This document shows, in pieces, positions 1-64,000 of a DNA stretch of 64,000 bases. The DNA lies in assembly GCF_017640745.1 (NCBI RefSeq), contig NZ_JAEPQA010000009.1, positions 1-64,000 on the forward strand, written 5' to 3'. The stretch is from Nisaea sp. (GTDB lineage Bacteria > Pseudomonadota > Alphaproteobacteria > Thalassobaculales > Thalassobaculaceae). Every line of letters begins with the position of its first letter. The first letter of the stretch is position 1. The position numbers and the translations under genes are program-made. The notes beneath the pieces were generated by a model. It was not told the DNA's origin and did no database searches. It saw nothing but the letters and a program-made list of their open reading frames with translations.

Positions 1-690
1 AGCTTCGACACGCCGCCGACGCTCGAAGGCCCGTCGACCGCGCGCAGCCTCATCATGGTGACGCCGGACGCCCAGCGCAGCATGAACACCTTCCTCGGCG
101 CCTGCGTGCAGCTCGGCCCGCAGGATATCGACGGCGACCGGATCGCCGCCAGCAAGGTGGTCTATCTCGAAGGCTATCTGTTCGATCCGCCGGAAGCGAA
201 GAAGGCCTTCATCGAGGCGGCGAAGCAGACCCATGCGAGCGGCGGCAAGGTCGCGTTGACCCTCTCCGATCCGTTCTGCGTCGACCGCCACCGCGATGCC
301 TTCCTCGAGCTGGTGGATCATCATATCGACATTCTGTTCGCGAACGAGCAGGAGCTGCTGTCGCTCTACCAGACCGACAATTTCGACGACGCCCTGCAGA
401 AACTGCGCTGGAGCTGCGAGTCCGCGGGCGTGACGCGCGGGCCGAAGGGCTCGCTCGTGCTGCACAAGGACGAGGTGCATGTGATCGACGCCGAGCCGAT
501 CGAAAAGGTGGTCGACACCACAGGTGCCGGCGATCTCTACGCTTCGGGCTTCCTCTACGGCTACACCCAGGGCATGAAGCCGGCCGACTGGGGCCGGGCG
601 GGCAGCGTCGCGGCGGCCGAAGTGATCTCGCATTACGGCGCGCGGCCCGAGGCGGACCTGAGAGAACTCCTGGCGGCGCGGCTTGGTTGA
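1..690 (+). CDS. PfkB-family carbohydrate/nucleoside kinase, C-terminal part (5' end outside window)
   Basis: The reading frame is open from base 1, so the N-terminus lies upstream of the window. Visible are the C-terminal features of a PfkB/ribokinase-fold kinase: FANEQEL in the middle, and DTTGAGDLYASGF near the end, the family's second signature with the GAGD anion hole and catalytic Asp. These enzymes phosphorylate a sugar or nucleoside hydroxyl with ATP in the cytoplasm. The closest impression is the adenosine kinase-like group common in alphaproteobacteria, but the substrate cannot be settled from this part. The 3' end overlaps the start of the next gene by 8 bases, which suggests co-transcription. 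Confidence 0.85.
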   Translation, partial: SFDTPPTLEGPSTARSLIMVTPDAQRSMNTFLGACVQLGPQDIDGDRIAASKVVYLEGYLFDPPEAKKAFIEAAKQTHASGGKVALTLSDPFCVDRHRDAFLELVDHHIDILFANEQELLSLYQTDNFDDALQKLRWSCESAGVTRGPKGSLVLHKDEVHVIDAEPIEKVVDTTGAGDLYASGFLYGYTQGMKPADWGRAGSVAAAEVISHYGARPEADLRELLAARLG

Positions 691-1993
691 CACGGCGCGC
701 GGTCTCCGTGACTGGGTGACCGAGACGGCGGCGCTTTATCTCAAGCGCCGCGTCCTCGTCGTCCTGCTGCTCGGTTTCTCGAGCGGGCTTCCGCTGCTGC
801 TTTCGTTTTCGACCCTGAGCGCCTGGATGCGGGAGTCGGGTGTCGATCTGACGACCATCGGCGTCTTCGCGCTGGTCGGTACCCCCTTCACGCTGAAATT
901 CCTCTGGGCACCGCTGATGGACCGGCTCGCGGTCCCGGTGCTCGGCCGTCTGCTCGGGCGCCGACGTGCCTGGCTCCTGACGACCCAGCTCCTTCTGATG
1001 TCGGCCATCGTTCTGATGGGCGCGACCGATCCGGTGGCGACGCCCTGGCTGATGGCGCTCTTCGCCGTTGTCGTCAGCTTCTGCGCAGCGAGCCAGGACA
1101 TTGTCGTCGACGCCTACCGCATCGAGTCCCTGACGGAGGACGAGCAGGGGGCGGGTGCGGCGGCCTATACGCTCGGCTACCGTGTCGGCATGCTCGCCGC
1201 GGGCGCCGGTGCGCTCATTATCGCGGACCAGGCCGGCTGGTTCGTCGCCTATCTCGCGATGGCCGGGCTGGTGCTGGTCGGGACCTTCACCGTGCTGACC
1301 AGCCCGGAGCCCGAAACCGGTGTGGCGGAGCCGCACGCGGAAACTCCCTCGGAATGGCTGCGGAGCGCGGTCTACGAGCCGTTCGCGGAGTTCCTGACAC
1401 GGCGGGGCGCGCTGCTTATCCTCGCCTTCATCCTGCTCTACAAGCTCGGGGACGCTTTTCTCGGCACCCTGACCAACCCCTTCTATATCGATCTCGGTTT
1501 CAGCAAGACGGAGATCGCCGAGGTCACGAAGCTTTTCGGACTGGTGGCGCTCCTGGTCGGGCTGTTCGCCGGCGGGGCGCTGGTGAAGCGTCTCGGCTTG
1601 CTCAACGCCCTGCTGGTTTCCGGGGTGCTGCAGGCGGCGTCCAATCTGATCTTCGTCGCCCAGGCGCTCGCCGGGCACGATGTCCTGATGCTGACCGTGA
1701 CGATCGGGGTGGAGAATTTCACCGGCGGGATGGGGACGGCGGCGTTCGTCGCCTATCTCTCGAGCCTGACGAATGTCGCCTTCACGGCGACGCAATACGC
1801 GCTGCTCTCGTCCTTCATGGCCTTCGGCCGCACGGTGCTGAGCTCCGGCGCGGGCGCGGTCACGGACCATATCGGCTGGATAGGCTTTTTCATCGCCTCG
1901 ACGGCGATCGCCGTGCCGGGGCTGATCCTGCTGCTGGTGCTGATGCGAATGTTCCCGCCGGAGAAGACCGGCGGGGCGAAACAGCCGGACTGA
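683..1993 (+). CDS. ampG: AmpG-like MFS permease
   Basis: Protein of 436 residues, hydrophobic almost throughout, with about 12 membrane helices. The N-terminal part (LLLGFSSGLPLLL, then SGVDLTTIGVFALVG, FLWAPLMDR and SQDIVVDAYRIE) is characteristic of AmpG. AmpG imports anhydro-muropeptides released from the cell wall so they can be recycled in the cytoplasm. The start is TTG at 683, overlapping the upstream kinase stop; a slightly later GTG is possible. It ends directly against phoB, which converges from the other strand with no gap. The family call is firm; the exact substrate is inferred from the family. Confidence 0.85.
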   Translation: MVDTARGLRDWVTETAALYLKRRVLVVLLLGFSSGLPLLLSFSTLSAWMRESGVDLTTIGVFALVGTPFTLKFLWAPLMDRLAVPVLGRLLGRRRAWLLTTQLLLMSAIVLMGATDPVATPWLMALFAVVVSFCAASQDIVVDAYRIESLTEDEQGAGAAAYTLGYRVGMLAAGAGALIIADQAGWFVAYLAMAGLVLVGTFTVLTSPEPETGVAEPHAETPSEWLRSAVYEPFAEFLTRRGALLILAFILLYKLGDAFLGTLTNPFYIDLGFSKTEIAEVTKLFGLVALLVGLFAGGALVKRLGLLNALLVSGVLQAASNLIFVAQALAGHDVLMLTVTIGVENFTGGMGTAAFVAYLSSLTNVAFTATQYALLSSFMAFGRTVLSSGAGAVTDHIGWIGFFIASTAIAVPGLILLLVLMRMFPPEKTGGAKQPD

Positions 1994-2701
1994 TCAGGCG
2001 GCGGCGCTCGGACGGTCGAGCGCGTAACCGGCGGAGCGTACGGTGCGGATCAGATCGGACTCGGTGTCGATATTGATCGCCTTGCGCAAACGGCGGATAT
2101 GCACGTCCACGGTGCGCGGCTCGACATAGATATCCGGTCCCCAGACCCGGTCGAGCAGCTGCTCGCGGGAGAAGACCCGGCCCGGATGCTCGAGGAAATA
2201 GCGCAGCAGCCGGAACTCGGTCGGGCCGAGATGGATCTCGCGTTCGTTCCGGCGCACCTTGTGGGCCGCCAGATCCATTTCCAGATCCTCGAACTGCAGG
2301 GTTTCCGCGTCGCTCGCGGGACGCGTGCGGCGCAGCACGGCCCGGATCCGGGCGATGAGCTCGCTCGGGCTGAAGGGCTTGGTGATATAGTCGTCGGCCC
2401 CGGCATTGAGGCCGCGGATACGGTCCCCCTCGTCGCCGCGTGCGGTCAGCATGATGACCGGGATGGCCTTGGTCTCGGGCGTGCGGCGGAGCCGTCGGCA
2501 GACCTCGACGCCGGAGAGCAGCGGCAGCATCCAGTCCAGCAGGATCAGGTCCGGGTTTTTCTCCATCGCGAGAAGCATGGCTTCCTCGCCGTCGCCGGCT
2601 TCCAGAACCTCGAAGCCTTCCCGTTCGAGATTGTAGCGCAGGAGAGTGACAATCGGCGCCTCGTCCTCCACCACCAGGATCTTCTGACTCATCATGTTCA
2701 T
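1994..2701 (-). CDS. phoB: PhoB, phosphate regulon response regulator
   Basis: Protein of 235 residues, the standard OmpR/PhoB length. The receiver domain (residues 6-120) has the acidic pair ED near 12-13, phospho-acceptor Asp56 in LILLDWMLP, Thr86, and Lys108 in ITKPF. The C-terminal winged helix (about 135-230) ends with RTVDVHIRRLRKAI and TVRSAGYAL. When phosphorylated by PhoR it binds Pho boxes and activates phosphate-scavenging genes. It is the last gene of the phoR-pstSCAB-phoU-phoB cluster and lies 26 bases after phoU. Starts at Met3 or Met4 are also possible. Confidence 0.95.
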   Translation of the reverse strand: MNMMSQKILVVEDEAPIVTLLRYNLEREGFEVLEAGDGEEAMLLAMEKNPDLILLDWMLPLLSGVEVCRRLRRTPETKAIPVIMLTARGDEGDRIRGLNAGADDYITKPFSPSELIARIRAVLRRTRPASDAETLQFEDLEMDLAAHKVRRNEREIHLGPTEFRLLRYFLEHPGRVFSREQLLDRVWGPDIYVEPRTVDVHIRRLRKAINIDTESDLIRTVRSAGYALDRPSAAA

Positions 2702-2727
2702 CGGACTTCTACTCTCGATTTCAACGC

Positions 2728-3441
2728 TTACTCAGGCATTTCAACGACGTAGCTGGCGTCATCGCCCTTCGGGCGGTCCGCTTCCATTTTCTTTCCCTTG
2801 ATCTGGAAGTGCACGGTCTCGGCGATATTGGTCGCGTGATCGCCCATCCGTTCCAGGTTCTTGGCAATGAAGAGAAGGTGAGTCGATGCCGTGATGTTGC
2901 GCGGATCCTCCATCATGTAGGTCAGGAGTTCGCGGAACAGGCTGGTATAGAGTTCATCGATATCCTCGTCCCGGTGCCAGGCGGCGACGGCGAGCTCAAG
3001 ATCGTCGTCGGCATAGGCGTCCAGAACGTCCTTGATCAGCGACTTCACGAGGCCGCCGATCCGCACGATGCCGTTGGCCGGCGGGATTTCCGGCAGGCCG
3101 CTGAGCACGATCGCCCGCTTGCCGATATTGGCGGCATAGTCGCCGATGCGCTCCAGGTCGCTGACGATCTTGAGACTGGCGACGACGGTGCGCAGGTCTC
3201 CGCCGAGCGGCTGGCGCAGCGCGAGCAGGCGCAGGCTCATGGCTTCGATCTCGGCCTCGAGCGCGTCGATCCGGCTGTCTGCATCGCGCACTTTCTGCGC
3301 CAGGGCCTGATCCCGGCGGTGCACGGCGCGGACCGCGGACTCGCATTGTGCTTCGACCAACCCGCCCATCTGGGCGATTTTGGCCTTCAGGCTATCCAGA
3401 TCCTCGTCGAAGGAGCGGACAATGTGATCGTTCATCGGCAT
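2728..3441 (-). CDS. phoU: PhoU, phosphate signalling modulator
   Basis: Protein of 237 residues, all helical, with the two-fold PhoU repeat. Each half carries the metal-binding motif: LERIGDYAAN at 96-105 and LERMGDHATN at 196-205. PhoU links the Pst transporter to PhoR and represses the Pho response when phosphate is plentiful. It sits between pstB (22 bases upstream) and phoB (26 bases downstream), the usual arrangement, so the genes are probably one operon. The C-terminal tail is short and charged. Confidence 0.95.
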   Translation of the reverse strand: MPMNDHIVRSFDEDLDSLKAKIAQMGGLVEAQCESAVRAVHRRDQALAQKVRDADSRIDALEAEIEAMSLRLLALRQPLGGDLRTVVASLKIVSDLERIGDYAANIGKRAIVLSGLPEIPPANGIVRIGGLVKSLIKDVLDAYADDDLELAVAAWHRDEDIDELYTSLFRELLTYMMEDPRNITASTHLLFIAKNLERMGDHATNIAETVHFQIKGKKMEADRPKGDDASYVVEMPE

Positions 3442-3463
3442 TTGCGTCTCTCAGCGGTCCGGA

Positions 3464-4273
3464 TCAGCCGAACCGTCCCGTGATGTATCCCTGGGTGCGG
3501 GAATCCGTCGGATTGGTGAAGATCTGCTCGGTATCGCCGACCTCGACCAGCTCGCCCAGGTGGAAGAAGGCGGTGCGCTGGGAGACGCGCGCGGCCTGCT
3601 GCATGGAGTGGGTGACGATGACGATGGTGAAGTTCTCGCGCAGCTCGTCGATCAGCTCCTCGATCTTCGCCGTGGCGATCGGATCGAGCGCCGAGCAGGG
3701 CTCGTCCATCAGGATCACTTCCGGATTGACCGCGATCGCCCGGGCGATGCAGAGCCGCTGCTGCTGCCCGCCGGAGAGGCCGGTGCCGGGCTCCATCAGG
3801 CGGTCCTTCACCTCCTCCCAGAGGCCGGCCTTGGTCAGGCTGGTCTCGACGATTTCGTCGATCTCCGCTTTGCTGGACGCCGTGCCGTGGATGCGCGGGC
3901 CGTAGGCGATGTTGTCGTAGATCGATTTCGGGAACGGGTTCGGTTTCTGGAACACCATGCCGACCCGGGCGCGGAGCTGCACCGGATCGAGGTCGGAACT
4001 GTAGATGTCCTCGTTGTCCAGCGTGATCTTGCCTTCGACGCGGCAGATGTCGATCACGTCGTTCATCCGGTTGAGACAGCGCAGGAAGGTGGACTTGCCG
4101 CAGCCGGACGGACCGATCAGCGCGGTCACCTCGTTCGGCTTGATCTCGAGGTCGACATCCTGCAGCGCCTGCTTCTCGCCATAGAAGACCTTGACCTTGT
4201 CGCCCTTCATCTTCGGTGTGGTGCCGGAGGCCGAGGACCCGCTCGTCTTGCTCATTTTTGCTTTCTCGCTCAT
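3464..4273 (-). CDS. pstB: PstB, phosphate ABC transporter ATPase
   Basis: Protein of 269 residues. Walker [10 protein letters not shown] is at 54-62, the signature LSGGQ at 166-170 and Walker B VILMDEP at 186-192, followed by a His in the switch (IVTHSMQQ). It powers phosphate import through PstC and PstA from the cytoplasmic face. The frame stays open upstream inside pstA, but the match to PstB begins at the ATG at 4273, eight bases after the pstA stop. The first 20 residues are low-complexity Ser/Lys/Thr, so Met7 (4255) is an alternative start. Confidence 0.95.
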
Positions 4274-4281
4274 CGGAAATC

Positions 4282-5598
4282 TTACCAGCGCCGCTCGAAC
4301 TTCCTGCGCAGCAGGACGGCGACGAAATTCATGAAAATCAGGAACGCCAGCAGCACCATGATGGCAGCCGAAGTGCGTTCGACGAAGGCGCGTTCCGGGC
4401 TGTCCGCCCAGAGATAGATCTGCACCGGCAGAACGGTGGCGGGATCTGTGAAACCGCCCGGAATGTCGACGATGAAGGCGATCATCCCGATCATCAGCAG
4501 CGGTGCGGTCTCGCCGAGCGCCTGCGCCATGCCGATGATGGTTCCGGTCAGGATGCCCGGCATCGCGAGCGGCAGCACATGGTGCGTGACGACCTGCAGC
4601 GGCGAGGCGCCGAGGCCGAGCGCGGCCTCGCGGATCGACGGCGGCACCGCCTTCAGCGCCGAACGCGCCGCGATGATGATGGTCGGCAGCGTCATGAGCG
4701 CCAGCACCATGCCGCCGACCAGAGGGGCGGAACGCGGGAAACCGAAGAAGTTCAGGAACATTGCGAGACCGAGCAGGCCGAAGACGATGGAGGGCACCGC
4801 GGCGAGGTTGTTGATATTCACCTCGATCAGGTCGGTCCAACGGTTCTTCGGCGCGAATTCCTCGAGATAGATCGCGGCCATGACGCCGACTGGAAAGGAC
4901 AGCAACAGCGTGATCAGCAGGGTCAGGAGCGATCCGGTCACCGCGCCGAGAATACCGGCTTCCTCGGGCTCGCGGCTGTCCGCATTGACGAAGAAATCGG
5001 TGTTGAACCGGGTCTCGACCCGATCCGCGTTGTCGAGCTTGTCGTACCAGGCGAGCTCCGCATTGCTTACGCGGCGGTTATCCTCGGCTTCTGTCCGGTC
5101 GACATAGCCCTTGGTCAGCATGTCGATATCGTCGGAGGCCTTGACCCAGAGATCGAGCGTTTTCCCGACCAGCGCCGGGTCGGCAATCACCATGTCGCGC
5201 AGGACATATCCGGCGTTCGGGGAAACGAAATTGTAGAGCTTGCGCTTGTCGCTCCGGCCGGTGACCTCGGGGAAGTTGTCGCGCAGGTTCTTCTTCATCA
5301 GCCCGCCATAGTCGGCGTTCTGAAGCTGCGCCGGATCTCCGGTGCCTGCCGGATCGAGATACTCCGCATCGAACGTGATCGAAAGCTTCACATAGGTCTG
5401 CAGGAACGCGCTCCAGCCAGTCCCGACGATGCTGCCGACGAGAAAGACCAGCATCAGGCCGGCGGCGAGAATGCTGCACAATCCGTAAAGACGGAACCGC
5501 CGCTCGGCGGCATAGCGCTTCTTGAGGCGCTCGCCGCCCGGGGACGGCCGGCGGATCTCGGCGGTATCGGGTTTCGAGTTCATGATCGCGTCAGTCAT
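4282..5598 (-). CDS. pstA: PstA, phosphate ABC transporter permease with extended N-terminus
   Basis: Protein of 438 residues, much longer than the roughly 290 of classical PstA. The C-terminal 220 residues are the binding-protein-dependent permease, with the EAA-type loop around [19 protein letters not shown]. Ahead of it, a first membrane helix (about 36-58) is followed by some 150 residues of probably periplasmic sequence. This matches the long PstA type with an N-terminal DUF3333-like domain. It forms the phosphate channel with PstC. The start overlaps the pstC stop by 8 bases, so the two are translationally coupled. Confidence 0.93.
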
Positions 5599-6973
5599 AT
5601 TTTTCCCGATATTTCCGGACCACCCGGAGGGCGATCACATTCAGGCCGAGGGTGACGAAGAACAGCACCAGACCGAGGGCGAAGGCCGCGAGGGTCTTGG
5701 CGGAGTCGAATTCCTGGTCGCCGACCAGCAGGGTGACGATCTGAACGGTGACCGTGGTCACCGCTTCCAGCGGGTTGGCGGTCAGGTTGGCCGCGAGCCC
5801 GGCGGCCATGACGACGATCATGGTCTCGCCGATGGCCCGGGAGACCGCCAGCAGAAAGGCGCCGACGATGCCCGGCAGCGCGGCCGGGATGATGACGTGG
5901 CGGATCGTCTCGGACTTCGTTGCACCAAGCCCGTAGGAGCCGTCGCGCAGCGACTGCGGCACCGAGTTGATCACGTCGTCGGAGAGCGAGGAGACAAAGG
6001 GGATGATCATGATGCCCATGACCACGCCCGCCGCGAGCGCGCTTTCCGAGGCGACGTCGAGCCCGATGCTCTCGCCCCAGCCGCGGATCAGCGGGGCGAC
6101 GGTCAGGGCGGCGAAGAAGCCGTAGACCACGGTCGGGATGCCGGCGAGGATTTCCAGCATCGGCTTGGCGATGGCGCGGAACTTCGGGTTGGCGTATTCC
6201 GCCATATAGATCGCCGAGAGCAGGCCGATCGGACCCGCGACCAGCATGGCGATCAGGGTAATCAGCATGGTCCCGGCGAAAAGCGGCACGGCGCCGAAGC
6301 TGCCGGAGGCGCCGACCTGCTCGGCGCGGATCGCCGTCTGCGGGCTCCAGTGAATGCCGAACAGGAACTCGAAGAACGGGACGCGGGCGAAAAAGCGCAG
6401 GCTCTCGAAGATCAGCGAGAGCACGATGCCGACCGTGGTCAGGATCGCGATCATCGAGCAGACGATCAGCAGCACGCGGATGATGTTCTCGACGACGTTG
6501 CGGGCCCGGAAGCTGCGGCTCACCTGGGAGCGGGCCCAGACCAGACCCAGCAGGGCGATGCAGACGACGGCGGCGCCCATGGTCCAGAAACCGACACTCT
6601 GCAGCGACTGGTAGCGCTCCATCGCGGCCATGATGGCCGGGCTCGCCTCCCGGCTGACGGCGTTGCCGCTGGCCAGGTTGCGGATATCGGTCAGCATCAG
6701 CGAATACTCGTCCGCGTTCTGCGGCATGATCGAGGGATCGAGGCCGGCCATCACCATGTGCTCGACGATCTGCGGCTGGATGATCAGCCAGAGTGCGAGA
6801 AGCAGGATGGCCGGCAGGCCGCAGCCGAGGGCGACGAACATGCCGTAGTAGCTTGGCAGGGAGTGCAGGATGCGAACGTCGCCGGATGCGGCGAGGACGG
6901 AACGGGCCCGTCCCGCGGCGTAGCCCGCCACCGAAAGTCCGATGACGACGAGAAGAAGGAAGAAGCTGTTCAT
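5591..6973 (-). CDS. pstC: PstC, phosphate ABC transporter permease (long form)
   Basis: Protein of 460 residues against about 320 for the classical protein. It has several N-terminal membrane helices (from residue 1, and near 55-75) around a loop of about 70 residues. The permease core follows, with helices from about 200 and the EAA loop GLGATKSETIRHVIIP. It is the partner of the equally enlarged PstA, and the two extra domains probably belong together. The gene lies 141 bases after pstS, separated by stem-loops that may hold its expression below that of the binding protein. Confidence 0.93.
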   Translation of the reverse strand: MNSFFLLLVVIGLSVAGYAAGRARSVLAASGDVRILHSLPSYYGMFVALGCGLPAILLLALWLIIQPQIVEHMVMAGLDPSIMPQNADEYSLMLTDIRNLASGNAVSREASPAIMAAMERYQSLQSVGFWTMGAAVVCIALLGLVWARSQVSRSFRARNVVENIIRVLLIVCSMIAILTTVGIVLSLIFESLRFFARVPFFEFLFGIHWSPQTAIRAEQVGASGSFGAVPLFAGTMLITLIAMLVAGPIGLLSAIYMAEYANPKFRAIAKPMLEILAGIPTVVYGFFAALTVAPLIRGWGESIGLDVASESALAAGVVMGIMIIPFVSSLSDDVINSVPQSLRDGSYGLGATKSETIRHVIIPAALPGIVGAFLLAVSRAIGETMIVVMAAGLAANLTANPLEAVTTVTVQIVTLLVGDQEFDSAKTLAAFALGLVLFFVTLGLNVIALRVVRKYREKYD

Positions 6974-7037
6974 TGTGCCCCGCCGGCGGAGAATGCTGCT
7001 GTCGGCCCGGCAGTCGGTCCCGGGCTCGCAAATGGCG

Positions 7038-7079
7038 CTGTCTTTATGGATCCGTCGCGATGCGGGTCCATAAAGACAG
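7038..7079. repeat. 13-bp perfect inverted repeat between pstS and pstC
   Basis: CTGTCTTTATGGA at 7038-7050 is repeated as its exact complement at 7067-7079, with 16 bases between. It lies directly beside the pstS-pstC stem-loop, so the intergenic RNA can form two consecutive hairpins. Possible roles are transcript stability or attenuation ahead of pstC. Confidence 0.6.
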
Positions 7080-7105
7080 GGGAGAGGCGGCGAGCCGCCT
7101 CTCCC
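7080..7105 (-). terminator. pstS-pstC intercistronic stem-loop
   Basis: A perfect 11-bp stem (7080-7090 with 7095-7105) closes a 4-base loop, ten bases after the pstS stop on the minus strand. No T-run follows. It therefore looks more like an mRNA-stabilising or partial-attenuation hairpin than a full terminator, and would explain high PstS relative to the permease. Confidence 0.55.
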
Positions 7106-7114
7106 GAGACCTGA

Positions 7115-8155
7115 TTACATCACCAGGTTGGTCTTGTTGGTCGCGGCTTCGCGGAACTTCGCGCGGTCCGCGGCCGGGAGCGGGATCAGACCCTTGTCGG
7201 TCAGATAGCCCTCGTCGCCGATCGCCTTGTCGGACGTGAACTCGGCGAGATATTCCTCGATGCCCGGAACGACACCGATATGCGCCTTCTTCACATAGAA
7301 GTAGAGCGAGCGGGACACCGAGTAGTCGCCGCTGGCGATGTTCTCGAAGGTCGGCTCGACGCCGAGCACGTTCGCGCCCTTGATCTTGTCGCTGTTCTGG
7401 TCGAGGAAGCTGAAGCCGAAGATGCCCATGGCGTTCGGGTTGGCCTGGAGCTTCTGGACGATCAGGTTGTCGTTCTCGCCGGCTTCGATGAACTTGCCGT
7501 CTTCGCGCATGGAGTCGGAGATCTTGCGGAAGCCCTTCTTGTCGCTTTTGGCCATCGCCTTGAGCTCCGGGAACTCTTCGGCGCCTTCACGCATGACCAG
7601 TTCCACGAACGCGTCGCGGGTACCGGAGGTCGGGGGCGGGCCGAGGACTTCGATCGGCTGGTTCGGCAGCGAGGAGTCGATGTCGGACCAGGTGTTGTAC
7701 GGGTTCTTGACGATCTTGCCGTCGACCGGAACTTCCGCGGCGAGCGCCAGGAAGAGCTGCTTCTTGGTCAGGTCGAAGCTGGCAGCGCCCTTGTCGTTGC
7801 CGATGACGATGCCGTCGAAGCCGATCTTGATCTCGATGACGTCGGCGACGCCGTTCTTGGCGCAGGTCTCGACTTCCGAAGCCTTGATCCGGCGGGACGC
7901 GTTGGTGATGTCCGGATGCTGCACGCCGACGCCGGAGCAGAACAGCTTCAGGCCGCCGCCGGAACCGGTGCTTTCGACGACCGGCGTCTTGAAGCCGCTG
8001 GTCTTGCCGAAGGTCTCGGCAACCGACGTGGAGAACGGGAAAACGGTGGAGGATCCGACGATACGGATCTGGTCGCGGGCTTCCGCGGCCGCGGCAACAG
8101 CGACGACGCCGGCGAGGGCGAGCGGGATTGCCTTCAGGAGAGAATTCTTAAGCAC
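7115..8155 (-). CDS. pstS: PstS, periplasmic phosphate-binding protein
   Basis: Protein of 346 residues. Residues 1-26 form a signal peptide with a cleavage site after AEA. The mature part has the PstS ligand loops: GSSTVFPF, ESTGSGGG and PTSGTRDAF. It captures phosphate in the periplasm and delivers it to PstCA. The start is GTG at 8155, preceded by a good ribosome site (CGGAGG). It follows phoR on the same strand with 119 bases between, where its own promoter should lie; no clean Pho box is visible there. Confidence 0.95.
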   Translation of the reverse strand: MLKNSLLKAIPLALAGVVAVAAAAEARDQIRIVGSSTVFPFSTSVAETFGKTSGFKTPVVESTGSGGGLKLFCSGVGVQHPDITNASRRIKASEVETCAKNGVADVIEIKIGFDGIVIGNDKGAASFDLTKKQLFLALAAEVPVDGKIVKNPYNTWSDIDSSLPNQPIEVLGPPPTSGTRDAFVELVMREGAEEFPELKAMAKSDKKGFRKISDSMREDGKFIEAGENDNLIVQKLQANPNAMGIFGFSFLDQNSDKIKGANVLGVEPTFENIASGDYSVSRSLYFYVKKAHIGVVPGIEEYLAEFTSDKAIGDEGYLTDKGLIPLPAADRAKFREAATNKTNLVM

Positions 8156-8274
8156 GATTTTGCCTCCGGGACATAGGAGTGTGATCGGACGTACCTGACA
8201 CCGTGTATGTCAGGACGCCCCGTTCCTACGCTGGTCCGGAGACCGTATTACTACGTTTATGTGAAGCTTTTGTT

Positions 8275-9771
8275 TCAGCCGGCGGCGAAATGTTGCGATC
8301 TGATGACGCCGGGCGCCTTGCACGGAAGGAAGACCGTGAAAGTGCTGCCTTTTCCAACCTTGCTGTCGATCGTCAGCGCGCCCCGGTGACGGCTGACGAT
8401 ATGCTTGACGATGGCAAGACCGAGCCCGGTTCCCCCCATTTCGCGCGAACGCGCGGTGTCCACGCGGTAGAAACGCTCGGTCAGGCGCGGGATATGCTCC
8501 CGCGGGATGCCGTCACCCTGATCGACGACGCTGATCGCAACGAGATCCTCGGCCTGCAGCGAAACGGATGCGGGCAGCTCGGCGGTGATTGCGGCCCGGA
8601 TCGTGACCGTGCTCTGCTCGCGGCCGTATTTCAGCGCGTTCTCCACCAGGTTCTGAAGAACCTGCGATATCTCGTCGCCGTTGGCGATCAGTGGCGGGAG
8701 GTCGGGAGCAATCTCCTGAACGATCCGGATCCCGCGCCGTGCCGCGCTCAGCTCCGTCGCGGCGACGATATGTTCGACCAGCGGGCGCAGCGACACTTCC
8801 TGGTCCGGCGCCGTGTGCTCCGCCGCCTCGATGCGGGAAAGCGACAGCAGATCCGTGACCAGACGGGTCATGCGGCTCGTCTGCTGGTCCATGATTTCGA
8901 GAAACTTCTCATGCGCCTCGAGATCGTCCCGCGCCGGGCCGCGCAGGGTTTCGATGAAACCGTGCAGCGTGGCGAGCGGCGTACGCAGCTCGTGGCTGAC
9001 ATTGGCGACGAAATCCACGCGCATGCTCTCGATCCGCCGGATTTCGGTCAGGTCGCGGAAGATCACCAGGGCCGAGCGCTGCTCCTCCTTTTCGCCGGGA
9101 AGTGCCTCGATCCGTACGTTGAAAACCCGGACCACCGGATCCGAGAGCGAGATCTCCACGGTGCGGAAGCCGCCCTCGGCCAGCACGGCATCGCCGGCTT
9201 CGAGCAAGGCCGGGTCGCGCGCGACCTGCGACAGTTCGCGGCCCATGATGCGGCCACCGAACTGCTCGCGCGCCGCTCTGTTCATGCTCTGCACCCGACC
9301 CTTCTGGTTGAGGAACAGCAGCGGGTCCGGGATATTGTCGATGATCGAGACGTGCCGCTCGTTCAGGGCCTGAAGCTGGTTGCGGCGGTCGGCCGTCGCG
9401 CGGAAGAGGCGGGTCAGGGCCGAGGCCAGCTCCGCGGTCTCGCCGATCCCGTCCGCGATGTTCGAGAGCACGTCGTCCGCTTTCGAGGCCCGCTCCGGCG
9501 CGTTCGAGCCGGCGCGGCGCTGGATGTGCCGCTTGATGGTGACAAGCAGGCTGTAATGCCGGCGCACGATGGCCATGGCGACCAAGAGGGACACGCCCCA
9601 CGCGCCGACGGCATGCAGCGGCTCCACCGCATCGAGCGCCGTGATGACGCCGAGCGCGATTGCCGCCGGCAGCGAGACGACGAGGCCGCCACGGAACACG
9701 TCCCAGAGCGGCAGCGCGACGGGAAGGTCGTTCGTCGTACCGGACTCCGTTTCGCTCGGCTGTTCGCTCAT
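8275..9771 (-). CDS. phoR: PhoR-like sensor histidine kinase
   Basis: Protein of 498 residues. Two membrane helices lie near 28-70, with almost no periplasmic loop between, as in PhoR. A PAS domain spans about 135-240 (VSIIDNIPDPLLFLN), then the phospho-acceptor helix with His260 in VSHELRTPLATL. The ATPase domain has N, G1 and G2 boxes (LVENALKYG, VVDQGDGIP, GTGLGLAIVKHI). It should phosphorylate PhoB when phosphate is low. It is first in the cluster, with phoB last. PhoR is assigned from domain layout and context together. Confidence 0.92.
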   Translation of the reverse strand: MSEQPSETESGTTNDLPVALPLWDVFRGGLVVSLPAAIALGVITALDAVEPLHAVGAWGVSLLVAMAIVRRHYSLLVTIKRHIQRRAGSNAPERASKADDVLSNIADGIGETAELASALTRLFRATADRRNQLQALNERHVSIIDNIPDPLLFLNQKGRVQSMNRAAREQFGGRIMGRELSQVARDPALLEAGDAVLAEGGFRTVEISLSDPVVRVFNVRIEALPGEKEEQRSALVIFRDLTEIRRIESMRVDFVANVSHELRTPLATLHGFIETLRGPARDDLEAHEKFLEIMDQQTSRMTRLVTDLLSLSRIEAAEHTAPDQEVSLRPLVEHIVAATELSAARRGIRIVQEIAPDLPPLIANGDEISQVLQNLVENALKYGREQSTVTIRAAITAELPASVSLQAEDLVAISVVDQGDGIPREHIPRLTERFYRVDTARSREMGGTGLGLAIVKHIVSRHRGALTIDSKVGKGSTFTVFLPCKAPGVIRSQHFAAG

Positions 9772-9862
9772 GCTCTTTCGATCTAGGGACGGTTTCTCTC
9801 AGGCCGGCGCCTTGGCGGCTCACCTGACCGGGATCACTAACTCCCGGAGTGTGACGGTTTCT

Positions 9863-9890
9863 ATCATACCGCCCGGAAAACATATCCGGG
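9863..9890 (-). promoter_or_regulatory. Possible phoR promoter with inverted repeat
   Basis: On the minus strand a TATGAT hexamer (9863-9868), close to the -10 consensus, lies 91 bases before the phoR start. Just upstream is an inverted repeat, CCCGGA at 9872-9877 and TCCGGG at 9885-9890. No recognisable -35 box or Pho box is present. The repeat may be an operator or chance in GC-rich DNA. Confidence 0.3.
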
Positions 9891-9900
9891 AGCCGAAAAC

Positions 9901-9950
9901 CGACAAAAACCGAAAGAACGGCACGCTCCCAGGTCCGGGATGCGTGCCGT
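9901..9950 (-). terminator. Rho-independent terminator of maeB
   Basis: Read on the minus strand, a 9-bp perfect stem (ACGGCACGC at 9942-9950 with its complement at 9918-9926) is followed by TCTTTCGGTTTTT. It begins 22 bases after the maeB stop. A smaller stem, 9954-9961 with 9965-9972, overlaps the stop codon. This separates maeB from phoR. Confidence 0.7.
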
Positions 9951-9971
9951 CCGGACCAATCGCCGATTGGT

Positions 9972-12236
9972 CTAGTCGGTCAGCGCGTCATGCGCCGCGA
10001 TCGCTGCCGCATTGACCAGATCGGTCACGGTCGCGCTCATCTGAACGATCTGAACCGGCTTCTCCAGGCCGACCAGCATCGGGCCGATGATGGCCGCGCC
10101 GCCGATGGACTGCAGCATCTTGTAGGTGATGTTGGCGGAATGCAGCGCCGGCATGACCAATACGTTTGCCGGTCCGGTCAGGCGGCAGAACGGATAGTTC
10201 CGCTTCATCAGATCGTGGTCGAGCGCGATGTCGGCGGACATCTCGCCGTCATACTCGAAATCGACCCCGCGCTCGTCGAGCACCTTCACAGCATCCCGGA
10301 TGCGCACAGCCTTCTCCCGCGGCGGGTAGCCGAAATTGGAGAAGGAGAGAAGTGCGACCCGCGGCGTGTGGCCGAAGGCGCGGGCCTGTTCGGCGGTCTG
10401 GATCGCGATGTCGGCGAGTTCCTCGGCGCTCGGCAGCTCGTTCACGTTGGTGTCGCTGATGAAAATCGTCCTGCCGCGTGAGATCACGATGGAATAGGTC
10501 ATCACGCGCTGTCCCGGCTTGGGGTCGAGCACGCGGGTGACGTATTCGTGCGTCACACCGAAATTGCGGGTCAGGCCAGTGACCATCGCCTCGGCATGTC
10601 CGGCGGCAACCATGCAGGCGCCGAAGACGTTGCGGTCCTGGTTCACCATGCGCTGGCAGTCGCGGTGGATATGACCCTTCCGCTGCAGGCGCTTGTAGAG
10701 CATCTCGGTATAGGCCGCGTTGTGCTCCGAGAGCCGCGCATTGTGGACCTCGAGGGTTTCCGCACCCTTCACGCCGAGTTTCGCCACCTGTTCCTTGATC
10801 ACTTCCTCGCGGCCGATCAGCACCGGCGTTCCGTAGCCTCCGTTGCGGAAAGCGACGGCGGCGCGGATCACCCGCTCCTCCTCGCCCTCGGCGAACACGA
10901 CCCGGCGCGGATTGGCGCGGATCCGGTCGAAAATGACCTGCAGGCTGGAGGAGGTCGGATCGAGCCGCGCGCCGAGCTCGGCACGGTATGCGTTCATGTC
11001 CTTGATCGGCTTGCGGGCGACGCCGGTATCCATCGCCGCCTGGGCGACGGCGGAAGAGACCTTGACGATCAGCCGGGGATCGAACGGCGCCGGGATCAGG
11101 TAGCCCTCGCCGTAGTGCAGGGTCTTGCCATAGGCCTTGCCGACCTCGTCCGGCACGTCCTCGCGGGCGAGTTCCGCCAGCGCGTTGGCGGCGGCGATCT
11201 TCATCGCGTCATTGATCTCGCTCGCCCGGACGTCCAGCGCGCCGCGGAAGATGTAGGGGAAGCCGAGAACGTTGTTCACCTGGTTCGGGTAGTCGGACCG
11301 GCCGGTGGCGACGATCGCGTCCGGACGGACCGCTGCGACGTCTTCCGGGGTGATTTCCGGATCCGGATTGGCCATGGCGAAGATGATCGGCCGGGGGGCC
11401 ATGGACTTCACCATTTCCTGTGTCATCGCGCCCTTGACGGAGAGGCCGCAGAAGATGTCCGCGCCCTTGACCGCCTCTTCCAGTGTGCGGAGCGGCGTGT
11501 CGACGGCATGCTTCGACTTCCACTGGTTCATGCCGCCGTCGCGGCCCTGGTAGATCACGCCCTTGCTGTCGCAGAGGATGACGTTCTCGTCCTTCATGCC
11601 CATCGATTTCAGCAGCTCGACGCAGGCGATGGCGGCGGAGCCGGCGCCGTTCACCACCATCTTCGCCGTCTCGATCGAGCGCCCGGTCAGGTCGAGCGCG
11701 TTGATCATGCCGGCGGAGGTGATGATCGCGGTGCCGTGCTGGTCGTCATGGAACACCGGGATGTCCATGATTTCCTTCAGGCGCTGCTCGATGATGAAGC
11801 AGTCCGGGGCCTTGATGTCCTCGAGATTGATGCCGCCATAGGTCTTGCCGAGGAAGCGCACGCAGTTGACGAACTCGTCCACATCCTTGGTATCGACCTC
11901 GAGATCGAAGCCGTCGACATCGGCGAAGCGCTTGAAGAGGACGGACTTGCCCTCCATCACCGGTTTGGCGGCCTGGGCGCCGATATCGCCAAGGCCGAGC
12001 ACGGCGGTGCCGTTCGAGATCACCGCGACGATATTGCCCTTGGCGGTATATTCGTAAGCCTTGCTCTCATCCTTCTCGATGGCGAGGCAGGGGTAGGCGA
12101 CGCCGGGCGAATAGGCGAGAGCGAGCTCGCGCTGCGTGGTCAGGTTCTTCGTGGCGGCGACTTCCAGCTTGCCGGGCCGTCCCGAGGCGTGGAATTCCAG
12201 CGCTTCCACCTCAAGCATGCGCTTCGCATCATCCAT
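9972..12236 (-). CDS. maeB: NADP-dependent malic enzyme with C-terminal phosphotransacetylase-like domain
   Basis: Protein of 754 residues, the length of the MaeB hybrid class. Residues about 20-410 are the malic enzyme, with [34 protein letters not shown] and the NAD(P)-binding [15 protein letters not shown]. Residues about 430-754 resemble phosphate acetyltransferase, a domain usually regulatory and acetyl-CoA-responsive in these proteins. It converts malate to pyruvate and CO2 with reduction of NADP, feeding gluconeogenesis and supplying NADPH. The ATG is preceded by a GGGAGAG ribosome site. It is a single gene ending at its own terminator. Confidence 0.95.
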
Positions 12237-12538
12237 GACGTTTCTCTCCCTGAGAACTCTTGTTGGCCCGATGGATTGCGGGCGGACCGGGCCGTCCGTG
12301 CCGCTTCAGTTCATAAAGTTAAATAGGATTAGCTCACGATAGGCGGGACCGGCGGCAGGGGCAATTTCATATCCCGGAATCGAAATCCATAATCGCGCCC
12401 GGACGAGACCGCTTCCGGGCATTGCCGGTTTCTCCGCATTGGAAGTGGCCGCCGCCCTCATGTTAAGGTCGCCGCCGTTTTCGAAGCGGCCCGCGCCGCG
12501 CCTTTCGATGCCATTGGGACCCGAGTGACATTCCGGCC
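12237..12538. other. Divergent intergenic region between maeB and mutS
   Basis: These 302 bases hold no credible gene. They carry the leader and probable promoter of maeB on the minus strand and the upstream region of mutS on the plus strand. The stretch near 12305-12345 is locally AT-rich, as expected of a promoter. I see no repeat or RNA structure of note. Confidence 0.6.
12336..12364 (-). promoter_or_regulatory. Putative sigma-70 promoter of maeB
   Basis: On the minus strand TTGCCC (12359-12364) and TATCGT (12336-12341) are separated by 17 bases. Each hexamer matches four of six consensus positions. It would start transcription about 95 bases before the maeB ATG. Confidence 0.4.
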
Positions 12539-15262
12539 GTGAACACGATTTCGCCTTCCGACAGCAAACCCGCCGAAGCACCCGTCTCCTCCCGCGCCCG
12601 GGCGGAAGCGACGCCGATGTTCCAGCAGTATTTCGAGGTCAAGGACCGGCATCCCGACGCATTGCTGTTCTACCGCATGGGGGATTTCTACGAGCTCTTC
12701 TTCGAGGATGCGGAACAGGCGGCGGCGGCGCTGGACATTACGCTCACGAAACGAGGCCAGCATGGTGGCGAGCCGATCCCGATGTGCGGCGTGCCGCACC
12801 ATTCCGCCGAAGGCTATCTCGCCCGCCTGATCCGCAAGGGCTACCGGGTCGCGATCTGTGAGCAGACCGAGGATCCGGCCGAGGCCAAGAAGCGCGGATC
12901 CAAGTCGGTGGTGCGCCGGGAGGTCGTCCGGGTGGTGACGCCCGGGACGATCACGGAGGACGCGCTGCTCGACGCCCGGAGCAACAATTACCTGGCCGCG
13001 CTCGCGAAGGCGCAGGACGGGTTCGGCGTTGCATGGATCGACGTCTCGACGGGCGACTTCCATGCCCAGCCGGTGACAGCCGCCGGTCTCGGCGCGGCGC
13101 TGGCGCGAATCGGGCCGAGCGAGCTGCTGTTTCCGGACACCCTGCTGGAGCCGGAAAGCGGTTTCGCGACCCTGCTCGAGGAATGGTCGGGCGCGAGCGT
13201 CCCGCAGCCGGCGAGCCGCTTCGACAGCGAGAACGGGCGGCGGCGCCTTGAAGCACTGTTCGAGGTCTCGTCGCTGGAAGGCTTCGGCGCCTTCGAGCGG
13301 GCGGAACTGGCGGCCGCGGGCGCCCTCGTCGACTATCTCGAACTGACCCAGATCTCCTCGATGCCCCGGCTGCAGCCTCCGCGCCGCTGGCAGGCGGGCG
13401 GTCTGGTGGAAATCGACGCCTCGACCCGGCGCAATCTGGAAATCCTGCGCACCCTCGGCGGGGAAAAGCGCGGCTCGCTCCTGAGCGTGCTGGACCGCAC
13501 CGTGACCGGCGCCGGCGGACGTTTGCTGGCGCAGCGGCTTTCGGCTCCGGTGACGGATGTCGCCGAGATTTCCCGTCGTCTCGATGCGGTCGCGCATTTC
13601 CGCGAGGGCGAGCGGCTGCGCGGCGAGATCCGCGACACGCTCCGCGCCCTGCCGGATGTCGAGCGGGCGCTCTCCCGGCTCGCGCTCGGCCGCGGCGGGC
13701 CGCGCGATCTGGCGGCGATCCGCGACGGTCTCTCGGGCACCGGGCCGCTGCGCGACCAGCTTGCCCGCGCCGACGCGATGGCGAGCGGGCTGACCGGCGA
13801 TGCCGGCGGCGCGCCCGAGGAAGCGAAGGTCATCTTCGAGGATCTCGGCTATCACGTGCCGCTGACCGACAAGCTCGACCGTGCGCTGGCGCCGGAGCTT
13901 CCGCTGCTCGCCCGCGACGGTGGCTTCATCGCCCAGGGCTACGCGCCCGAACTCGACCGGCTCCGGACCATGCGCGACGAGAGCCGGCGTCTGATCGCCG
14001 GACTGCAGGCCCGTTACGTGACCGAAACGGGCGTTTCGGCGCTGAAGATCAAGCATAACAACGTGCTCGGCTATTTCATCGAGGTGACGGCGGCGCATGG
14101 CGAGAAGCTGCTCGGGCGCGAGGATTTCATCCATCGCCAGACCATGGCCAACGCGGTGCGCTTCACCACGGTGGAGCTGGGCGAGCTGGAGCGCGATCTA
14201 TCGCAGGCGGCCGACAAGGCGGTGGCGCTCGAACAGTCGCTCTTCCAGGAGCTGGTCGAGGCGGTTCTGGCCGAGGCCGACGACATTGTGCTTGCGGCCC
14301 ATGCGCTGGCGCGGCTCGACGTGCTGACTGCGCTGGCCGAGCTCGCCGCCGAACGCCGCTATTGCCGCCCGGAGGTGGACGGCAGCCGCGCCTTCGAGAT
14401 CCGCGGCGGCCGGCACCCGGTGGTCGAGGCGCTCAATCCAGGCGAGAGCGGCTTCGTGCCGAACGATTGCGTGCTGCAGGACCCGGAGCGGCTCTGGCTC
14501 ATCACCGGTCCGAACATGGCCGGTAAGAGTACCTTCCTGCGCCAGAACGCGCTGATCGCGCTGATGGCCCAGGCCGGTTCCTTCGTGCCGGCGGAAAGCG
14601 CGCATATCGGCGTCGTCGACCGGCTCTTTAGCCGGGTCGGCGCGGCGGACGATCTCGCCCGGGGGCGCTCGACCTTCATGGTCGAGATGGTGGAGACCGC
14701 GACGATCCTGAACCAGGCGACCGAGCGCTCGCTGGTGATTCTCGACGAGATCGGCCGCGGCACCGCGACCTTCGACGGGCTCTCGATCGCCTGGGCGACG
14801 GTGGAGCACCTGCATGAGGTCAGCCGCGCCCGCGCGCTCTTCGCGACCCATTACCATGAGCTGACCGGGCTTGAATCCAAGCTCGACAGTCTCGCCTGCC
14901 ACACCATGCGGATCCGGGAATGGAATGACGACGTGGTGTTCCTGCACGAGGTGGTCTCCGGCGCAGCCGACCGTTCCTACGGGATCCATGTCGCCAAGCT
15001 CGCGGGGTTGCCGCCGGTAGTCGTTTCCCGGGCGGAGGAGGTGCTGGAGCGGTTGGAAAAAGGCAAGGTCGCCAGCGCCGCCGTCAGCCTTGCAGACGAT
15101 CTGCCGCTCTTCCAGGCCCTCGCGCCGTCGCCGAAAGCCGCCGCCGCGAAGGAAAGTGCAGTCGAGGCCCGGCTGGAGGAGATCCGGCCGGACGACCTGA
15201 CGCCGCGCGAGGCGCTCGACCTGATCTACGAGCTGCGGGCGCTGAAGGAGCGGGAAAGCTAG
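12539..15262 (+). CDS. mutS: MutS, DNA mismatch recognition ATPase
   Basis: Protein of 907 residues, typical for alphaproteobacterial MutS. The mismatch-binding domain begins at about 28 ([27 protein letters not shown]) and includes the Phe-x-Glu wedge in this region. The ATPase has Walker [10 protein letters not shown] at 657-665, [13 protein letters not shown] as Walker B, and the ATHYHEL motif. It recognises base mismatches and small loops and recruits MutL. The start is GTG at 12539; the extra 27 N-terminal residues are low complexity. Its stop overlaps by 4 bases the stop of an oxidoreductase gene on the other strand. Confidence 0.97.
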
Positions 15263-16452
15263 ACGATATTGCGCTCCAGCACGAGCGCGCCGCTGGCGAA
15301 GCGCTCGAAGCCGAAACGCGAGAGATCGATGGTCCGGAAGCCGCCTTTGGTGATCAGCTCCGCCACCGCCCGGCCGACCGCCGGGGCCTGTTGCAGACCG
15401 TGGCCGGAAAAACCGTTCGCGAAGAGGAAATTCGTGAGTTCGGGATGCGGCCCGACGATGCCGTTCTGGTCAATCGTGTTGTAATCGTAATGACCGGCCC
15501 AGGCACCCGTCAGCTTGATCGCTTCGAAGGCCGGAACGCGGTGGGCGAGGGCCGGCCAGACCACCTCCTCGAACCAGCGATATTCGACCTCCAGATCGTC
15601 TGTCTCGCCGTCGGGATCCTGATCCGCGGGCGGAGAGACGCCGCAGATATAGCCGCCGCTCTCGGGCCGGACATAGACGCCGGACGGGTCGATCAGCAGC
15701 GGAACGGCGGGCTCCAGTGCCTCCCGGCAATCGAAGACGTAGACGTTGCGCTTGCGCGGTACCACGGGGAGGGAGATACCGGCCATGGCGGCGATCCTGC
15801 CGGCATTCGGCCCTGCCGCGTTGACGACGGTTCCCGCCGCAATCCGGCTCCCGTCCGCGAGCCACACCGCCGTCACGCGGGCGCCATCCTGCTCGAGGCC
15901 CGTGACCTCGGCCTCGAGATAGGTGACGCCGAGGCTGCGCGCCTTGCGCCGGAAGGCCTGCATCAGGGTGTTCGGATCGAGCCAGCCCTCCCCGCGCAAG
16001 CCGAAGGCCGCGCCGGCGATGCCGTCCATGTTCAGCCAGGGAAACCGTTCCGCAGTGGAAACGGTATCGAGCAGCGCGATCTCGGCACCATGACGCGTTT
16101 GTTCCTCGTGGTTCTGCCGGAGCACGTCGAGGCCGGACGGTCCGGCGAGGAAGAGATAGCCGCCTTCGACGAAGCCCGGGTCCGGGCACTCGCCGTCGAC
16201 CGACAGATAATCGGCGAGGTGGGTCGCGAAATGATGACCGAACAGTCCGATCTCGATGTTTTCCGGATTGGAGAATTGCTGGCGGATGCCGCCTGCGGAG
16301 CGGGGCGTCGACGCGGTCGCATAGCTCGAATCGCGCTCGATGACGGTGACCGAGCCGGGAGCGTCGGGGGCGGAGGCGAGAAAGTAGGCGATGGCGCTGC
16401 CGATCACGCCGCCGCCGATGATCACGACATCGCTGACTGATTTGTCTGCCAC
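15259..16452 (-). CDS. FAD-dependent oxidoreductase of the DAO family
   Basis: Protein of 397 residues. The N-terminal Rossmann motif [17 protein letters not shown] binds FAD. The remainder follows the D-amino-acid oxidase/sarcosine oxidase/glycerol-3-phosphate dehydrogenase fold, with [10 protein letters not shown] near 50-60 and a C-terminal [18 protein letters not shown] loop against the flavin. Members oxidise secondary or primary amines of amino acids such as sarcosine, glycine or opines. Which substrate is used here cannot be told. The gene lies antisense between mutS and glnD, overlaps the mutS end by 4 bases, and has no partner subunit genes nearby. Confidence 0.85.
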
Positions 16453-16616
16453 GGGGGACGCTCCGGAAAGGACGCGGGGAACGAGAGATCTCTCCCGTCG
16501 TTCTTATCTTCGGGCAAGGCCAAGGTCCAGCGGCCATGTTGCAGCGCGGGACATGGCGCGGCCGCCAATTATGCACTAATGTCCCGCGAGGTGATTTCGC
16601 GAGGTGCGAGAGGGAC

Positions 16617-19445
16617 ATGGCCGTCGACAATCTGATGCCGGAAAGCGGGACAGGGACCGACGCTGCCGTGGCGGCGCCGGTGCCGAAGGTCAAGGGCCGC
16701 AAGAAGATCGTGGACCCGGCCGCGCTTGCCGAGGCCATCGACGCGCTCTGGCAGGAGAGCGGGAACGCGGACACCTTCCGGCCCGCTTTCCTGAAGCTCT
16801 TGCGGCACACGGTGGACGATGGCCGGGCCGAGGTCGAACGGCGCTTTCTCGAAACCAATGACGGTGCCGAGGCGGTCCGCGCCAACGCCTATCTGACGGA
16901 TGTAATCGTCCAGGCGATCGCCGACACCACGACGACGCGAATCTACCGAAACGCCAATCCGACCCAGGCCGAGCAGATCTGCGTCGCCGCGGTCGGCGGT
17001 TACGGGCGCGGCGAGATGGCGCCCTATTCAGACCTCGATCTGCTCTTCCTGCTGCCCTACAAGCAGACCCCATACAGCGAGCAGGTGGTAGAGTACATGC
17101 TCTACCTGCTCTGGGACCTGCGGCTGAAGGTCGGCCACGCGACCCGCTCGGTCGACGAGTGCATCCGCCAGGCCAAGGCGGACATGACGATCCGGACCTC
17201 GCTGCTGGAGCTCCGCTATCTCTGGGGCGCCGAACCGCTCTTCGCGGATCTGCGCGAGCGCTTCCGCAAGGATGTCGAGACCGGGACCGAGATGGAGTTC
17301 GTCGAGGCCAAGCTCTCCGAGGCGGACGAGCGGCACGAACGGCTGGGCGACAGCCGCTATGTCATCGAGCCGAACATCAAGGACGGCAAGGGCGGGTTGC
17401 GCGACCTGCACCGGCTCTTCTGGATCGGCAAGTATGTCTACAAGGTCGATCAGGTTTCCGATCTGGTGGAGCGCGGCGTTCTGACGGCGGCGGAAGCCCG
17501 CAAGTTCGCCAAGGCGCAGAAACTGCTCTGGACCATCCGCTGCCACCTTCACTACCTGACCGACCGGGCCGAGGAACGCCTGACCGTCGATCTGCAGACC
17601 GAGATCGCCAAGCGCATGGGCTACACCAATCGCGCGGGCGCCGTCGCGGTCGAGCGCTTCATGAAGCACTATTACCTGGTCTCCAAGGATGTCGGCGACC
17701 TGACCCGGATCTTCTGCGCCAGCATCGAGGCGGAGAACCGCCGCAAGCCCCGGCTCCGGCTCTCCTGGGGGTTCCAGCGCAAACGGGATCTCGGCGACTT
17801 TCAGATCGATGGCGACCGGCTGAACGTGGTGGACGACGAGGTCTTTTCCCGCGATCCGGTGAACCTCATCCGCTTCTTTCACACCGCGCAAAAGAACGAT
17901 CTGGAGCTGCATCCGCACGCGCTGCGCCTGGTGACCCAGAACCTGAAGCGGATCGACAAGGACCTGCGCAAGGATGCGGAGGCGAACCGGCTCTTCGTCG
18001 AGATGCTGGAAGCGCCGCAAGGTCCGGAACGGATCTTCCGCCGCATGAACGAGGCCCAGGTTCTCGGCAAGTTCGTGCCGGATTTCGGCCGTGTCGTCGC
18101 GCAGATGCAGTACGACATGTACCATGTCTATACCGTCGACGAGCACACCATCGTCATGCTCGGGATTCTGCACCGGATCGAAAAAGGCGAGCTTGCGGAG
18201 ATCGCACCGATCGCGAGCGAGGTGATCCACAAGGTGATTTCCCGGCGAGCGCTCTATGTCGCCGTGTTTCTGCACGACATCGCCAAGGGCCGCGGCGGCG
18301 ACCATTCGCGCCTCGGCGAGCGGGTCGCGCGACGGCTCTGCCCGCGTTTCGGCCTTAGCGAGGAGGAAACCGAGACCGTCGCCTGGCTGGTGCGCTGGCA
18401 CCTGCTGATGAGCTATGCCGCCTTCAAGCGCGACGTGAACGATCCGAAGACCGTGCACGATTTCTCCGCCATCGTGCAGTCGCCGGAGCGCCTGCGACTG
18501 CTGCTGGTGCTGACCGTCGCCGATATCCGCGCGGTCGGCCCGAATGTCTGGAACGGTTGGAAGGCGGCTCTCTTGCGGGAGCTTTACTGGGCGTCGGACG
18601 AGGCGCTTACCGGACAGGGCGAGGAGGCCGGCCGCAAGCGCCGTATCGAGAAGGCGAAGAGAGCGCTGGCGAAAGCCCTGGTCGACTGGCCGGCCGAAGA
18701 TATCGAGCGCCACCTCTCGCTCGGCTACGCGGATTACTGGCTCGCCTTCGACCTCGAGACCCATGTGCGCCATGCCCGCATGGTCCGCGCCGCGGAGATC
18801 GAGGAACGTGAGCTCGCGATCGAGAGTCGGGTCGACGCGGCCCGCGAGGTGACCGAGATCATCGTCTATACCTCGGACCATCCGGGCCTCTTTTCGCGCA
18901 TCACCGGCGCGATGGCGATTTCCGGCGCGAGCATCGTCGATGCCCGCATCGCGACCTTCAGTAATGGCATGGCGCTTGACGTTTTCTGGATCCAGGACGA
19001 GGACCGCAAGGCTTTTGACCGGCCGGACAAGCTGGCGAAGCTCTCGGTCGCGATCGAGCAGGCCCTGACCGGCCGGGTAAACCTGCTCTCCGAACTGGTG
19101 AAGCGCCGCCGCAGCATCGAGCGCCGGGCCCGGGTGATGAAGATCCCGACCCGGGTGCTGGTCGACAACAAGGCGAGCGTGACCCATACCGTCATCGAGG
19201 TGAACGCGACCGACAGGCCCGGCGTGCTCTACCGCATCGCGCGCGCTCTGCGGGAGATCAAGATCCAGATCTTCTCGGCCAAGATCTCGACCTATGGCGA
19301 GAGCTTCGTCGACGTGTTCTACGTGAAGGACCTGTTCGGGCTGAAGATCGATTCCGAGACGCGGATCCAGGAAATCCGCGACGCCCTGCTGACCGCGCTT
19401 GCCGACGATGCGGCACCACCGCGATCCGACAATGGCGCTTCATGA
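16617..19445 (+). CDS. glnD: GlnD, PII uridylyltransferase/uridylyl-removing enzyme
   Basis: Protein of 942 residues. The nucleotidyltransferase core starts at about 126 (VGGYGRGEMAPYSDLDLLFL). An HD domain (FLHDIAKGRGGDHS, around 551-564) removes UMP. Two ACT domains at about 748 and 861 (DHPGLFSRI, DRPGVLYRI) sense glutamine. It modifies PII proteins and so transmits nitrogen status to GlnE, NtrB and, in this group, nitrogen fixation regulators. An in-frame ATG lies at 16536, but 16617 has the ribosome site AGAGGGA just before it. It heads an apparent glnD-murJ-trpS run. Confidence 0.95.
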   Translation: MAVDNLMPESGTGTDAAVAAPVPKVKGRKKIVDPAALAEAIDALWQESGNADTFRPAFLKLLRHTVDDGRAEVERRFLETNDGAEAVRANAYLTDVIVQAIADTTTTRIYRNANPTQAEQICVAAVGGYGRGEMAPYSDLDLLFLLPYKQTPYSEQVVEYMLYLLWDLRLKVGHATRSVDECIRQAKADMTIRTSLLELRYLWGAEPLFADLRERFRKDVETGTEMEFVEAKLSEADERHERLGDSRYVIEPNIKDGKGGLRDLHRLFWIGKYVYKVDQVSDLVERGVLTAAEARKFAKAQKLLWTIRCHLHYLTDRAEERLTVDLQTEIAKRMGYTNRAGAVAVERFMKHYYLVSKDVGDLTRIFCASIEAENRRKPRLRLSWGFQRKRDLGDFQIDGDRLNVVDDEVFSRDPVNLIRFFHTAQKNDLELHPHALRLVTQNLKRIDKDLRKDAEANRLFVEMLEAPQGPERIFRRMNEAQVLGKFVPDFGRVVAQMQYDMYHVYTVDEHTIVMLGILHRIEKGELAEIAPIASEVIHKVISRRALYVAVFLHDIAKGRGGDHSRLGERVARRLCPRFGLSEEETETVAWLVRWHLLMSYAAFKRDVNDPKTVHDFSAIVQSPERLRLLLVLTVADIRAVGPNVWNGWKAALLRELYWASDEALTGQGEEAGRKRRIEKAKRALAKALVDWPAEDIERHLSLGYADYWLAFDLETHVRHARMVRAAEIEERELAIESRVDAAREVTEIIVYTSDHPGLFSRITGAMAISGASIVDARIATFSNGMALDVFWIQDEDRKAFDRPDKLAKLSVAIEQALTGRVNLLSELVKRRRSIERRARVMKIPTRVLVDNKASVTHTVIEVNATDRPGVLYRIARALREIKIQIFSAKISTYGESFVDVFYVKDLFGLKIDSETRIQEIRDALLTALADDAAPPRSDNGAS

Positions 19446-19518
19446 TACTCGGCGGCCTTTTTCCTGCCCCGGTTCCGATGCAGTCTCCCGTTCCCGCCGA
19501 CATTAAGCCGAAAGTGCC

Positions 19519-21084
19519 ATGTCCCTGATCCGCGCCGCCGCGACTGTCGGCAGTTACACCATGATCAGCCGGGTGACGGGCTTTCTGCGCGACGTGCTGA
19601 TCGCCGCGATCCTCGGTGCGGGGCCGGTGGCCGACGCCTTTTTCGTCGCCTTCAAGCTGCCGAACTTCTTCCGCCGCCTGACTGCCGAGGGGTCTTTCAC
19701 AGTCGCCTTCGTGCCGCTCTTCGCCGGGTCGCTCGAGGCAGAGGGGCGCGCGGAGGCGAAGCGGTTCGCCGAGGACGCGCTGGCGATGATGTGCGCGGTC
19801 TTGGCGGCGCTGACCCTCGCCATGGAACTGACCATGCCCTGGGTTATGCATGTGCTGGCGCCCGGTTTCGTTGCGACACCGGAACGCTTCGAGATCGCCG
19901 TCGAGCTCACCCGCATCACCTTTCCCTACCTGCCGCTGATTTCCATCGTCGCGCTCTATGGCGGCGTGCTGAACAGCCTCGACCGCTTCGCCGCCATGGC
20001 CTCGGCCCCGATCCTGCTGAACCTGATCCTGATCGGCGCCATGGTCGGGTTCGCCGACCGGCTTGAGACGCCGGGCCATGTGCTTGCCTGGGGCGTCGCG
20101 GCGGCGGGTCTCGCCCAGCTGCTCTGGCTGATCGGTGCCTCCTCGCGGGCCGGGTTCTCGCTGCGTCTGCGCGTGCCGAGGCTGACGCCGGGCGTGCGCA
20201 AGCTCTTTCGTCTCATGTTGCCGGCCATGCTCGGCGCCGGAGTGGTGCAGATCAACCTGCTGATCGACATGGTGCTGGCCTCGACCCTGCCGCTCGGCTC
20301 GATCTCCTTTCTCTATTATGCCGACCGGGTGAATCAGCTGCCACTCGGGGTGATCGGAGTCGCGATCGGGACCGCGCTGCTGCCCATGCTCTCGCGCCAG
20401 TGGCGCGGCGGCGACGAGGCGGGCGCGCTGACGACGCAGAACCGCGCGCTCGAGCTCGGCGCCCTGCTGACGGTGCCGGCCGCGGTCGGGATCGCGGTGC
20501 TGGCCGGGCCCATCATCACCGTGCTGTTCGAGCGCGGCGCCTTTAGCGCGGCGGACGCGGCCGCGACCTCTGCGGCGATGATCGCCTTCGCCGCGGGTCT
20601 TCCCGCCTTCGTGCTGGTCAAGGTTCTGCAGCCGGGCTTCTTCGCCCGCGAGGACACCAAGACTCCGGTCAAGGTGGCGGCAGGGGCGGTGGTGCTGAAC
20701 CTCCTCCTCAACCTCATCCTGATGCAGTTCCTCGCCCATGTCGGTCTCGCGCTCGCGACCGCCATCGCGTCCTGGGTCAACGGCTTCGCGTTGGCCTGGC
20801 TGCTGCGCCGGGACGGGGTCTTCAGGCTCGACCAGCGCTCGCGCAAGCGACTGCCGCGTATCCTTGTCTCCGCTCTCTTGATGGGAGCCGCACTGTCCGC
20901 GGCGCTGTGGCTCGCGGACAGTGCAGAGCTTGCGCTTTTCGGGCAGGGAACTCTGGTCGGCTCACTGGCGTTGCTCGGCTTCATCCTGCTGGCTCTGGCG
21001 GTCTATTTCGGCACCGCGACCCTGCTCGGCGCCTTTCGCCCGGCGGAGCTCAGGACGGCTTTCCGGCGCTCCCCGGCAAGCTGA
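19519..21084 (+). CDS. murJ: MurJ, lipid II flippase
   Basis: Protein of 521 residues with about 14 membrane helices. The start LIRAAATVGSYTMISRVTGFLRDVLIAAILGAG and the loop VADAFFVAFKLPNFFRRLTAEGSF are diagnostic of MurJ/MviN. It moves lipid II across the inner membrane for peptidoglycan synthesis. It lies 73 bases after glnD and 81 bases before trpS on the same strand. The order glnD-murJ-trpS is common in alphaproteobacteria. Confidence 0.95.
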   Translation: MSLIRAAATVGSYTMISRVTGFLRDVLIAAILGAGPVADAFFVAFKLPNFFRRLTAEGSFTVAFVPLFAGSLEAEGRAEAKRFAEDALAMMCAVLAALTLAMELTMPWVMHVLAPGFVATPERFEIAVELTRITFPYLPLISIVALYGGVLNSLDRFAAMASAPILLNLILIGAMVGFADRLETPGHVLAWGVAAAGLAQLLWLIGASSRAGFSLRLRVPRLTPGVRKLFRLMLPAMLGAGVVQINLLIDMVLASTLPLGSISFLYYADRVNQLPLGVIGVAIGTALLPMLSRQWRGGDEAGALTTQNRALELGALLTVPAAVGIAVLAGPIITVLFERGAFSAADAAATSAAMIAFAAGLPAFVLVKVLQPGFFAREDTKTPVKVAAGAVVLNLLLNLILMQFLAHVGLALATAIASWVNGFALAWLLRRDGVFRLDQRSRKRLPRILVSALLMGAALSAALWLADSAELALFGQGTLVGSLALLGFILLALAVYFGTATLLGAFRPAELRTAFRRSPAS

Positions 21085-21110
21085 GCCAGTCCGGCCTTGA
21101 CCACCGCTGC

Positions 21111-21139
21111 GCCTGCCGCGATAAATCAGGCCCTTTTTT
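21111..21139 (+). terminator. Weak terminator-like hairpin between murJ and trpS
   Basis: GCCTG (21111-21115) pairs with CAGGC (21127-21131) and is followed by CCTTTTTTC. The stem is only 5 bp and the loop 11 bases, so termination may be partial. It lies between the murJ stop and the trpS ATG. Confidence 0.35.
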
Positions 21140-21165
21140 CGCTTCAGTCTTATGGATCGCGTGAC

Positions 21166-22167
21166 ATGAACCGGATTTTCTCGGGCGTGCAGCCCACAGG
21201 TAACCTGCATCTCGGCAATTACCTCGGCGCGATCCGCAACTGGGTGCAGCTGCAGCGCGACTACAATTCGATCTTCTGCGTCGTCGACATGCATGCGATC
21301 ACCATGCCGCCGCACGATCCGGAGGTTCTGCGCCGCGCCACCCGCGAGGTCGCGGCCGGCATGATCGCTGCCGGTATCGATCCGGAAGAGTGCATCATCT
21401 TCAATCAGTCCGCCGTTCCGGCGCATGCCGAACTGACCTGGATCTTCAACTGCGTCGCCCGTATCGGCTGGCTGAACCGGATGACGCAATTCAAGGAGAA
21501 GGCGGGCAAGAACCGCGAGAACGCGACGGTCGGGCTCTACGACTATCCGGTGCTGATGGCGGCCGACGTGCTGGTCTACAAGGGCACGCATGTGCCGGTC
21601 GGCGACGACCAGAAACAGCATCTGGAGCTGATGCGGGATATCGCTCAGGCCTTCAACTCAATGTACGGCGTCGATTTCTTCCCGCTGCCGGAGCCGATGA
21701 TCTTCGGCGAGGCGACGCGGGTGATGAGCCTCCGCGACGGCACCAAGAAGATGAGCAAGTCGGACACGTCCGAATATTCGCGCATCAACATGACCGACGA
21801 GGCGGACGATATCGCGCAGAAGATCCGCAAGGCCAAGACCGATCCGCATCCGATCCCGGAGACGGCGGCGGAGATGGCGGACCGGCCCGAGGCGAAGAAC
21901 CTGATCGCGATCTATGCCGCGCTCGAGGGCACGGACACCGATACCGTCCTGAAGCAGTTCGCCGGCAAGGGTTTCGGGGACTTCAAGAAGTCCTTCGCCG
22001 AGCTCGCGGTCGAGGTGCTGGGGCCGATCGGTTCGGAAATGAAACGGTTGACCGAGGATACGGCTGCGGTCGATGCGGTGCTGAAGCGCGGCGCCGACCG
22101 GGCCCGCGAGATCGCCGAGCCGGTGGTGCGCGAAGCCAAGGAAATCGTCGGCTTCCTCAAGCCGTAA
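21166..22167 (+). CDS. trpS: TrpS, tryptophanyl-tRNA synthetase
   Basis: Protein of 333 residues, usual for bacterial TrpRS. It begins [22 protein letters not shown], which holds the HIGH-equivalent HLGN, and has the KMSKS loop at 195-199. Other family landmarks are [19 protein letters not shown] and PVGDDQKQH. It charges tRNA-Trp. The frame is open further upstream, but homology starts at the ATG at 21166. Its last 11 bases overlap the end of the cyclase gene on the opposite strand. Confidence 0.97.
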
Positions 22168-23503
22168 CCGGCTCCACGCCGTAAGGTGTGAACACTTCCA
22201 CCGGTGCGCGCAGGCCGCGCACCGGATGGCTGCCGAGGGTCTTGAGCGACAATGTCGCCATCCGGGCAATGGCGTCCGAGGCCACGATCGTATGGCCGAG
22301 GTCCTTGCCGAGCCCCTGCAGACGGCTCGCCAGGTTCACCGCCGGGCCGATCACGGTGAAATCGAGCCTGGTCGGGCTGCCGATATTGCCGTAGCTGACA
22401 TCGCCGACATGCAGGCCGAGCGCATGCTCGATCCGCGGCTTGCCGTGCTTTTCCCGGAGCGCGTTCCGGCTGCGCAGCAGGGTCTGCGCCTCCATCGCAG
22501 CCTTCAGGACCGCGTCCGCTTCGCCGGCAACGCTGTCGCGGCCGAGCGGGAAGATTGCCAGCAGCCCGTCGCCGATGAATTTCAGGATCTCGCCGCCCCT
22601 TTCCTCGATCGGCTGCGACATGATCTCGAAATAATCGTTCAGCATCTCGATAATCTCGGCGCTGGGCAGGCTGTCGGACGCAGCGGTAAAGCCGCGGACG
22701 TCGGCATAGAGGATCGCGGCGCGGATCGTCTCCGAGGTCCCGCGGCGGATGGCGCCGTTCAGGACCCGGCGTCCGGTATCGCGGCCGAGATAGACCTCCA
22801 GCAGGTCGCGGGTCAGCTTCTGCCGTTCCAGGATCTCGATCCGCATGCTCAGGGCCGGAAGCAAACCGTCGAGAATGCTGAGATCGGATGCGGCGAAGCC
22901 GCCCTCGGCGTCGGACGCCCAGGTAACGAAATTGAGGTCACCGTTGCTGAACTTGAGTGGCATGGCGACATAGTCCGTCGCGCCTTCTTCTCTCAGGTCA
23001 TGCAGCACCGGGAAGTCGAGAGGCGTTTCCGGATCGCAGAGGCGGCGGCGGATTGCGGCGGCCCCTTCGAAGATCACGGGCAACGGGCTGCGCTGGAAAC
23101 TCTCCGTCTCCTCGATCCCGTGCAGGACCATGAGTTCTTCGGGGTCGCGCATCGTCTTGCGCCAGATAACCGATCGGCCGCGGGCCTGGGGATGCAGTGT
23201 CCGGATGAAACAGGTCGCGCGCAGCATGGGCATGCCCTGGGCGACCAACAGGTTGCAGAGGTCGCGCATCAGCTCGCGCATGGAAAGGATGCCGCTGGAG
23301 GGCTCCATGAGCCAGCGCTCCGGCGCCATGATCAGGTCTTCGGCCGAAAGCGAGCTGCCGGGCGGCAATGCGGTCTCGTGATCGGCGCCCTCGTGGGTGA
23401 CGCGGACATGCGGCCTGATGGGATCGATCTGACGCTCTGTGGCCGGTTTCGCTTTCAAGGGATCCGGGCTCCGTTCTGGAAAGACTGTCTTTCCTTGCGC
23501 CAT
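22157..23503 (-). CDS. Class III adenylate/guanylate cyclase
   Basis: Protein of 448 residues. The C-terminal half (about 245-445) is a class III catalytic domain: [14 protein letters not shown] and [13 protein letters not shown] carry the two metal-binding Asp residues, and VNLASRLQ the transition-state Asn and Arg. The Lys in ILKF favours ATP over GTP. The N-terminal 230 residues have no membrane helix and look like a cytoplasmic sensor, perhaps GAF-like, whose ligand is unknown. It makes a cyclic nucleotide second messenger. The gene stands alone, divergent from nfuA. Confidence 0.85.
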
Positions 23504-23689
23504 AGCGGCAATTCAATGATAAGGCAGCGCGCCCGTGGCAAAAAGTGGGCTTGAAATCACTTTCTTCAGGGACACTCTATATAGTACCAATTTAGTGCCC
23601 GACGAGTTAAGAGTCTCGGGCCCCGACAGGACCGGCGCACATTTCAGAAGGCGCCGGCCGGCCCGGGGGTCCCTCAAGGAGAGAATGGG

Positions 23690-24247
23690 ATGTTTATCCA
23701 GACTGAAGAAACGCCGAATCCGGCGACGCTGAAGTTCCTGCCGGGGCAGGACGTGATGGGAAGCGGCACCGCGGAGTTCCGTTCGGAAGAGGAAGCGGCC
23801 GGAAAGTCCCCGCTGGCGGAACGGCTGTTCGACGTGGACGGCGTGACCGGTGTGTTCTTCGGCGGCGATTTCATCACCGTTGCCAAGCGCGACGACAAGG
23901 AATGGTACCTGATGAAGCCGGCGGTGCTCGGTGTGATCATGGAACATTTCACCGCCGGCCGGCCCGTCGTGACAGCGGATTCCGAAGCCGGACACAGCGC
24001 CGACGGAGAGGACAGCGAAGTCGTTTCCCAGATCAAGGAACTGCTGGACACGCGCGTGCGCCCGGCGGTGGCGATGGACGGCGGGGACATCGTGTTCGAA
24101 AGCTTCGACGAAGGTGTCGTGACGCTTTACATGCGCGGCGCCTGCGCCGGCTGCCCGAGCTCGACGGCAACCCTGAAAATGGGCATCGAGAACATGCTTC
24201 GGCACTATATCCCGGAGGTCCGCGAAGTTCGCGCCGCCGCGATGTAA
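23690..24247 (+). CDS. nfuA: NfuA/NifU-like iron-sulfur cluster carrier
   Basis: Protein of 185 residues with the two-domain Nfu layout. The N-terminal Nfu_N domain starts MFIQTEETPNPATLKFLPG. The C-terminal NifU-like domain holds the cluster-binding CAGCPSS near 150. It carries a 4Fe-4S cluster to target apoproteins. The ATG follows CAAGGAGAG, a strong ribosome site. The region before it (23504-23689) is AT-rich around 23550-23600 with TTGAAA at 23551, but no well-spaced -10 can be fixed. miaB downstream in the window makes a Fe-S enzyme, a natural client. Confidence 0.93.
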   Translation: MFIQTEETPNPATLKFLPGQDVMGSGTAEFRSEEEAAGKSPLAERLFDVDGVTGVFFGGDFITVAKRDDKEWYLMKPAVLGVIMEHFTAGRPVVTADSEAGHSADGEDSEVVSQIKELLDTRVRPAVAMDGGDIVFESFDEGVVTLYMRGACAGCPSSTATLKMGIENMLRHYIPEVREVRAAAM

Positions 24248-24275
24248 GTATTCGAATCAAGAATAAATCGAATAC
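24248..24275. repeat. 8-bp inverted repeat directly after nfuA
   Basis: GTATTCGA (24248-24255) and TCGAATAC (24268-24275) flank a 12-base AT-rich spacer, starting at the base after the nfuA stop. No T-run follows on the plus strand. It could be a weak hairpin ending nfuA or an operator for the next gene. Confidence 0.45.
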
Positions 24276-24367
24276 CAGCTATGTGCGAAATGCAGTGGCA
24301 AGGGATTCCCTTTGTCTATATGTAGCGGTATGATCGTTGTCGTCAGAATGTGGCAGCGGTTTTTTCG

Positions 24368-25351
24368 ATGACAAATCAGCGTCTGAAAATGCCGTCATTC
24401 CATATGGTTGCGCTCGTTGCCGGCGCAGCAGCACTAGCGACCCAGATTTCCGTTTTAGTCGAGCCTGAGACCGTTGCCCCGGAACGAACCGAGCGGCCGG
24501 CCCAGACGGTCTCTGCGCAGAAAGGGCATGTCGTTGAACCCGCCAGCACCAAGGCGCTTGAGTTTGTTTTCGGCACCGTCGGTTTCGACCTGAAGCAGGT
24601 CCGGCGCGGATCGGAACCCGTTCCGGCGATCTATGTGTCGAGCCTGCCTGACGATCTCGGCTTTATCGACGAGGTCGGACGGAAGAAGAAGCTGTTCTTC
24701 TCCGCCGTGCTTCCGCTGGTCCTGAGCGCGAACGAGCGCGTTTCGCGGGACCGTGCCAAGCTTGTCCGCCTGCGTGACAGGGTGCTCGACGGCGCCAACC
24801 TTCATTCATCCGAGAAAGACTGGCTTCTCCGCCTGGCAGATCGCTACGGCGTCGAGTCCTCGGGCGATATCGACCGTCCGCTTCTCAACGCCCTGAACCG
24901 ACGGGTCGACGTGGTTCCGGTCTCGTTGGCCCTGGCGCAGGCGGCGGTCGAGAGCGGCTGGGGCTCGTCCCGGTTCGCCCGTCACGGCAATGCCCTCTTC
25001 GGGCAGCGGGCCTGGAGTGACGACAAGGGCATCGTTCCGACAGAGCGCACCGACAGCGAGGGTCACGTCGTCCGCAAGTACGACACCCTGCTGAGTTCGG
25101 TCTCCTCCTATATCCACAATCTCAACACTCATCCGAGCTACAGCGATTTCCGCAGCTACCGTGAAGAAATGCGTGAGAGCGGCGAGCGGCTGGACGGCAA
25201 GCGGCTTGCCGGCGGATTGCTCGCCTATGCCGAAATCGGCGAGGAATATGTCGATATCCTGCGCCGCGTGATCGAGAAGAACAGGCTGAACGAACTCGAC
25301 GACGCACTGCTCAACCGCAATATCGTCACCGCCTTCAATCAGGCCGGCTGA
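24368..25351 (+). CDS. Bax-like glucosaminidase, probably membrane-anchored or secreted
   Basis: Protein of about 327 residues. A hydrophobic N-terminal segment (about 8-28) acts as signal anchor or signal peptide. A Pro/Thr/Glu linker follows, then a GH73-type domain whose catalytic Glu lies in ALAQAAVESGWGSSRFA, continuing GNALFGQRAW. It should cleave peptidoglycan between GlcNAc and MurNAc, or at least bind it. The overall layout is that of the Bax family. The start is uncertain: GTG at 24350 and ATG at 24368 are in frame and neither has a clear ribosome site. An upstream TATGAT at 24329 may be its -10. Confidence 0.85.
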   Translation: MTNQRLKMPSFHMVALVAGAAALATQISVLVEPETVAPERTERPAQTVSAQKGHVVEPASTKALEFVFGTVGFDLKQVRRGSEPVPAIYVSSLPDDLGFIDEVGRKKKLFFSAVLPLVLSANERVSRDRAKLVRLRDRVLDGANLHSSEKDWLLRLADRYGVESSGDIDRPLLNALNRRVDVVPVSLALAQAAVESGWGSSRFARHGNALFGQRAWSDDKGIVPTERTDSEGHVVRKYDTLLSSVSSYIHNLNTHPSYSDFRSYREEMRESGERLDGKRLAGGLLAYAEIGEEYVDILRRVIEKNRLNELDDALLNRNIVTAFNQAG

Positions 25352-25370
25352 CCGCCGGTCGCTTACCCCG

Positions 25371-26450
25371 TCACGGCACGATGAACTGCGTGCCGAACCA
25401 GCGCCAGCGGTTGTCCGGTCCGGGCATCGTGCAGTTGATGCGCGAGCGGCCCGGCGGGAACGGCTGTTTCAGCCGGACCTCGACGCGCTGTTCCAGATAT
25501 TCGAGATGGGTCTCCCCTTCGCTCGACGCGAAGCAGGAGAGACTGTTCGGGCTGCCGATCGACGCGTCCAGCGTAAAGCCGAAAGCGGGCGGATTCTCGA
25601 CAAGCAGGGTGTCCTCCGGCAGCACGTCGCTGACCGGGAGCGGCAAGGCGTTGGCAATCAGCCGGAACCGGTCGATCCCGCCATAGCGTTCGTTGAGGGC
25701 GAAACGCGGCAGGGTCAGATGGTCCATGCCGGTATAGGCGACGCCGGAATGCTGACCGAATGCGGCCGTGAAGCCGGCATCTGCGACGGACTTCCTTACC
25801 ATCAGGCTGTATTCGCCATAAGGGTAGGCGAAGAGTTCGGGTTTGGTGCCGAGTTCGTCGACGAAACGCTGGTTGGACTCGGTCAGTTCGCGCTCCAGCG
25901 CGAGCCGGTCGAGCGTCGTCATGTGCGGATGCGAGCGGGTCTGGCTACCGATCGTGACGCCGGCGTCGCGCATCTCGCGGATCTGGTCCCAGCTCATATA
26001 GCCCTTCACCTGACGGTCGATCGCCCCGGTGGCGACGAAAAGCGTGAAGGGCAGACCGGCCTCCTTCAGGCGCGGCCAGGCGTGCTCATAGACCGAGAGA
26101 TAGGCATCGTCGACGGTGATCGCGATCGTGCGGTCCGCGAGCGGCTCGCCGGATTTCAGCGCCTCGATGACCTTCGGAAGCGGCAAAACGTGATAGCGCT
26201 CCTTCTTCAGTTCCTCGATATGTTCTTCGAATTGCTCGATACGGATACTGGTCGAGGGAAAGTCGTTCTCGCCGAAACGGTGGTACATCGTGATCACCGC
26301 ACCCGAAATTTCCTGTGCCGCAAGCGGGCCGGAAAAGACGGCGAAGAGGCAGGAGAAGGCCAGGAGGAGAGCGGCCGTGACTGTGCGCGCCGCGGCCGGC
26401 CGGAGGGTGTTCCTCCTGTCCGGGCGGCGAAAGTGCGTACGATTCGGCAT
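25371..26450 (-). CDS. Polysaccharide deacetylase (NodB-homology, CE4)
   Basis: Protein of 359 residues from the ATG at 26450. A signal peptide covers about 18-46 and ends after LAAQ. The NodB domain has motif 1 as TVDDAY, where the more usual form is TFDDG, and motif 2 as SQTRSHPH with the zinc-binding His pair. It deacetylates an envelope or exopolysaccharide N-acetyl group. The C-terminal 110 residues are not recognised. The frame is open a further 48 codons upstream, but that part is not signal-like. It converges with the glucosaminidase gene, so both may act on the cell wall. Confidence 0.85.
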   Translation of the reverse strand: MPNRTHFRRPDRRNTLRPAAARTVTAALLLAFSCLFAVFSGPLAAQEISGAVITMYHRFGENDFPSTSIRIEQFEEHIEELKKERYHVLPLPKVIEALKSGEPLADRTIAITVDDAYLSVYEHAWPRLKEAGLPFTLFVATGAIDRQVKGYMSWDQIREMRDAGVTIGSQTRSHPHMTTLDRLALERELTESNQRFVDELGTKPELFAYPYGEYSLMVRKSVADAGFTAAFGQHSGVAYTGMDHLTLPRFALNERYGGIDRFRLIANALPLPVSDVLPEDTLLVENPPAFGFTLDASIGSPNSLSCFASSEGETHLEYLEQRVEVRLKQPFPPGRSRINCTMPGPDNRWRWFGTQFIVP

Positions 26451-26454
26451 AGAC

Positions 26455-26482
26455 ACTATATTCCTTTGCTGTCGTCCGCCAA
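26455..26482 (-). promoter_or_regulatory. Putative promoter of the deacetylase gene
   Basis: On the minus strand TTGGCG (26477-26482) is 16 bases from TATAGT (26455-26460), the latter matching five of six -10 positions. The start codon lies only four bases further, so transcription would begin at or near the ATG and the mRNA could be leaderless. Confidence 0.4.
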
Positions 26483-26572
26483 CGTGGTTTACAGGCAGCG
26501 ATGCGACTGGAAAATTTGCACTTTCGGGCCGCGTTGTCACTCTAACATACGCATTTCGCGGCGGAAAATAAG

Positions 26573-27262
26573 ATGGCGCACCTGCCCCGCACAATTCTCG
26601 GCATCGATAGCAGCACCGGCGCCTGCTCCGTCGCCCTGCGCGTCGGCGCGGAGGTGCGCGCGGTGCGCCGCGAGGACATGACGCGGGGACAATCCGAGCG
26701 TCTCGCCCCGATGGCCGAGGAGGTCATGCGGGAAGCCGGACTCGGTTTCGCCGCTCTGGATGCGATCGCGGTCAGCCGTGGTCCGGGCTCCTTTACCGGT
26801 CTCAGGATCGGCCTTGCCTTTGCCAAGGGGCTGGGTCAGGCGCTCGGCATTCCGGTCATCGGTGTCACCGGTTTCGACGCGGTCGCGCGCGCGGCGCGCG
26901 CCGAATCGGGCGATGCCTCGACTGCACTTGCCGTTGTTCTGGAGAGTCGGCGCGCCGACCTCTTCCTGCAGATTTTCGAGGTGGATGGAGCACCGGCCGG
27001 CGCTCCCATCGCCCTGCCCGCAGACGCCATCGCGGAGCGTCTCGCGACGTTTGCTGCGTCCAAGCCGGTGCTGCTGGCGGGCGATGCCGCGGACAAGGTC
27101 ACCGCATTGCTCGGCTCCGCCTGTATCCGCAGTCCGGCCACGGTTCCGGATGCGGACGAGGTTTCCGCGCTCGGTCTCGCTCTGCTCGAAGCCGGCACCG
27201 AGAGCGAGGCCGCGCCTCTCTATCTCAGGGCGCCCGACGTGACGCATCCGGCATCGTCATGA
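26573..27262 (+). CDS. tsaB: TsaB, partner protein for tRNA t6A synthesis
   Basis: Protein of 229 residues. It begins ILGIDSSTGACSVAL and has AVSRGPGSFTGLRIGLAFAKGL, the TsaB form of the ASKHA fold. TsaB helps TsaD attach the threonylcarbamoyl group to A37 of tRNAs reading ANN codons. It overlaps rimI by 4 bases (ATGA), the classical tsaB-rimI pair. The region 26451-26572 between it and the divergent deacetylase holds both promoters. Confidence 0.95.
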   Translation: MAHLPRTILGIDSSTGACSVALRVGAEVRAVRREDMTRGQSERLAPMAEEVMREAGLGFAALDAIAVSRGPGSFTGLRIGLAFAKGLGQALGIPVIGVTGFDAVARAARAESGDASTALAVVLESRRADLFLQIFEVDGAPAGAPIALPADAIAERLATFAASKPVLLAGDAADKVTALLGSACIRSPATVPDADEVSALGLALLEAGTESEAAPLYLRAPDVTHPASS

Positions 27263-27735
27263 CAGCAGGCGGCCGGTTCGTGCTGGATGAGGCTATCACA
27301 GCACATCTTGACGAGGCCGCCCGGTTGCACGGCGCGCTTTTTGCGAGCCCCTGGTCGCGTGCCGCGCTTCAGGACCTCCTCGCGGTACCGGGTACGGCGG
27401 GCGCGGCGGTCCTCGATGTTGAAGGCGAGCCCCGGTTCGCGGGCTTCGTTCTGTTTCGCAGTCTGGGCGACTTTGCCGAAATCCTGACCGTCGCCGTTGC
27501 TCCGGAGCAGCGCCGCCATGGCCACGGGCGGCGGCTCATGCTGCATGCCATGTACAAGGCCCGCAGCGCGGGGGCGGAGAGGATGCTTCTCGAGGTTCAG
27601 GACGGTAATCTGCCGGCGATCCGGCTCTACGAGGCCCTCGGAATGACCGCGTTCGATCGTCGCCCGAACTATTACAAAGCGGACAATGGCAGCCATGCCG
27701 ATGCCATAATGATGCAGTTAATCTTCGAGGATTGA
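27259..27735 (+). CDS. rimI: RimI, ribosomal protein S18 N-terminal acetyltransferase-like GNAT
   Basis: Protein of 158 residues with a single GNAT domain. The acetyl-CoA pyrophosphate loop is EQRRHGHGRRLM, preceded by the strand AEILTVAVAP and followed by LEVQDGNLPAIRLYEALGM, typical of RimI. It acetylates the N-terminus of ribosomal protein S18 and possibly others. It is translationally coupled to tsaB. The role is taken from the family and the tsaB neighbour. Confidence 0.92.
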   Translation: MTAGGRFVLDEAITAHLDEAARLHGALFASPWSRAALQDLLAVPGTAGAAVLDVEGEPRFAGFVLFRSLGDFAEILTVAVAPEQRRHGHGRRLMLHAMYKARSAGAERMLLEVQDGNLPAIRLYEALGMTAFDRRPNYYKADNGSHADAIMMQLIFED

Positions 27736-27807
27736 CGATCGGGCCGGCGCGGGCGCGGCGGTTTCGACAAAGATACCGGTTTTTGGCGGTTTTCCGCTGC
27801 AACCAGA

Positions 27808-27853
27808 CTGTCATGCGAATGTGTGAAAACTGTCATCGGTCTGTCGGTATAAG
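27808..27853 (+). promoter_or_regulatory. Tandem Pho box and -10 upstream of olsB
   Basis: Heptamers at an exact 11-bp period: CTGTCAT (27808-27814), ATGTGTG (27819-27825), CTGTCAT (27830-27836), CTGTCGG (27841-27847). The consensus is CTGTCAT with 4-base spacers, and two copies match perfectly. TATAAG (27848-27853) lies 11 bases after the second perfect copy, the spacing expected of a PhoB-activated promoter in which the box replaces the -35. It predicts PhoB-dependent induction of olsB-olsA when phosphate is scarce. Confidence 0.8.
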
Positions 27854-28003
27854 CGGGCATCGGATGGGCTCTTCCGGATCTATCCGCCGCGCCGACCGGG
27901 CGATTTTTCTGGCGGCGGCGCAACGCGTACCCATATCGGAGCCATGGATTTGCGGCCGCGGCGGCATCCTCGGTTCCGGTGACCTGCGGCCCCGAAGATA
28001 GGG

Positions 28004-28885
28004 ATGCGACCAATCATGGGATTCTCGATTCCGACGCGCACGATGCTCTCCGAAACCAGCCCGGTTTCCATAACCGGAGCGGACCGGCTGGGCGACCAGC
28101 CGCTGCTCTCCGGATCGCTGGAGGTCAGGCTCGCCGCGGGAGAAGAGGATATCCTCGCGGCAAAACAGCTGCGCTACCGGGTGTTCTACGAGGAAATGGG
28201 TGCGATTCCGTCGGCCGCGGCCCGGGCCAGCGGTCTCGATGAAGATTCGTTCGACGATGTGGCGGACCATCTTCTCGTGCTCGATCACAACCTCGGCAAC
28301 GGCCCGGAAGCTGTGGTCGGCACCTATCGCCTGATCCGCCGCTCGGCGGCCGAGACCGCGGGCGGCTTCTACACCGCCGACGAATTCGACATCTCCAGGC
28401 TGGAAGCCCAGCCGGGCGAGATCCTTGAGCTTGGCCGTTCCTGCACCGCGAGCGGCTACCGCACGCGTCCGACCATGCAACTGCTCTGGAAAGGCATCGC
28501 GGCCTACGTGTTCCAGAACGACATCTCCCTGATGTTCGGCTGCGCCAGCCTGCCTGGGAACGACGCCGAGGCGCTGCGAACGCAGCTCGCCTATCTTCAT
28601 CACCAGCATCTGGCGCCGGAGCGGATCCGGGCGACGGCGCTGCCGGAGCGCTATGTCGAGATGGACCGCATGGCGGCCGAAGAGATCGACCTGCGCCGGA
28701 CCGCGGCCACGCTGCCGCCGCTGATCAAGGGTTATCTCCGGCTCGGCGGCTTTGTCGGGCACGGCGCGGTGATCGATCACCAGTTCAACACCACGGATGT
28801 CTGCGTGATCGTCGAGACGAACAGTGTGTCCGACAAATACTACAAGCACTACGAACGCGAAGCGCGCGGGATCTCCATTCAATGA
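28004..28885 (+). CDS. olsB: OlsB, ornithine N-acyltransferase
   Basis: Protein of 293 residues. The OlsB-type GNAT-like fold shows in AAKQLRYRVFYEEMGA, VVGTYRLIRR, FDISRLEAQPGEILELGRSCTASGYRT and LFGCASL-like sequence (MFGCASLPGND). It transfers a 3-hydroxyacyl group from ACP to the alpha-amino group of ornithine, giving lyso-ornithine lipid. It overlaps olsA by 4 bases (ATGA). Expression is probably under the Pho box ahead of it. The start may instead be Met5 at 28016. A related haemolysin-like acyltransferase is the alternative, made unlikely by the olsA neighbour. Confidence 0.9.
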   Translation: MRPIMGFSIPTRTMLSETSPVSITGADRLGDQPLLSGSLEVRLAAGEEDILAAKQLRYRVFYEEMGAIPSAAARASGLDEDSFDDVADHLLVLDHNLGNGPEAVVGTYRLIRRSAAETAGGFYTADEFDISRLEAQPGEILELGRSCTASGYRTRPTMQLLWKGIAAYVFQNDISLMFGCASLPGNDAEALRTQLAYLHHQHLAPERIRATALPERYVEMDRMAAEEIDLRRTAATLPPLIKGYLRLGGFVGHGAVIDHQFNTTDVCVIVETNSVSDKYYKHYEREARGISIQ

Positions 28886-29775
28886 GCATGGCCGGAACGC
28901 TTGAGGAGCTGAACGAGGAGGAGATCCTCGGGGATCCCGGTCTCCTGGGGTCGTGGGAGCGCAATCTCGAGCCCGCCGAAGCGGCGGGCATGGTTGCGCC
29001 GTCGCGCACCCTGGTCTGGCGCCGGATCGCGCTCTACGGGGCGCTGACCTGCACGCTCCTGCCGCTGCAGATGCTCCTTTTGGCTTTCCGGTCGCCGATG
29101 TCCTCGGCCCTGCCTCTCTTCTATCACGGGCTCTGCGCTCGCCTGCTCGGCTTCCGGGTGAAGGTGCGGGGTCGCCCGCTGGCCAAGGGGCCGGTGCTCT
29201 ATGCGAGCAACCATGCCTCCTATTTCGACATCGTTGTGCTCGGCAGCTTGCTCCGCGCGAGCTTTATCGCAAAGAGCGAGGTGAAGAGCTGGCCCGGCTT
29301 CGGCCTGCTGGCAATTCTGCAGCGCACGGTATTCGTCGAGCGCCGCCGTGGCCGCTCGAAGCACCACGCAAATGCCATCGCCGACCGGCTCGCCGGCGGC
29401 GATCGCCTCGTGCTTTTCCCCGAGGGTACCAGCAACGACGGCAACCGAACGTTGCCGTTCAAGAGCTCCATGTTCGCCGCTGCCGAAGTGCGCGACCCAG
29501 CCGGAGAGCTCAAGGTACAGCCGGTTTCGATTGCCTATACGCGGCTGAACGGCATGCCGATGGGCCGCGGGCTCCGTCCGTTCTATGCCTGGTACGGAGA
29601 CATGGATCTCGTGCCGCACCTGCTGGAGGCGCTGGCGCTCGGCCGGGTCGATGTCGAGGTCGAGTTCCACGAGCCGGTCGACCCTTCGGCTTTCGCGAAC
29701 CGCAAGGCGCTTGCCGCCCATTGCGAGCAGGTTGTCTCGCGCGGTGTTTCGCGTGCGCTTTCGGGGCGGGTCTAG
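28882..29775 (+). CDS. olsA: OlsA, lyso-ornithine lipid O-acyltransferase (PlsC family)
   Basis: Protein of 297 residues. A membrane helix lies near 47-70. The acyltransferase motifs are NHASYFD (HX4D) near 113, and FPEGTSNDG near 180. It adds the second acyl chain to lyso-ornithine lipid; some members also acylate lysophosphatidic acid. The gene is coupled to olsB, which supports the ornithine lipid role over general PlsC. An N-terminal stretch of about 40 acidic residues precedes the helix. miaB follows after 206 bases with its own promoter. Confidence 0.9.
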   Translation: MSMAGTLEELNEEEILGDPGLLGSWERNLEPAEAAGMVAPSRTLVWRRIALYGALTCTLLPLQMLLLAFRSPMSSALPLFYHGLCARLLGFRVKVRGRPLAKGPVLYASNHASYFDIVVLGSLLRASFIAKSEVKSWPGFGLLAILQRTVFVERRRGRSKHHANAIADRLAGGDRLVLFPEGTSNDGNRTLPFKSSMFAAAEVRDPAGELKVQPVSIAYTRLNGMPMGRGLRPFYAWYGDMDLVPHLLEALALGRVDVEVEFHEPVDPSAFANRKALAAHCEQVVSRGVSRALSGRV

Positions 29776-29845
29776 GATATCCGCTGATCGCCGCTCGTCA
29801 CGAGGTTCGCGCCGCGGAATCCCGGTTTTCGCGCAGTTCTGCCGC

Positions 29846-29873
29846 TTGACTGTGGGTCGCCCGGTGTTAGCAT
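29846..29873 (+). promoter_or_regulatory. Putative promoter of the miaB operon
   Basis: TTGACT (29846-29851) and TAGCAT (29868-29873) are separated by 16 bases. The -35 matches five of six positions. Transcription would begin near 29880, at the start of a 34-codon frame that runs into miaB. Confidence 0.5.
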
Positions 29874-29880
29874 TCTCCTG

Positions 29881-29985
29881 ATGGAAGCAAACGCACGCTG
29901 GAATTTCAGTTTCACTCGGCGTATTTGTGCCGCCGATCTCCTGAAATTCGACCCCTCGAGCGACGGTAAGGCTGAGCGCGCGTGA
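29881..29985 (+). CDS. Possible 34-codon leader peptide overlapping miaB
   Basis: ATG at 29881 opens a frame of 34 codons whose TGA overlaps the miaB GTG (GTGA). The peptide begins MEANARWNF and ends DGKAERA, with no recognised domain. The predicted transcription start is at about its first base, so it would be read from a leaderless mRNA. Translation through it could couple to miaB. It may equally be chance, since short open frames are common in this DNA. Confidence 0.3.
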
Positions 29986-31418
29986 GCAAAAAACTCTTCA
30001 TCAAGACCTATGGCTGCCAGATGAACGTCTACGACAGCGAGCGTATGACGGACAGCCTCGTTTCCCTCGGATACGACCCGGTGGCGACGCCGGAAGATGT
30101 GGACATGGTGATCCTCAACACCTGCCATATCCGCGAGAAGGCGACGGAAAAGGTCTTTTCCGAGCTCGGACGCATCCGTCTGGAAAAGGAAGCACGCGCC
30201 GCCGAGGGCAGGCCTTTGCTGATCGCGGTCGCGGGCTGCGTGGCCCAGGCCGAGGGCGAGGAGATCGTCAAGCGCGCGCCGTTCGTGGATCTCGTTTTCG
30301 GGCCGCAGACCTATCACAGGCTTCCGGAACTGGTGCGCGAGGCCGAACGCAAGGCCGGCGAGCGGCAGGCCGCATCCGGCGGGCGCGGCACCCGCGGCGC
30401 AGGCGTTGTCGACACCGACTTCCCGGTCGAGAGCAAGTTCGATTTCCTGCCGGAAGAGCGCCACGCGAGCAGCGCGGCGGCTTTCCTGTCGATCCAGGAA
30501 GGTTGCGACAAGTTCTGCAGCTTCTGTGTCGTGCCCTATACCCGCGGCGCCGAATTCTCGCGGCCTGTCGAACAGGTGCTGGCGGAAGCGCGCCGGCTGG
30601 TCGCGTCCGGCACCGCCGAACTCACCCTGCTCGGGCAGAATGTGAACGCCTATCACGGCGCAGCCGACGGCGGGGAATGGGGTCTCGGGCGGCTGATCCG
30701 CGAACTGGCGGAGATCGATGGGCTGGAGCGGATCCGCTACACGACCTCGCATCCGAACGACGTGGATGAGGATCTGATCGCCGTGCACCGCGACGTTCCG
30801 CAGCTGATGCCCTATCTGCATCTCCCTGTGCAGTCCGGGTCGGACCGCATTCTGCGGGCGATGAACCGCAAGCACGATGCGGCCACCTATCGCTGTGTCG
30901 TCGACCGGCTGCGCGAGGCGCGCCCGGATCTCGCCCTCTCCTCCGACTTCATTGTCGGGCATCCGGGAGAAAGCGACGCGGATTTTGCCGAGACGCTCAA
31001 ACTTGTCACGGATATCGGCTACGCTCAGGCCTATTCGTTCAAATACAGTCCCCGGCCGGGCACCCCGGCGGCGGGCACGGACATGCAGGTCGACGAAGCG
31101 GTGAAGTCGGACAGATTGGAAACCCTGCAGCAGCTTCTGAACGCGCAGCAGCTCGCCTACAACGCCGCGTCCGCCGGGACGGTGCAGCCGGTGCTGGTCG
31201 AGCGCACGGGTCACAAGGACGGCCAGCTCGTCGGGCGCGGCCCTTATATGCAATCGGTGCATTTCGCAGGATCGGAGCGGCTTGTCGGCACTATCGTCGA
31301 TGTCCGCATCGATGCGGGCTATGCCAATTCCCTGTCCGGAACCGTGGTCACCAGCGAATGGGACGGCGTTCCCGGACTCTCGTCGCGCAACCCTGACCAT
31401 GAAAGGGCGATTGCTTGA
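29982..31418 (+). CDS. miaB: MiaB, tRNA-2-methylthio-N6-dimethylallyladenosine synthase
   Basis: Protein of 478 residues. The UPF0004 domain starts [19 protein letters not shown] and supplies Cys ligands of one cluster, with NTCHIREKA and AGCVAQAEG. The radical-SAM motif is [15 protein letters not shown] near 170. A TRAM domain closes the protein. It methylthiolates i6A37 in tRNA using two 4Fe-4S clusters. The start is GTG at 29982 with weak ribosome signal. It overlaps phoH by 4 bases and heads a run of coupled genes to lnt. Confidence 0.95.
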
Positions 31419-32437
31419 GCATCACGAACGAGGCCACCGAGAGCGTCCGACTTGAGTTTGCCGATCACGATCTCCTGCCGGCGCTGCTCGGCGAGCATGA
31501 CCGGAACCTCGCGCGGATCGAGCAGAAACTTCCCGTCTCCCTTTCCTGCTTCGGGAACACCGTCACGGTGGAGGGCGACAAGGACTCGGTGATCACGGCG
31601 CAATCGGCGCTGACCTCGCTCTACAGGCGCCTCGAGGGCGACCGGGATGCCGGCAAGAAACTGAAGAGCCTCGACATCGGGACGGTGGATGCCGCTGTCA
31701 AATGGGCCCAGAGCGACGATGACGTCGCCAACGGTTCCAGCGGCTTCAACGATCGTTCCGCCTTCGTACCGACATGGAAGCGGGCCATCCAGCCGCGCTC
31801 GCCGAACCAGCACCGCTACATCCAGGCGCTGTCGCGGGACGAGCTTGTGCTCGGCCTCGGCCCGGCCGGTACCGGCAAGACCTATCTCGCCGTCGCGATG
31901 GCGGTCTCGATGCTGATGGAGCGCAAGGTCGAGCGTCTGATCCTTTCCCGCCCGGCGGTCGAGGCCGGCGAGCGGCTCGGCTTCCTGCCGGGAGACATGA
32001 AGGACAAGGTCGACCCCTATCTCAGGCCGCTCTATGACGCGCTCTACGACATGATGCCGGGCGACCAGGTCGAACGCCGGCTGACGGCGGGGGAGATCGA
32101 GGTGGCGCCGCTCGCCTTCATGCGCGGACGGACGCTGGCCAATTCCTACATCATCCTCGACGAGGCGCAGAACACGACGCCGACGCAGATGAAGATGTTC
32201 CTGACCCGGCTCGGCGAGAATTCCCGCATGGCGATCACCGGCGATCCGTCGCAGATCGACCTGCCGTTTGGCGCCAAGTCCGGTCTGGTAGATGCGATGG
32301 GCGTGCTCGATCGCATTCCCGGCGTCAGCGTGGTCGAGTTTTCCGCCCGCGACGTTGTGCGTCACCCGCTGGTGACGAAAATCGTCCATGCTTACAATGA
32401 TCGTGAATCGGCCCGTCTCGATGACGGGAAGAAATAG
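31415..32437 (+). CDS. phoH: PhoH-family ATPase (YbeZ)
   Basis: Protein of 340 residues. The PhoH ATPase core has Walker [10 protein letters not shown] near 150 and Walker [10 protein letters not shown] near 250, followed by [21 protein letters not shown]. The N-terminal 100 residues resemble a KH-like RNA-binding part. YbeZ works with YbeY in RNA metabolism and ribosome quality control. The start is TTG at 31415, within the end of miaB. The miaB-phoH-ybeY-corC-lnt order is the same as in Escherichia coli. Confidence 0.93.
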
Positions 32438-32460
32438 GGACAAAAGAGGAGTACCCGCGC

Positions 32461-33027
32461 GTGCCCGACGAATCGGAGCCAGGAAGTAGTCGCTTCAGCG
32501 CTTTGGCTGAACAGGATCCGCCGGAAGACCCGGAGCAGCCGGACAGAAATCTGGATATTGCCGTCGCCGTGCCAAATCCGGCCTGGACGGACGCTCTCCC
32601 GGATGTGGAGTGCATCTGCATCGCCAGTGCCGCCGCCGCGATCGGCAGCCCGTTGCGTCAGACCGAACTCAGCATCGTTTTGTCCTCGGATGACGAAGTT
32701 CGTGTGCTCAATCGCGACTACCGGAAAAAGGACAGCCCGACCAATGTGTTGTCCTTTCCGTCCGGACTTGCATCCGGGGTCGGCGATGCCGATATGCTCG
32801 GGGACGTAATCCTCGCCTTTGAAACGGTCTCCATGGAAGCGGCCCGGGACGGTAAATCGCTGGACTCCCATTTGCGCCATCTTGTCGTGCATGGCGTGCT
32901 GCATCTGCTCGGGTTCGATCACGAGACCGAGGCGGAGGCGTCCGAGATGGAGCGTCGCGAGGTCGAGATCCTTGCCGGGTTCGGCATTGCGGATCCCTAC
33001 GAGGCGGTGGCGGAGCCGGTGCGATGA
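32461..33027 (+). CDS. ybeY: YbeY, endoribonuclease/rRNA maturation factor
   Basis: Protein of 188 residues. The zinc motif is HGVLHLLGFDHE near 142-153 (H-x3-H-x5-H). Upstream is LNRDYRKKDSPTNVLSFP, also a family signature. It is needed for 16S rRNA 3' end processing and 70S quality control. The first 35 residues are extra compared with most YbeY proteins and are acidic. The GTG start at 32461 follows AAAAGAGGAG. It overlaps the CorC-like gene by 4 bases. Confidence 0.93.
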   Translation: MPDESEPGSSRFSALAEQDPPEDPEQPDRNLDIAVAVPNPAWTDALPDVECICIASAAAAIGSPLRQTELSIVLSSDDEVRVLNRDYRKKDSPTNVLSFPSGLASGVGDADMLGDVILAFETVSMEAARDGKSLDSHLRHLVVHGVLHLLGFDHETEAEASEMERREVEILAGFGIADPYEAVAEPVR

Positions 33028-33986
33028 GTTCGGACACCGAAAAGGCGTCGCTTGACGCAGACCTGCCGGTTTCTCCGGCGGAGCAGGGCGATCCGCAAGA
33101 ACGCCGCGATGCCTCGTGGCAGCCGCTCAAGCAGATTGTGAAGGCCTTCAGGCTGAAGCGAAACGGAAGCTCGTCCGTCCGCGACGCTCTCGAAGAGCTG
33201 ATCGACGAGGACAGCAAGGGCGAACCCGGCGAAGGTCTTGCGATCGATCCGCACGAACGGGCGCTGATCCGGAACATCCTCGGGCTGCGGGACATCACCG
33301 CGCGGGATGTGATGGTCCCCAGGGCGGATATTACCGGGGTGGAGATCAGCACCTCTCTGGACAAACTCGTCGACGACATGGTCAAGGACGCGCACAGCCG
33401 CGTTCCGGTCTATCGCGAGACCCTCGACGATGTCGTCGGCATGGTCCACATGAAGGACGTGCTCGCGCATATCCATGCCGGCAAGGACGTTCCGCTCAGC
33501 TCGCTGCTGCGCGAGGTGCTGTTCGTGTCGCCGTCGATCCGGGCTATGGATCTGCTGCAGGAAATGCGTCTGACCCGGCGCCACCTCGCCCTCGTCGTTG
33601 ACGAGTTTGGCGGGGTCGACGGGCTGATCACGATCGAGGATCTGGTCGAGGAGATCGTCGGCGATATCGTTGACGAGCACGATGTGGACGAAGGTCCGAA
33701 AATCACCATGGTCGGGCCGGACACCGCGATCGCCGATGCCCGGGCCGAGATCGAGGAGTTCGAGGAGCTGTTCGGCCAGGTCCTGGACGAGGAGGAGCGC
33801 GAGGAGATCGACACGGTCGGCGGCCTGGTCTTCTCGCTCGCCGGGCGGGTTGCCGCACGCGGCGAACTCCTGACCCATCCGGCCGGCATCGAATTCGAGG
33901 TGCTGGAAGGGGATTCCCGCCGGATCAAACGGATACGCATCCGCAGGGTGGAGCCGGACGCGCTCCTGCCGGAGGCCGGTTCGTGA
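33024..33986 (+). CDS. CorC/HlyC-like CBS-domain protein (YbeX)
   Basis: Protein of 320 residues without membrane helices. Two CBS domains lie at about 90-215 (RDVMVPRADITGVE and VDEFGGVDGLITIEDLVEEIVGDI), followed by a CorC_HlyC transporter-associated domain that ends the protein. The E. coli neighbour YbeX is linked to magnesium/cobalt efflux and to ribosome metabolism; the precise job is unsettled. It overlaps both ybeY and lnt by 4 bases, so all are translated together. Confidence 0.9.
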   Translation: MSSDTEKASLDADLPVSPAEQGDPQERRDASWQPLKQIVKAFRLKRNGSSSVRDALEELIDEDSKGEPGEGLAIDPHERALIRNILGLRDITARDVMVPRADITGVEISTSLDKLVDDMVKDAHSRVPVYRETLDDVVGMVHMKDVLAHIHAGKDVPLSSLLREVLFVSPSIRAMDLLQEMRLTRRHLALVVDEFGGVDGLITIEDLVEEIVGDIVDEHDVDEGPKITMVGPDTAIADARAEIEEFEELFGQVLDEEEREEIDTVGGLVFSLAGRVAARGELLTHPAGIEFEVLEGDSRRIKRIRIRRVEPDALLPEAGS

Positions 33987-35596
33987 GTTCCCGGGCGGCC
34001 GTTGCCCGGTTGGGCACGGGCGCCCGCAGCACTGTCCTGCGCCTCGTGCGCCTGACGGGAGCCGTGAATATCGCTCTGATGGCGGGATCCGGGGCGGTCG
34101 CGGCGCTAGCGCTCCCGCCCCTCGGCATCGTTCCCGCGCTGTTCGCGTTCTCCCTGCTCATGCTGTCGCTGGAGCATCGGCGGAGCGCGGCCGGGGCCTT
34201 CGCCGGCGGATGGGCCTTTGCCTTCGGTCATCACGTCGCCGGGCTTTATTGGATTTCGAACGCCTTGCTGGTCGACGGCGAGCGGTTCGCCTGGGCGGTG
34301 CCGTTCGCCGCCGTCGGGTTGCCGGCCGTGCTTGCGCTCTATGGCGGGCTCGCTGCGCTGCTCTATCACCGGCTCCGGCCGCGCGGCTGGCTGCGGGCTC
34401 CGGTCCTCGCGGGCGCCTGGACGCTGGCCGAGATGCTGCGCGGCACGATCGCGACCGGCTTTCCCTGGAACCTGCCGGCCTCCGCCTGGTCCTTTTCCGA
34501 TGCCCTGATGCAGCCGCTGGCCCTGTTCGGCGCCTATGGCTACGGCTTCTTCGTCCTGCTGTTCGCGCTCTCTCCGCTGTTGCTGCTGCGGAGCGGCGCC
34601 GGGCGTCTCGAGCGCGGCATCGGTATCTGCTCGCTCCTGCTGCCGCTGCTTTTTCTCGTCTTTGGCCAGTTTCGCCTGGACGCGGCGATGCCCCTCGACC
34701 CGGCCGCGCCGACAGTGCGCGTCGTGCAGGGAAACATTCCCCAGCGGGACAAGTGGAACCCTGAGCTGATCCGCGGGCATGTCGCGAAATATGCGATGCT
34801 GACGCGTCTGCGAGAAGCCGACGCCGTGCCGGCCGGGTTCGGTGCACTGCCGCCCGCGCGCCTGGTGGTCTGGCCGGAAACGGCCATCCCCTATGCCCTC
34901 AATCGCGAGCCGCAGTTCGCGGCCTATCTCGGCTCCCTGCTGCCGCCCGGCGATGCCGTGCTGATGACCGGAGCGCCGCTGCGCGAGGCAATACCCGGAT
35001 ATCCCGAGGCAACCCGGAACTACAATGCCGTCGTGGCGCTCGACCGCACCGGCCGGATCATCGCCCGGCACGACAAGTTCCATCTCGTTCCGTTTGGCGA
35101 ATATGTGCCGTTCAGCGAATGGTTGCCGCTCGGACCAGTGGTGAAGACCGGCCAGGGCTTCACGCCGGGTCCCGGTCCGGGCAGCTTCGAGGCACCGGGT
35201 CTTCCACCGATCGGCTCCCTGATCTGCTACGAGGTGATCTTTCCCGGCGCCGTCACGGCGCCTGCCGGACCCCGTCCAGGGCTTCTGGTGAACGTAACAA
35301 ACGATGCCTGGTTCGGTTTCAGTTCAGGACCTTACCAGCATCTCGCGGCCGCACGGATGCGTGCCGTGGAAGAAGGAATCCCGATTATCCGTGCTGCGAA
35401 TACGGGAATTTCCGCAATCATCGATGCCTACGGGCGTGTTCTCGCCTCGCTTCCTCTTGAGCGGACGGGTGCGATTGACAGTCCGCTTCCCCCGGCTCTG
35501 CCAAGTAAAACGCTCTATGCGCGCGTCGGAGACAGCTTGGCAATAGTGCTGGCGCTTCTGCCACTATTAGCGGCATTTCTTCGCAGGGCCAGTTAG
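33983..35596 (+). CDS. lnt: Lnt, apolipoprotein N-acyltransferase
   Basis: Protein of 537 residues with about six N-terminal membrane helices and a C-terminal helix around a periplasmic nitrilase domain. The catalytic triad is visible as Glu299 (VWPETAIPY), Lys365 (HDKFHLVPFGEYVPF) and Cys415 (LICYEVIFPG). It transfers a third acyl chain to the N-terminal Cys of lipoproteins. The gene starts within the CBS gene. A T-rich tract follows the stop (about 35601-35618), without an obvious hairpin. Confidence 0.95.
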   Translation: MSSRAAVARLGTGARSTVLRLVRLTGAVNIALMAGSGAVAALALPPLGIVPALFAFSLLMLSLEHRRSAAGAFAGGWAFAFGHHVAGLYWISNALLVDGERFAWAVPFAAVGLPAVLALYGGLAALLYHRLRPRGWLRAPVLAGAWTLAEMLRGTIATGFPWNLPASAWSFSDALMQPLALFGAYGYGFFVLLFALSPLLLLRSGAGRLERGIGICSLLLPLLFLVFGQFRLDAAMPLDPAAPTVRVVQGNIPQRDKWNPELIRGHVAKYAMLTRLREADAVPAGFGALPPARLVVWPETAIPYALNREPQFAAYLGSLLPPGDAVLMTGAPLREAIPGYPEATRNYNAVVALDRTGRIIARHDKFHLVPFGEYVPFSEWLPLGPVVKTGQGFTPGPGPGSFEAPGLPPIGSLICYEVIFPGAVTAPAGPRPGLLVNVTNDAWFGFSSGPYQHLAAARMRAVEEGIPIIRAANTGISAIIDAYGRVLASLPLERTGAIDSPLPPALPSKTLYARVGDSLAIVLALLPLLAAFLRRAS

Positions 35597-35631
35597 CTCT
35601 CTTTTTTCTTTTTTTTGTTAAGGCTTTCCTG

Positions 35632-35660
35632 TTGACTGCATACGTTTGTATGGGTAACTG
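35632..35660 (+). promoter_or_regulatory. Promoter of the XRE gene with palindromic operator
   Basis: TTGACT (35632-35637), 17 bases, TAACTG (35655-35660). Inside the spacer is a perfect palindrome, CATAC (35639-35643), GTTT, GTATG (35648-35652). A dimeric HTH protein bound there would block RNA polymerase, so autorepression by the downstream XRE regulator is the simple reading. Confidence 0.5.
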
Positions 35661-35694
35661 GTTTCAACGCAATTTGAGATTAATGGTTCTGATT

Positions 35695-36174
35695 ATGGAG
35701 CAGCCGTCGAGAAAGCGTCGTCCCGGTGGCCGGATGGCCAGCTTGGGAAAACCGAATCCGGTCGACGTTCATGTCGGATCGCGCGTCCGCATGCGCCGTA
35801 CGCTTCTCGGCATCAGCCAGGAGAAGCTCGGCCAGGCACTCGGACTGACGTTCCAGCAGGTGCAGAAGTATGAACGCGGCGCAAACCGGATCGGCGCGAG
35901 CCGGCTGTACGATCTGAGCCGGGTGCTCGAGGTTCCGGTCAATTACTTCTTCGAAGAGATGGCACAGGAAGTCCGCGAGCAGTCGCCTGGACGCCTGTTC
36001 GAAAAAGATCAGGATCCGGAGGCCTACCAGCTTCCCGACGACCCGATGAACCGGCGCGAAACCCTTGAACTCGTTCGTGCCTATTACCGTATCGCGGACC
36101 CGGAAGCACGGCGTCGGCTGTTCGACCTGATGCGTTCGATCGCGAACACTTTCGACGGCGAAGAGTCCGAATAG
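35695..36174 (+). CDS. XRE-family HTH transcriptional regulator
   Basis: Protein of 159 residues from the ATG at 35695, or 146 from 35734. The HTH is at about 26-80: VGSRVRMRRTLLGISQEKLGQALGLTFQQVQKYERGANRIGAS. The C-terminal part has LELVRAYYRIADPEARRRLFDLMRSIA, a tail common to an alphaproteobacterial XRE group encoded next to metK. The upstream in-frame TTG at 35632 falls on a probable -35 box, so it is not the start. It lies between lnt and metK; what it controls beyond itself is not shown by the sequence. Confidence 0.88.
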   Translation: MEQPSRKRRPGGRMASLGKPNPVDVHVGSRVRMRRTLLGISQEKLGQALGLTFQQVQKYERGANRIGASRLYDLSRVLEVPVNYFFEEMAQEVREQSPGRLFEKDQDPEAYQLPDDPMNRRETLELVRAYYRIADPEARRRLFDLMRSIANTFDGEESE

Positions 36175-36193
36175 GAACCGCGTCGGTTTCTGC

Positions 36194-36231
36194 TTGACCG
36201 GGATTCGCAAAAGCGGCAGGTAATCCTACCT
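36194..36231 (+). promoter_or_regulatory. Possible metK promoter with palindrome
   Basis: TTGACC (36194-36199) resembles a -35 box. About 18 bases on is a palindrome, AGGTA (36218-36222), ATCC, TACCT (36227-36231), which overlaps where a -10 would lie. It could be an operator or a leader hairpin. I could not match the 36175-36353 region to a known SAM riboswitch class. Confidence 0.3.
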
Positions 36232-36353
36232 CTCGGTGCCTTCGACAGATTCACCGAACAGAGATTCATGCACGGCGCTTCCAACCGGGGCAGGCGTTCA
36301 CGGGTACGTTTTATGCCGGCATGGGTGTAACTCATTTCCTAGGAGAGCCCCCG

Positions 36354-37523
36354 TTGACTCAATCCGACTACGAATTCACCAGCGAATCCGTTTCCGAAGG
36401 ACATCCGGACAAGGTCTGTGACCGGATCTCCGATACGGTCGTTGACATGTTTCTTGCCGCGGATCCCATGAGCCGCGTCGCGTGCGAAACCCTGGCCACG
36501 ACCGACAAGGTCATCCTGGCGGGCGAAGTGCGCGGGCCGGCGTCCGTTACCAAGGATGCGATCATCGAGTCGACGCGCGAGGCGATCCGCGACATCGGTT
36601 ACGAACAGGACGGCTTCAGCTGGAAGACGGCCGATATCGAGGTTCTGCTGCACGAGCAGTCCACCGATATCGCGATGGGTGTCGACGCCGCGGGCAACAA
36701 GGACGAAGGCGCCGGCGACCAGGGCATCATGTTCGGTTTTGCCTGCCGCGAGACCGAGGCGCTCATGCCGGCGCCGATCCACTATTCGCACCAGATCCTG
36801 AAATCCATGGCCGAAGCGCGCAAATCCGGTGCGCAAAAGGGCTTCGGGCCGGACTCCAAGAGCCAGGTGACCCTGCAATACGCGAACGGCAAGCCGGTGC
36901 GCGCTTCCTCCGTCGTGGTCTCGACCCAGCATGACGAGGATCTTGAGCAGGACGCGATCCGCGAAATGGTTCGCGAGCACGTGCTGAAGGTCCTTCCCGA
37001 GGGCTGGATGTGTCCCGAGGATCATTTCTACGTAAACCCGACGGGCCGCTTCGTGATCGGCGGTCCGGTCGGCGATGCCGGTCTGACCGGCCGCAAGATC
37101 ATCGTCGACACCTATGGCGGTGCGGCGCCGCATGGCGGCGGTGCGTTTTCCGGCAAGGATCCGACCAAGGTCGACCGCTCCGCGGCCTACGCGGCGCGCT
37201 GGGTCGCCAAGAACGTCGTGGCCGCCGGCCTCGCCGACAAGTGCACGATCCAGGTGTCCTACGCGATCGGCATCTCCCACCCGCTCTCGATCTATTTCGA
37301 GACCTACAACACGGGCAAGGTTGACGAGGCCAAGCTGGCTTCGGTGATCCGCGAGATCGTCGATCTGTCGCCGCGGGGAATCCGCGAGCGTCTCGCTCTC
37401 AGCAATCCGATCTACCGGCCGACCTCGGCATATGGTCATTTCGGCCGCGAAGACGGTGCGCCCGGGCACTTCACCTGGGAGAAGCTCGACCTCGTGGACG
37501 ACCTGAAAAGCGCCTTCGCTTAA
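36354..37523 (+). CDS. metK: MetK, S-adenosylmethionine synthase
   Basis: Protein of 389 residues. It begins with [20 protein letters not shown], which holds the ATP-binding His and Asp, and has [12 protein letters not shown] and [19 protein letters not shown]. It makes SAM from methionine and ATP. The start chosen is TTG at 36354, eight bases after the ribosome site AGGAGA; the upstream ATG at 36321 lacks one and would add 11 residues not usual in MetK. trmB, a SAM user, follows after 27 bases. Confidence 0.96.
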
Positions 37524-37550
37524 GGACCAGACGAGAAACGGGACCGAGCC

Positions 37551-38282
37551 GTGCCCACGGGCAAGGAAGATCCGAAAGACATCGTACAGCGCGACCGCGT
37601 CTTCTATGGCAGAAGGCGCGGTCGGCGCTTGCGCGCGGGTATGGAGACGCTGCTCGAAACGCGGCTGCCGGAGCTTCGCGTGGAGCTGCCGGACACACCC
37701 GGCGCCAGACTGGATCCCCGGACGCTGTTTCCGCCGGATACGGAGGAGATCTGGCTCGAGATCGGCTTCGGCGGCGGCGAGCACCTGGCCGCGCAGGCAG
37801 ACGCCAATCCCGGGGTCGGCTTTATCGGCTCCGAGCCTTTCATGAACGGCGTCGCCAGCCTGCTCCGCCATTGCGAGGATCGCGGTCTCGGCAATGTCCG
37901 GATCTATCCCGACGACGTGCGCGACCTGCTCGCCGTTCTGCCGGATAGATGCCTCGACCGGATCGCCGTGCTCTTCGCCGATCCCTGGCCGAAAAAGCGC
38001 CACCATGCGCGCCGCATCATCCAGCACGAGACGATCGCCGACTTTCACCGCCTGCTGAAGCCCGGCGGCGAGCTGCGGCTGGCGACCGACGACATGGGCT
38101 ATCTGCGCTGGATGCTGGCCCGCGCAACCGCGAACGAGGGTTTCCGCTGGCTAGCCCGCGGGCCGCAGGACTGGCGGGTCCGGCCGAACGATTGGCCCGA
38201 GACGCGTTACGAGGCCAAGGCCCGGGCGCAGGGCCGCCGGCCGGCCTTCATGCGGTTCGAACGTCTCCATACCGACGGTTGA
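37551..38282 (+). CDS. trmB: TrmB, tRNA (guanine-N7-)-methyltransferase
   Basis: Protein of 243 residues. The SAM-binding motif is LEIGFGGGEHLA near 66-77. Other TrmB features are FIGSEPFMNGVASLL, and VLFADPWPKKRHHARRIIQ with the catalytic Asp. It methylates G46 of tRNAs. The GTG start at 37551 follows metK closely, and the two are likely co-transcribed. A promoter and terminator for the next operon follow its stop. Confidence 0.94.
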   Translation: MPTGKEDPKDIVQRDRVFYGRRRGRRLRAGMETLLETRLPELRVELPDTPGARLDPRTLFPPDTEEIWLEIGFGGGEHLAAQADANPGVGFIGSEPFMNGVASLLRHCEDRGLGNVRIYPDDVRDLLAVLPDRCLDRIAVLFADPWPKKRHHARRIIQHETIADFHRLLKPGGELRLATDDMGYLRWMLARATANEGFRWLARGPQDWRVRPNDWPETRYEAKARAQGRRPAFMRFERLHTDG

Positions 38283-38292
38283 CCGAATTTTC

Positions 38293-38320
38293 TTGAAGCA
38301 TTCGCGTACTGGGTTATATT
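38293..38320 (+). promoter_or_regulatory. Putative promoter of the rimP-nusA-infB leader
   Basis: TTGAAG (38293-38298) and TATATT (38315-38320) are 16 bases apart. Transcription would start near 38327, about 35 bases before a strong terminator, so the product would be a short leader RNA unless polymerase reads through. Confidence 0.45.
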
Positions 38321-38360
38321 TGGGGCTCCATTACATGACCCAATCGGTAACGCTGATAGG

Positions 38361-38386
38361 GTGGGCCAACGGCCCACTTTTTTTTT
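38361..38386 (+). terminator. Strong intrinsic terminator/attenuator ahead of rimP
   Basis: GTGGGCC (38361-38367) pairs perfectly with GGCCCAC (38371-38377) over a 3-base loop, followed by nine T residues. It lies 58 bases before the rimP start and after a plausible promoter. It either ends the metK-trmB transcript, attenuates the rimP operon, or both. Upstream, TTGGG near 38320 and CCCAA near 38340 could form a preceding stem. Confidence 0.8.
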
Positions 38387-38444
38387 GCGTTTCCCGAGGG
38401 TGGTTTTCCCGGCCCTGGCCGGGGCGGACTGTTAGAGGATCCGG

Positions 38445-38942
38445 GTGACGCAACAGCTGAACGAGCGCATTGCCGCAATGATCGGACCATCGGTTGAGTC
38501 GATGGGCTACGATCTCGTGCGGGTGAGCTTTACCGGCGGCAAGAAGGCCGTGCTGCAGATCATGGCAGAGCGCACCGACCGCACCCAGATGACGGTCGAC
38601 GACTGCGCCGATATCAGCCGTGCGATTTCGCTGATCCTCGATGTCGAGGACCCGATTTCCGGGGAATACAATCTCGAGGTCAGCTCGCCGGGGATCGATC
38701 GTCCTCTGGTGCGGCCGGAGGATTACGACCGTTTCAGCGGTTTCGAGGCGAAGATCGAGCTCGAGGTGCCGGTGAACGGGCGCAAGCGGTTCCGGGGCGA
38801 GGTCCTCGGGTCCGCAGAAGACGGAACCGTCGCGATCGAACAGGACGGGGAAAAGCTGAGCTTTCCCTTCGCTGCGATCCGAACGGCGAAACTGGTTTTG
38901 ACCGATGCTCTGATCGACGCTGCCGAGCGCGGCGAGATCTGA
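38445..38942 (+). CDS. rimP: RimP, 30S ribosome maturation factor
   Basis: Protein of 165 residues. It has the RimP N-terminal core (MIGPSVESMGYDLVRVSF) and the motif YNLEVSSPGIDRPL. It is needed for late assembly of the 30S subunit. The GTG at 38445 is the likely start. It opens the rimP-nusA-ylxR-infB-rbfA-truB-rpsO run, whose order is widely conserved. Confidence 0.94.
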   Translation: MTQQLNERIAAMIGPSVESMGYDLVRVSFTGGKKAVLQIMAERTDRTQMTVDDCADISRAISLILDVEDPISGEYNLEVSSPGIDRPLVRPEDYDRFSGFEAKIELEVPVNGRKRFRGEVLGSAEDGTVAIEQDGEKLSFPFAAIRTAKLVLTDALIDAAERGEI

Positions 38943-38986
38943 GGCGGTCTGGGGCAAACGGAACAAACGGCAAGAAGACGCGACCC

Positions 38987-40532
<1,546 letters not shown>

Positions 40533-40555
<23 letters not shown>

Positions 40556-41195
40556 GACCCTCGCGCTAGCCGATAGCGACCGGTCCGGCCGCGGCGACCG
40601 CAGGTGCATCGCCACCGGCGAGAGCGGCGGCCCGGAGGGCATGATCCGTTTCGTGATCGGCCCGGACGGTGACGTCGTTCCGGATCTTTCGGAAAAGCTT
40701 CCGGGCCGCGGCCTCTGGGTCACGGCGAGCCGTGATGCGCTTGCCGAGGCCAGCCGCAAGCGGGCCTTTTCCCGTGCCGCCAAGCAGAAGGTCACGGTGC
40801 GCGACGACCTCGTCGAGGCCGTCGAAGCCATGCTCGTCGCCTCGATCCAGTCGCTTATCGGACTGGCCCGGCGTGCGGGAGCGGCCATCGCGGGCCATGC
40901 CAAGGTCGAAGACGCCGTGCGCCACCACAAGGCGGTCCTGCTGATCGAAGCGGCGGACGGCGCTGCGGATGCGCGGGAGAAGATGACACGGCTTGGCGGC
41001 GGCCTCCCGGCCCTGGCCTTGCTGACCCGCGCCGAGCTCGGAGCGGCCTTCGACCGTGAGCAGACGGTGCATGCGGCCATCCTGGCGGCAGGCGACCATT
41101 CGAAGGGTCTGACGGCCCGTTTGACACGAGAATTTGCACGACTTGCAGGATTCCGGGGCGATATTTCTCGACTCGGCTTGGAAAACAACGGCTAG
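40533..41195 (+). CDS. YlxR/L7Ae fusion, RNA-binding protein
   Basis: Protein of 220 residues from the ATG at 40533, which lies inside the end of nusA. The N-terminal part (about 20-90) is DUF448/YlxR, with RCIATGE and LPGRGLWVTASRDAL. The rest resembles the L7Ae/L30e fold (LIGLARRAGAAIAGHAKVEDAV and KAVLLIEAADGA). In Firmicutes these are two separate genes in the same operon position. The function is probably RNA binding in translation or rRNA work. Overlap with nusA is 23 bases. Confidence 0.88.
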
Positions 41196-41246
41196 GGGTG
41201 TATTGAGGCCCCTGCCCGGTATCATGGAAAAGACGCGCGACCTAGA

Positions 41247-43850
41247 ATGACAACGAGCAACGAGACTGATCGCAAGAAACTGAGCCTGTCCGGACGGGGG
41301 AAACTTTCCCTCGGAAAGTCCGTCGACAAGGATCAGGTGAAGCAGAGCTTTTCCCATGGCCGGTCCAAGACTGTTCAGGTCGAGCGGCGGCGCAAGCGCG
41401 TCGGCGGTCCCGGCGGTCCTGGCGGTGCCGGTGATTCCGGAGGCCTGAGCGCGGAGGAACGGGAACGCCGTACCCGGGCACTGAAGGAAGGCCTGAAGCA
41501 GCAGGAAGCCGCGCGCGCCGAGGCGCCGGAGCCCAGCGCTGCGGCCGAACCCGCGCAGCCGGCTCCCGAAGCGGCCCCGCAGGCCGAACCGGAAGCGGCG
41601 CCGGAGCCGGTCGATCGCCGTCAGGCCGAGCTTGAGGAAATGCGCCGGATCGCTGAGGCTGAAGGCAAGGTGCGCGAAGAAGAAGCCGCGCGTCTCGCCG
41701 AAGAGGCCGCCGCGCGCGAAGCCAAGGCGCAGGCCGAACGTGCCGCCGCCCGTGCGGCGGAACCGCGGAACCAGCCCGATCGCGACCGTGGCCCGGCTGC
41801 GGCCGCGGCTCCGGCAATGCCGGACGAGGACAGTGAAGGCCGGCGCGGCAAGCGCCGCGGTGGCGGCGCCGGTGCGCCGGACCGCCGTGCGGCCCCGACT
41901 CCGAGCCGGCGCGGCGAACAGCGCCGCCGGTCCGGCAAGCTCACGGTTTCCCAGGCTCTTGACGATCGGGGCGGCGAACGCTCCCGCAGTCTTGCCTCCG
42001 TGCGCCGTGCCCGCGAGCGCGAGAAGCAGCGGATGCGCGAGGAGGGTGGCGAGCAGGCCAAGCAGGTCCGCGAAGTCGTCATTCCGGACGCGATTACCGT
42101 GCAGGAACTCGCCAACCGTATGGCGGAACGTGCGGGCGACGTCATCAAGACGCTCATGAAGATGGGCATGATGGCGACCATCACCCAGTCGATCGACAGC
42201 GATACCGCCGAGCTCGTGGTGGCCGAATTCGGCCACAAGGCGAAGCGCGTCTCGGAATCCGACGTCGAGCTGCAGCTCCAGGTCAAGGACGACGCTCCGG
42301 AAGACCTGAAGCCGCGTGCGCCGGTCGTGACCGTCATGGGCCACGTCGACCACGGCAAGACCTCGCTTCTGGACGCGCTCCGGCGCTCCGACGTGGCGGC
42401 GGGCGAAGCCGGCGGCATCACCCAGCATATCGGCGCCTATCAGGTGACCGTGCCCTCCGGTGCGAAGATCACCTTCCTTGACACGCCGGGCCACGAGGCC
42501 TTCACCGAGATGCGGGCGCGCGGTGCAAATGTCACCGACATCGTCGTGCTCGTCGTCGCGGCCGACGACGGCATCATGGCGCAGACCGTGGAAGCCATCC
42601 GGCATGCCAAGGCGGCCGGCTGTCCGATCATCGTCGCGGTCAACAAGTGCGACCTTCCGGACGCCGATCCGAACCGGGTCCGCCAGGAACTGCTGCAGCA
42701 CGAGATCGTGGTCGAGGAAATGGGCGGCGACGTGCTTGCCGTCGACGTCTCGGCGAAAACCAAGCAGGGCCTCGACAAGCTTGAGGAGGCGATCCTCCTG
42801 CAGGCCGAACTGCTCGAGGTCAAGGCCAATCCCGACCGTCGTGCCGAAGGCGCGGTGGTCGAGGCGAAGATGGAAAAGGGCCGCGGCAGCGTCGCGACCG
42901 TGCTCATCACCAAGGGCACCCTCAATGTCGGCGACATCTTCGTTGCCGGTGCCGAATGGGGCCGCGTCCGCGCGCTGCTGGACGACCATGGCCAGCGCAT
43001 CCAGAGCGCCGGTCCCAGCATGCCGGTCGAGGTTCTCGGCTTGCAGGGCACGCCGGTCGCGGGTGACGAGTTCGGCGTGGTCGAGACCGAGGGCCAGGCC
43101 CGCGAGATCGCGGAATATCGTCAGCGCGTGCTGCGCGAGAAGTCGGCCGTGGCCGGCGCCCGCGGTTCCGTCGAGCAGATGCTGTCCGCTATCGCAGCGG
43201 GCCAGGCCGAAGAGCTGCCCGTGGTCATCAAGACCGACGTGCACGGCTCGCTTGAAGCGATCCGGTCGACCCTGGAGAAGATCTCCAACGACCAGGTTGC
43301 GGTGCGGATCCTCCACGGTGCCGTCGGCGGCATCAGCGAGTCCGACGTGAGCCTGGCCAAGGCCTCCGGCGCGCTGATCATTGGCTTCAACGTCCGTGCG
43401 GTCCCGCAGGCGCGGGATCTGGCGGCGCAGGAAGGCCTCGAGATCCGCTATTACTCGATCATCTACGAGTTGATTGACGACATCAAAGCGGCGCTCACCG
43501 GCATGCTGTCCCCGGACCTCAAGGAAGAGTTCCTCGGCAATGCGGAAATCCGCGAAGTCTTCAACATCACCAAGGTCGGCAAGGTCGGTGGTTGCATGGT
43601 CACCGAAGGCCTGCTCCGTCGTGCCGCCAAGGTCCGTCTGCTGCGCGACAACGTGGTGATCCACGAAGGCACGCTGAAGACCCTGAAGCGCTTCAAGGAC
43701 GAAGTGAAGGAAGTTCGCGAGGGGTACGAATGCGGTGCCGCGTTCGAGAACTACAACGATATCCAGGTCGGCGATTTCATCGAGTGCTTTGAGGTGAAGG
43801 AAGTCGCGCGCAGCCTGGAATCGGTCCAGCAGGCCAGCACCTCGTCCTGA
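41247..43850 (+). CDS. infB: InfB, translation initiation factor IF-2
   Basis: Protein of 867 residues. The N-terminal 250 residues are rich in Ala, Glu, Pro and Arg, of coiled and disordered character. The IF2_N domain follows ([22 protein letters not shown]). The GTPase has G1 GHVDHGKT at 365-372, G3 DTPGHEAF and G4 NKCDLPD, then domains II to IV. It places fMet-tRNA in the ribosomal P site. An open frame of 1101 codons runs antisense across this gene and its neighbours, but it is a codon-bias artefact. Confidence 0.97.
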
Positions 43851-43893
43851 GCGGCGGGGTTTGACTGTCACACAGACTGACGGGAGCTAGAAA

Positions 43894-44334
43894 GTGGTTG
43901 GATCGCACCCTGAGAAGGCAGGGCGGCGCGGTCGCGCGCCGTCCCAGCGCCAGTTGCGCGTGGGCGAGGAAGTGCGTCATGTGCTTGCCGGCGTGTTCCA
44001 GCGTGGTGAATTGCATGACCCGGAGCTCGATGGAGTCTCGATCACGGTAAGCGAGGTCTCGGTCAGCCCCGACCTGCGCAACGCCACGGTCTTCGTCATG
44101 CCGCTCGGCGGCGCCCATGCCGACGACGTGCTCGCCGGCCTGAAAAGGGCGGCGCCGTTCCTGCGCACAATGCTGGCGAAGCAGATGACCCTGCGCACCG
44201 TTCCGCGGATGCGCTTCATCATCGACACGGCATTCGAGACCGCCAGCCGGATCAACGAGATGTTCCAGGATCCGGTGGTGCGCGCCGATCTCGAAAAGCA
44301 CGATGACGAGGAAGAGGGCGGCAATGGCGCGTAG
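43894..44334 (+). CDS. rbfA: RbfA, ribosome-binding factor A
   Basis: Protein of 146 residues. The KH-like fold shows as RQLRVGEEVRHVLAGVFQRGE, ITVSEVSVSPDLRNATVFV and LRTVPRMRFIIDTAFE. It binds the 30S subunit for 16S rRNA 5' end maturation and cold adaptation. The start is GTG at 43894 after GGGAGC. It ends 11 bases into truB. Confidence 0.93.
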   Translation: MVGSHPEKAGRRGRAPSQRQLRVGEEVRHVLAGVFQRGELHDPELDGVSITVSEVSVSPDLRNATVFVMPLGGAHADDVLAGLKRAAPFLRTMLAKQMTLRTVPRMRFIIDTAFETASRINEMFQDPVVRADLEKHDDEEEGGNGA

Positions 44335-45250
44335 GAAACGCGGCAATCCGGTCAATGGCTGGGTGATCCTCGACAAGCCGTCGGGCGTCACCTCGACCCA
44401 GGCGGTTTCCGCCGTGCGCCGCGTGTTCGACGCGCAGAAGGCGGGTCATGCCGGGACGCTCGATCCGCTGGCCACCGGGATCCTGCCGATCGCCCTCGGC
44501 GAGGCGACCAAGACCGTCCCCTATGTGATGGATGCGTCGAAGGAATATACCTTCGAGGTGACCTGGGGCGAGGAACGCTCGACCGACGATCTCGAGGGCG
44601 AGGTGACCGGGACCTCCGAGGTGCGCCCGGACGAGGCCGCGATCGAGGCCGCGTTGCCGGCTTTCATCGGGACGATCACCCAGGTTCCGCCGAAATTTTC
44701 CGCCGTGAAGATCCAGGGCCAGCGGGCCTACGATCTCGCGCGCAACGAGGAGCCGGTCGAGCTCTCGCCGCGCGAGGTGCGGATCGATTTCTTCGACCTG
44801 GTCGAGATGCGCGGCGCCGACCGCGCGCTGTTCCGGGTCGGCTCCGGCAAGGGTGCTTACATGCGCAGCCTCGCCCGCGATATCGCGCGCGCGACGGGAA
44901 CGCTCGGGCATATTTCGATGCTCCGGCGGCACCGGGTCGGCCCGTTCCTCGAAAAAGATGCGATTTCTCTGGATTCCTTGAAAGCTTTGGATCATAGTCC
45001 CGCCGCTTTCGAGCACCTATTGCCGGTGGAAACGGCGCTGGACGGCATCCCGGCGCTCACTCTGGCCGGTGCAGAGGCAAATAAGCTCAGATGCGGTCAG
45101 TCCGTCCCGGTCTTCCGGGCTATGGACCTCGACCGTTTCGGAGATCTCCGGGAAGGCGACCTCATGTACGCCGTTTCCGGGGGCAGCCCGGTCGCGATCG
45201 GACGGATCGACGGCGGCTGTATTTGCCCCATGCGCGTACTCAACCTTTGA
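44324..45250 (+). CDS. truB: TruB, tRNA pseudouridine-55 synthase
   Basis: Protein of 308 residues. It has GWVILDKPSGVTSTQAV, then the catalytic Asp loop GHAGTLDPLATGILPIALGEATK. It converts U55 of the T-loop in tRNAs. The ATG at 44324 has the ribosome site AAGAGGGCGG and overlaps the rbfA end; an earlier in-frame start at 44303 lacks one. rpsO follows after 14 bases. Confidence 0.95.
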   Translation: MARRKRGNPVNGWVILDKPSGVTSTQAVSAVRRVFDAQKAGHAGTLDPLATGILPIALGEATKTVPYVMDASKEYTFEVTWGEERSTDDLEGEVTGTSEVRPDEAAIEAALPAFIGTITQVPPKFSAVKIQGQRAYDLARNEEPVELSPREVRIDFFDLVEMRGADRALFRVGSGKGAYMRSLARDIARATGTLGHISMLRRHRVGPFLEKDAISLDSLKALDHSPAAFEHLLPVETALDGIPALTLAGAEANKLRCGQSVPVFRAMDLDRFGDLREGDLMYAVSGGSPVAIGRIDGGCICPMRVLNL

Positions 45251-45264
45251 CCTAGGAGTATCCG

Positions 45265-45534
45265 ATGTCGATTACGCAAGAGCGCAAGACCGAGCTCATC
45301 CAGAAGTTCGGCCGCGAAAAGGGCGACACCGGTTCGCCGGAAGTTCAGGTTGCGATCCTCACCGAGCGCATCGTGAACCTCACCGAACACCTGAAGACCC
45401 ACAAGAAGGACTTCCACTCCCGCCGTGGGCTTCTGATCATGGTCGGCCAGCGCCGCCGCATGCTCGACTATCTGAAGTCGAAGAGCGTCGAGCGCTATCA
45501 GACCATCGTCTCCGAACTGGGCCTGCGCCGCTAA
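45265..45534 (+). CDS. rpsO: Ribosomal protein S15
   Basis: Protein of 89 residues, the universal S15 length. Typical parts are [38 protein letters not shown] and RRRMLDYLK. It binds 16S rRNA early in 30S assembly. The ATG follows CTAGGAG. A hairpin terminator lies 33 bases after the stop, before pnp, as in many bacteria where rpsO and pnp are partly co-transcribed. Confidence 0.97.
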
Positions 45535-45912
45535 TCCGTGCCGCAGGACTAAGGAACAGGACCGCACCCGCCCCGCGATTGTCGTGGGGCGGTTTGCGTT
45601 TCTGCAGGGCTTTGATGGACCGCCGTTATCGGGCGCCGTGATTGGCATTTGACGCCCCCGGCGATCCATGCGATTGAAGGCCCGCTCAATAGAGGAAAAA
45701 CCGAAGAACCGCACCGATATCGACACCGAGAAATATGAGCCGGGTGTCACCTCGTTCGAACTGTATTCGGTGACCGAGGGCCTCCCGGACCGTTCTCCCG
45801 CGCCAGACGAGGCGCTGCGTTTGAAGAACCGTCCCGGACAGCTCCCTCCCACGCGAATCAGCAAATCGACCGAGGCTCGGAACCGAGCGGTTCAGCTTTG
45901 AAGGAAAGCTGA
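45535..45912. other. rpsO-pnp intergenic region
   Basis: These 378 bases hold the rpsO terminator at the start and two adjacent hairpins just before pnp at the end. A 77-codon frame at 45668-45901 lacks a ribosome site and recognisable sequence, and I do not call it. A pnp promoter is expected between about 45640 and 45800; TTGACG at about 45649 is a possible -35, but no good -10 follows. Confidence 0.5.
45568..45599 (+). terminator. Terminator after rpsO
   Basis: CCGCCCCGCG (45568-45577) pairs with 45583-45592 over a 5-base loop, with one G-T pair, followed by TTTGCGTTT. It should end most transcripts of the rimP-rpsO operon and leave pnp partly to its own promoter. Confidence 0.7.
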
Positions 45913-45913
45913 A
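45875..45913 (+). promoter_or_regulatory. Two hairpins over the pnp ribosome-binding site
   Basis: First: GCTCGG (45875-45880), AA, CCGAGC (45883-45888). Second: TTCAGCTTT (45891-45899), loop GAAGG (45900-45904), AAAGCTGAA (45905-45913), a perfect 9-bp stem. The loop carries the Shine-Dalgarno core and the last stem base is the A of the pnp ATG. This would control translation or RNase III processing of the leader, as known for E. coli pnp autoregulation. Confidence 0.6.
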
Positions 45914-48030
45914 TGTTTCAGATCTACAAGAAAGAAATCGACTGGGGCGGGCGCAAGCTGACGCTCGAAACCGGCAAGATCGCCCGCCAGGCCGACGGCG
46001 CCGTCATGGCGACGCTTGGCGAGACCACCGTGCTCTGCACCGCCGTCTACGCGCGCCAGCCGAAGCCGGGTGTCGATTTCTTCCCGCTGACCGTGAACTA
46101 CCAGGAAAAGACCTTTGCCGCCGGCAAGATCCCTGGTGGTTTCTTCAAGCGCGAAGGCCGCCCGACCGAAAAGGAAGTGCTGACCTCGCGCCTCATCGAC
46201 CGCCCGATCCGTCCGCTCTTCGTCAAGGGCTTCAAGAACGAGACGCAGGTCGTCTGCACCGTTCTGTCGCATGACCTCGAGAACGATCCGGACGTCGTCG
46301 CCATGATCGGCGCCTCCGCCGCCCTGACCATTTCCGGCGTGCCGTTCCTCGGCCCGATCGCGGCCTGCCGTGTCGGCTACAAGAATGGCGAATACATCCT
46401 GAACCCGCGCCAGAGCGAGCTGCCGGACTCCGAGCTCGATCTGGTCCTCGCGGGCACCCAGGAAGGCGTGCTCATGGTCGAATCCATGGCCTCCGAGCTG
46501 TCCGAGGAAGTGATGCTCGGCGCCGTGACCTTCGGCCACAAGGCATTCCAGCCGGTGATCGATGCGATCATCGATCTGGCCGAAGCCTGTGCCAAGGAAC
46601 CGATGGAAATGGCGGGCGAGAGCGAAGATGTCGCCCGCGTCCGTGACGCTCTGAAGGCCGGCATCTCCGCCGACATGACCGAGGCCTATGCCGAGCCGAA
46701 CAAGACCCAGCGTCAGGCCAATGTCGCCGCCGTCCGCGAGAAGGGCATCGCCCTCTTCGAGGAAGATGCGGACAAGGAAATCGCCAAGAGCCTGATGAAG
46801 GAAGTCGAGGCCGACGTCGTGCGCGGCGCGATTCTGAAGACCGGCCAGCGGATCGACGGCCGCGACACCAAGACGGTGCGCCCGATCGTCTCCGAGGTCG
46901 GCATTCTGCCGCGCGCCCACGGCTCCGCGCTGTTCACCCGCGGTGAGACCCAGGCGCTGGCCGTGGCCACCCTCGGCACCGGTCAGGACGAGCAGATCAT
47001 CGACGCGCTCGAAGGCGAATACCGCGAGCACTTCATGCTGCATTACAACTTCCCGCCCTACTCGGTCGGTGAAGCGGGCCGCATGGGCTCCCCGGGGCGC
47101 CGCGAAATCGGCCATGGCAAGCTCGCCTGGCGCGCCGTGCGGCCGCTGCTGCCGTCCAAGGAAGCCTTCCCCTACACCATCCGGGTCGTCTCCGAGGTCA
47201 CCGAGTCCAACGGCTCCTCCTCGATGGCGACCGTCTGCGGCACCTCGCTGTCGCTGATGGATGCGGGCGTTCCGCTGAGCGCGCCGGTGGCCGGTATCGC
47301 CATGGGCCTGATCAAGGAAGGCGACGAGTTCGCGGTGCTCTCCGACATTCTCGGCGACGAGGATCATCTCGGCGACATGGACTTCAAGGTCGCCGGTACG
47401 GAGAAGGGCGTTACCTCCCTGCAGATGGATATCAAGATCACCTCGATCACCGAGGAGATCATGAAGATCGCGCTGGATCAGGCTCGTGACGGCCGCAAGC
47501 ACATCCTCGGCGAGATGGCCAAGGCCCTGACGACCTCCCGTGAGGGCGTCTCCGAGAATGCGCCGCGCATCACCACCATCACGGTCCCGACCGACAAGAT
47601 CCGCGAGATCATCGGCCCGGGCGGCAAGATGATCCGTGAGATCTGCGAGACCACCGGCGCCAAGATCGACATCGACGACGACGGCACCGTGAAGGTCGCG
47701 GCGGTCGATACCGCCTCCACCGAAGCGGCGCTCGAGCGGATCCGCTACATCGTCGCGGAGCCGGAGATCGGCGTGATCTATAACGGCAAGGTCGTGAAGA
47801 CCGTTGATTTCGGCGCCTTCGTGAACTTCCTCGGTGCCAAGGACGGCCTCGTCCATATCAGCGAGCTGAAGAACGAGCGCGTCGGCAAGACCACCGACGT
47901 GGTGAATGTCGGCGACCAGGTGAAGGTCAAGGTCATCGGTTTCGACGACCGCGGCAAGGTCAAGCTGTCGATGAAGGTCGTCGACCAGGAGACCGGCGAA
48001 GACCTCTCCGAGAAGCCGGCCGAGGAATAA
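45913..48030 (+). CDS. pnp: PNPase, polyribonucleotide nucleotidyltransferase
   Basis: Protein of 705 residues. Two RNase PH domains (about 1-220 and 305-540), a KH domain near 555-610 ([25 protein letters not shown]) and an S1 domain near 620-690 ([19 protein letters not shown]-like). It degrades RNA from the 3' end with phosphate, releasing nucleoside diphosphates, usually with RNase E. The ribosome site AAGGA sits in the loop of a hairpin that also covers the ATG. A glycerophosphodiesterase gene follows after 5 bases. Confidence 0.97.
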
Positions 48031-48035
48031 ACACC

Positions 48036-48770
48036 ATGGGTCTGCGGCTATCCCGTGTGATCGGACATCGCGGGGTGGCCGCTACGGCGCCCGAGAATAC
48101 ATTGACCGGCTTCCGCCTTGCGGCGGAGGCCGGTTTTTCGTGGGTGGAGTTCGATGTCATGCTGAGCGCGGACGAGGTTCCGATGCTGCATCATGACGAG
48201 AAACTGGGCCGCACCAACGATGGCCGCGGCCGGTTCTGCGAGCAGGACGCCGAGGCCCTCAAGAGGCTCGATGCGGGCGCTTGGTTCGCGCCTGATTTCG
48301 CCGGCGAACGGATTCCCGGCTTCGCCGACGCAATCGCCTGCTGCCGGGCCCTTGGCCTTGCGATGAATGTCGAGATCAAGCCGGCGAAAGGACACGCGAT
48401 CCGGACTGCGGAAGTGGTCTCGGAGACGCTGAACGCGCTCTGCCCGGATCTGACGGACCGGATCGTGGTCTCGAGTTTCGAGCGGGACTGTCTGGAAGTG
48501 GCCAAAGAAAAAGCCCCGGATTTTCATCGGGGCTATCTCTGTGAGCGTCTGGCAGACGGGTGGCGGCAAGCCGCCGAAGATCTTGGATGTGTTTCGGTCC
48601 ATCCGAACCATCGCCCGCTTACCGAGGCGGCTGTCGCCGCGATCCGGGATGCGGGCTTCAGAACCCTGACTTATACCGTGAACGATCCGCTGCGCGCCGC
48701 GACCTTGATCGCGTGGGGCGTGGATGCGGTCATCACCGACGAACCTTCCCTGGTGGCCGCGCTCGCCTGA
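48036..48770 (+). CDS. ugpQ: Glycerophosphodiester phosphodiesterase
   Basis: Protein of 244 residues. GDPD motifs are VIGHRGVAATAPENT at the start, FVEFDV-like WVEFDVMLSADEVPMLHHDEKLGRT, and NVEIKP. It splits glycerophosphodiesters to glycerol-3-phosphate and an alcohol. No signal peptide is visible, so it works in the cytoplasm like UgpQ. It lies 5 bases after pnp. Its last 100 bases overlap the end of a ribbon-helix-helix gene on the other strand. Confidence 0.93.
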   Translation: MGLRLSRVIGHRGVAATAPENTLTGFRLAAEAGFSWVEFDVMLSADEVPMLHHDEKLGRTNDGRGRFCEQDAEALKRLDAGAWFAPDFAGERIPGFADAIACCRALGLAMNVEIKPAKGHAIRTAEVVSETLNALCPDLTDRIVVSSFERDCLEVAKEKAPDFHRGYLCERLADGWRQAAEDLGCVSVHPNHRPLTEAAVAAIRDAGFRTLTYTVNDPLRAATLIAWGVDAVITDEPSLVAALA

Positions 48771-49090
48771 GCCGCTCGGCCGGCGTTCATCCGCGCCAGG
48801 TCACGCCAGTATCCCAGCATGAAAACCCGCATCGCGGACGGAACCGAGCTGTCGCCGCGGGTCCGGTCGATTTCATTGATCAGCGCCTTGACGTCATAGC
48901 CGAGCCGCTTCGACACCATGTCGAACATGTCCCACTCTTCCGGATGAAGGCAGATGCTCGTCCGCCGGTTCTCCAGACGGAAGTGACGGCGGACCATGCG
49001 GCTCGCGTCGTTATCTCCGTCTTCTACCGTCTTCAGGGCCGAATTGAATATGTCTTTACCCTGTCCTGACGGTTTGAAGCTGTCTGCCAT
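48671..49090 (-). CDS. Ribbon-helix-helix domain protein
   Basis: Protein of 139 residues. Residues about 34-105 match the RHH_4 type: RRHFRLENRRTSICLHPEEW, then a helical part with VKALINEIDRTRG and AMRVFMLGYWRDL. Such proteins bind DNA as dimers through the RTSI strand. The C-terminal 35 residues look disordered and are encoded in the 100-bp overlap with ugpQ. The ATG at 49090 follows TGGAG. An 18-bp palindrome lies 41 bases upstream. It is divergent from an HTH/PAS-like gene with the same palindrome in its promoter. Confidence 0.75.
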   Translation of the reverse strand: MADSFKPSGQGKDIFNSALKTVEDGDNDASRMVRRHFRLENRRTSICLHPEEWDMFDMVSKRLGYDVKALINEIDRTRGDSSVPSAMRVFMLGYWRDLARMNAGRAAQASAATREGSSVMTASTPHAIKVAARSGSFTV

Positions 49091-49124
49091 GAGGTGTCTC
49101 CAGTAAGTAGGGCATTCATGAGCG

Positions 49125-49155
49125 TCACTATTCCCAGAAAAATGGGAAAGCGCAA
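49125..49155 (-). promoter_or_regulatory. Putative promoter of the RHH gene containing operator O1
   Basis: On the minus strand TTGCGC (49150-49155) precedes, and TAGTGA (49125-49130) directly follows, the palindrome at 49131-49148. Spacing between the hexamers is 19 bases, or 17 if AATAGT is taken as the -10. Both hexamers are weak, as expected of a regulated promoter. Confidence 0.35.
49131..49148. promoter_or_regulatory. Operator O1, 18-bp palindrome
   Basis: TTCCCA, GAAAAA, TGGGAA: 6-bp inverted arms around an A-rich centre. It is identical over all 18 bases to the copy at 49314-49331. It sits in the core promoter of the ribbon-helix-helix gene. Confidence 0.7.
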
Positions 49156-49290
49156 GCGTAAATTGTTTGGCCTACGCGTCTAGCGTGTTGATTTTGCATA
49201 CTTATGTACACAAAAAGAATCTAACCTATTGGTTTTACGGAATAAAAAATTTCCTATCGATTTCGCTCAATTTCGAGCTCTGGTAAAAAA

Positions 49291-49308
49291 TTCCCAAAAA
49301 AATGGAAA
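49291..49308. promoter_or_regulatory. Operator O2, degenerate copy
   Basis: TTCCCA, AAAAAA, TGGAAA: two differences from O1 and O3, one of them in the right arm. It lies 5 bases before O3, with 23 bp between centres, about two helix turns, which would allow cooperative binding. Confidence 0.6.
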
Positions 49309-49337
49309 TTGCATTCCCAGAAAAATGGGAATAGACT
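49309..49337 (+). promoter_or_regulatory. Putative promoter of the HTH/PAS-like gene (leaderless mRNA predicted)
   Basis: TTGCAT (49309-49314) and TAGACT (49332-49337) are 17 bases apart, the spacer being almost exactly O3. The ATG at 49344 is six bases after the -10, where transcription would begin, and no ribosome site precedes it. Confidence 0.4.
49314..49331. promoter_or_regulatory. Operator O3, 18-bp palindrome
   Basis: Identical to O1. It ends 12 bases before the ATG of the HTH/PAS-like gene, directly against a -10-like hexamer. Confidence 0.7.
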
Positions 49338-49343
49338 TGGTAT

Positions 49344-50213
49344 ATGGGTCGATACAAGAAAGCGATATCTCAACTCGAAGCGGAGCTCCGGCACCGCTGC
49401 CACCGCTATTACCTCGAGTCGGGAATACGGAAGTACAAGTTCGCCTCGGCGGCCGGAATTTCCGACACTCTGCTGAAAGATATCGACAGCCCGGATTTCG
49501 AGGCGTCGCTGAAGACGCTTCAGCGGCTCGACGAGGTCATCCCGGAGGAGTGGGAGCCTGCGAGCGACGACGCGGACGAGAAACTGATCGTCCCCGCAAA
49601 GAACGATCCGGTCATCGGATACAAGATCTGGGAAAGCGACCTCAGCCGCAGCCGGAAGATCTATGTCCGCGACGAGATGCTGCACGGGCTCGACCCGGAC
49701 CAGGTGGAGCGCTGCGCGGCCTATATAAATAAAGTGCGCGAACCGGACGGCCGGCTGCTCGAGACGAAATTCAAGATCGCCGTGCTACGCGCGCTGGCGC
49801 CGCAATGCGCGATCCATATCTTCAATGTCGGCGAAGACGACCCGAACGCCTTTTTCATCGAGCACTGGGATAACGGCACCGGTATGTGGAAAGGTGCCGA
49901 CATAACCGGGATGAAGTTCGCCGAACTCGATGACGAGGCCCTGCGGGGCTGTCAGCTCGAGGACTACCTCGTCTGCCGGGAAACCCAGTGGCCGAACCTT
50001 GCCATCGTGCATCGGAATTACGCCCACGGCGAGGAGCGGCGGTTCCTGCGCCTGCTGTTCCCGTTCGAGTCCAAGGACGGCTTGCCGAAGATTCTCAGCA
50101 TCACCCGTCCGCAGACGAACGGACTGGCTGTCGACCTGCTGCAGAAGAAGCTTCCGGGATACGAGCCGGGCGGCGGCGAAGGCGTCGTCGACCTCAGAAC
50201 CCGCCGTCCCTGA
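49344..50213 (+). CDS. HTH regulator with C-terminal PAS-like sensor domain
   Basis: Protein of 289 residues. Residues about 15-70 look like a short XRE-like helix-turn-helix (KYKFASAAGISDTLLKDIDSPDFEASLKTLQRLDEVI). The C-terminal part (about 140-270) has a mixed pattern (AFFIEHWDNGTGMWKGADITGMKF and RRFLRLLFPFESKDGLPKILSI) that resembles the PAS_5 family of alphaproteobacteria; this is a weak match by eye. No ribosome site precedes the ATG and no other Met lies near, so a leaderless start is likely. It probably binds the palindromes ahead of it. The signal is unknown. It converges on fabI with 9 bases between. Confidence 0.7.
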   Translation: MGRYKKAISQLEAELRHRCHRYYLESGIRKYKFASAAGISDTLLKDIDSPDFEASLKTLQRLDEVIPEEWEPASDDADEKLIVPAKNDPVIGYKIWESDLSRSRKIYVRDEMLHGLDPDQVERCAAYINKVREPDGRLLETKFKIAVLRALAPQCAIHIFNVGEDDPNAFFIEHWDNGTGMWKGADITGMKFAELDDEALRGCQLEDYLVCRETQWPNLAIVHRNYAHGEERRFLRLLFPFESKDGLPKILSITRPQTNGLAVDLLQKKLPGYEPGGGEGVVDLRTRRP

Positions 50214-50222
50214 GACGGCTCT

Positions 50223-51071
50223 CTATTCTTCCTCGCGATCCGGCTTGGGAATGGCGACGGTGTGGAAGCCGCCGTCGACATAATGGATCTCGCCGGTAAC
50301 CCCGGCCGACAGATCGCTCAGCAGATACAGTCCGGCTCGTCCGACCTCGTCCAGCGAAGCGTTGCGCTTGAGCGGCGCGTTCTTCTCGGCAAAGCGGAAA
50401 GTGTGGCGCGCATCGGCGATCGCCGAACCGGCAAGCGTTTTCATCGGGCCCGCCGAAATCGCGTTCACCCGGATCCCGTGCTCACCCAGATCGGCGGCGA
50501 GATAGCGCACGCTGGCCTCGAGCGCGGCCTTGGCGACCCCCATGACATTGTAGTTCGGCGTCGTCCGGTTGGCGCCGAGATAGGACAGCGTGAGCATGCT
50601 GCCTCCGTCCTTCATCAGCGGCCAGGCGCGGCGCGCGATATTGGTGAAGGAGAAGCAGGAGATATCGAGCGTGTTGAGAAAATTCTCGCGGCTGGTATCG
50701 GCGTAACGGCCCTTCAGCTCGCCCTTGTCGGAATAGGCGATGGCATGCAGCACGAAATCGAGGCCGCCCCAGGCGGTTCCGATCTCGTCGAAGGCCCGGT
50801 CGAGCGCGTCGTCATTCCCGACGTCGCACATCACCGCGAGCGTCGAGCCGACGCTCCCCGCCAGCGGTTCGACCCGCTTCTTCAGGCTCTCGTTCTGATA
50901 GGTGAAGGCGAGTTCCGCCCCCTGGCCCGCGACCGCGGAGGCGATGCCCCAGGCAATCGAACGGTCGTTGGCAACGCCCATGATCAGGCCGCGCTTGCCG
51001 GCCATCAGTCCCTTGAACGGCGCCTTTTCGGCCTCGCGCTGATCGGCAAGGTCGTCAATCAGGTCGGTCAT
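50223..51071 (-). CDS. fabI: FabI, enoyl-ACP reductase (NADH)
   Basis: Protein of 282 residues. The cofactor loop is MGVANDRSIAWGIA near 31-44, and the catalytic Y-x6-K is in NYNVMGVAKAA. It reduces trans-2-enoyl-ACP in the last step of each fatty acid cycle. The start is ATG at 51071, 17 bases after fabB, though the frame is open further up inside fabB. It is last of fabA-fabB-fabI, a set seen beside irr in other alphaproteobacteria. Confidence 0.95.
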   Translation of the reverse strand: MTDLIDDLADQREAEKAPFKGLMAGKRGLIMGVANDRSIAWGIASAVAGQGAELAFTYQNESLKKRVEPLAGSVGSTLAVMCDVGNDDALDRAFDEIGTAWGGLDFVLHAIAYSDKGELKGRYADTSRENFLNTLDISCFSFTNIARRAWPLMKDGGSMLTLSYLGANRTTPNYNVMGVAKAALEASVRYLAADLGEHGIRVNAISAGPMKTLAGSAIADARHTFRFAEKNAPLKRNASLDEVGRAGLYLLSDLSAGVTGEIHYVDGGFHTVAIPKPDREEE

Positions 51072-51088
51072 CCCGCTCGCCCCTCCGC

Positions 51089-52312
51089 TCAGGCGTCGTA
51101 CTTCTGAAATGCTAGCACGGCATTGGTTCCGCCGAACCCGAAACTGTTGGAAAGCGCGAGGCGCATCCCGGCATTGTCTCGGCGTTCGCGCAGGATCGGC
51201 ATATCTGTCGCTTCGGGATCGACCTCGTCGATATTGGCCGAGGCGGCCATGAAGTCGTCCTTCATCATCAGCAGCGTGTAGATCGCCTCGTGCACGCCCG
51301 TCGCGCCCTGGGAATGACCGGTGAGGGACTTGGTCGAGCTGATCGCGGGAATCGCGTTCCGCTTTCCGAAGACCTCGCGGATCGCTTCCAGCTCCTTGGT
51401 GTCGCCGACTGGCGTGCTGGTGCCGTGCGTGTTGATGTAATCGACCGGCTGGTCGATGCCCTTGAGGGCCATCTGCATGCACCGCACCGCGCCCTCGCCG
51501 GACGGGGCCACCATGTCGACGCCGTCCGAGGTCGCGCCGTAGCCGACGATCTCGCCATAGATCTTGGCGCCGCGCGCCTTGGCGCGCTCCAGTTCCTCGA
51601 GGATCAGAACCCCGCCGCCACCGGAGATCACGAACCCGTCGCGGTTCGCGTCATAGGCACGCGAGGCTTTTTCCGGCGTGTCATTGTACTTGGAGGACAG
51701 CGCGCCCATGGCATCGAACAGCACGGACAGGGTCCAGTGCAGTTCCTCGCCGCCGCCGGCCATCATCACGTCCTGCTTGCCCATCTGGATCAGCTCGTAG
51801 GCATTGCCGATGCAATGCGAGCTCGTCGAACAGGCGGACGAGATCGAGTAGCTGAGGCCCTTCACCTGGAAGGCGGTCGAAAGCGTCGCGGAATTGGTGC
51901 TGCACATCACCCGCGGCACCATGTAGGGGCCGACCCGCTTCGGGCCTTTCTCGCGTGCGATGTCGAACGCGTTCATCATGTTCGAGGTCGAGGGGCCGCC
52001 GGACCCCATGACCATGCCGGTCATCGGGTTGCTGATCTCGTTCGGCTCGAGCCCCGCATCGGCGATCGCCTGTTCCAGCGCGATATAGTTATAGGCCGCA
52101 CCCGGACCCATGAAGCGCATCTGCTTGCGGTCGATATGCTCTGCCGGATCCAGCTTGATCGACCCGTGCACGTGGCTGCGGAAGCCGAGATCGGCATAGT
52201 CCGGGGCGAATTCGATACCTGACTTTCCGGCCTTGAGGGAGGCGGTCACTTCCTCGGCATTGTTGCCGATACTGGAAACGATCCCGAGACCGGTAACGAC
52301 GACTCGACGCAT
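51089..52312 (-). CDS. fabB: FabB, beta-ketoacyl-ACP synthase I
   Basis: Protein of 407 residues. Catalytic Cys161 is in [11 protein letters not shown], with His residues in [11 protein letters not shown] and TGHSQGATG completing the Cys-His-His triad. With FabA it makes unsaturated fatty acids. The stop-start spacing to fabA upstream is one base, so the two are coupled. Confidence 0.95.
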
Positions 52313-52313
52313 G

Positions 52314-52847
52314 TCAGCTGGCTCCCTCGGCGGCGGTGTTCTGGAACAGACCGACCCGGATGTCCTTGGCTTCGAAAACCGTGGTTCCGTCGCAATCGAC
52401 GCGGCCGTCGGCGATTCCCATATAGAGCTTGCGCATGATCACGCGCTTCAGGTCGAGCGTATAGGTCAACAGTTTGGCGCTCGGCAGAACCTGTCCGGTG
52501 AATTTCACTTCGCCGACCGAAATCGCGCGCCCGGAACCCGGACCGCCCATCCAGCCGAGGGTAAAGCCGAGGAGCTGCCAGAGCGCATCCATGCCGAGGC
52601 AGCCCGGCATCACCGGGTCGCCCTCGAAATGGCATTTGAAGAACCAGAGGTCCGGCTTGATGTCGAACTCGGCCGTGACCTCGCCCTTGCCGTAGGCACC
52701 GCCTTCGGTCGAAAGCTTGGTGATGCGGTCGAACATCAGCATCGGCGGCATCGGAAGCTGTGCATTTCCGGGGCCGAACAACTTGCCCTGCGCGCAGGCG
52801 ATCAGGTCGTCGTAATCGAAGCTGCTCTTTTCCTTGAAGTCCAACAA
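52314..52847 (-). CDS. fabA: FabA, 3-hydroxydecanoyl-ACP dehydratase/isomerase
   Basis: Protein of 177 residues. The active-site stretch is [18 protein letters not shown], with the catalytic His, and Asp in GMDALWQ. It dehydrates 3-hydroxydecanoyl-ACP and isomerises the product to cis-3, the entry to unsaturated fatty acids. I chose TTG at 52847 because GGAAGGA lies just before it and homologues begin LDFKEKSSF. An in-frame ATG at 52895 would add 16 residues. It heads fabA-fabB-fabI and is divergent from irr across 252 bases. Confidence 0.93.
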
Positions 52848-52948
52848 TGCTGTTCCTTCCCGCAGACCGGCTTTACCTTGCGCTGCCGGTTTCATTCGGC
52901 TCTATGATAGACTGCAACCCGGCGACCGCGCTATCTCCCACATTTCAT

Positions 52949-52973
52949 GCACCGCGTACCGCAGATACGGTGC
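52949..52973. repeat. Inverted repeat between fabA and irr
   Basis: GCACCG (52949-52954) and CGGTGC (52968-52973), 13 bases apart, in the divergent control region 52848-53099. It might be an operator. TTGACA at 53013 looks like a -35 for irr, but no good -10 is found at the right distance, and no iron control element is evident. Confidence 0.3.
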
Positions 52974-53099
52974 CGAACGCAAGCAATCACATGTTGCGCT
53001 TCATAGGATCTCTTGACATATGGGGCTTATTGACGCTCTGTCTAAGGTTTGAAATGCCTAGGCAAAGGCGTGCCCGAGAGACCTAAAGGGAAACCGGGA

Positions 53100-53528
53100 A
53101 TGAGCAGTGCGGAAGTGAATATCGACAACGAAAACCTGTCGGGGCGTCTGACCCGTGCAGGCTTGCGCCCGACGCGCCAGCGTCTCGCGCTCGCGGATCT
53201 GCTGTTCGCAGGCGGCGACCGGCATGTCACGGCCGAACAGCTGCACAAGGAAGCCGCGGAATCCGGTATCACCGTCTCGCTCGCCACGGTCTACAACACG
53301 CTGCATCAGTTCACGGAATCCGGCCTCCTGCGCGAGGTCGTGGTCGAGTCCGGCCGTTCCTATTTCGATACCAACATCACCGACCATCACCATTTCTTCA
53401 TCGAGGACGAGCTCTGCCTGACCGACATTCCGGGCGAGAAGATCGGCTTCGTGAATATCCCGGACGCGCCGGAAGGCACGGAGATCGAACGGGTCGACCT
53501 CATCATCCGACTGAAGTCCAAGGATTAA
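53100..53528 (+). CDS. irr: Irr, Fur-family iron response regulator
   Basis: Protein of 142 residues. The winged helix is at about 12-85 (AGLRPTRQRLALADLLF, HVTAEQLHKEA, TVYNTLHQFTESGLL). DHHHFFIEDE carries the HHH heme-binding motif of Irr. Irr represses or activates iron and heme genes under iron limitation and is broken down or inactivated when heme is present. The ATG at 53100 follows AAAGGGAAACCGGGA. Its place next to fabABI is a known alphaproteobacterial arrangement. Confidence 0.9.
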   Translation: MSSAEVNIDNENLSGRLTRAGLRPTRQRLALADLLFAGGDRHVTAEQLHKEAAESGITVSLATVYNTLHQFTESGLLREVVVESGRSYFDTNITDHHHFFIEDELCLTDIPGEKIGFVNIPDAPEGTEIERVDLIIRLKSKD

Positions 53529-53546
53529 GAGGTTTCCGGCGGCGCG

Positions 53547-54065
53547 TTAGCGCAGGGACTCGTCCACCCGGACCCCCCAGATCGCCGAGCGATGGACCCA
53601 GCCGCTGAGGCCGGACACCTCTATCTCGCACCATTCCCGCACACAGCTGTCGAGCCAGGCGACGACACCGGCTTCCATATGCGCGACCGCGGGCGAGCTG
53701 TCCGTCGCCTCGCGTCTCAGGGTCTGCTTGCGTCCGATGACCAGAACCGAGCGGCGGCCGGAGAGCATGCTCTGGTGGACCCAGCCCTCGGTGCCCTCGA
53801 AATCGCGGATCTTCCGCCAGTTCTCGAATTCCGAGACGATCTCCACCGGCATGTTCTCGCGCACGAAGACCCAGTCGACCGGATAGCGGACGCCGGGCCC
53901 GGTCCGGACATTGACCTCGTCGGCGCGCAACGTCACATAACGCGGGATCGGCAGGCCGGTGACGCTGCCGACGGTTTCGGCCCGCGCCGGCGCATGGACC
54001 GTCACGAGGAGCGAGGCCGGCACGATCAGCAGAGCGGCGAACAGCGAGAACAGTCTGAACAGCAT
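53547..54065 (-). CDS. Secreted SH3-domain protein
   Basis: Protein of 172 residues. A signal peptide covers 1-29 (cut after ARA). One clear bacterial SH3 domain (SH3_3) lies at about 42-100 (VNVRTGPGVRYPVDWVF and WRKIRDFEGTEGWVH), and a second similar unit near 112-165 (WLDSCVREWCEIEVSGLSGWVHRSAIWG). Such proteins bind peptidoglycan or other envelope ligands in the periplasm. It converges on irr with 18 bases between. Confidence 0.85.
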   Translation of the reverse strand: MLFRLFSLFAALLIVPASLLVTVHAPARAETVGSVTGLPIPRYVTLRADEVNVRTGPGVRYPVDWVFVRENMPVEIVSEFENWRKIRDFEGTEGWVHQSMLSGRRSVLVIGRKQTLRREATDSSPAVAHMEAGVVAWLDSCVREWCEIEVSGLSGWVHRSAIWGVRVDESLR

Positions 54066-54225
54066 GGATCCGATCCTGAATTTCCGCTCAGCATACCACT
54101 AGAGATGGGGGCTGGTAAGAGGGCCAACCGCTATATGGCGTGGAGCCCGGGCGCTTTGTGGACAATTCGCCGGACCCCTGATATTTCCCGGTTTATCGAG
54201 CCGTTCCTGGGGAGGGACATAACCC

Positions 54226-55212
54226 ATGACCACCAGCAAGCCGCTTGTCATCGTGACGAGGAAACTGCCGGACCCGGTGGAGACCCGGATGATGGAACTG
54301 TTCAACACGCGGCTGAACATGAGTGACGAGCCTTTCACCCGGGAACAGCTGCAGGCGGCGATGGCCGAGGCGGACGTCCTCGTGCCGACGGTGACGGACA
54401 AGCTCGACGCGGCGCTGATCGAGAGCGCCGGTCCCAAACTGAAGCTGATCGCGTCCTTCGGGACCGGCGTCGATCATATCGACGTGCCGGCGGCGAAGAA
54501 GAAGGGGATCATCGTCACCAACACGCCTGGCGTCCTGACCGAGGATACGGCGGACATGACCATGGCCCTGATCCTTGCGGTCTCACGCCGGTTGGTCGAG
54601 GGCGAGAAACTGGTGCGCTCGGGGAAATGGGAAGGCTGGGGGCCGACCGTCATGCTCGGCCATCGCATCCACGGCAAGCGGCTCGGCATCATCGGCATGG
54701 GGCGGATCGGCCAGGCGGTGGCGAAGCGGGCCCGCGGTTTCGGTCTCTCGATCCACTATCACAACCGGCGCCGGCTGCATCCGGAGATCGAGCAGGAGCT
54801 CGAGGCGACCTATTGGGAGAATCTCGACCAGATGCTGTCCCGCATGGACATCATCTCGGTCAATTGTCCGCGCACGCCGGCGACCTTCCACCTGCTGAAC
54901 CAGCGCCGGCTCGCCCTGCTGCAGCCCCATGCCATTCTGGTGAACACCTCGCGCGGCGAGGTGGTTGACGAGGATGCGCTGGTGCAGGCGCTGGCGAACC
55001 GGGACTTCGCCGGAGCCGGGCTGGATGTCTTCGAGCACGAGCCGGAAGTGGATCCGCGGCTGCTGAAGCAGCAAAACGTGGTCCTTCTGCCGCATATGGG
55101 CTCGGCCACCATCGAGGGCCGGATCGATATGGGCGAAAAGGTGATCGTGAACGTGAAGACCTTCGTCGACGGGCACCGCCCGCCGGACCGTGTCCTCGAG
55201 CTGGATTTCTAG
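54226..55212 (+). CDS. D-2-hydroxyacid dehydrogenase (glyoxylate/hydroxypyruvate reductase-like)
   Basis: Protein of 328 residues. The NAD-binding loop is LGIIGMGRIGQAVAKRA near 150-165. Catalytic residues are Arg in VNTSRGEVVDE, Glu in EHEPEV and His in LLPHMGSAT. It reduces a 2-keto acid, probably glyoxylate or hydroxypyruvate, to the D-hydroxy acid. The ribosome site GGGGAGGG precedes the ATG. The precise substrate is not fixed by sequence. Confidence 0.88.
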   Translation: MTTSKPLVIVTRKLPDPVETRMMELFNTRLNMSDEPFTREQLQAAMAEADVLVPTVTDKLDAALIESAGPKLKLIASFGTGVDHIDVPAAKKKGIIVTNTPGVLTEDTADMTMALILAVSRRLVEGEKLVRSGKWEGWGPTVMLGHRIHGKRLGIIGMGRIGQAVAKRARGFGLSIHYHNRRRLHPEIEQELEATYWENLDQMLSRMDIISVNCPRTPATFHLLNQRRLALLQPHAILVNTSRGEVVDEDALVQALANRDFAGAGLDVFEHEPEVDPRLLKQQNVVLLPHMGSATIEGRIDMGEKVIVNVKTFVDGHRPPDRVLELDF

Positions 55213-55218
55213 GAAGAC

Positions 55219-55398
55219 CTACTGGCCGAAGAAGGCGCTGGCATGGTCGGAGCCGAACATCGTGCCGACGAGCAGGATGGTCAGGATCAGCGCGAAGGTG
55301 AGGAACGGCATCGACCAGGTGCCGGTGGCCTGAAGGTCGGCCTTGCTTGGCACGACGCCGTTCTCGGTCCTGCTGCTCGTCTTCCGATCCTTCGCCAT
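55219..55398 (-). CDS. Small single-helix membrane protein
   Basis: Protein of 59 residues. Residues 1-28 are polar and basic, 32-51 a membrane helix (FLTFALILTILLVGTMFG), with a short C-terminal tail. The ATG at 55398 has GGAGCAAGGGG just before it; an upstream ATG at 55431 lacks such a site. I do not recognise a family. It lies downstream of the moeB-like gene on the same strand, with 174 bases between in which I see no clear terminator. Confidence 0.6.
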   Translation of the reverse strand: MAKDRKTSSRTENGVVPSKADLQATGTWSMPFLTFALILTILLVGTMFGSDHASAFFGQ

Positions 55399-55572
55399 TT
55401 CCCCTTGCTCCCGGGACGGCCCCTGTTCCATTCGCTAATGGAATCGGTTGGCCGCATCCCTCTGCGATTGCTTACATAACGGATATGGTCACGGAATGAG
55501 TCTTTCCAAACCATTACCGAGTCCCGCTGTGGCAAAGGACACATGCCAAACCGGGCGGAATTGGGGCGCTGT

Positions 55573-56361
55573 CTAGGCGATTTCGCGGATTGAAGGATCG
55601 GTCCCGCAGAGCGCGCAACCCGGATCGCGGGCGGCCTTCATCTTGCGGAAGGTCGGGCCGAGTGCGTCGTAGATCAGCAGATGGCCGGAGAGGGAACTGC
55701 CGAGGCCGAGCAGTTCCTTGATCACCTCGGTCGCCTGCAGGGTGCCGATGACCCCGGCGACGGCGCCGAGAATGCCGGCCTCCTCGCAGCGCGGGATCAT
55801 GCCCGCCGGCGGTTCGCTCGGAAACAGGCAGCGGTAGCAGGGCTCGCCCTCGTGACCCTTGACGCCGCCCCGGAAGGTCGCGAGCTGGCCCTCGAAGCGC
55901 AACAGCGAGCCGGAGACGAGCGGCTTGCCGGCAAGATAGGCGGCATCGTTGGCGAGATAGCGGGTGGCGAAATTGTCGCTGCCGTCGGCGATCAGGTCAT
56001 AGTCCCGGAACAGCCGGGCGGCGTTGGCGGCGGTCAGCCGCTCGGCATGGGGCTCGACGCGGATGCCCGGATTGATCCGGGCGACCGATGCCGCCGCGGA
56101 CTCGACTTTCGAGACGCCGACCGCATCGGTTGCATGGGCGATCTGGCGCTGCAGATTGCTGAGATCGACCGCGTCGTCGTCGACGATCCCGAGGGTGCCG
56201 ACGCCCGCCGCCGCAAGATAGAGCAAAAGCGGCGAGCCGAGACCGCCGGCGCCGATCACCAGCACCCTTGAGGAGAGCAGCTTTTCCTGCCCCTCGTCGC
56301 CCACCTCGTCCAGGATCAGGTGGCGGGCATAGCGGTGAAACTGCTCGTCGCTCAGCTCCAT
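55573..56361 (-). CDS. moeB: MoeB/ThiF-family adenylyltransferase
   Basis: Protein of 262 residues. The ATP loop is VLVIGAGGLGSPLLLYLAAAGVG. DDDAVDLSNLQRQ and the pair CYRC and CALC for zinc follow, as in MoeB. It adenylates the C-terminal Gly of a sulfur-carrier protein (MoaD or ThiS). No catalytic rhodanese domain is attached. It lies directly after cysK (6 bases), which links it to cysteine and sulfur metabolism. MoeB and ThiF roles cannot be told apart here. Confidence 0.88.
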   Translation of the reverse strand: MELSDEQFHRYARHLILDEVGDEGQEKLLSSRVLVIGAGGLGSPLLLYLAAAGVGTLGIVDDDAVDLSNLQRQIAHATDAVGVSKVESAAASVARINPGIRVEPHAERLTAANAARLFRDYDLIADGSDNFATRYLANDAAYLAGKPLVSGSLLRFEGQLATFRGGVKGHEGEPCYRCLFPSEPPAGMIPRCEEAGILGAVAGVIGTLQATEVIKELLGLGSSLSGHLLIYDALGPTFRKMKAARDPGCALCGTDPSIREIA

Positions 56362-56367
56362 GCCGGC

Positions 56368-57327
<960 letters not shown>

Positions 57328-57431
57328 GTCTTCCTCCCATGCCGAAGAGCCGTCCCGTTCAAGCTGGTCAGTCCAGCCGCGGGATTAAAGTCTTGCCGTA
57401 GAACGGGTGTCTGCGCGATCCGGCGCCAGCG

Positions 57432-57890
57432 TCAACCCGTCCCGGTCGAGCCGAAACCGCCGCTGCCGCGTTCGGTTTCGTCCAGTTCCGTAACCTCGTT
57501 CCAGCGCGCCTGGATCACCGGGGCGACGACCATCTGCGCGATGCGCATGCCGCGGGTGACGGTGAAGGGCTCCGCGCCGTGATTGATCAGGATGACGCCG
57601 ATCTCACCGCGATAATCCGCGTCGATCGTGCCGGGCGTGTTCAGCTGGGTGATTCCGTTGCGCAGCGCGAGGCCGGAGCGCGGCCGTACCTGGGCCTCGT
57701 AGCCCGGCGGAAGCGCGATGGCGAGACCGGTCGGGATCAGCTTTCGTTCACCGGGCGCGAGCACCACGTCCTCGCCGATCGCGGCCAGCAGGTCCATCCC
57801 GGCGCTGTCCGCGGTCTGGTAGGCGGGCAGGGGCAGGTCGGCCCCGTGCGGCAGGCGGCGGACCTTCACGTCGACGGTGGCGCTGGTCAT
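57432..57890 (-). CDS. dut: Dut, deoxyuridine triphosphatase
   Basis: Protein of 152 residues. All five dUTPase motifs are present: [34 protein letters not shown] and [10 protein letters not shown]. It is a homotrimer that cuts dUTP to dUMP and keeps uracil out of DNA. It overlaps coaBC by 4 bases; the coaBC-dut pair is widespread in bacteria. Confidence 0.96.
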
Positions 57891-59092
57891 GCGCTGAAAT
57901 GCTCCACGATGCGGGCGGCGAGCTTCTCCGCCACCTCTTTCTTGGTCAGCTTCGGCCAGTCCTCGCTGCCCGCGCCAGTGATCAGGTGAATGGTATTGGC
58001 CTCGCCGCCGAAGGTTCCGGTCGCCGGGCTGACATCGTTGGCGAGGATCCAGTCGCAGCCCTTGCGGGCGCGCTTCTCGGTCGCGTGCTGGACGACCTTT
58101 TCCGTTTCGGCAGCGAAACCAACCACGAGGGCGGGCCGCTGGCCGTCGAGGCCGGAGATCGTCTTCAGGATGTCCGGGTTCTCGGTCATGGCGAGCGACG
58201 GCACCTTGCCGCTGCCGTCCTTCTTCAGTTTCTGCCCGGCTTCCTCGGCGACGCGCCAGTCGGCGACGGCGGCGGCGAAGATCGCGATATCGGCAGGCAG
58301 CGCCGCCTCGACCCCGGCCAGCATCTCGCGGGCGGTCTCTATGTGTTTCACCGTGACCCCTGCCGGATCAGGCTCCCGCGTCGGGCCGGTCACCAGCGTG
58401 ACCTCGGCGCCCGCCGCCGCGAGCGCTGCCGCGATGGCGTGGCCCTGCTTGCCGGACGAGCGGTTGGCGATATAGCGCACCGGGTCGATCGGCTCGTGCG
58501 TCGGCCCGCTGGTGACGATTGCGCGCTTTCCGGCGAGCGGCTTCGCCGCCGCATCTAGCCGCGCCATGACGGCCTCGGCGATCTCCTCCGGTTCCGCCAT
58601 CCGGCCGGGCCCGTATTCGCCGCAGGCCATGTCGCCCTCGTCCGGGCCGATGAACGCGATGCCGCGCTCCTTCAGAACCCTCACATTCTCTTGCGTTGCC
58701 GCATGGGTCCACATCCGCACATTCATCGCCGGCGCGGCGAGCACGTCCGTGTCGGTGGCGAGCAGCAGGGTGGAGGCGAGGTCGTTCGCCAGCCCCGCGC
58801 GCATCTTCGCGAGCAGGTCGGCGGTGGCGGGCGCGACGACGATCAGGTCGGCCGAGCGGGAAAGCTGGATATGTCCCATCTCCGCCTCGTCGGTGAGCGA
58901 GAAGAGCTCGCCATAGACCTTGTCCTCGGTCAGGGCCGAAAGACTGAGCGGGGTTACGAACTCTTCGCCGGCTTTCGTGAGCACTGCACGCACGGCGACG
59001 CCGCGTTTCCGAAGCAGCCGAACCAGTTCGAGCGACTTGTAGGCAGCAATGCCGCCGCCGACGATCAGCAGGACCCGTTTGCCGGTGGCCAT
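57887..59092 (-). CDS. coaBC: CoaBC, phosphopantothenoylcysteine decarboxylase/synthetase
   Basis: Protein of 401 residues. The N-terminal flavoprotein (CoaC, 1-180) has [16 protein letters not shown] and the decarboxylase loop PAMNVRMW. The C-terminal synthetase (CoaB, about 190-400) has [24 protein letters not shown]. It carries out two steps of coenzyme A synthesis from phosphopantothenate. It is coupled to dut downstream and divergent from the LRR gene. Confidence 0.95.
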
Positions 59093-59238
59093 GGGCGACC
59101 CTTCCTGTATGAGTAACTGTGGCGGACTCTAGGTCCAGGGCCACGAGGAGGCAACACGAGCGTTTCGTTCCACAATCTTCCTTGCCCTACAACCTTGGCC
59201 TGAGATTTATTGGTCTGGATCCTATGGGGGCTGGGGCT

Positions 59239-60777
59239 ATGGTAGGCGAACCGAAAGCGACCGCGCTTCAGCGGATCGAGGAGTGCTTTCGATCGGAAAG
59301 CGGTTTGCTCGATTTGTCTGAGCTCGGGTTATCGGAGCTTCCGGACCGGCTCTTCGACCTGACGGCTCTGACCTCGCTCGATGTTTCCGGTAATGAGCTT
59401 GGCACGCTTCCGGACCGGCTCTTCGACCTGACAGCCCTGACCTCGCTCAATGTTTCCGGTAACCAGCTTGGCACGCTTCCGGACCGGCTCTTCGACCTGA
59501 AGTCCCTGACCTATCTCAGCGCCCTCGCCAATCCGCTGACCGACCCTCCTCTCAAAATCATCGAGCGCGGACTGGATGCGATACAAAGATACGTCGCGGC
59601 GAAAAGCCGCTGCGGTGTGGGCGATGCCTGGATCATGAGGTCGACTCTTGAAAGTTTTCTACTGGGCGTGAACAGTCGCCTCGCGCTTGCAGAGACTGTG
59701 TTGTGTGTTCTGGTGCTCCTCGGATTCATTCACGAAGGCCTCATCTGGCCACTTCTGTCCGGGGCGGCTATCGCGCCTCTTCTTCTCCTGAAAAGAGAGG
59801 CGTCTGTCGAGGTGGGTGTCGCGCGTTTTGCGTCTCTGACTCGCGCTTTGCGGTTGAATGCGGCGGGGAACAGCCCAGACGGATTATTGGGCTGGATATG
59901 GTTCTTTCTCCGGCTCCTTTGTCTTGGAGTCGGCTCGCTTGCGATCAAAGTTGTGACGGCGGCACAGTTTGCTTTCTCGGTGAGATCGTTCGCGGCCATT
60001 CCCGACAATTTTCGGCGGCAAATGCTGGTGATCGACCTTTTCTCCCCGTCAGAGCTGGTTCCAGGTGTTGAGGAAGCCTATGGGCGCTACAGAGACAGCG
60101 TTTTGACTCCGACGGATCTATTGAGGGATTTCACAGACCGAGAGAGTCTCGTATTCGTGTATCTTGGCGAGATAAAGCGTAATCCTCTGGTATCGATGGC
60201 CGGAATGCTTGCGCTCGGACCACTGTTCCTGCTCGCGTGGCTCTACCGGTTCTCACTTAAGGCGAGCTGTCTGCTTTATTGGCCTTTTCTTTTCGTGCAT
60301 CGGATCGAGGCGGAGCGTTTGAAAAAGATTGCGGGCGACGCAAAGGCGTCGGACGTCCTGAAAGCCGCACCCGTCTATGCCTTCATGGCTGCGATTGGCG
60401 GTTTCGCGTTCTACGCTTTGAGCGTTATGTCCGGCAAGGTTGCCCTTGCATCGTGGATCGAAACGCAGACACCGGAGTCGCTGACGGACCTCTTCGCTCT
60501 CGGTGCTCGTGTGGCGGCGCCAAAGCTGTTCTTCACTGCTTTGTTTGCAATGGCAGTATTCTATTTTTTGACAGTTGGCATGCGATGGGCGATGGCTTAT
60601 GCCTGCGCGGCATCAGGCAGCACGGAACGCGGGGATTTCCGGTTTTATCTCCGAGGGTTCCAGATTTTCGCAGTCTTTCAGAACATCACGATTTGCGTGG
60701 CGACCGGATATGTTTTCCTCTGGGCATGGCCGCTTTTCGTTCGCAAAGCGCCGGAAATGGTTGAATTCCTCTTCTAA
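59239..60777 (+). CDS. Leucine-rich repeat protein with polytopic membrane domain
   Basis: Protein of 512 residues from the ATG at 59239; 59224 and a GTG at 59119 are in frame. Residues about 20-100 are three to four LRRs of 23 residues (LPDRLFDLTALTSLDVSGNELGT). The next segment PPLKIIERGLDAIQRYV resembles the junction between LRR and Roc domain in ROCO proteins, but no GTPase follows. Instead about 390 residues hold some seven to nine membrane helices. I know no named family for this. GC is lower than in neighbours, and it has no operon partner. It converges on the leucine dehydrogenase-like gene with 6 bases between. Confidence 0.75.
   Translation: MVGEPKATALQRIEECFRSESGLLDLSELGLSELPDRLFDLTALTSLDVSGNELGTLPDRLFDLTALTSLNVSGNQLGTLPDRLFDLKSLTYLSALANPLTDPPLKIIERGLDAIQRYVAAKSRCGVGDAWIMRSTLESFLLGVNSRLALAETVLCVLVLLGFIHEGLIWPLLSGAAIAPLLLLKREASVEVGVARFASLTRALRLNAAGNSPDGLLGWIWFFLRLLCLGVGSLAIKVVTAAQFAFSVRSFAAIPDNFRRQMLVIDLFSPSELVPGVEEAYGRYRDSVLTPTDLLRDFTDRESLVFVYLGEIKRNPLVSMAGMLALGPLFLLAWLYRFSLKASCLLYWPFLFVHRIEAERLKKIAGDAKASDVLKAAPVYAFMAAIGGFAFYALSVMSGKVALASWIETQTPESLTDLFALGARVAAPKLFFTALFAMAVFYFLTVGMRWAMAYACAASGSTERGDFRFYLRGFQIFAVFQNITICVATGYVFLWAWPLFVRKAPEMVEFLF
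59338..59499 (+). repeat. 69-bp tandem repeats within the LRR gene
   Basis: The units start at 59338, 59407 and 59476 (the third partly diverged). Units 1 and 2 differ at five of 69 positions by my count. Each codes for 23 residues, one LRR. The near-identity points to recent duplication. Confidence 0.85.
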
Positions 60778-60783
60778 AACTTT

Positions 60784-61848
60784 TCACCCAGCCTTTCTCA
60801 ACCGCGCCTCCTCGATCCGTTGCCGCGCGATCCGGTCGGCGACCTCGCCCGGGGGCAGGTCCTGGCGGGCGGCTTCGGTGAAGACGGCGTCGAGGGTCTG
60901 CATCAGGCGGTCGAGCTTGGCGCGGACCCATTCCGGGTCGTAATTGCCGGAGATTTCCGCCGCGACATTGATGATGCCGCCGCCGTTGATCACATAGTCC
61001 GGCGCGTAGAGGATGCCGCGCTCCTGCAGCAGGGCACCGCTCTCCGGGCCGTCGAGCTGGTTATTCGCCGCGCCGGCGACGACCGGGACCTTCAGGCGCG
61101 GGATGGTCGTCGCGTTCAGGATCGCTCCGGCGGCGCAGGGGGCGAAGACATCCGCGTCGACATCGTAGATCGCCTCCGGATCGACGACGTCGGCGCCGAA
61201 CTCGCTGACGGCGGCCTTCAAAGCGCTCTCGTTCACGTCGGCGACGACGAGGCAGGCGCCCGCGTCGTGCAGCAGTCGGGCGAGGCCGTAGCCGACATGA
61301 CCGATGCCCTGGATGGCGATTGTGAGGCCCTTGACGCTCGGGCGCTGCAGCTTGTGCTTCACGGCGATCTTCAGGCCGCGAAAGACGCCCTCCGCGGTGA
61401 CGGGCGAGGGATCGCCGCTCGCCGCCTTGCCTCTGGTCAGGCCCGCGACATAGCGGGTGCGACGGGCGACCTTCGCCATATCCTCGGGGCCGATGCCCAT
61501 GTCCTCGGCGATCCAGTAGCTGCCGCCGAGCCTCTCGACCGCATCCCCGAGGCTTTCGAGGAAGCGGTCCGTCTTGTCCGTCTCGGGGTCGCCGATCACC
61601 ACCGCCTTGCCGCCGCCGAGCGGCAGTTCGGCCATGGCGTTCTTGTAGGTCATGCCGCGCGAGAGCCGGAGCACGTCGGTCAGCGCCTCGTCCGTGCTGT
61701 CGTAATGCCGCATGCGGCAGCCACCCGCGGCGGGGCCGAGGGCGGTCGAATGAATTGCGATGATGGCTTTCAGCCCGGTTTCCGGGCAATGGGCGTAGCT
61801 GACGGTCTCATGGCCGTCGAAGCTGGGTGAGTCGAAGACAGCGCTCAT
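60784..61848 (-). CDS. Leucine dehydrogenase-like Glu/Leu/Phe/Val dehydrogenase
   Basis: Protein of 354 residues, in the leucine dehydrogenase size class. It has GPAAGGCRMRHY and the catalytic Lys in RGMTYKNAMAELPLGGGKAVV. The NAD loop is IAIQGIGHVGYGLARLL. It deaminates branched-chain amino acids to keto acids, or the reverse. The ATG at 61848 follows GGGAGGAAAGCC. No ketoacid dehydrogenase genes lie beside it. Confidence 0.9.
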   Translation of the reverse strand: MSAVFDSPSFDGHETVSYAHCPETGLKAIIAIHSTALGPAAGGCRMRHYDSTDEALTDVLRLSRGMTYKNAMAELPLGGGKAVVIGDPETDKTDRFLESLGDAVERLGGSYWIAEDMGIGPEDMAKVARRTRYVAGLTRGKAASGDPSPVTAEGVFRGLKIAVKHKLQRPSVKGLTIAIQGIGHVGYGLARLLHDAGACLVVADVNESALKAAVSEFGADVVDPEAIYDVDADVFAPCAAGAILNATTIPRLKVPVVAGAANNQLDGPESGALLQERGILYAPDYVINGGGIINVAAEISGNYDPEWVRAKLDRLMQTLDAVFTEAARQDLPPGEVADRIARQRIEEARLRKAG

Positions 61849-61994
61849 GGCTTTCCTCCCGACTGGATCATTGCCGCCGGGCCACCGAGCGCCGCTCTTA
61901 TCGCCGCCGCTCGGGCCGACAATCCGTTGCTTTAAATGTGGGGGATTCAGCCGAAAATTTCCGGTCGTATTTGTCCTGGAACCGGACCATCAGG

Positions 61995-62018
61995 TGCCGG
62001 GAACGCGTGTTTCCGGCA
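61995..62018. repeat. Near-perfect inverted repeat between two minus-strand genes
   Basis: TGCCGG (61995-62000) pairs with CCGGCA (62013-62018), and the inner bases continue the pairing with a G-T step, giving a stem of about 9-10 bp. It lies 32 bases after the PhyH gene stop on the minus strand. No T-run follows. It may help end or stabilise that transcript. Confidence 0.4.
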
Positions 62019-62049
62019 ATAAAGCTGCGTCGGAATGCCGCAGGGTCTC

Positions 62050-63159
62050 CTAGCGCAGCTTCCGTCCCTCCCGGTAGCCATGGCGGATCCAGTGCTGTTT
62101 CGGCGAAACGCCCGACTCGCGCACGTCCGGATTGGCGGCGAGATAGGCCTCCCTGTCGAAACCCTCGGCGAGCGCGACGGAATGTGCCGCAACCCTCCGG
62201 GCGACCCGTCTCACGGCTTTCTCGACGAGGTTCCCTGCCGGTCTCGCGGCAGGTTTGGCCGGACTTTCGCTGGCCGGGACGGAACGGCCGAGATATGTGC
62301 TCTCCTCGCTCTCGCCGGTCACGATGTTGAAGGGCGCACGCACATAGGTGTGCCCCTCGAAAACATCGCTGTAAGACGGTGTCCAGTAGAGGCAGTCTTC
62401 GAAATAATAGTGGGTCACCTGGCTCCAGCGCGTCCGATCGATATCGGCATGGCGTGAGCCGCCATGCAGGAGATGCGCGGACCAGATCAGCGCCTGCCCC
62501 TTCTTCGCCTTGAAGATCTCCGGGCTGTAGCCGTTGCCGTGCACCAGATCCTGCCAGGCGAAGGCAAGTCTTTCCTGCAGCTTTCTCTGATCGCCTCCGG
62601 TCGCCCGCATGCCAATCAGGTCGTTGGTCAGCAGCGGCGTGCGGTGGCTGCCGGGGGCATATTGCAGCGCGCCGTTGCCTTCGTCCGTCTCTTCAAAGGC
62701 GAGCCAGACGCCGCACATGAAGCCGTCTGGAACGCTGGAGAAGAAGGCGGCGTCCGAATGCAGCGTCTGCTGCGTGCCGACCGGGAAGTTCAGGGTCTGG
62801 AAGGGAAAGGCCTTGCGGCCGAAGACGGCGCTGAGGATCTGCAGAACCCGCTCGTTGCAGGCAATCCGGTGGACGGCCTCGACCTCCTGCCAGAGATCCT
62901 GGAGTCGAAGCCCGTCGGAGACCGGCCAGAGCTTCTCGCGCCAATGGCCGAAATCGAAACGGGGTGTGAGCGCGGTGCGGATCTCTTCCATCAGCCCGTC
63001 GATGCCGGGATCGGGGAAATCGATCACGGCATAGCCGTCGCGATGGAGGTCTTCGGCGACCCTCTGGATTTCGGGATCCGCATCCTTGAGCAGGTCGTCG
63101 CGCTGCGGATGGTCGAAGGTCGGAATGCCGGGAAGGTTCGTCTCTTTCGGTGTGGCCAT
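62050..63159 (-). CDS. Phytanoyl-CoA dioxygenase-family protein with C-terminal NPDV motif domain
   Basis: Protein of 369 residues from the ATG at 63159, which has AGAGG before it; the frame continues 28 codons up. The PhyH fold has the iron ligands HSD in LHSDAAFFSS near 138-140 and a distal His in HLLHGGSRHAD. It is an Fe(II)/2-oxoglutarate oxygenase hydroxylating an unknown substrate. The last 45 residues (FDREAYLAANPDVRESG, then WIRHGYREGRKLR) are a short repeat type found at the ends of alphaproteobacterial glycosyltransferases and surface proteins. The 63160-63389 intergenic holds its promoter. Confidence 0.85.
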   Translation of the reverse strand: MATPKETNLPGIPTFDHPQRDDLLKDADPEIQRVAEDLHRDGYAVIDFPDPGIDGLMEEIRTALTPRFDFGHWREKLWPVSDGLRLQDLWQEVEAVHRIACNERVLQILSAVFGRKAFPFQTLNFPVGTQQTLHSDAAFFSSVPDGFMCGVWLAFEETDEGNGALQYAPGSHRTPLLTNDLIGMRATGGDQRKLQERLAFAWQDLVHGNGYSPEIFKAKKGQALIWSAHLLHGGSRHADIDRTRWSQVTHYYFEDCLYWTPSYSDVFEGHTYVRAPFNIVTGESEESTYLGRSVPASESPAKPAARPAGNLVEKAVRRVARRVAAHSVALAEGFDREAYLAANPDVRESGVSPKQHWIRHGYREGRKLR

Positions 63160-63389
63160 TGTGGCGGCCTCTCGATTGAGTGTGTCAGGGCAGGGCGTGG
63201 GTTTGTTCTCCGACCCTACAGAATTTGTGCCCTGTTTTTCCACCCCCGCTTGTAATTTTTTGCGACGTTTGCCGGAAAACGGCGGGTTTGCTCAGTCGAA
63301 GATCAGCGCCAGAAGGAGCGCTATCGGCGGGCGTGCCGCCCCTTTCCGGATTGTGCCCGCGAAAAAAGTACTGTGTCGCCAGCCTGATC

Positions 63390-64000
63390 CTACTCAGCTG
63401 TCAGGCACGCGGTTTCGCCTTTCAACCAGTCCCGCAAGACCGGCAGGTCGGTCTCCAGATCCTCCCGGCCGGTATGGACAAGGTAGTAGGTCTCGCCCGC
63501 CAGTTCCGGTCCGAATGGTCGGACCAGGGCGCCGCTTGCCAGTTCCTCCGCGACAAGCACGGGGCTGAGCAACGCGACGCCCTGTCCGGCCAGGGTGGCC
63601 AGGATCAGATGATTGTCGTCGGTGAAGACCGTCGCCGCGTCGGCATTTGGAGCAGGCAGACCTGCGGTCTCGTGCCAGCGCCTCCAGCTTGGGGTCCGGG
63701 CGTCTTCCAGGCGCCATTCGCTGCGGAGCAGCGGCGCATTCTGAAGATCGCTGTAGCTCCCGATGGCGAGGGCGGGGCTGCACATCGGCGCAAAGCTCTC
63801 CTCGAGGACCGGTTCCGCGACAAGGCCGGGGAAGGGCGCAGTTCCGTACCTGATGGCGAGGTCCGCTTCGCCGCCATGCAGATCCACCGGATCGTCTGAT
63901 GCATGCAGTCTGAGGGTAAAACCGGGTCCTCGGGCTTTCAGGCCGGCCAATCTCGGGATCAGCCATCGCGCCGTGAAGCCGGTTGTCGCCGACAGCGTGA
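63390..64000 (-). CDS. LysR-family transcriptional regulator, C-terminal part (5' end outside window)
   Basis: The frame is open from the window edge and gives 203 residues of the substrate-binding domain. It starts LSATTGFTARWLIPRLAGL and has DLHGGEADLAIRYG and LVAEPVLEESFAPMCSPAL, typical of the GcvA/AmpR-like subgroup. The helix-turn-helix part lies outside. LysR regulators usually control a neighbouring divergent gene, which is not in view. It is upstream of the PhyH gene on the same strand. Confidence 0.88.
   Translation of the reverse strand, partial: TLSATTGFTARWLIPRLAGLKARGPGFTLRLHASDDPVDLHGGEADLAIRYGTAPFPGLVAEPVLEESFAPMCSPALAIGSYSDLQNAPLLRSEWRLEDARTPSWRRWHETAGLPAPNADAATVFTDDNHLILATLAGQGVALLSPVLVAEELASGALVRPFGPELAGETYYLVHTGREDLETDLPVLRDWLKGETACLTAE

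Follow-up and report, generated by a model that had tools for sequence, protein, structure and literature searches.

Three conserved palindromes between divergent RHH_4 and XRE-PAS genes of Nisaea, a probable two-promoter switch

Three palindromic sites (O1, O2 and O3) lie in the gap between two divergent regulator genes of the marine bacterium Nisaea, one encoding a ribbon-helix-helix (RHH_4) protein and the other a helix-turn-helix (HTH) protein carrying a PAS fold (XRE-PAS); this three-site arrangement is real and far above chance. One of the two regulators probably shuts off both genes, perhaps with looping of the DNA between them. In the explanation considered best here (probability about 0.6), the XRE-PAS protein would bind O1 to O3, repress both genes, possibly loop the gap, and be released by a signal perceived through the PAS domain; the identity of the binder, the repression, the looping and the signal are the parts that we infer. 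A switch of this kind, compact, with two promoters, near-identical operators, a fixed geometry and a sensor of its own, would allow PAS-controlled repression and short-range DNA looping to be tested cleanly.

Genes, sites and promoters at the locus

The window (the whole stretch of 64,000 nucleotides that was analysed) carries, in this order, truB, rpsO, pnp, a glpQ-like gene, the RHH_4 gene (minus strand), the XRE-PAS gene (plus strand), fabI, fabB, fabA (minus strand) and an Irr/Fur-like gene. Neighbouring genes were named by recognisable sequence, and the order from pnp to fabA was checked in relatives using tblastn. The divergent partner of the XRE-PAS gene is a single RHH_4 gene, surrounded by the core genes pnp, glpQ-like, fabI, fabB and fabA. 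No tRNA was found in the window, and no Rfam match in the gap between the two regulator genes. Comparisons were performed on five Nisaea species, namely the genome of the window and four congeners (G001 to G004), two of which match N. denitrificans DSM 18348 and N. nitritireducens DSM 19540.

An earlier note on this DNA had described the pair as divergent RHH and HTH/PAS-like regulators, and both halves of this description were borne out. The left protein matches the Pfam model PF13467 (E 5e-11, 42.9 bits for a curated cut-off of 25) and has the same length, 139 aa, in all five species. The right protein (80-99% identity between its Nisaea orthologs) has no Pfam or NCBIfam match when searched alone, no Pfam PAS model reaching its cut-off, and its family likewise stays below the cut-offs of both collections. 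When eleven homologues were combined into a profile, residues 13-71 matched SinR (E 4e-6) and further HTHs of the XRE type. The structure model, which gained from the inclusion of distant homologues (mean pLDDT 81, versus 38 for a poor model from the five close orthologues alone, which was not used), places helices at the HTH residues and a PAS fold at about residues 118-258; the PAS part matches LOV/PAS domains of the PDB with a Foldseek E of 2.6e-4 and aligns with PAS domains of the PDB at Z scores up to 8.7. As modelled, the right-hand protein is an N-terminal Cro/CI (SinR-type) HTH joined to a PAS fold. No homologues of it were found in plasmid and phage collections.

Over about 100 bp (48671-48770), the 3' end of the RHH_4 gene is shared with the convergent glpQ-like gene. 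The 139-aa reading frame of the RHH_4 gene, with ARSGSFTV as its last residues, is conserved throughout the five Nisaea species, and the ortholog in a genome of the sister genus (G006) ends earlier.

Table 1. Positions in the window of the genes, sites and other elements of the locus
Feature	Positions	Strand	Description
RHH_4 (ribbon-helix-helix) gene	48671-49090	-	139 aa, ATG start; Pfam PF13467
Putative RHH promoter	49127-49155	-	-35 TTGCGC (49150-49155), 17-bp spacer filled by O1, -10 AATAGT (49127-49132)
O1	49131-49148		TTCCCAGAAAAATGGGAA; invariant across five Nisaea species
Conserved block	49149-49211		CGCAAGCGTAAATTG...TAC-CGTCTAGCGTG...TTGCATAC; 76-98% identical between species; upstream of O1 seen from the RHH gene
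Diverged spacer of constant length, O1 to O2	49211-49288		78 bp; no net length change in five species
O2	49291-49308		TTCCCAAAAAAATGGAAA, degenerate; same imperfect right arm (TGGAAA) in five Nisaea species
Putative XRE-PAS promoter	49309-49337	+	-35 TTGCAT (49309-49314), 17-bp spacer filled by O3, -10 TAGACT (49332-49337)
O3	49314-49331		TTCCCAGAAAAATGGGAA; arms invariant in five Nisaea species, N6 centre alone varies
XRE-PAS regulator gene	49344-50213	+	289 aa; XRE/SinR-type HTH at about residues 13-71, PAS fold at about 118-258

The gap between the two genes (49091-49343, 253 bp) has a G+C content of 38%, against 62% in the 1-kb flanks, in agreement with the contrast already pointed out in the earlier note. 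The coordinates given there for the sites, the identity of O1 and O3 over 18 bases, and the degenerate O2 lying 5 bases from O3 were all confirmed in the sequence; O2 departs from the palindrome arms by one mismatch in 12 arm bases. At one mismatch or fewer, three sites are observed in the gap, compared with a mean of 0.0003 in shuffles of it, and any perfect 6-N6-6 palindrome occurring twice was obtained in 7 of 3000 shuffles. The raw count over the whole window, allowing 2 mismatches, is not unusual (3 sites, reached in 21 of 100 shuffles), and the significance of the sites comes instead from the clustering of near-perfect matches in one gap and from their conservation. O1, O2 and O3 are all present at the same places in 5/5 Nisaea genomes, so that the shared operator proposed earlier was recovered beside the orthologous gene pair in every species of the set.

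Promoter hexamers at O1 and O3 were assigned by eye and then compared across species. Those of the putative RHH promoter are kept in all five species, except for one -35 base in G001; for the XRE-PAS gene, the -35 is invariant, the -10 follows the pattern TANNNT, and the distance from its end to the ATG is 6-7 nt. A consensus scan for sigma-70 promoters at a stricter threshold returned none in the region, the hexamers being weak matches. The earlier note had O1 and O3 each abutting a -10-like TAG hexamer with the same geometry: the sites do sit on both promoters, but the TAG beside O3 varies (TAGACT, TACACT, TAAGGT) and the best hexamer pairs differ in register. With O1 or O3 occupied by a protein, RNA polymerase would be blocked. 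No start codon other than the ATG lies between the conserved N-terminus of XRE-PAS and the in-frame stop that precedes it, and since the -10 ends 6-7 nt before this ATG, the XRE-PAS mRNA is predicted to be leaderless.

Constant spacing across a diverged spacer

The distances between sites (183 bp from O1 to O3, 160 bp from O1 to O2, 23 bp from O2 to O3) are identical in all five Nisaea species. The 78-bp spacer has nevertheless diverged, with identities of 29-74% between species and 29-49% between clades, and it differs by 26% and 36% even inside the two closest species pairs. As a control of length, the window was compared with G001, G002 and G003 at 16 further intergenic regions that have orthologous flanks. 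Length was kept in 1 of 40 comparisons (a 58-bp region, 95% identical) and in 0 of 28 for the 100-320 bp class, these lengths being taken between gene ends extrapolated from tblastn, so that small differences are possible. The RHH/XRE-PAS gap still stands out, because the same tblastn measure gives 253, 253, 253 and 254 bp for the window, G001, G002 and G003, respectively.

As the control regions of 100-320 bp changed length in 28 of 28 comparisons, the fixed O1-O2-O3 spacing is probably under selection; this evidence, which comes from about three well-separated lineages, is strong, if short of final. It is most simply read as a geometric constraint, for example a protein bridge from O1 to O2/O3; a length kept exactly while the sequence itself has become saturated clearly points to such a constraint in evolution. 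Counted in helical turns, O1 and O2 are 15.2 apart (near a whole number) and O1 and O3 17.4 (not whole). The conserved block next to O1 (Table 1), which lies upstream of the RHH promoter and holds CGTCTAGCGTG and TTGCATAC, may be a binding site for the RHH protein or for a further regulator.

Candidate binder, rival readings and reach of the switch

According to the preferred explanation, the XRE-PAS protein would act as a dimeric or higher-order repressor of the three sites. On O3, inside the spacer of its own promoter, its binding would be strengthened by the adjacent O2, resulting in autorepression; occupation of O1, inside the spacer of the divergent promoter, would co-repress the RHH gene. 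A single protein assembly could bridge O1 to O2/O3 and loop the gap, which is suggested by the strictly kept spacing. The protein would then be released when its PAS domain senses a ligand or a redox state, and both genes would rise together.

The XRE-PAS protein appears a more likely binder of O1-O3 than the RHH protein, judging from the distribution of sites. Two of the three (O2 and O3) are at the XRE-PAS promoter, and AT-centred palindromes of their own also mark XRE-PAS homologues that have no RHH gene beside them, for instance TGCGTA-TTTTTT-TACGCA at locus L094 (G004). The arms at the homologues differ from those of the window; further palindromes are TGCGTA-ATAAAA-CACGCA at L095 (G003) and, in genome G018 of a related genus (locus L084), CGTGCA-AAAAAT-TGCACG at -100 with a looser TGTGCA-ATTTTT-TGCATG nearer the start. 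Beyond the lineage of the window, a perfect 6-N6-6 site was found at 2 of 7 homologous loci, against an expectation of about 4-10% for regions of this kind. The proportion is only suggestive, and that no more than two loci have a perfect site and not all seven a convincing one counts against the preferred explanation, as do the weak promoter hexamers and the O1-O3 distance, which is not a whole number of helical turns.

With the RHH_4 protein as binder of O1-O3 and repressor of both genes, XRE-PAS would act elsewhere or be a target only; this reading is judged unlikely. RHH proteins commonly autoregulate, and in the sister-genus genome G006, where no XRE-PAS gene was detected, an RHH ortholog occupies the corresponding locus, flanked by glpQ and fabI, with a degenerate TTCTCT-N6-AGGGAA in the place of O1 (P about 0.009 for that position and 0.07 for any position within 120 bp). 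This site is the main evidence against XRE-PAS as binder; it may belong to the RHH protein, be left over from an XRE-PAS gene since lost, or have arisen by chance. Against the RHH_4 protein, no perfect or otherwise good site lies upstream of the G006 gene, despite a predicted DNA-contacting strand (RRTSI) that is the same there as in Nisaea; moreover, a perfect 6-N6-6 palindrome precedes only 2 of 25 RHH_4 genes from other, unlinked loci, and palindromes do occur at XRE-PAS homologues devoid of RHH neighbours. A third regulator encoded elsewhere, with both genes in its regulon, might also bind the sites, the evidence on the binder being indirect; this is very unlikely given that the five genomes hold no conserved further sites and that forward matches exceed the reversed-pattern control by the locus's own sites only.

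The mode of action can also be conceived differently. XRE-PAS could bind the three sites without looping, the fixed spacing then reflecting another constraint (e.g. a transcript or a site within the spacer that has escaped notice) or chance, a possible though somewhat doubtful alternative. The small number of well-separated lineages, the position of O1 and O3 out of helical phase and the conserved block 49149-49211, which shows that the gap holds other elements, are in its favour; the saturation of the spacer, which makes a sequence element there unlikely, the lack of any Rfam family match and the control regions that do not keep their length speak against it. Far less probable still is an activator on O1/O3 that realigns the promoter from within its spacer in the manner of MerR: the operators are inside promoter spacers and the hexamers are poor consensus matches, but the spacers have an ordinary 17 bp rather than 19-20, and the HTH is of the SinR/XRE and not of the MerR type.

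The switch looks local, with no wider regulon visible, since no excess of sites was detected elsewhere in the five Nisaea genomes (6-9 matches each at one mismatch or fewer, three of them at the locus, against 4-8 for the reversed pattern); the self-contained switch of the earlier note fits this result. A lone exact site elsewhere in the genome of the window (G000:C6:119674) was set aside: it lies 11 bp from a contig end, lacks an AT-rich centre and is not matched exactly in the congeners.

In G018, too, XRE-PAS homologues have RHH_4 genes as neighbours, directly downstream at L155 and downstream in tandem at L154; at L156 the RHH_4 gene is divergent as in the window, with a sub-threshold RHH_4 score. 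Applied as a control to Nisaea sequence amounting to 138 kb (the neighbourhood of the window in three copies), the same scan found no such pairing. This suggests that the association is recurrent, and the repeated pairing offers an opening to the role of the RHH_4 domain. Tentatively, XRE-PAS proteins and their RHH_4 partners (elsewhere a convergent GNAT-like partner) might form an undescribed sensory module of these alphaproteobacteria, with its own AT-centred palindrome per copy and, in Nisaea, a 183-bp loop made by the XRE-PAS protein between the divergent promoters and controlled by a PAS ligand.

A convergent, 3'-overlapping GNAT-like gene (about 240 aa) accompanies XRE-PAS homologues at six loci (L150, 8963-9697; L151, 8930-9661; L152, 8944-9684; L153, 10239-11000; L154, 2281-3162; L157, 456-1163). 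L154 has both RHH_4 and GNAT-like partners, and the XRE-PAS gene of the window is without a GNAT-like one. In the GNAT-like family, one relative only (L041) scores near Pfam Acetyltransf_1; PAS-like ORFs occur near family members in other alphaproteobacteria (L110-L112, L115, L116, L118, L120, L126). Another conserved family combines a similar HTH (PYKLAL...PSLKLARRIASSLP) with a C-terminal part, in Nisaea (L098, L099, L105, L108) and in other genera (L090, L101).

Comparison with known systems

No paper was found in the literature on such an RHH/XRE-PAS pair or on its operator. The earlier note knew of no named system of this form, a statement that has to be corrected for the type of switch, of which RcoLS20 and lambda CI are close precedents. 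By analogy, the closest is RcoLS20 of the Bacillus plasmid pLS20. This Xre-family regulator is a tetramer that controls its own expression, shuts off a divergent promoter and brings the DNA into a loop (Ramachandran et al. 2014, PMC4207663; review PMC6540685). Both systems have an Xre-family HTH regulator gene divergent from the target gene, operators at the divergent promoters with a distant operator (in Nisaea at fixed spacing, the promoters being assigned by eye), and autoregulation combined with repression of the divergent promoter, which is proposed for Nisaea. Looping has been shown for RcoLS20 and is suggested for Nisaea by the fixed spacing only. RcoLS20 differs in controlling a conjugation operon from overlapping promoters, with 75 bp between operators of CAGTGAAA motifs, and in answering to Rap/Phr; in Nisaea the partner gene encodes an RHH_4 protein, distances of 160-183 bp separate sites that are 18-bp palindromes, and a PAS domain forms part of the regulator.

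In the CI/Cro switch of phage lambda, repressors of the Cro/CI HTH superfamily act on clustered palindromic operators between divergent promoters, and the CI mRNA from PRM is leaderless. The Nisaea locus resembles it in HTH superfamily, in clustered palindromes between divergent promoters and in the leaderless mRNA predicted for XRE-PAS; it differs by the absence of lysogeny genes, by the PAS effector domain, by RHH_4 as the second gene and by another layout and spacing of the three sites. VqmA also joins a PAS fold to a DNA-binding domain, and the PAS part of XRE-PAS aligns with it at Z near 8, a value that indicates the common PAS fold only; VqmA has the PAS first and the HTH last, whereas in XRE-PAS the HTH comes first. 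By target or effector domain, the Nisaea switch is of neither the RcoLS20 nor the lambda CI type.
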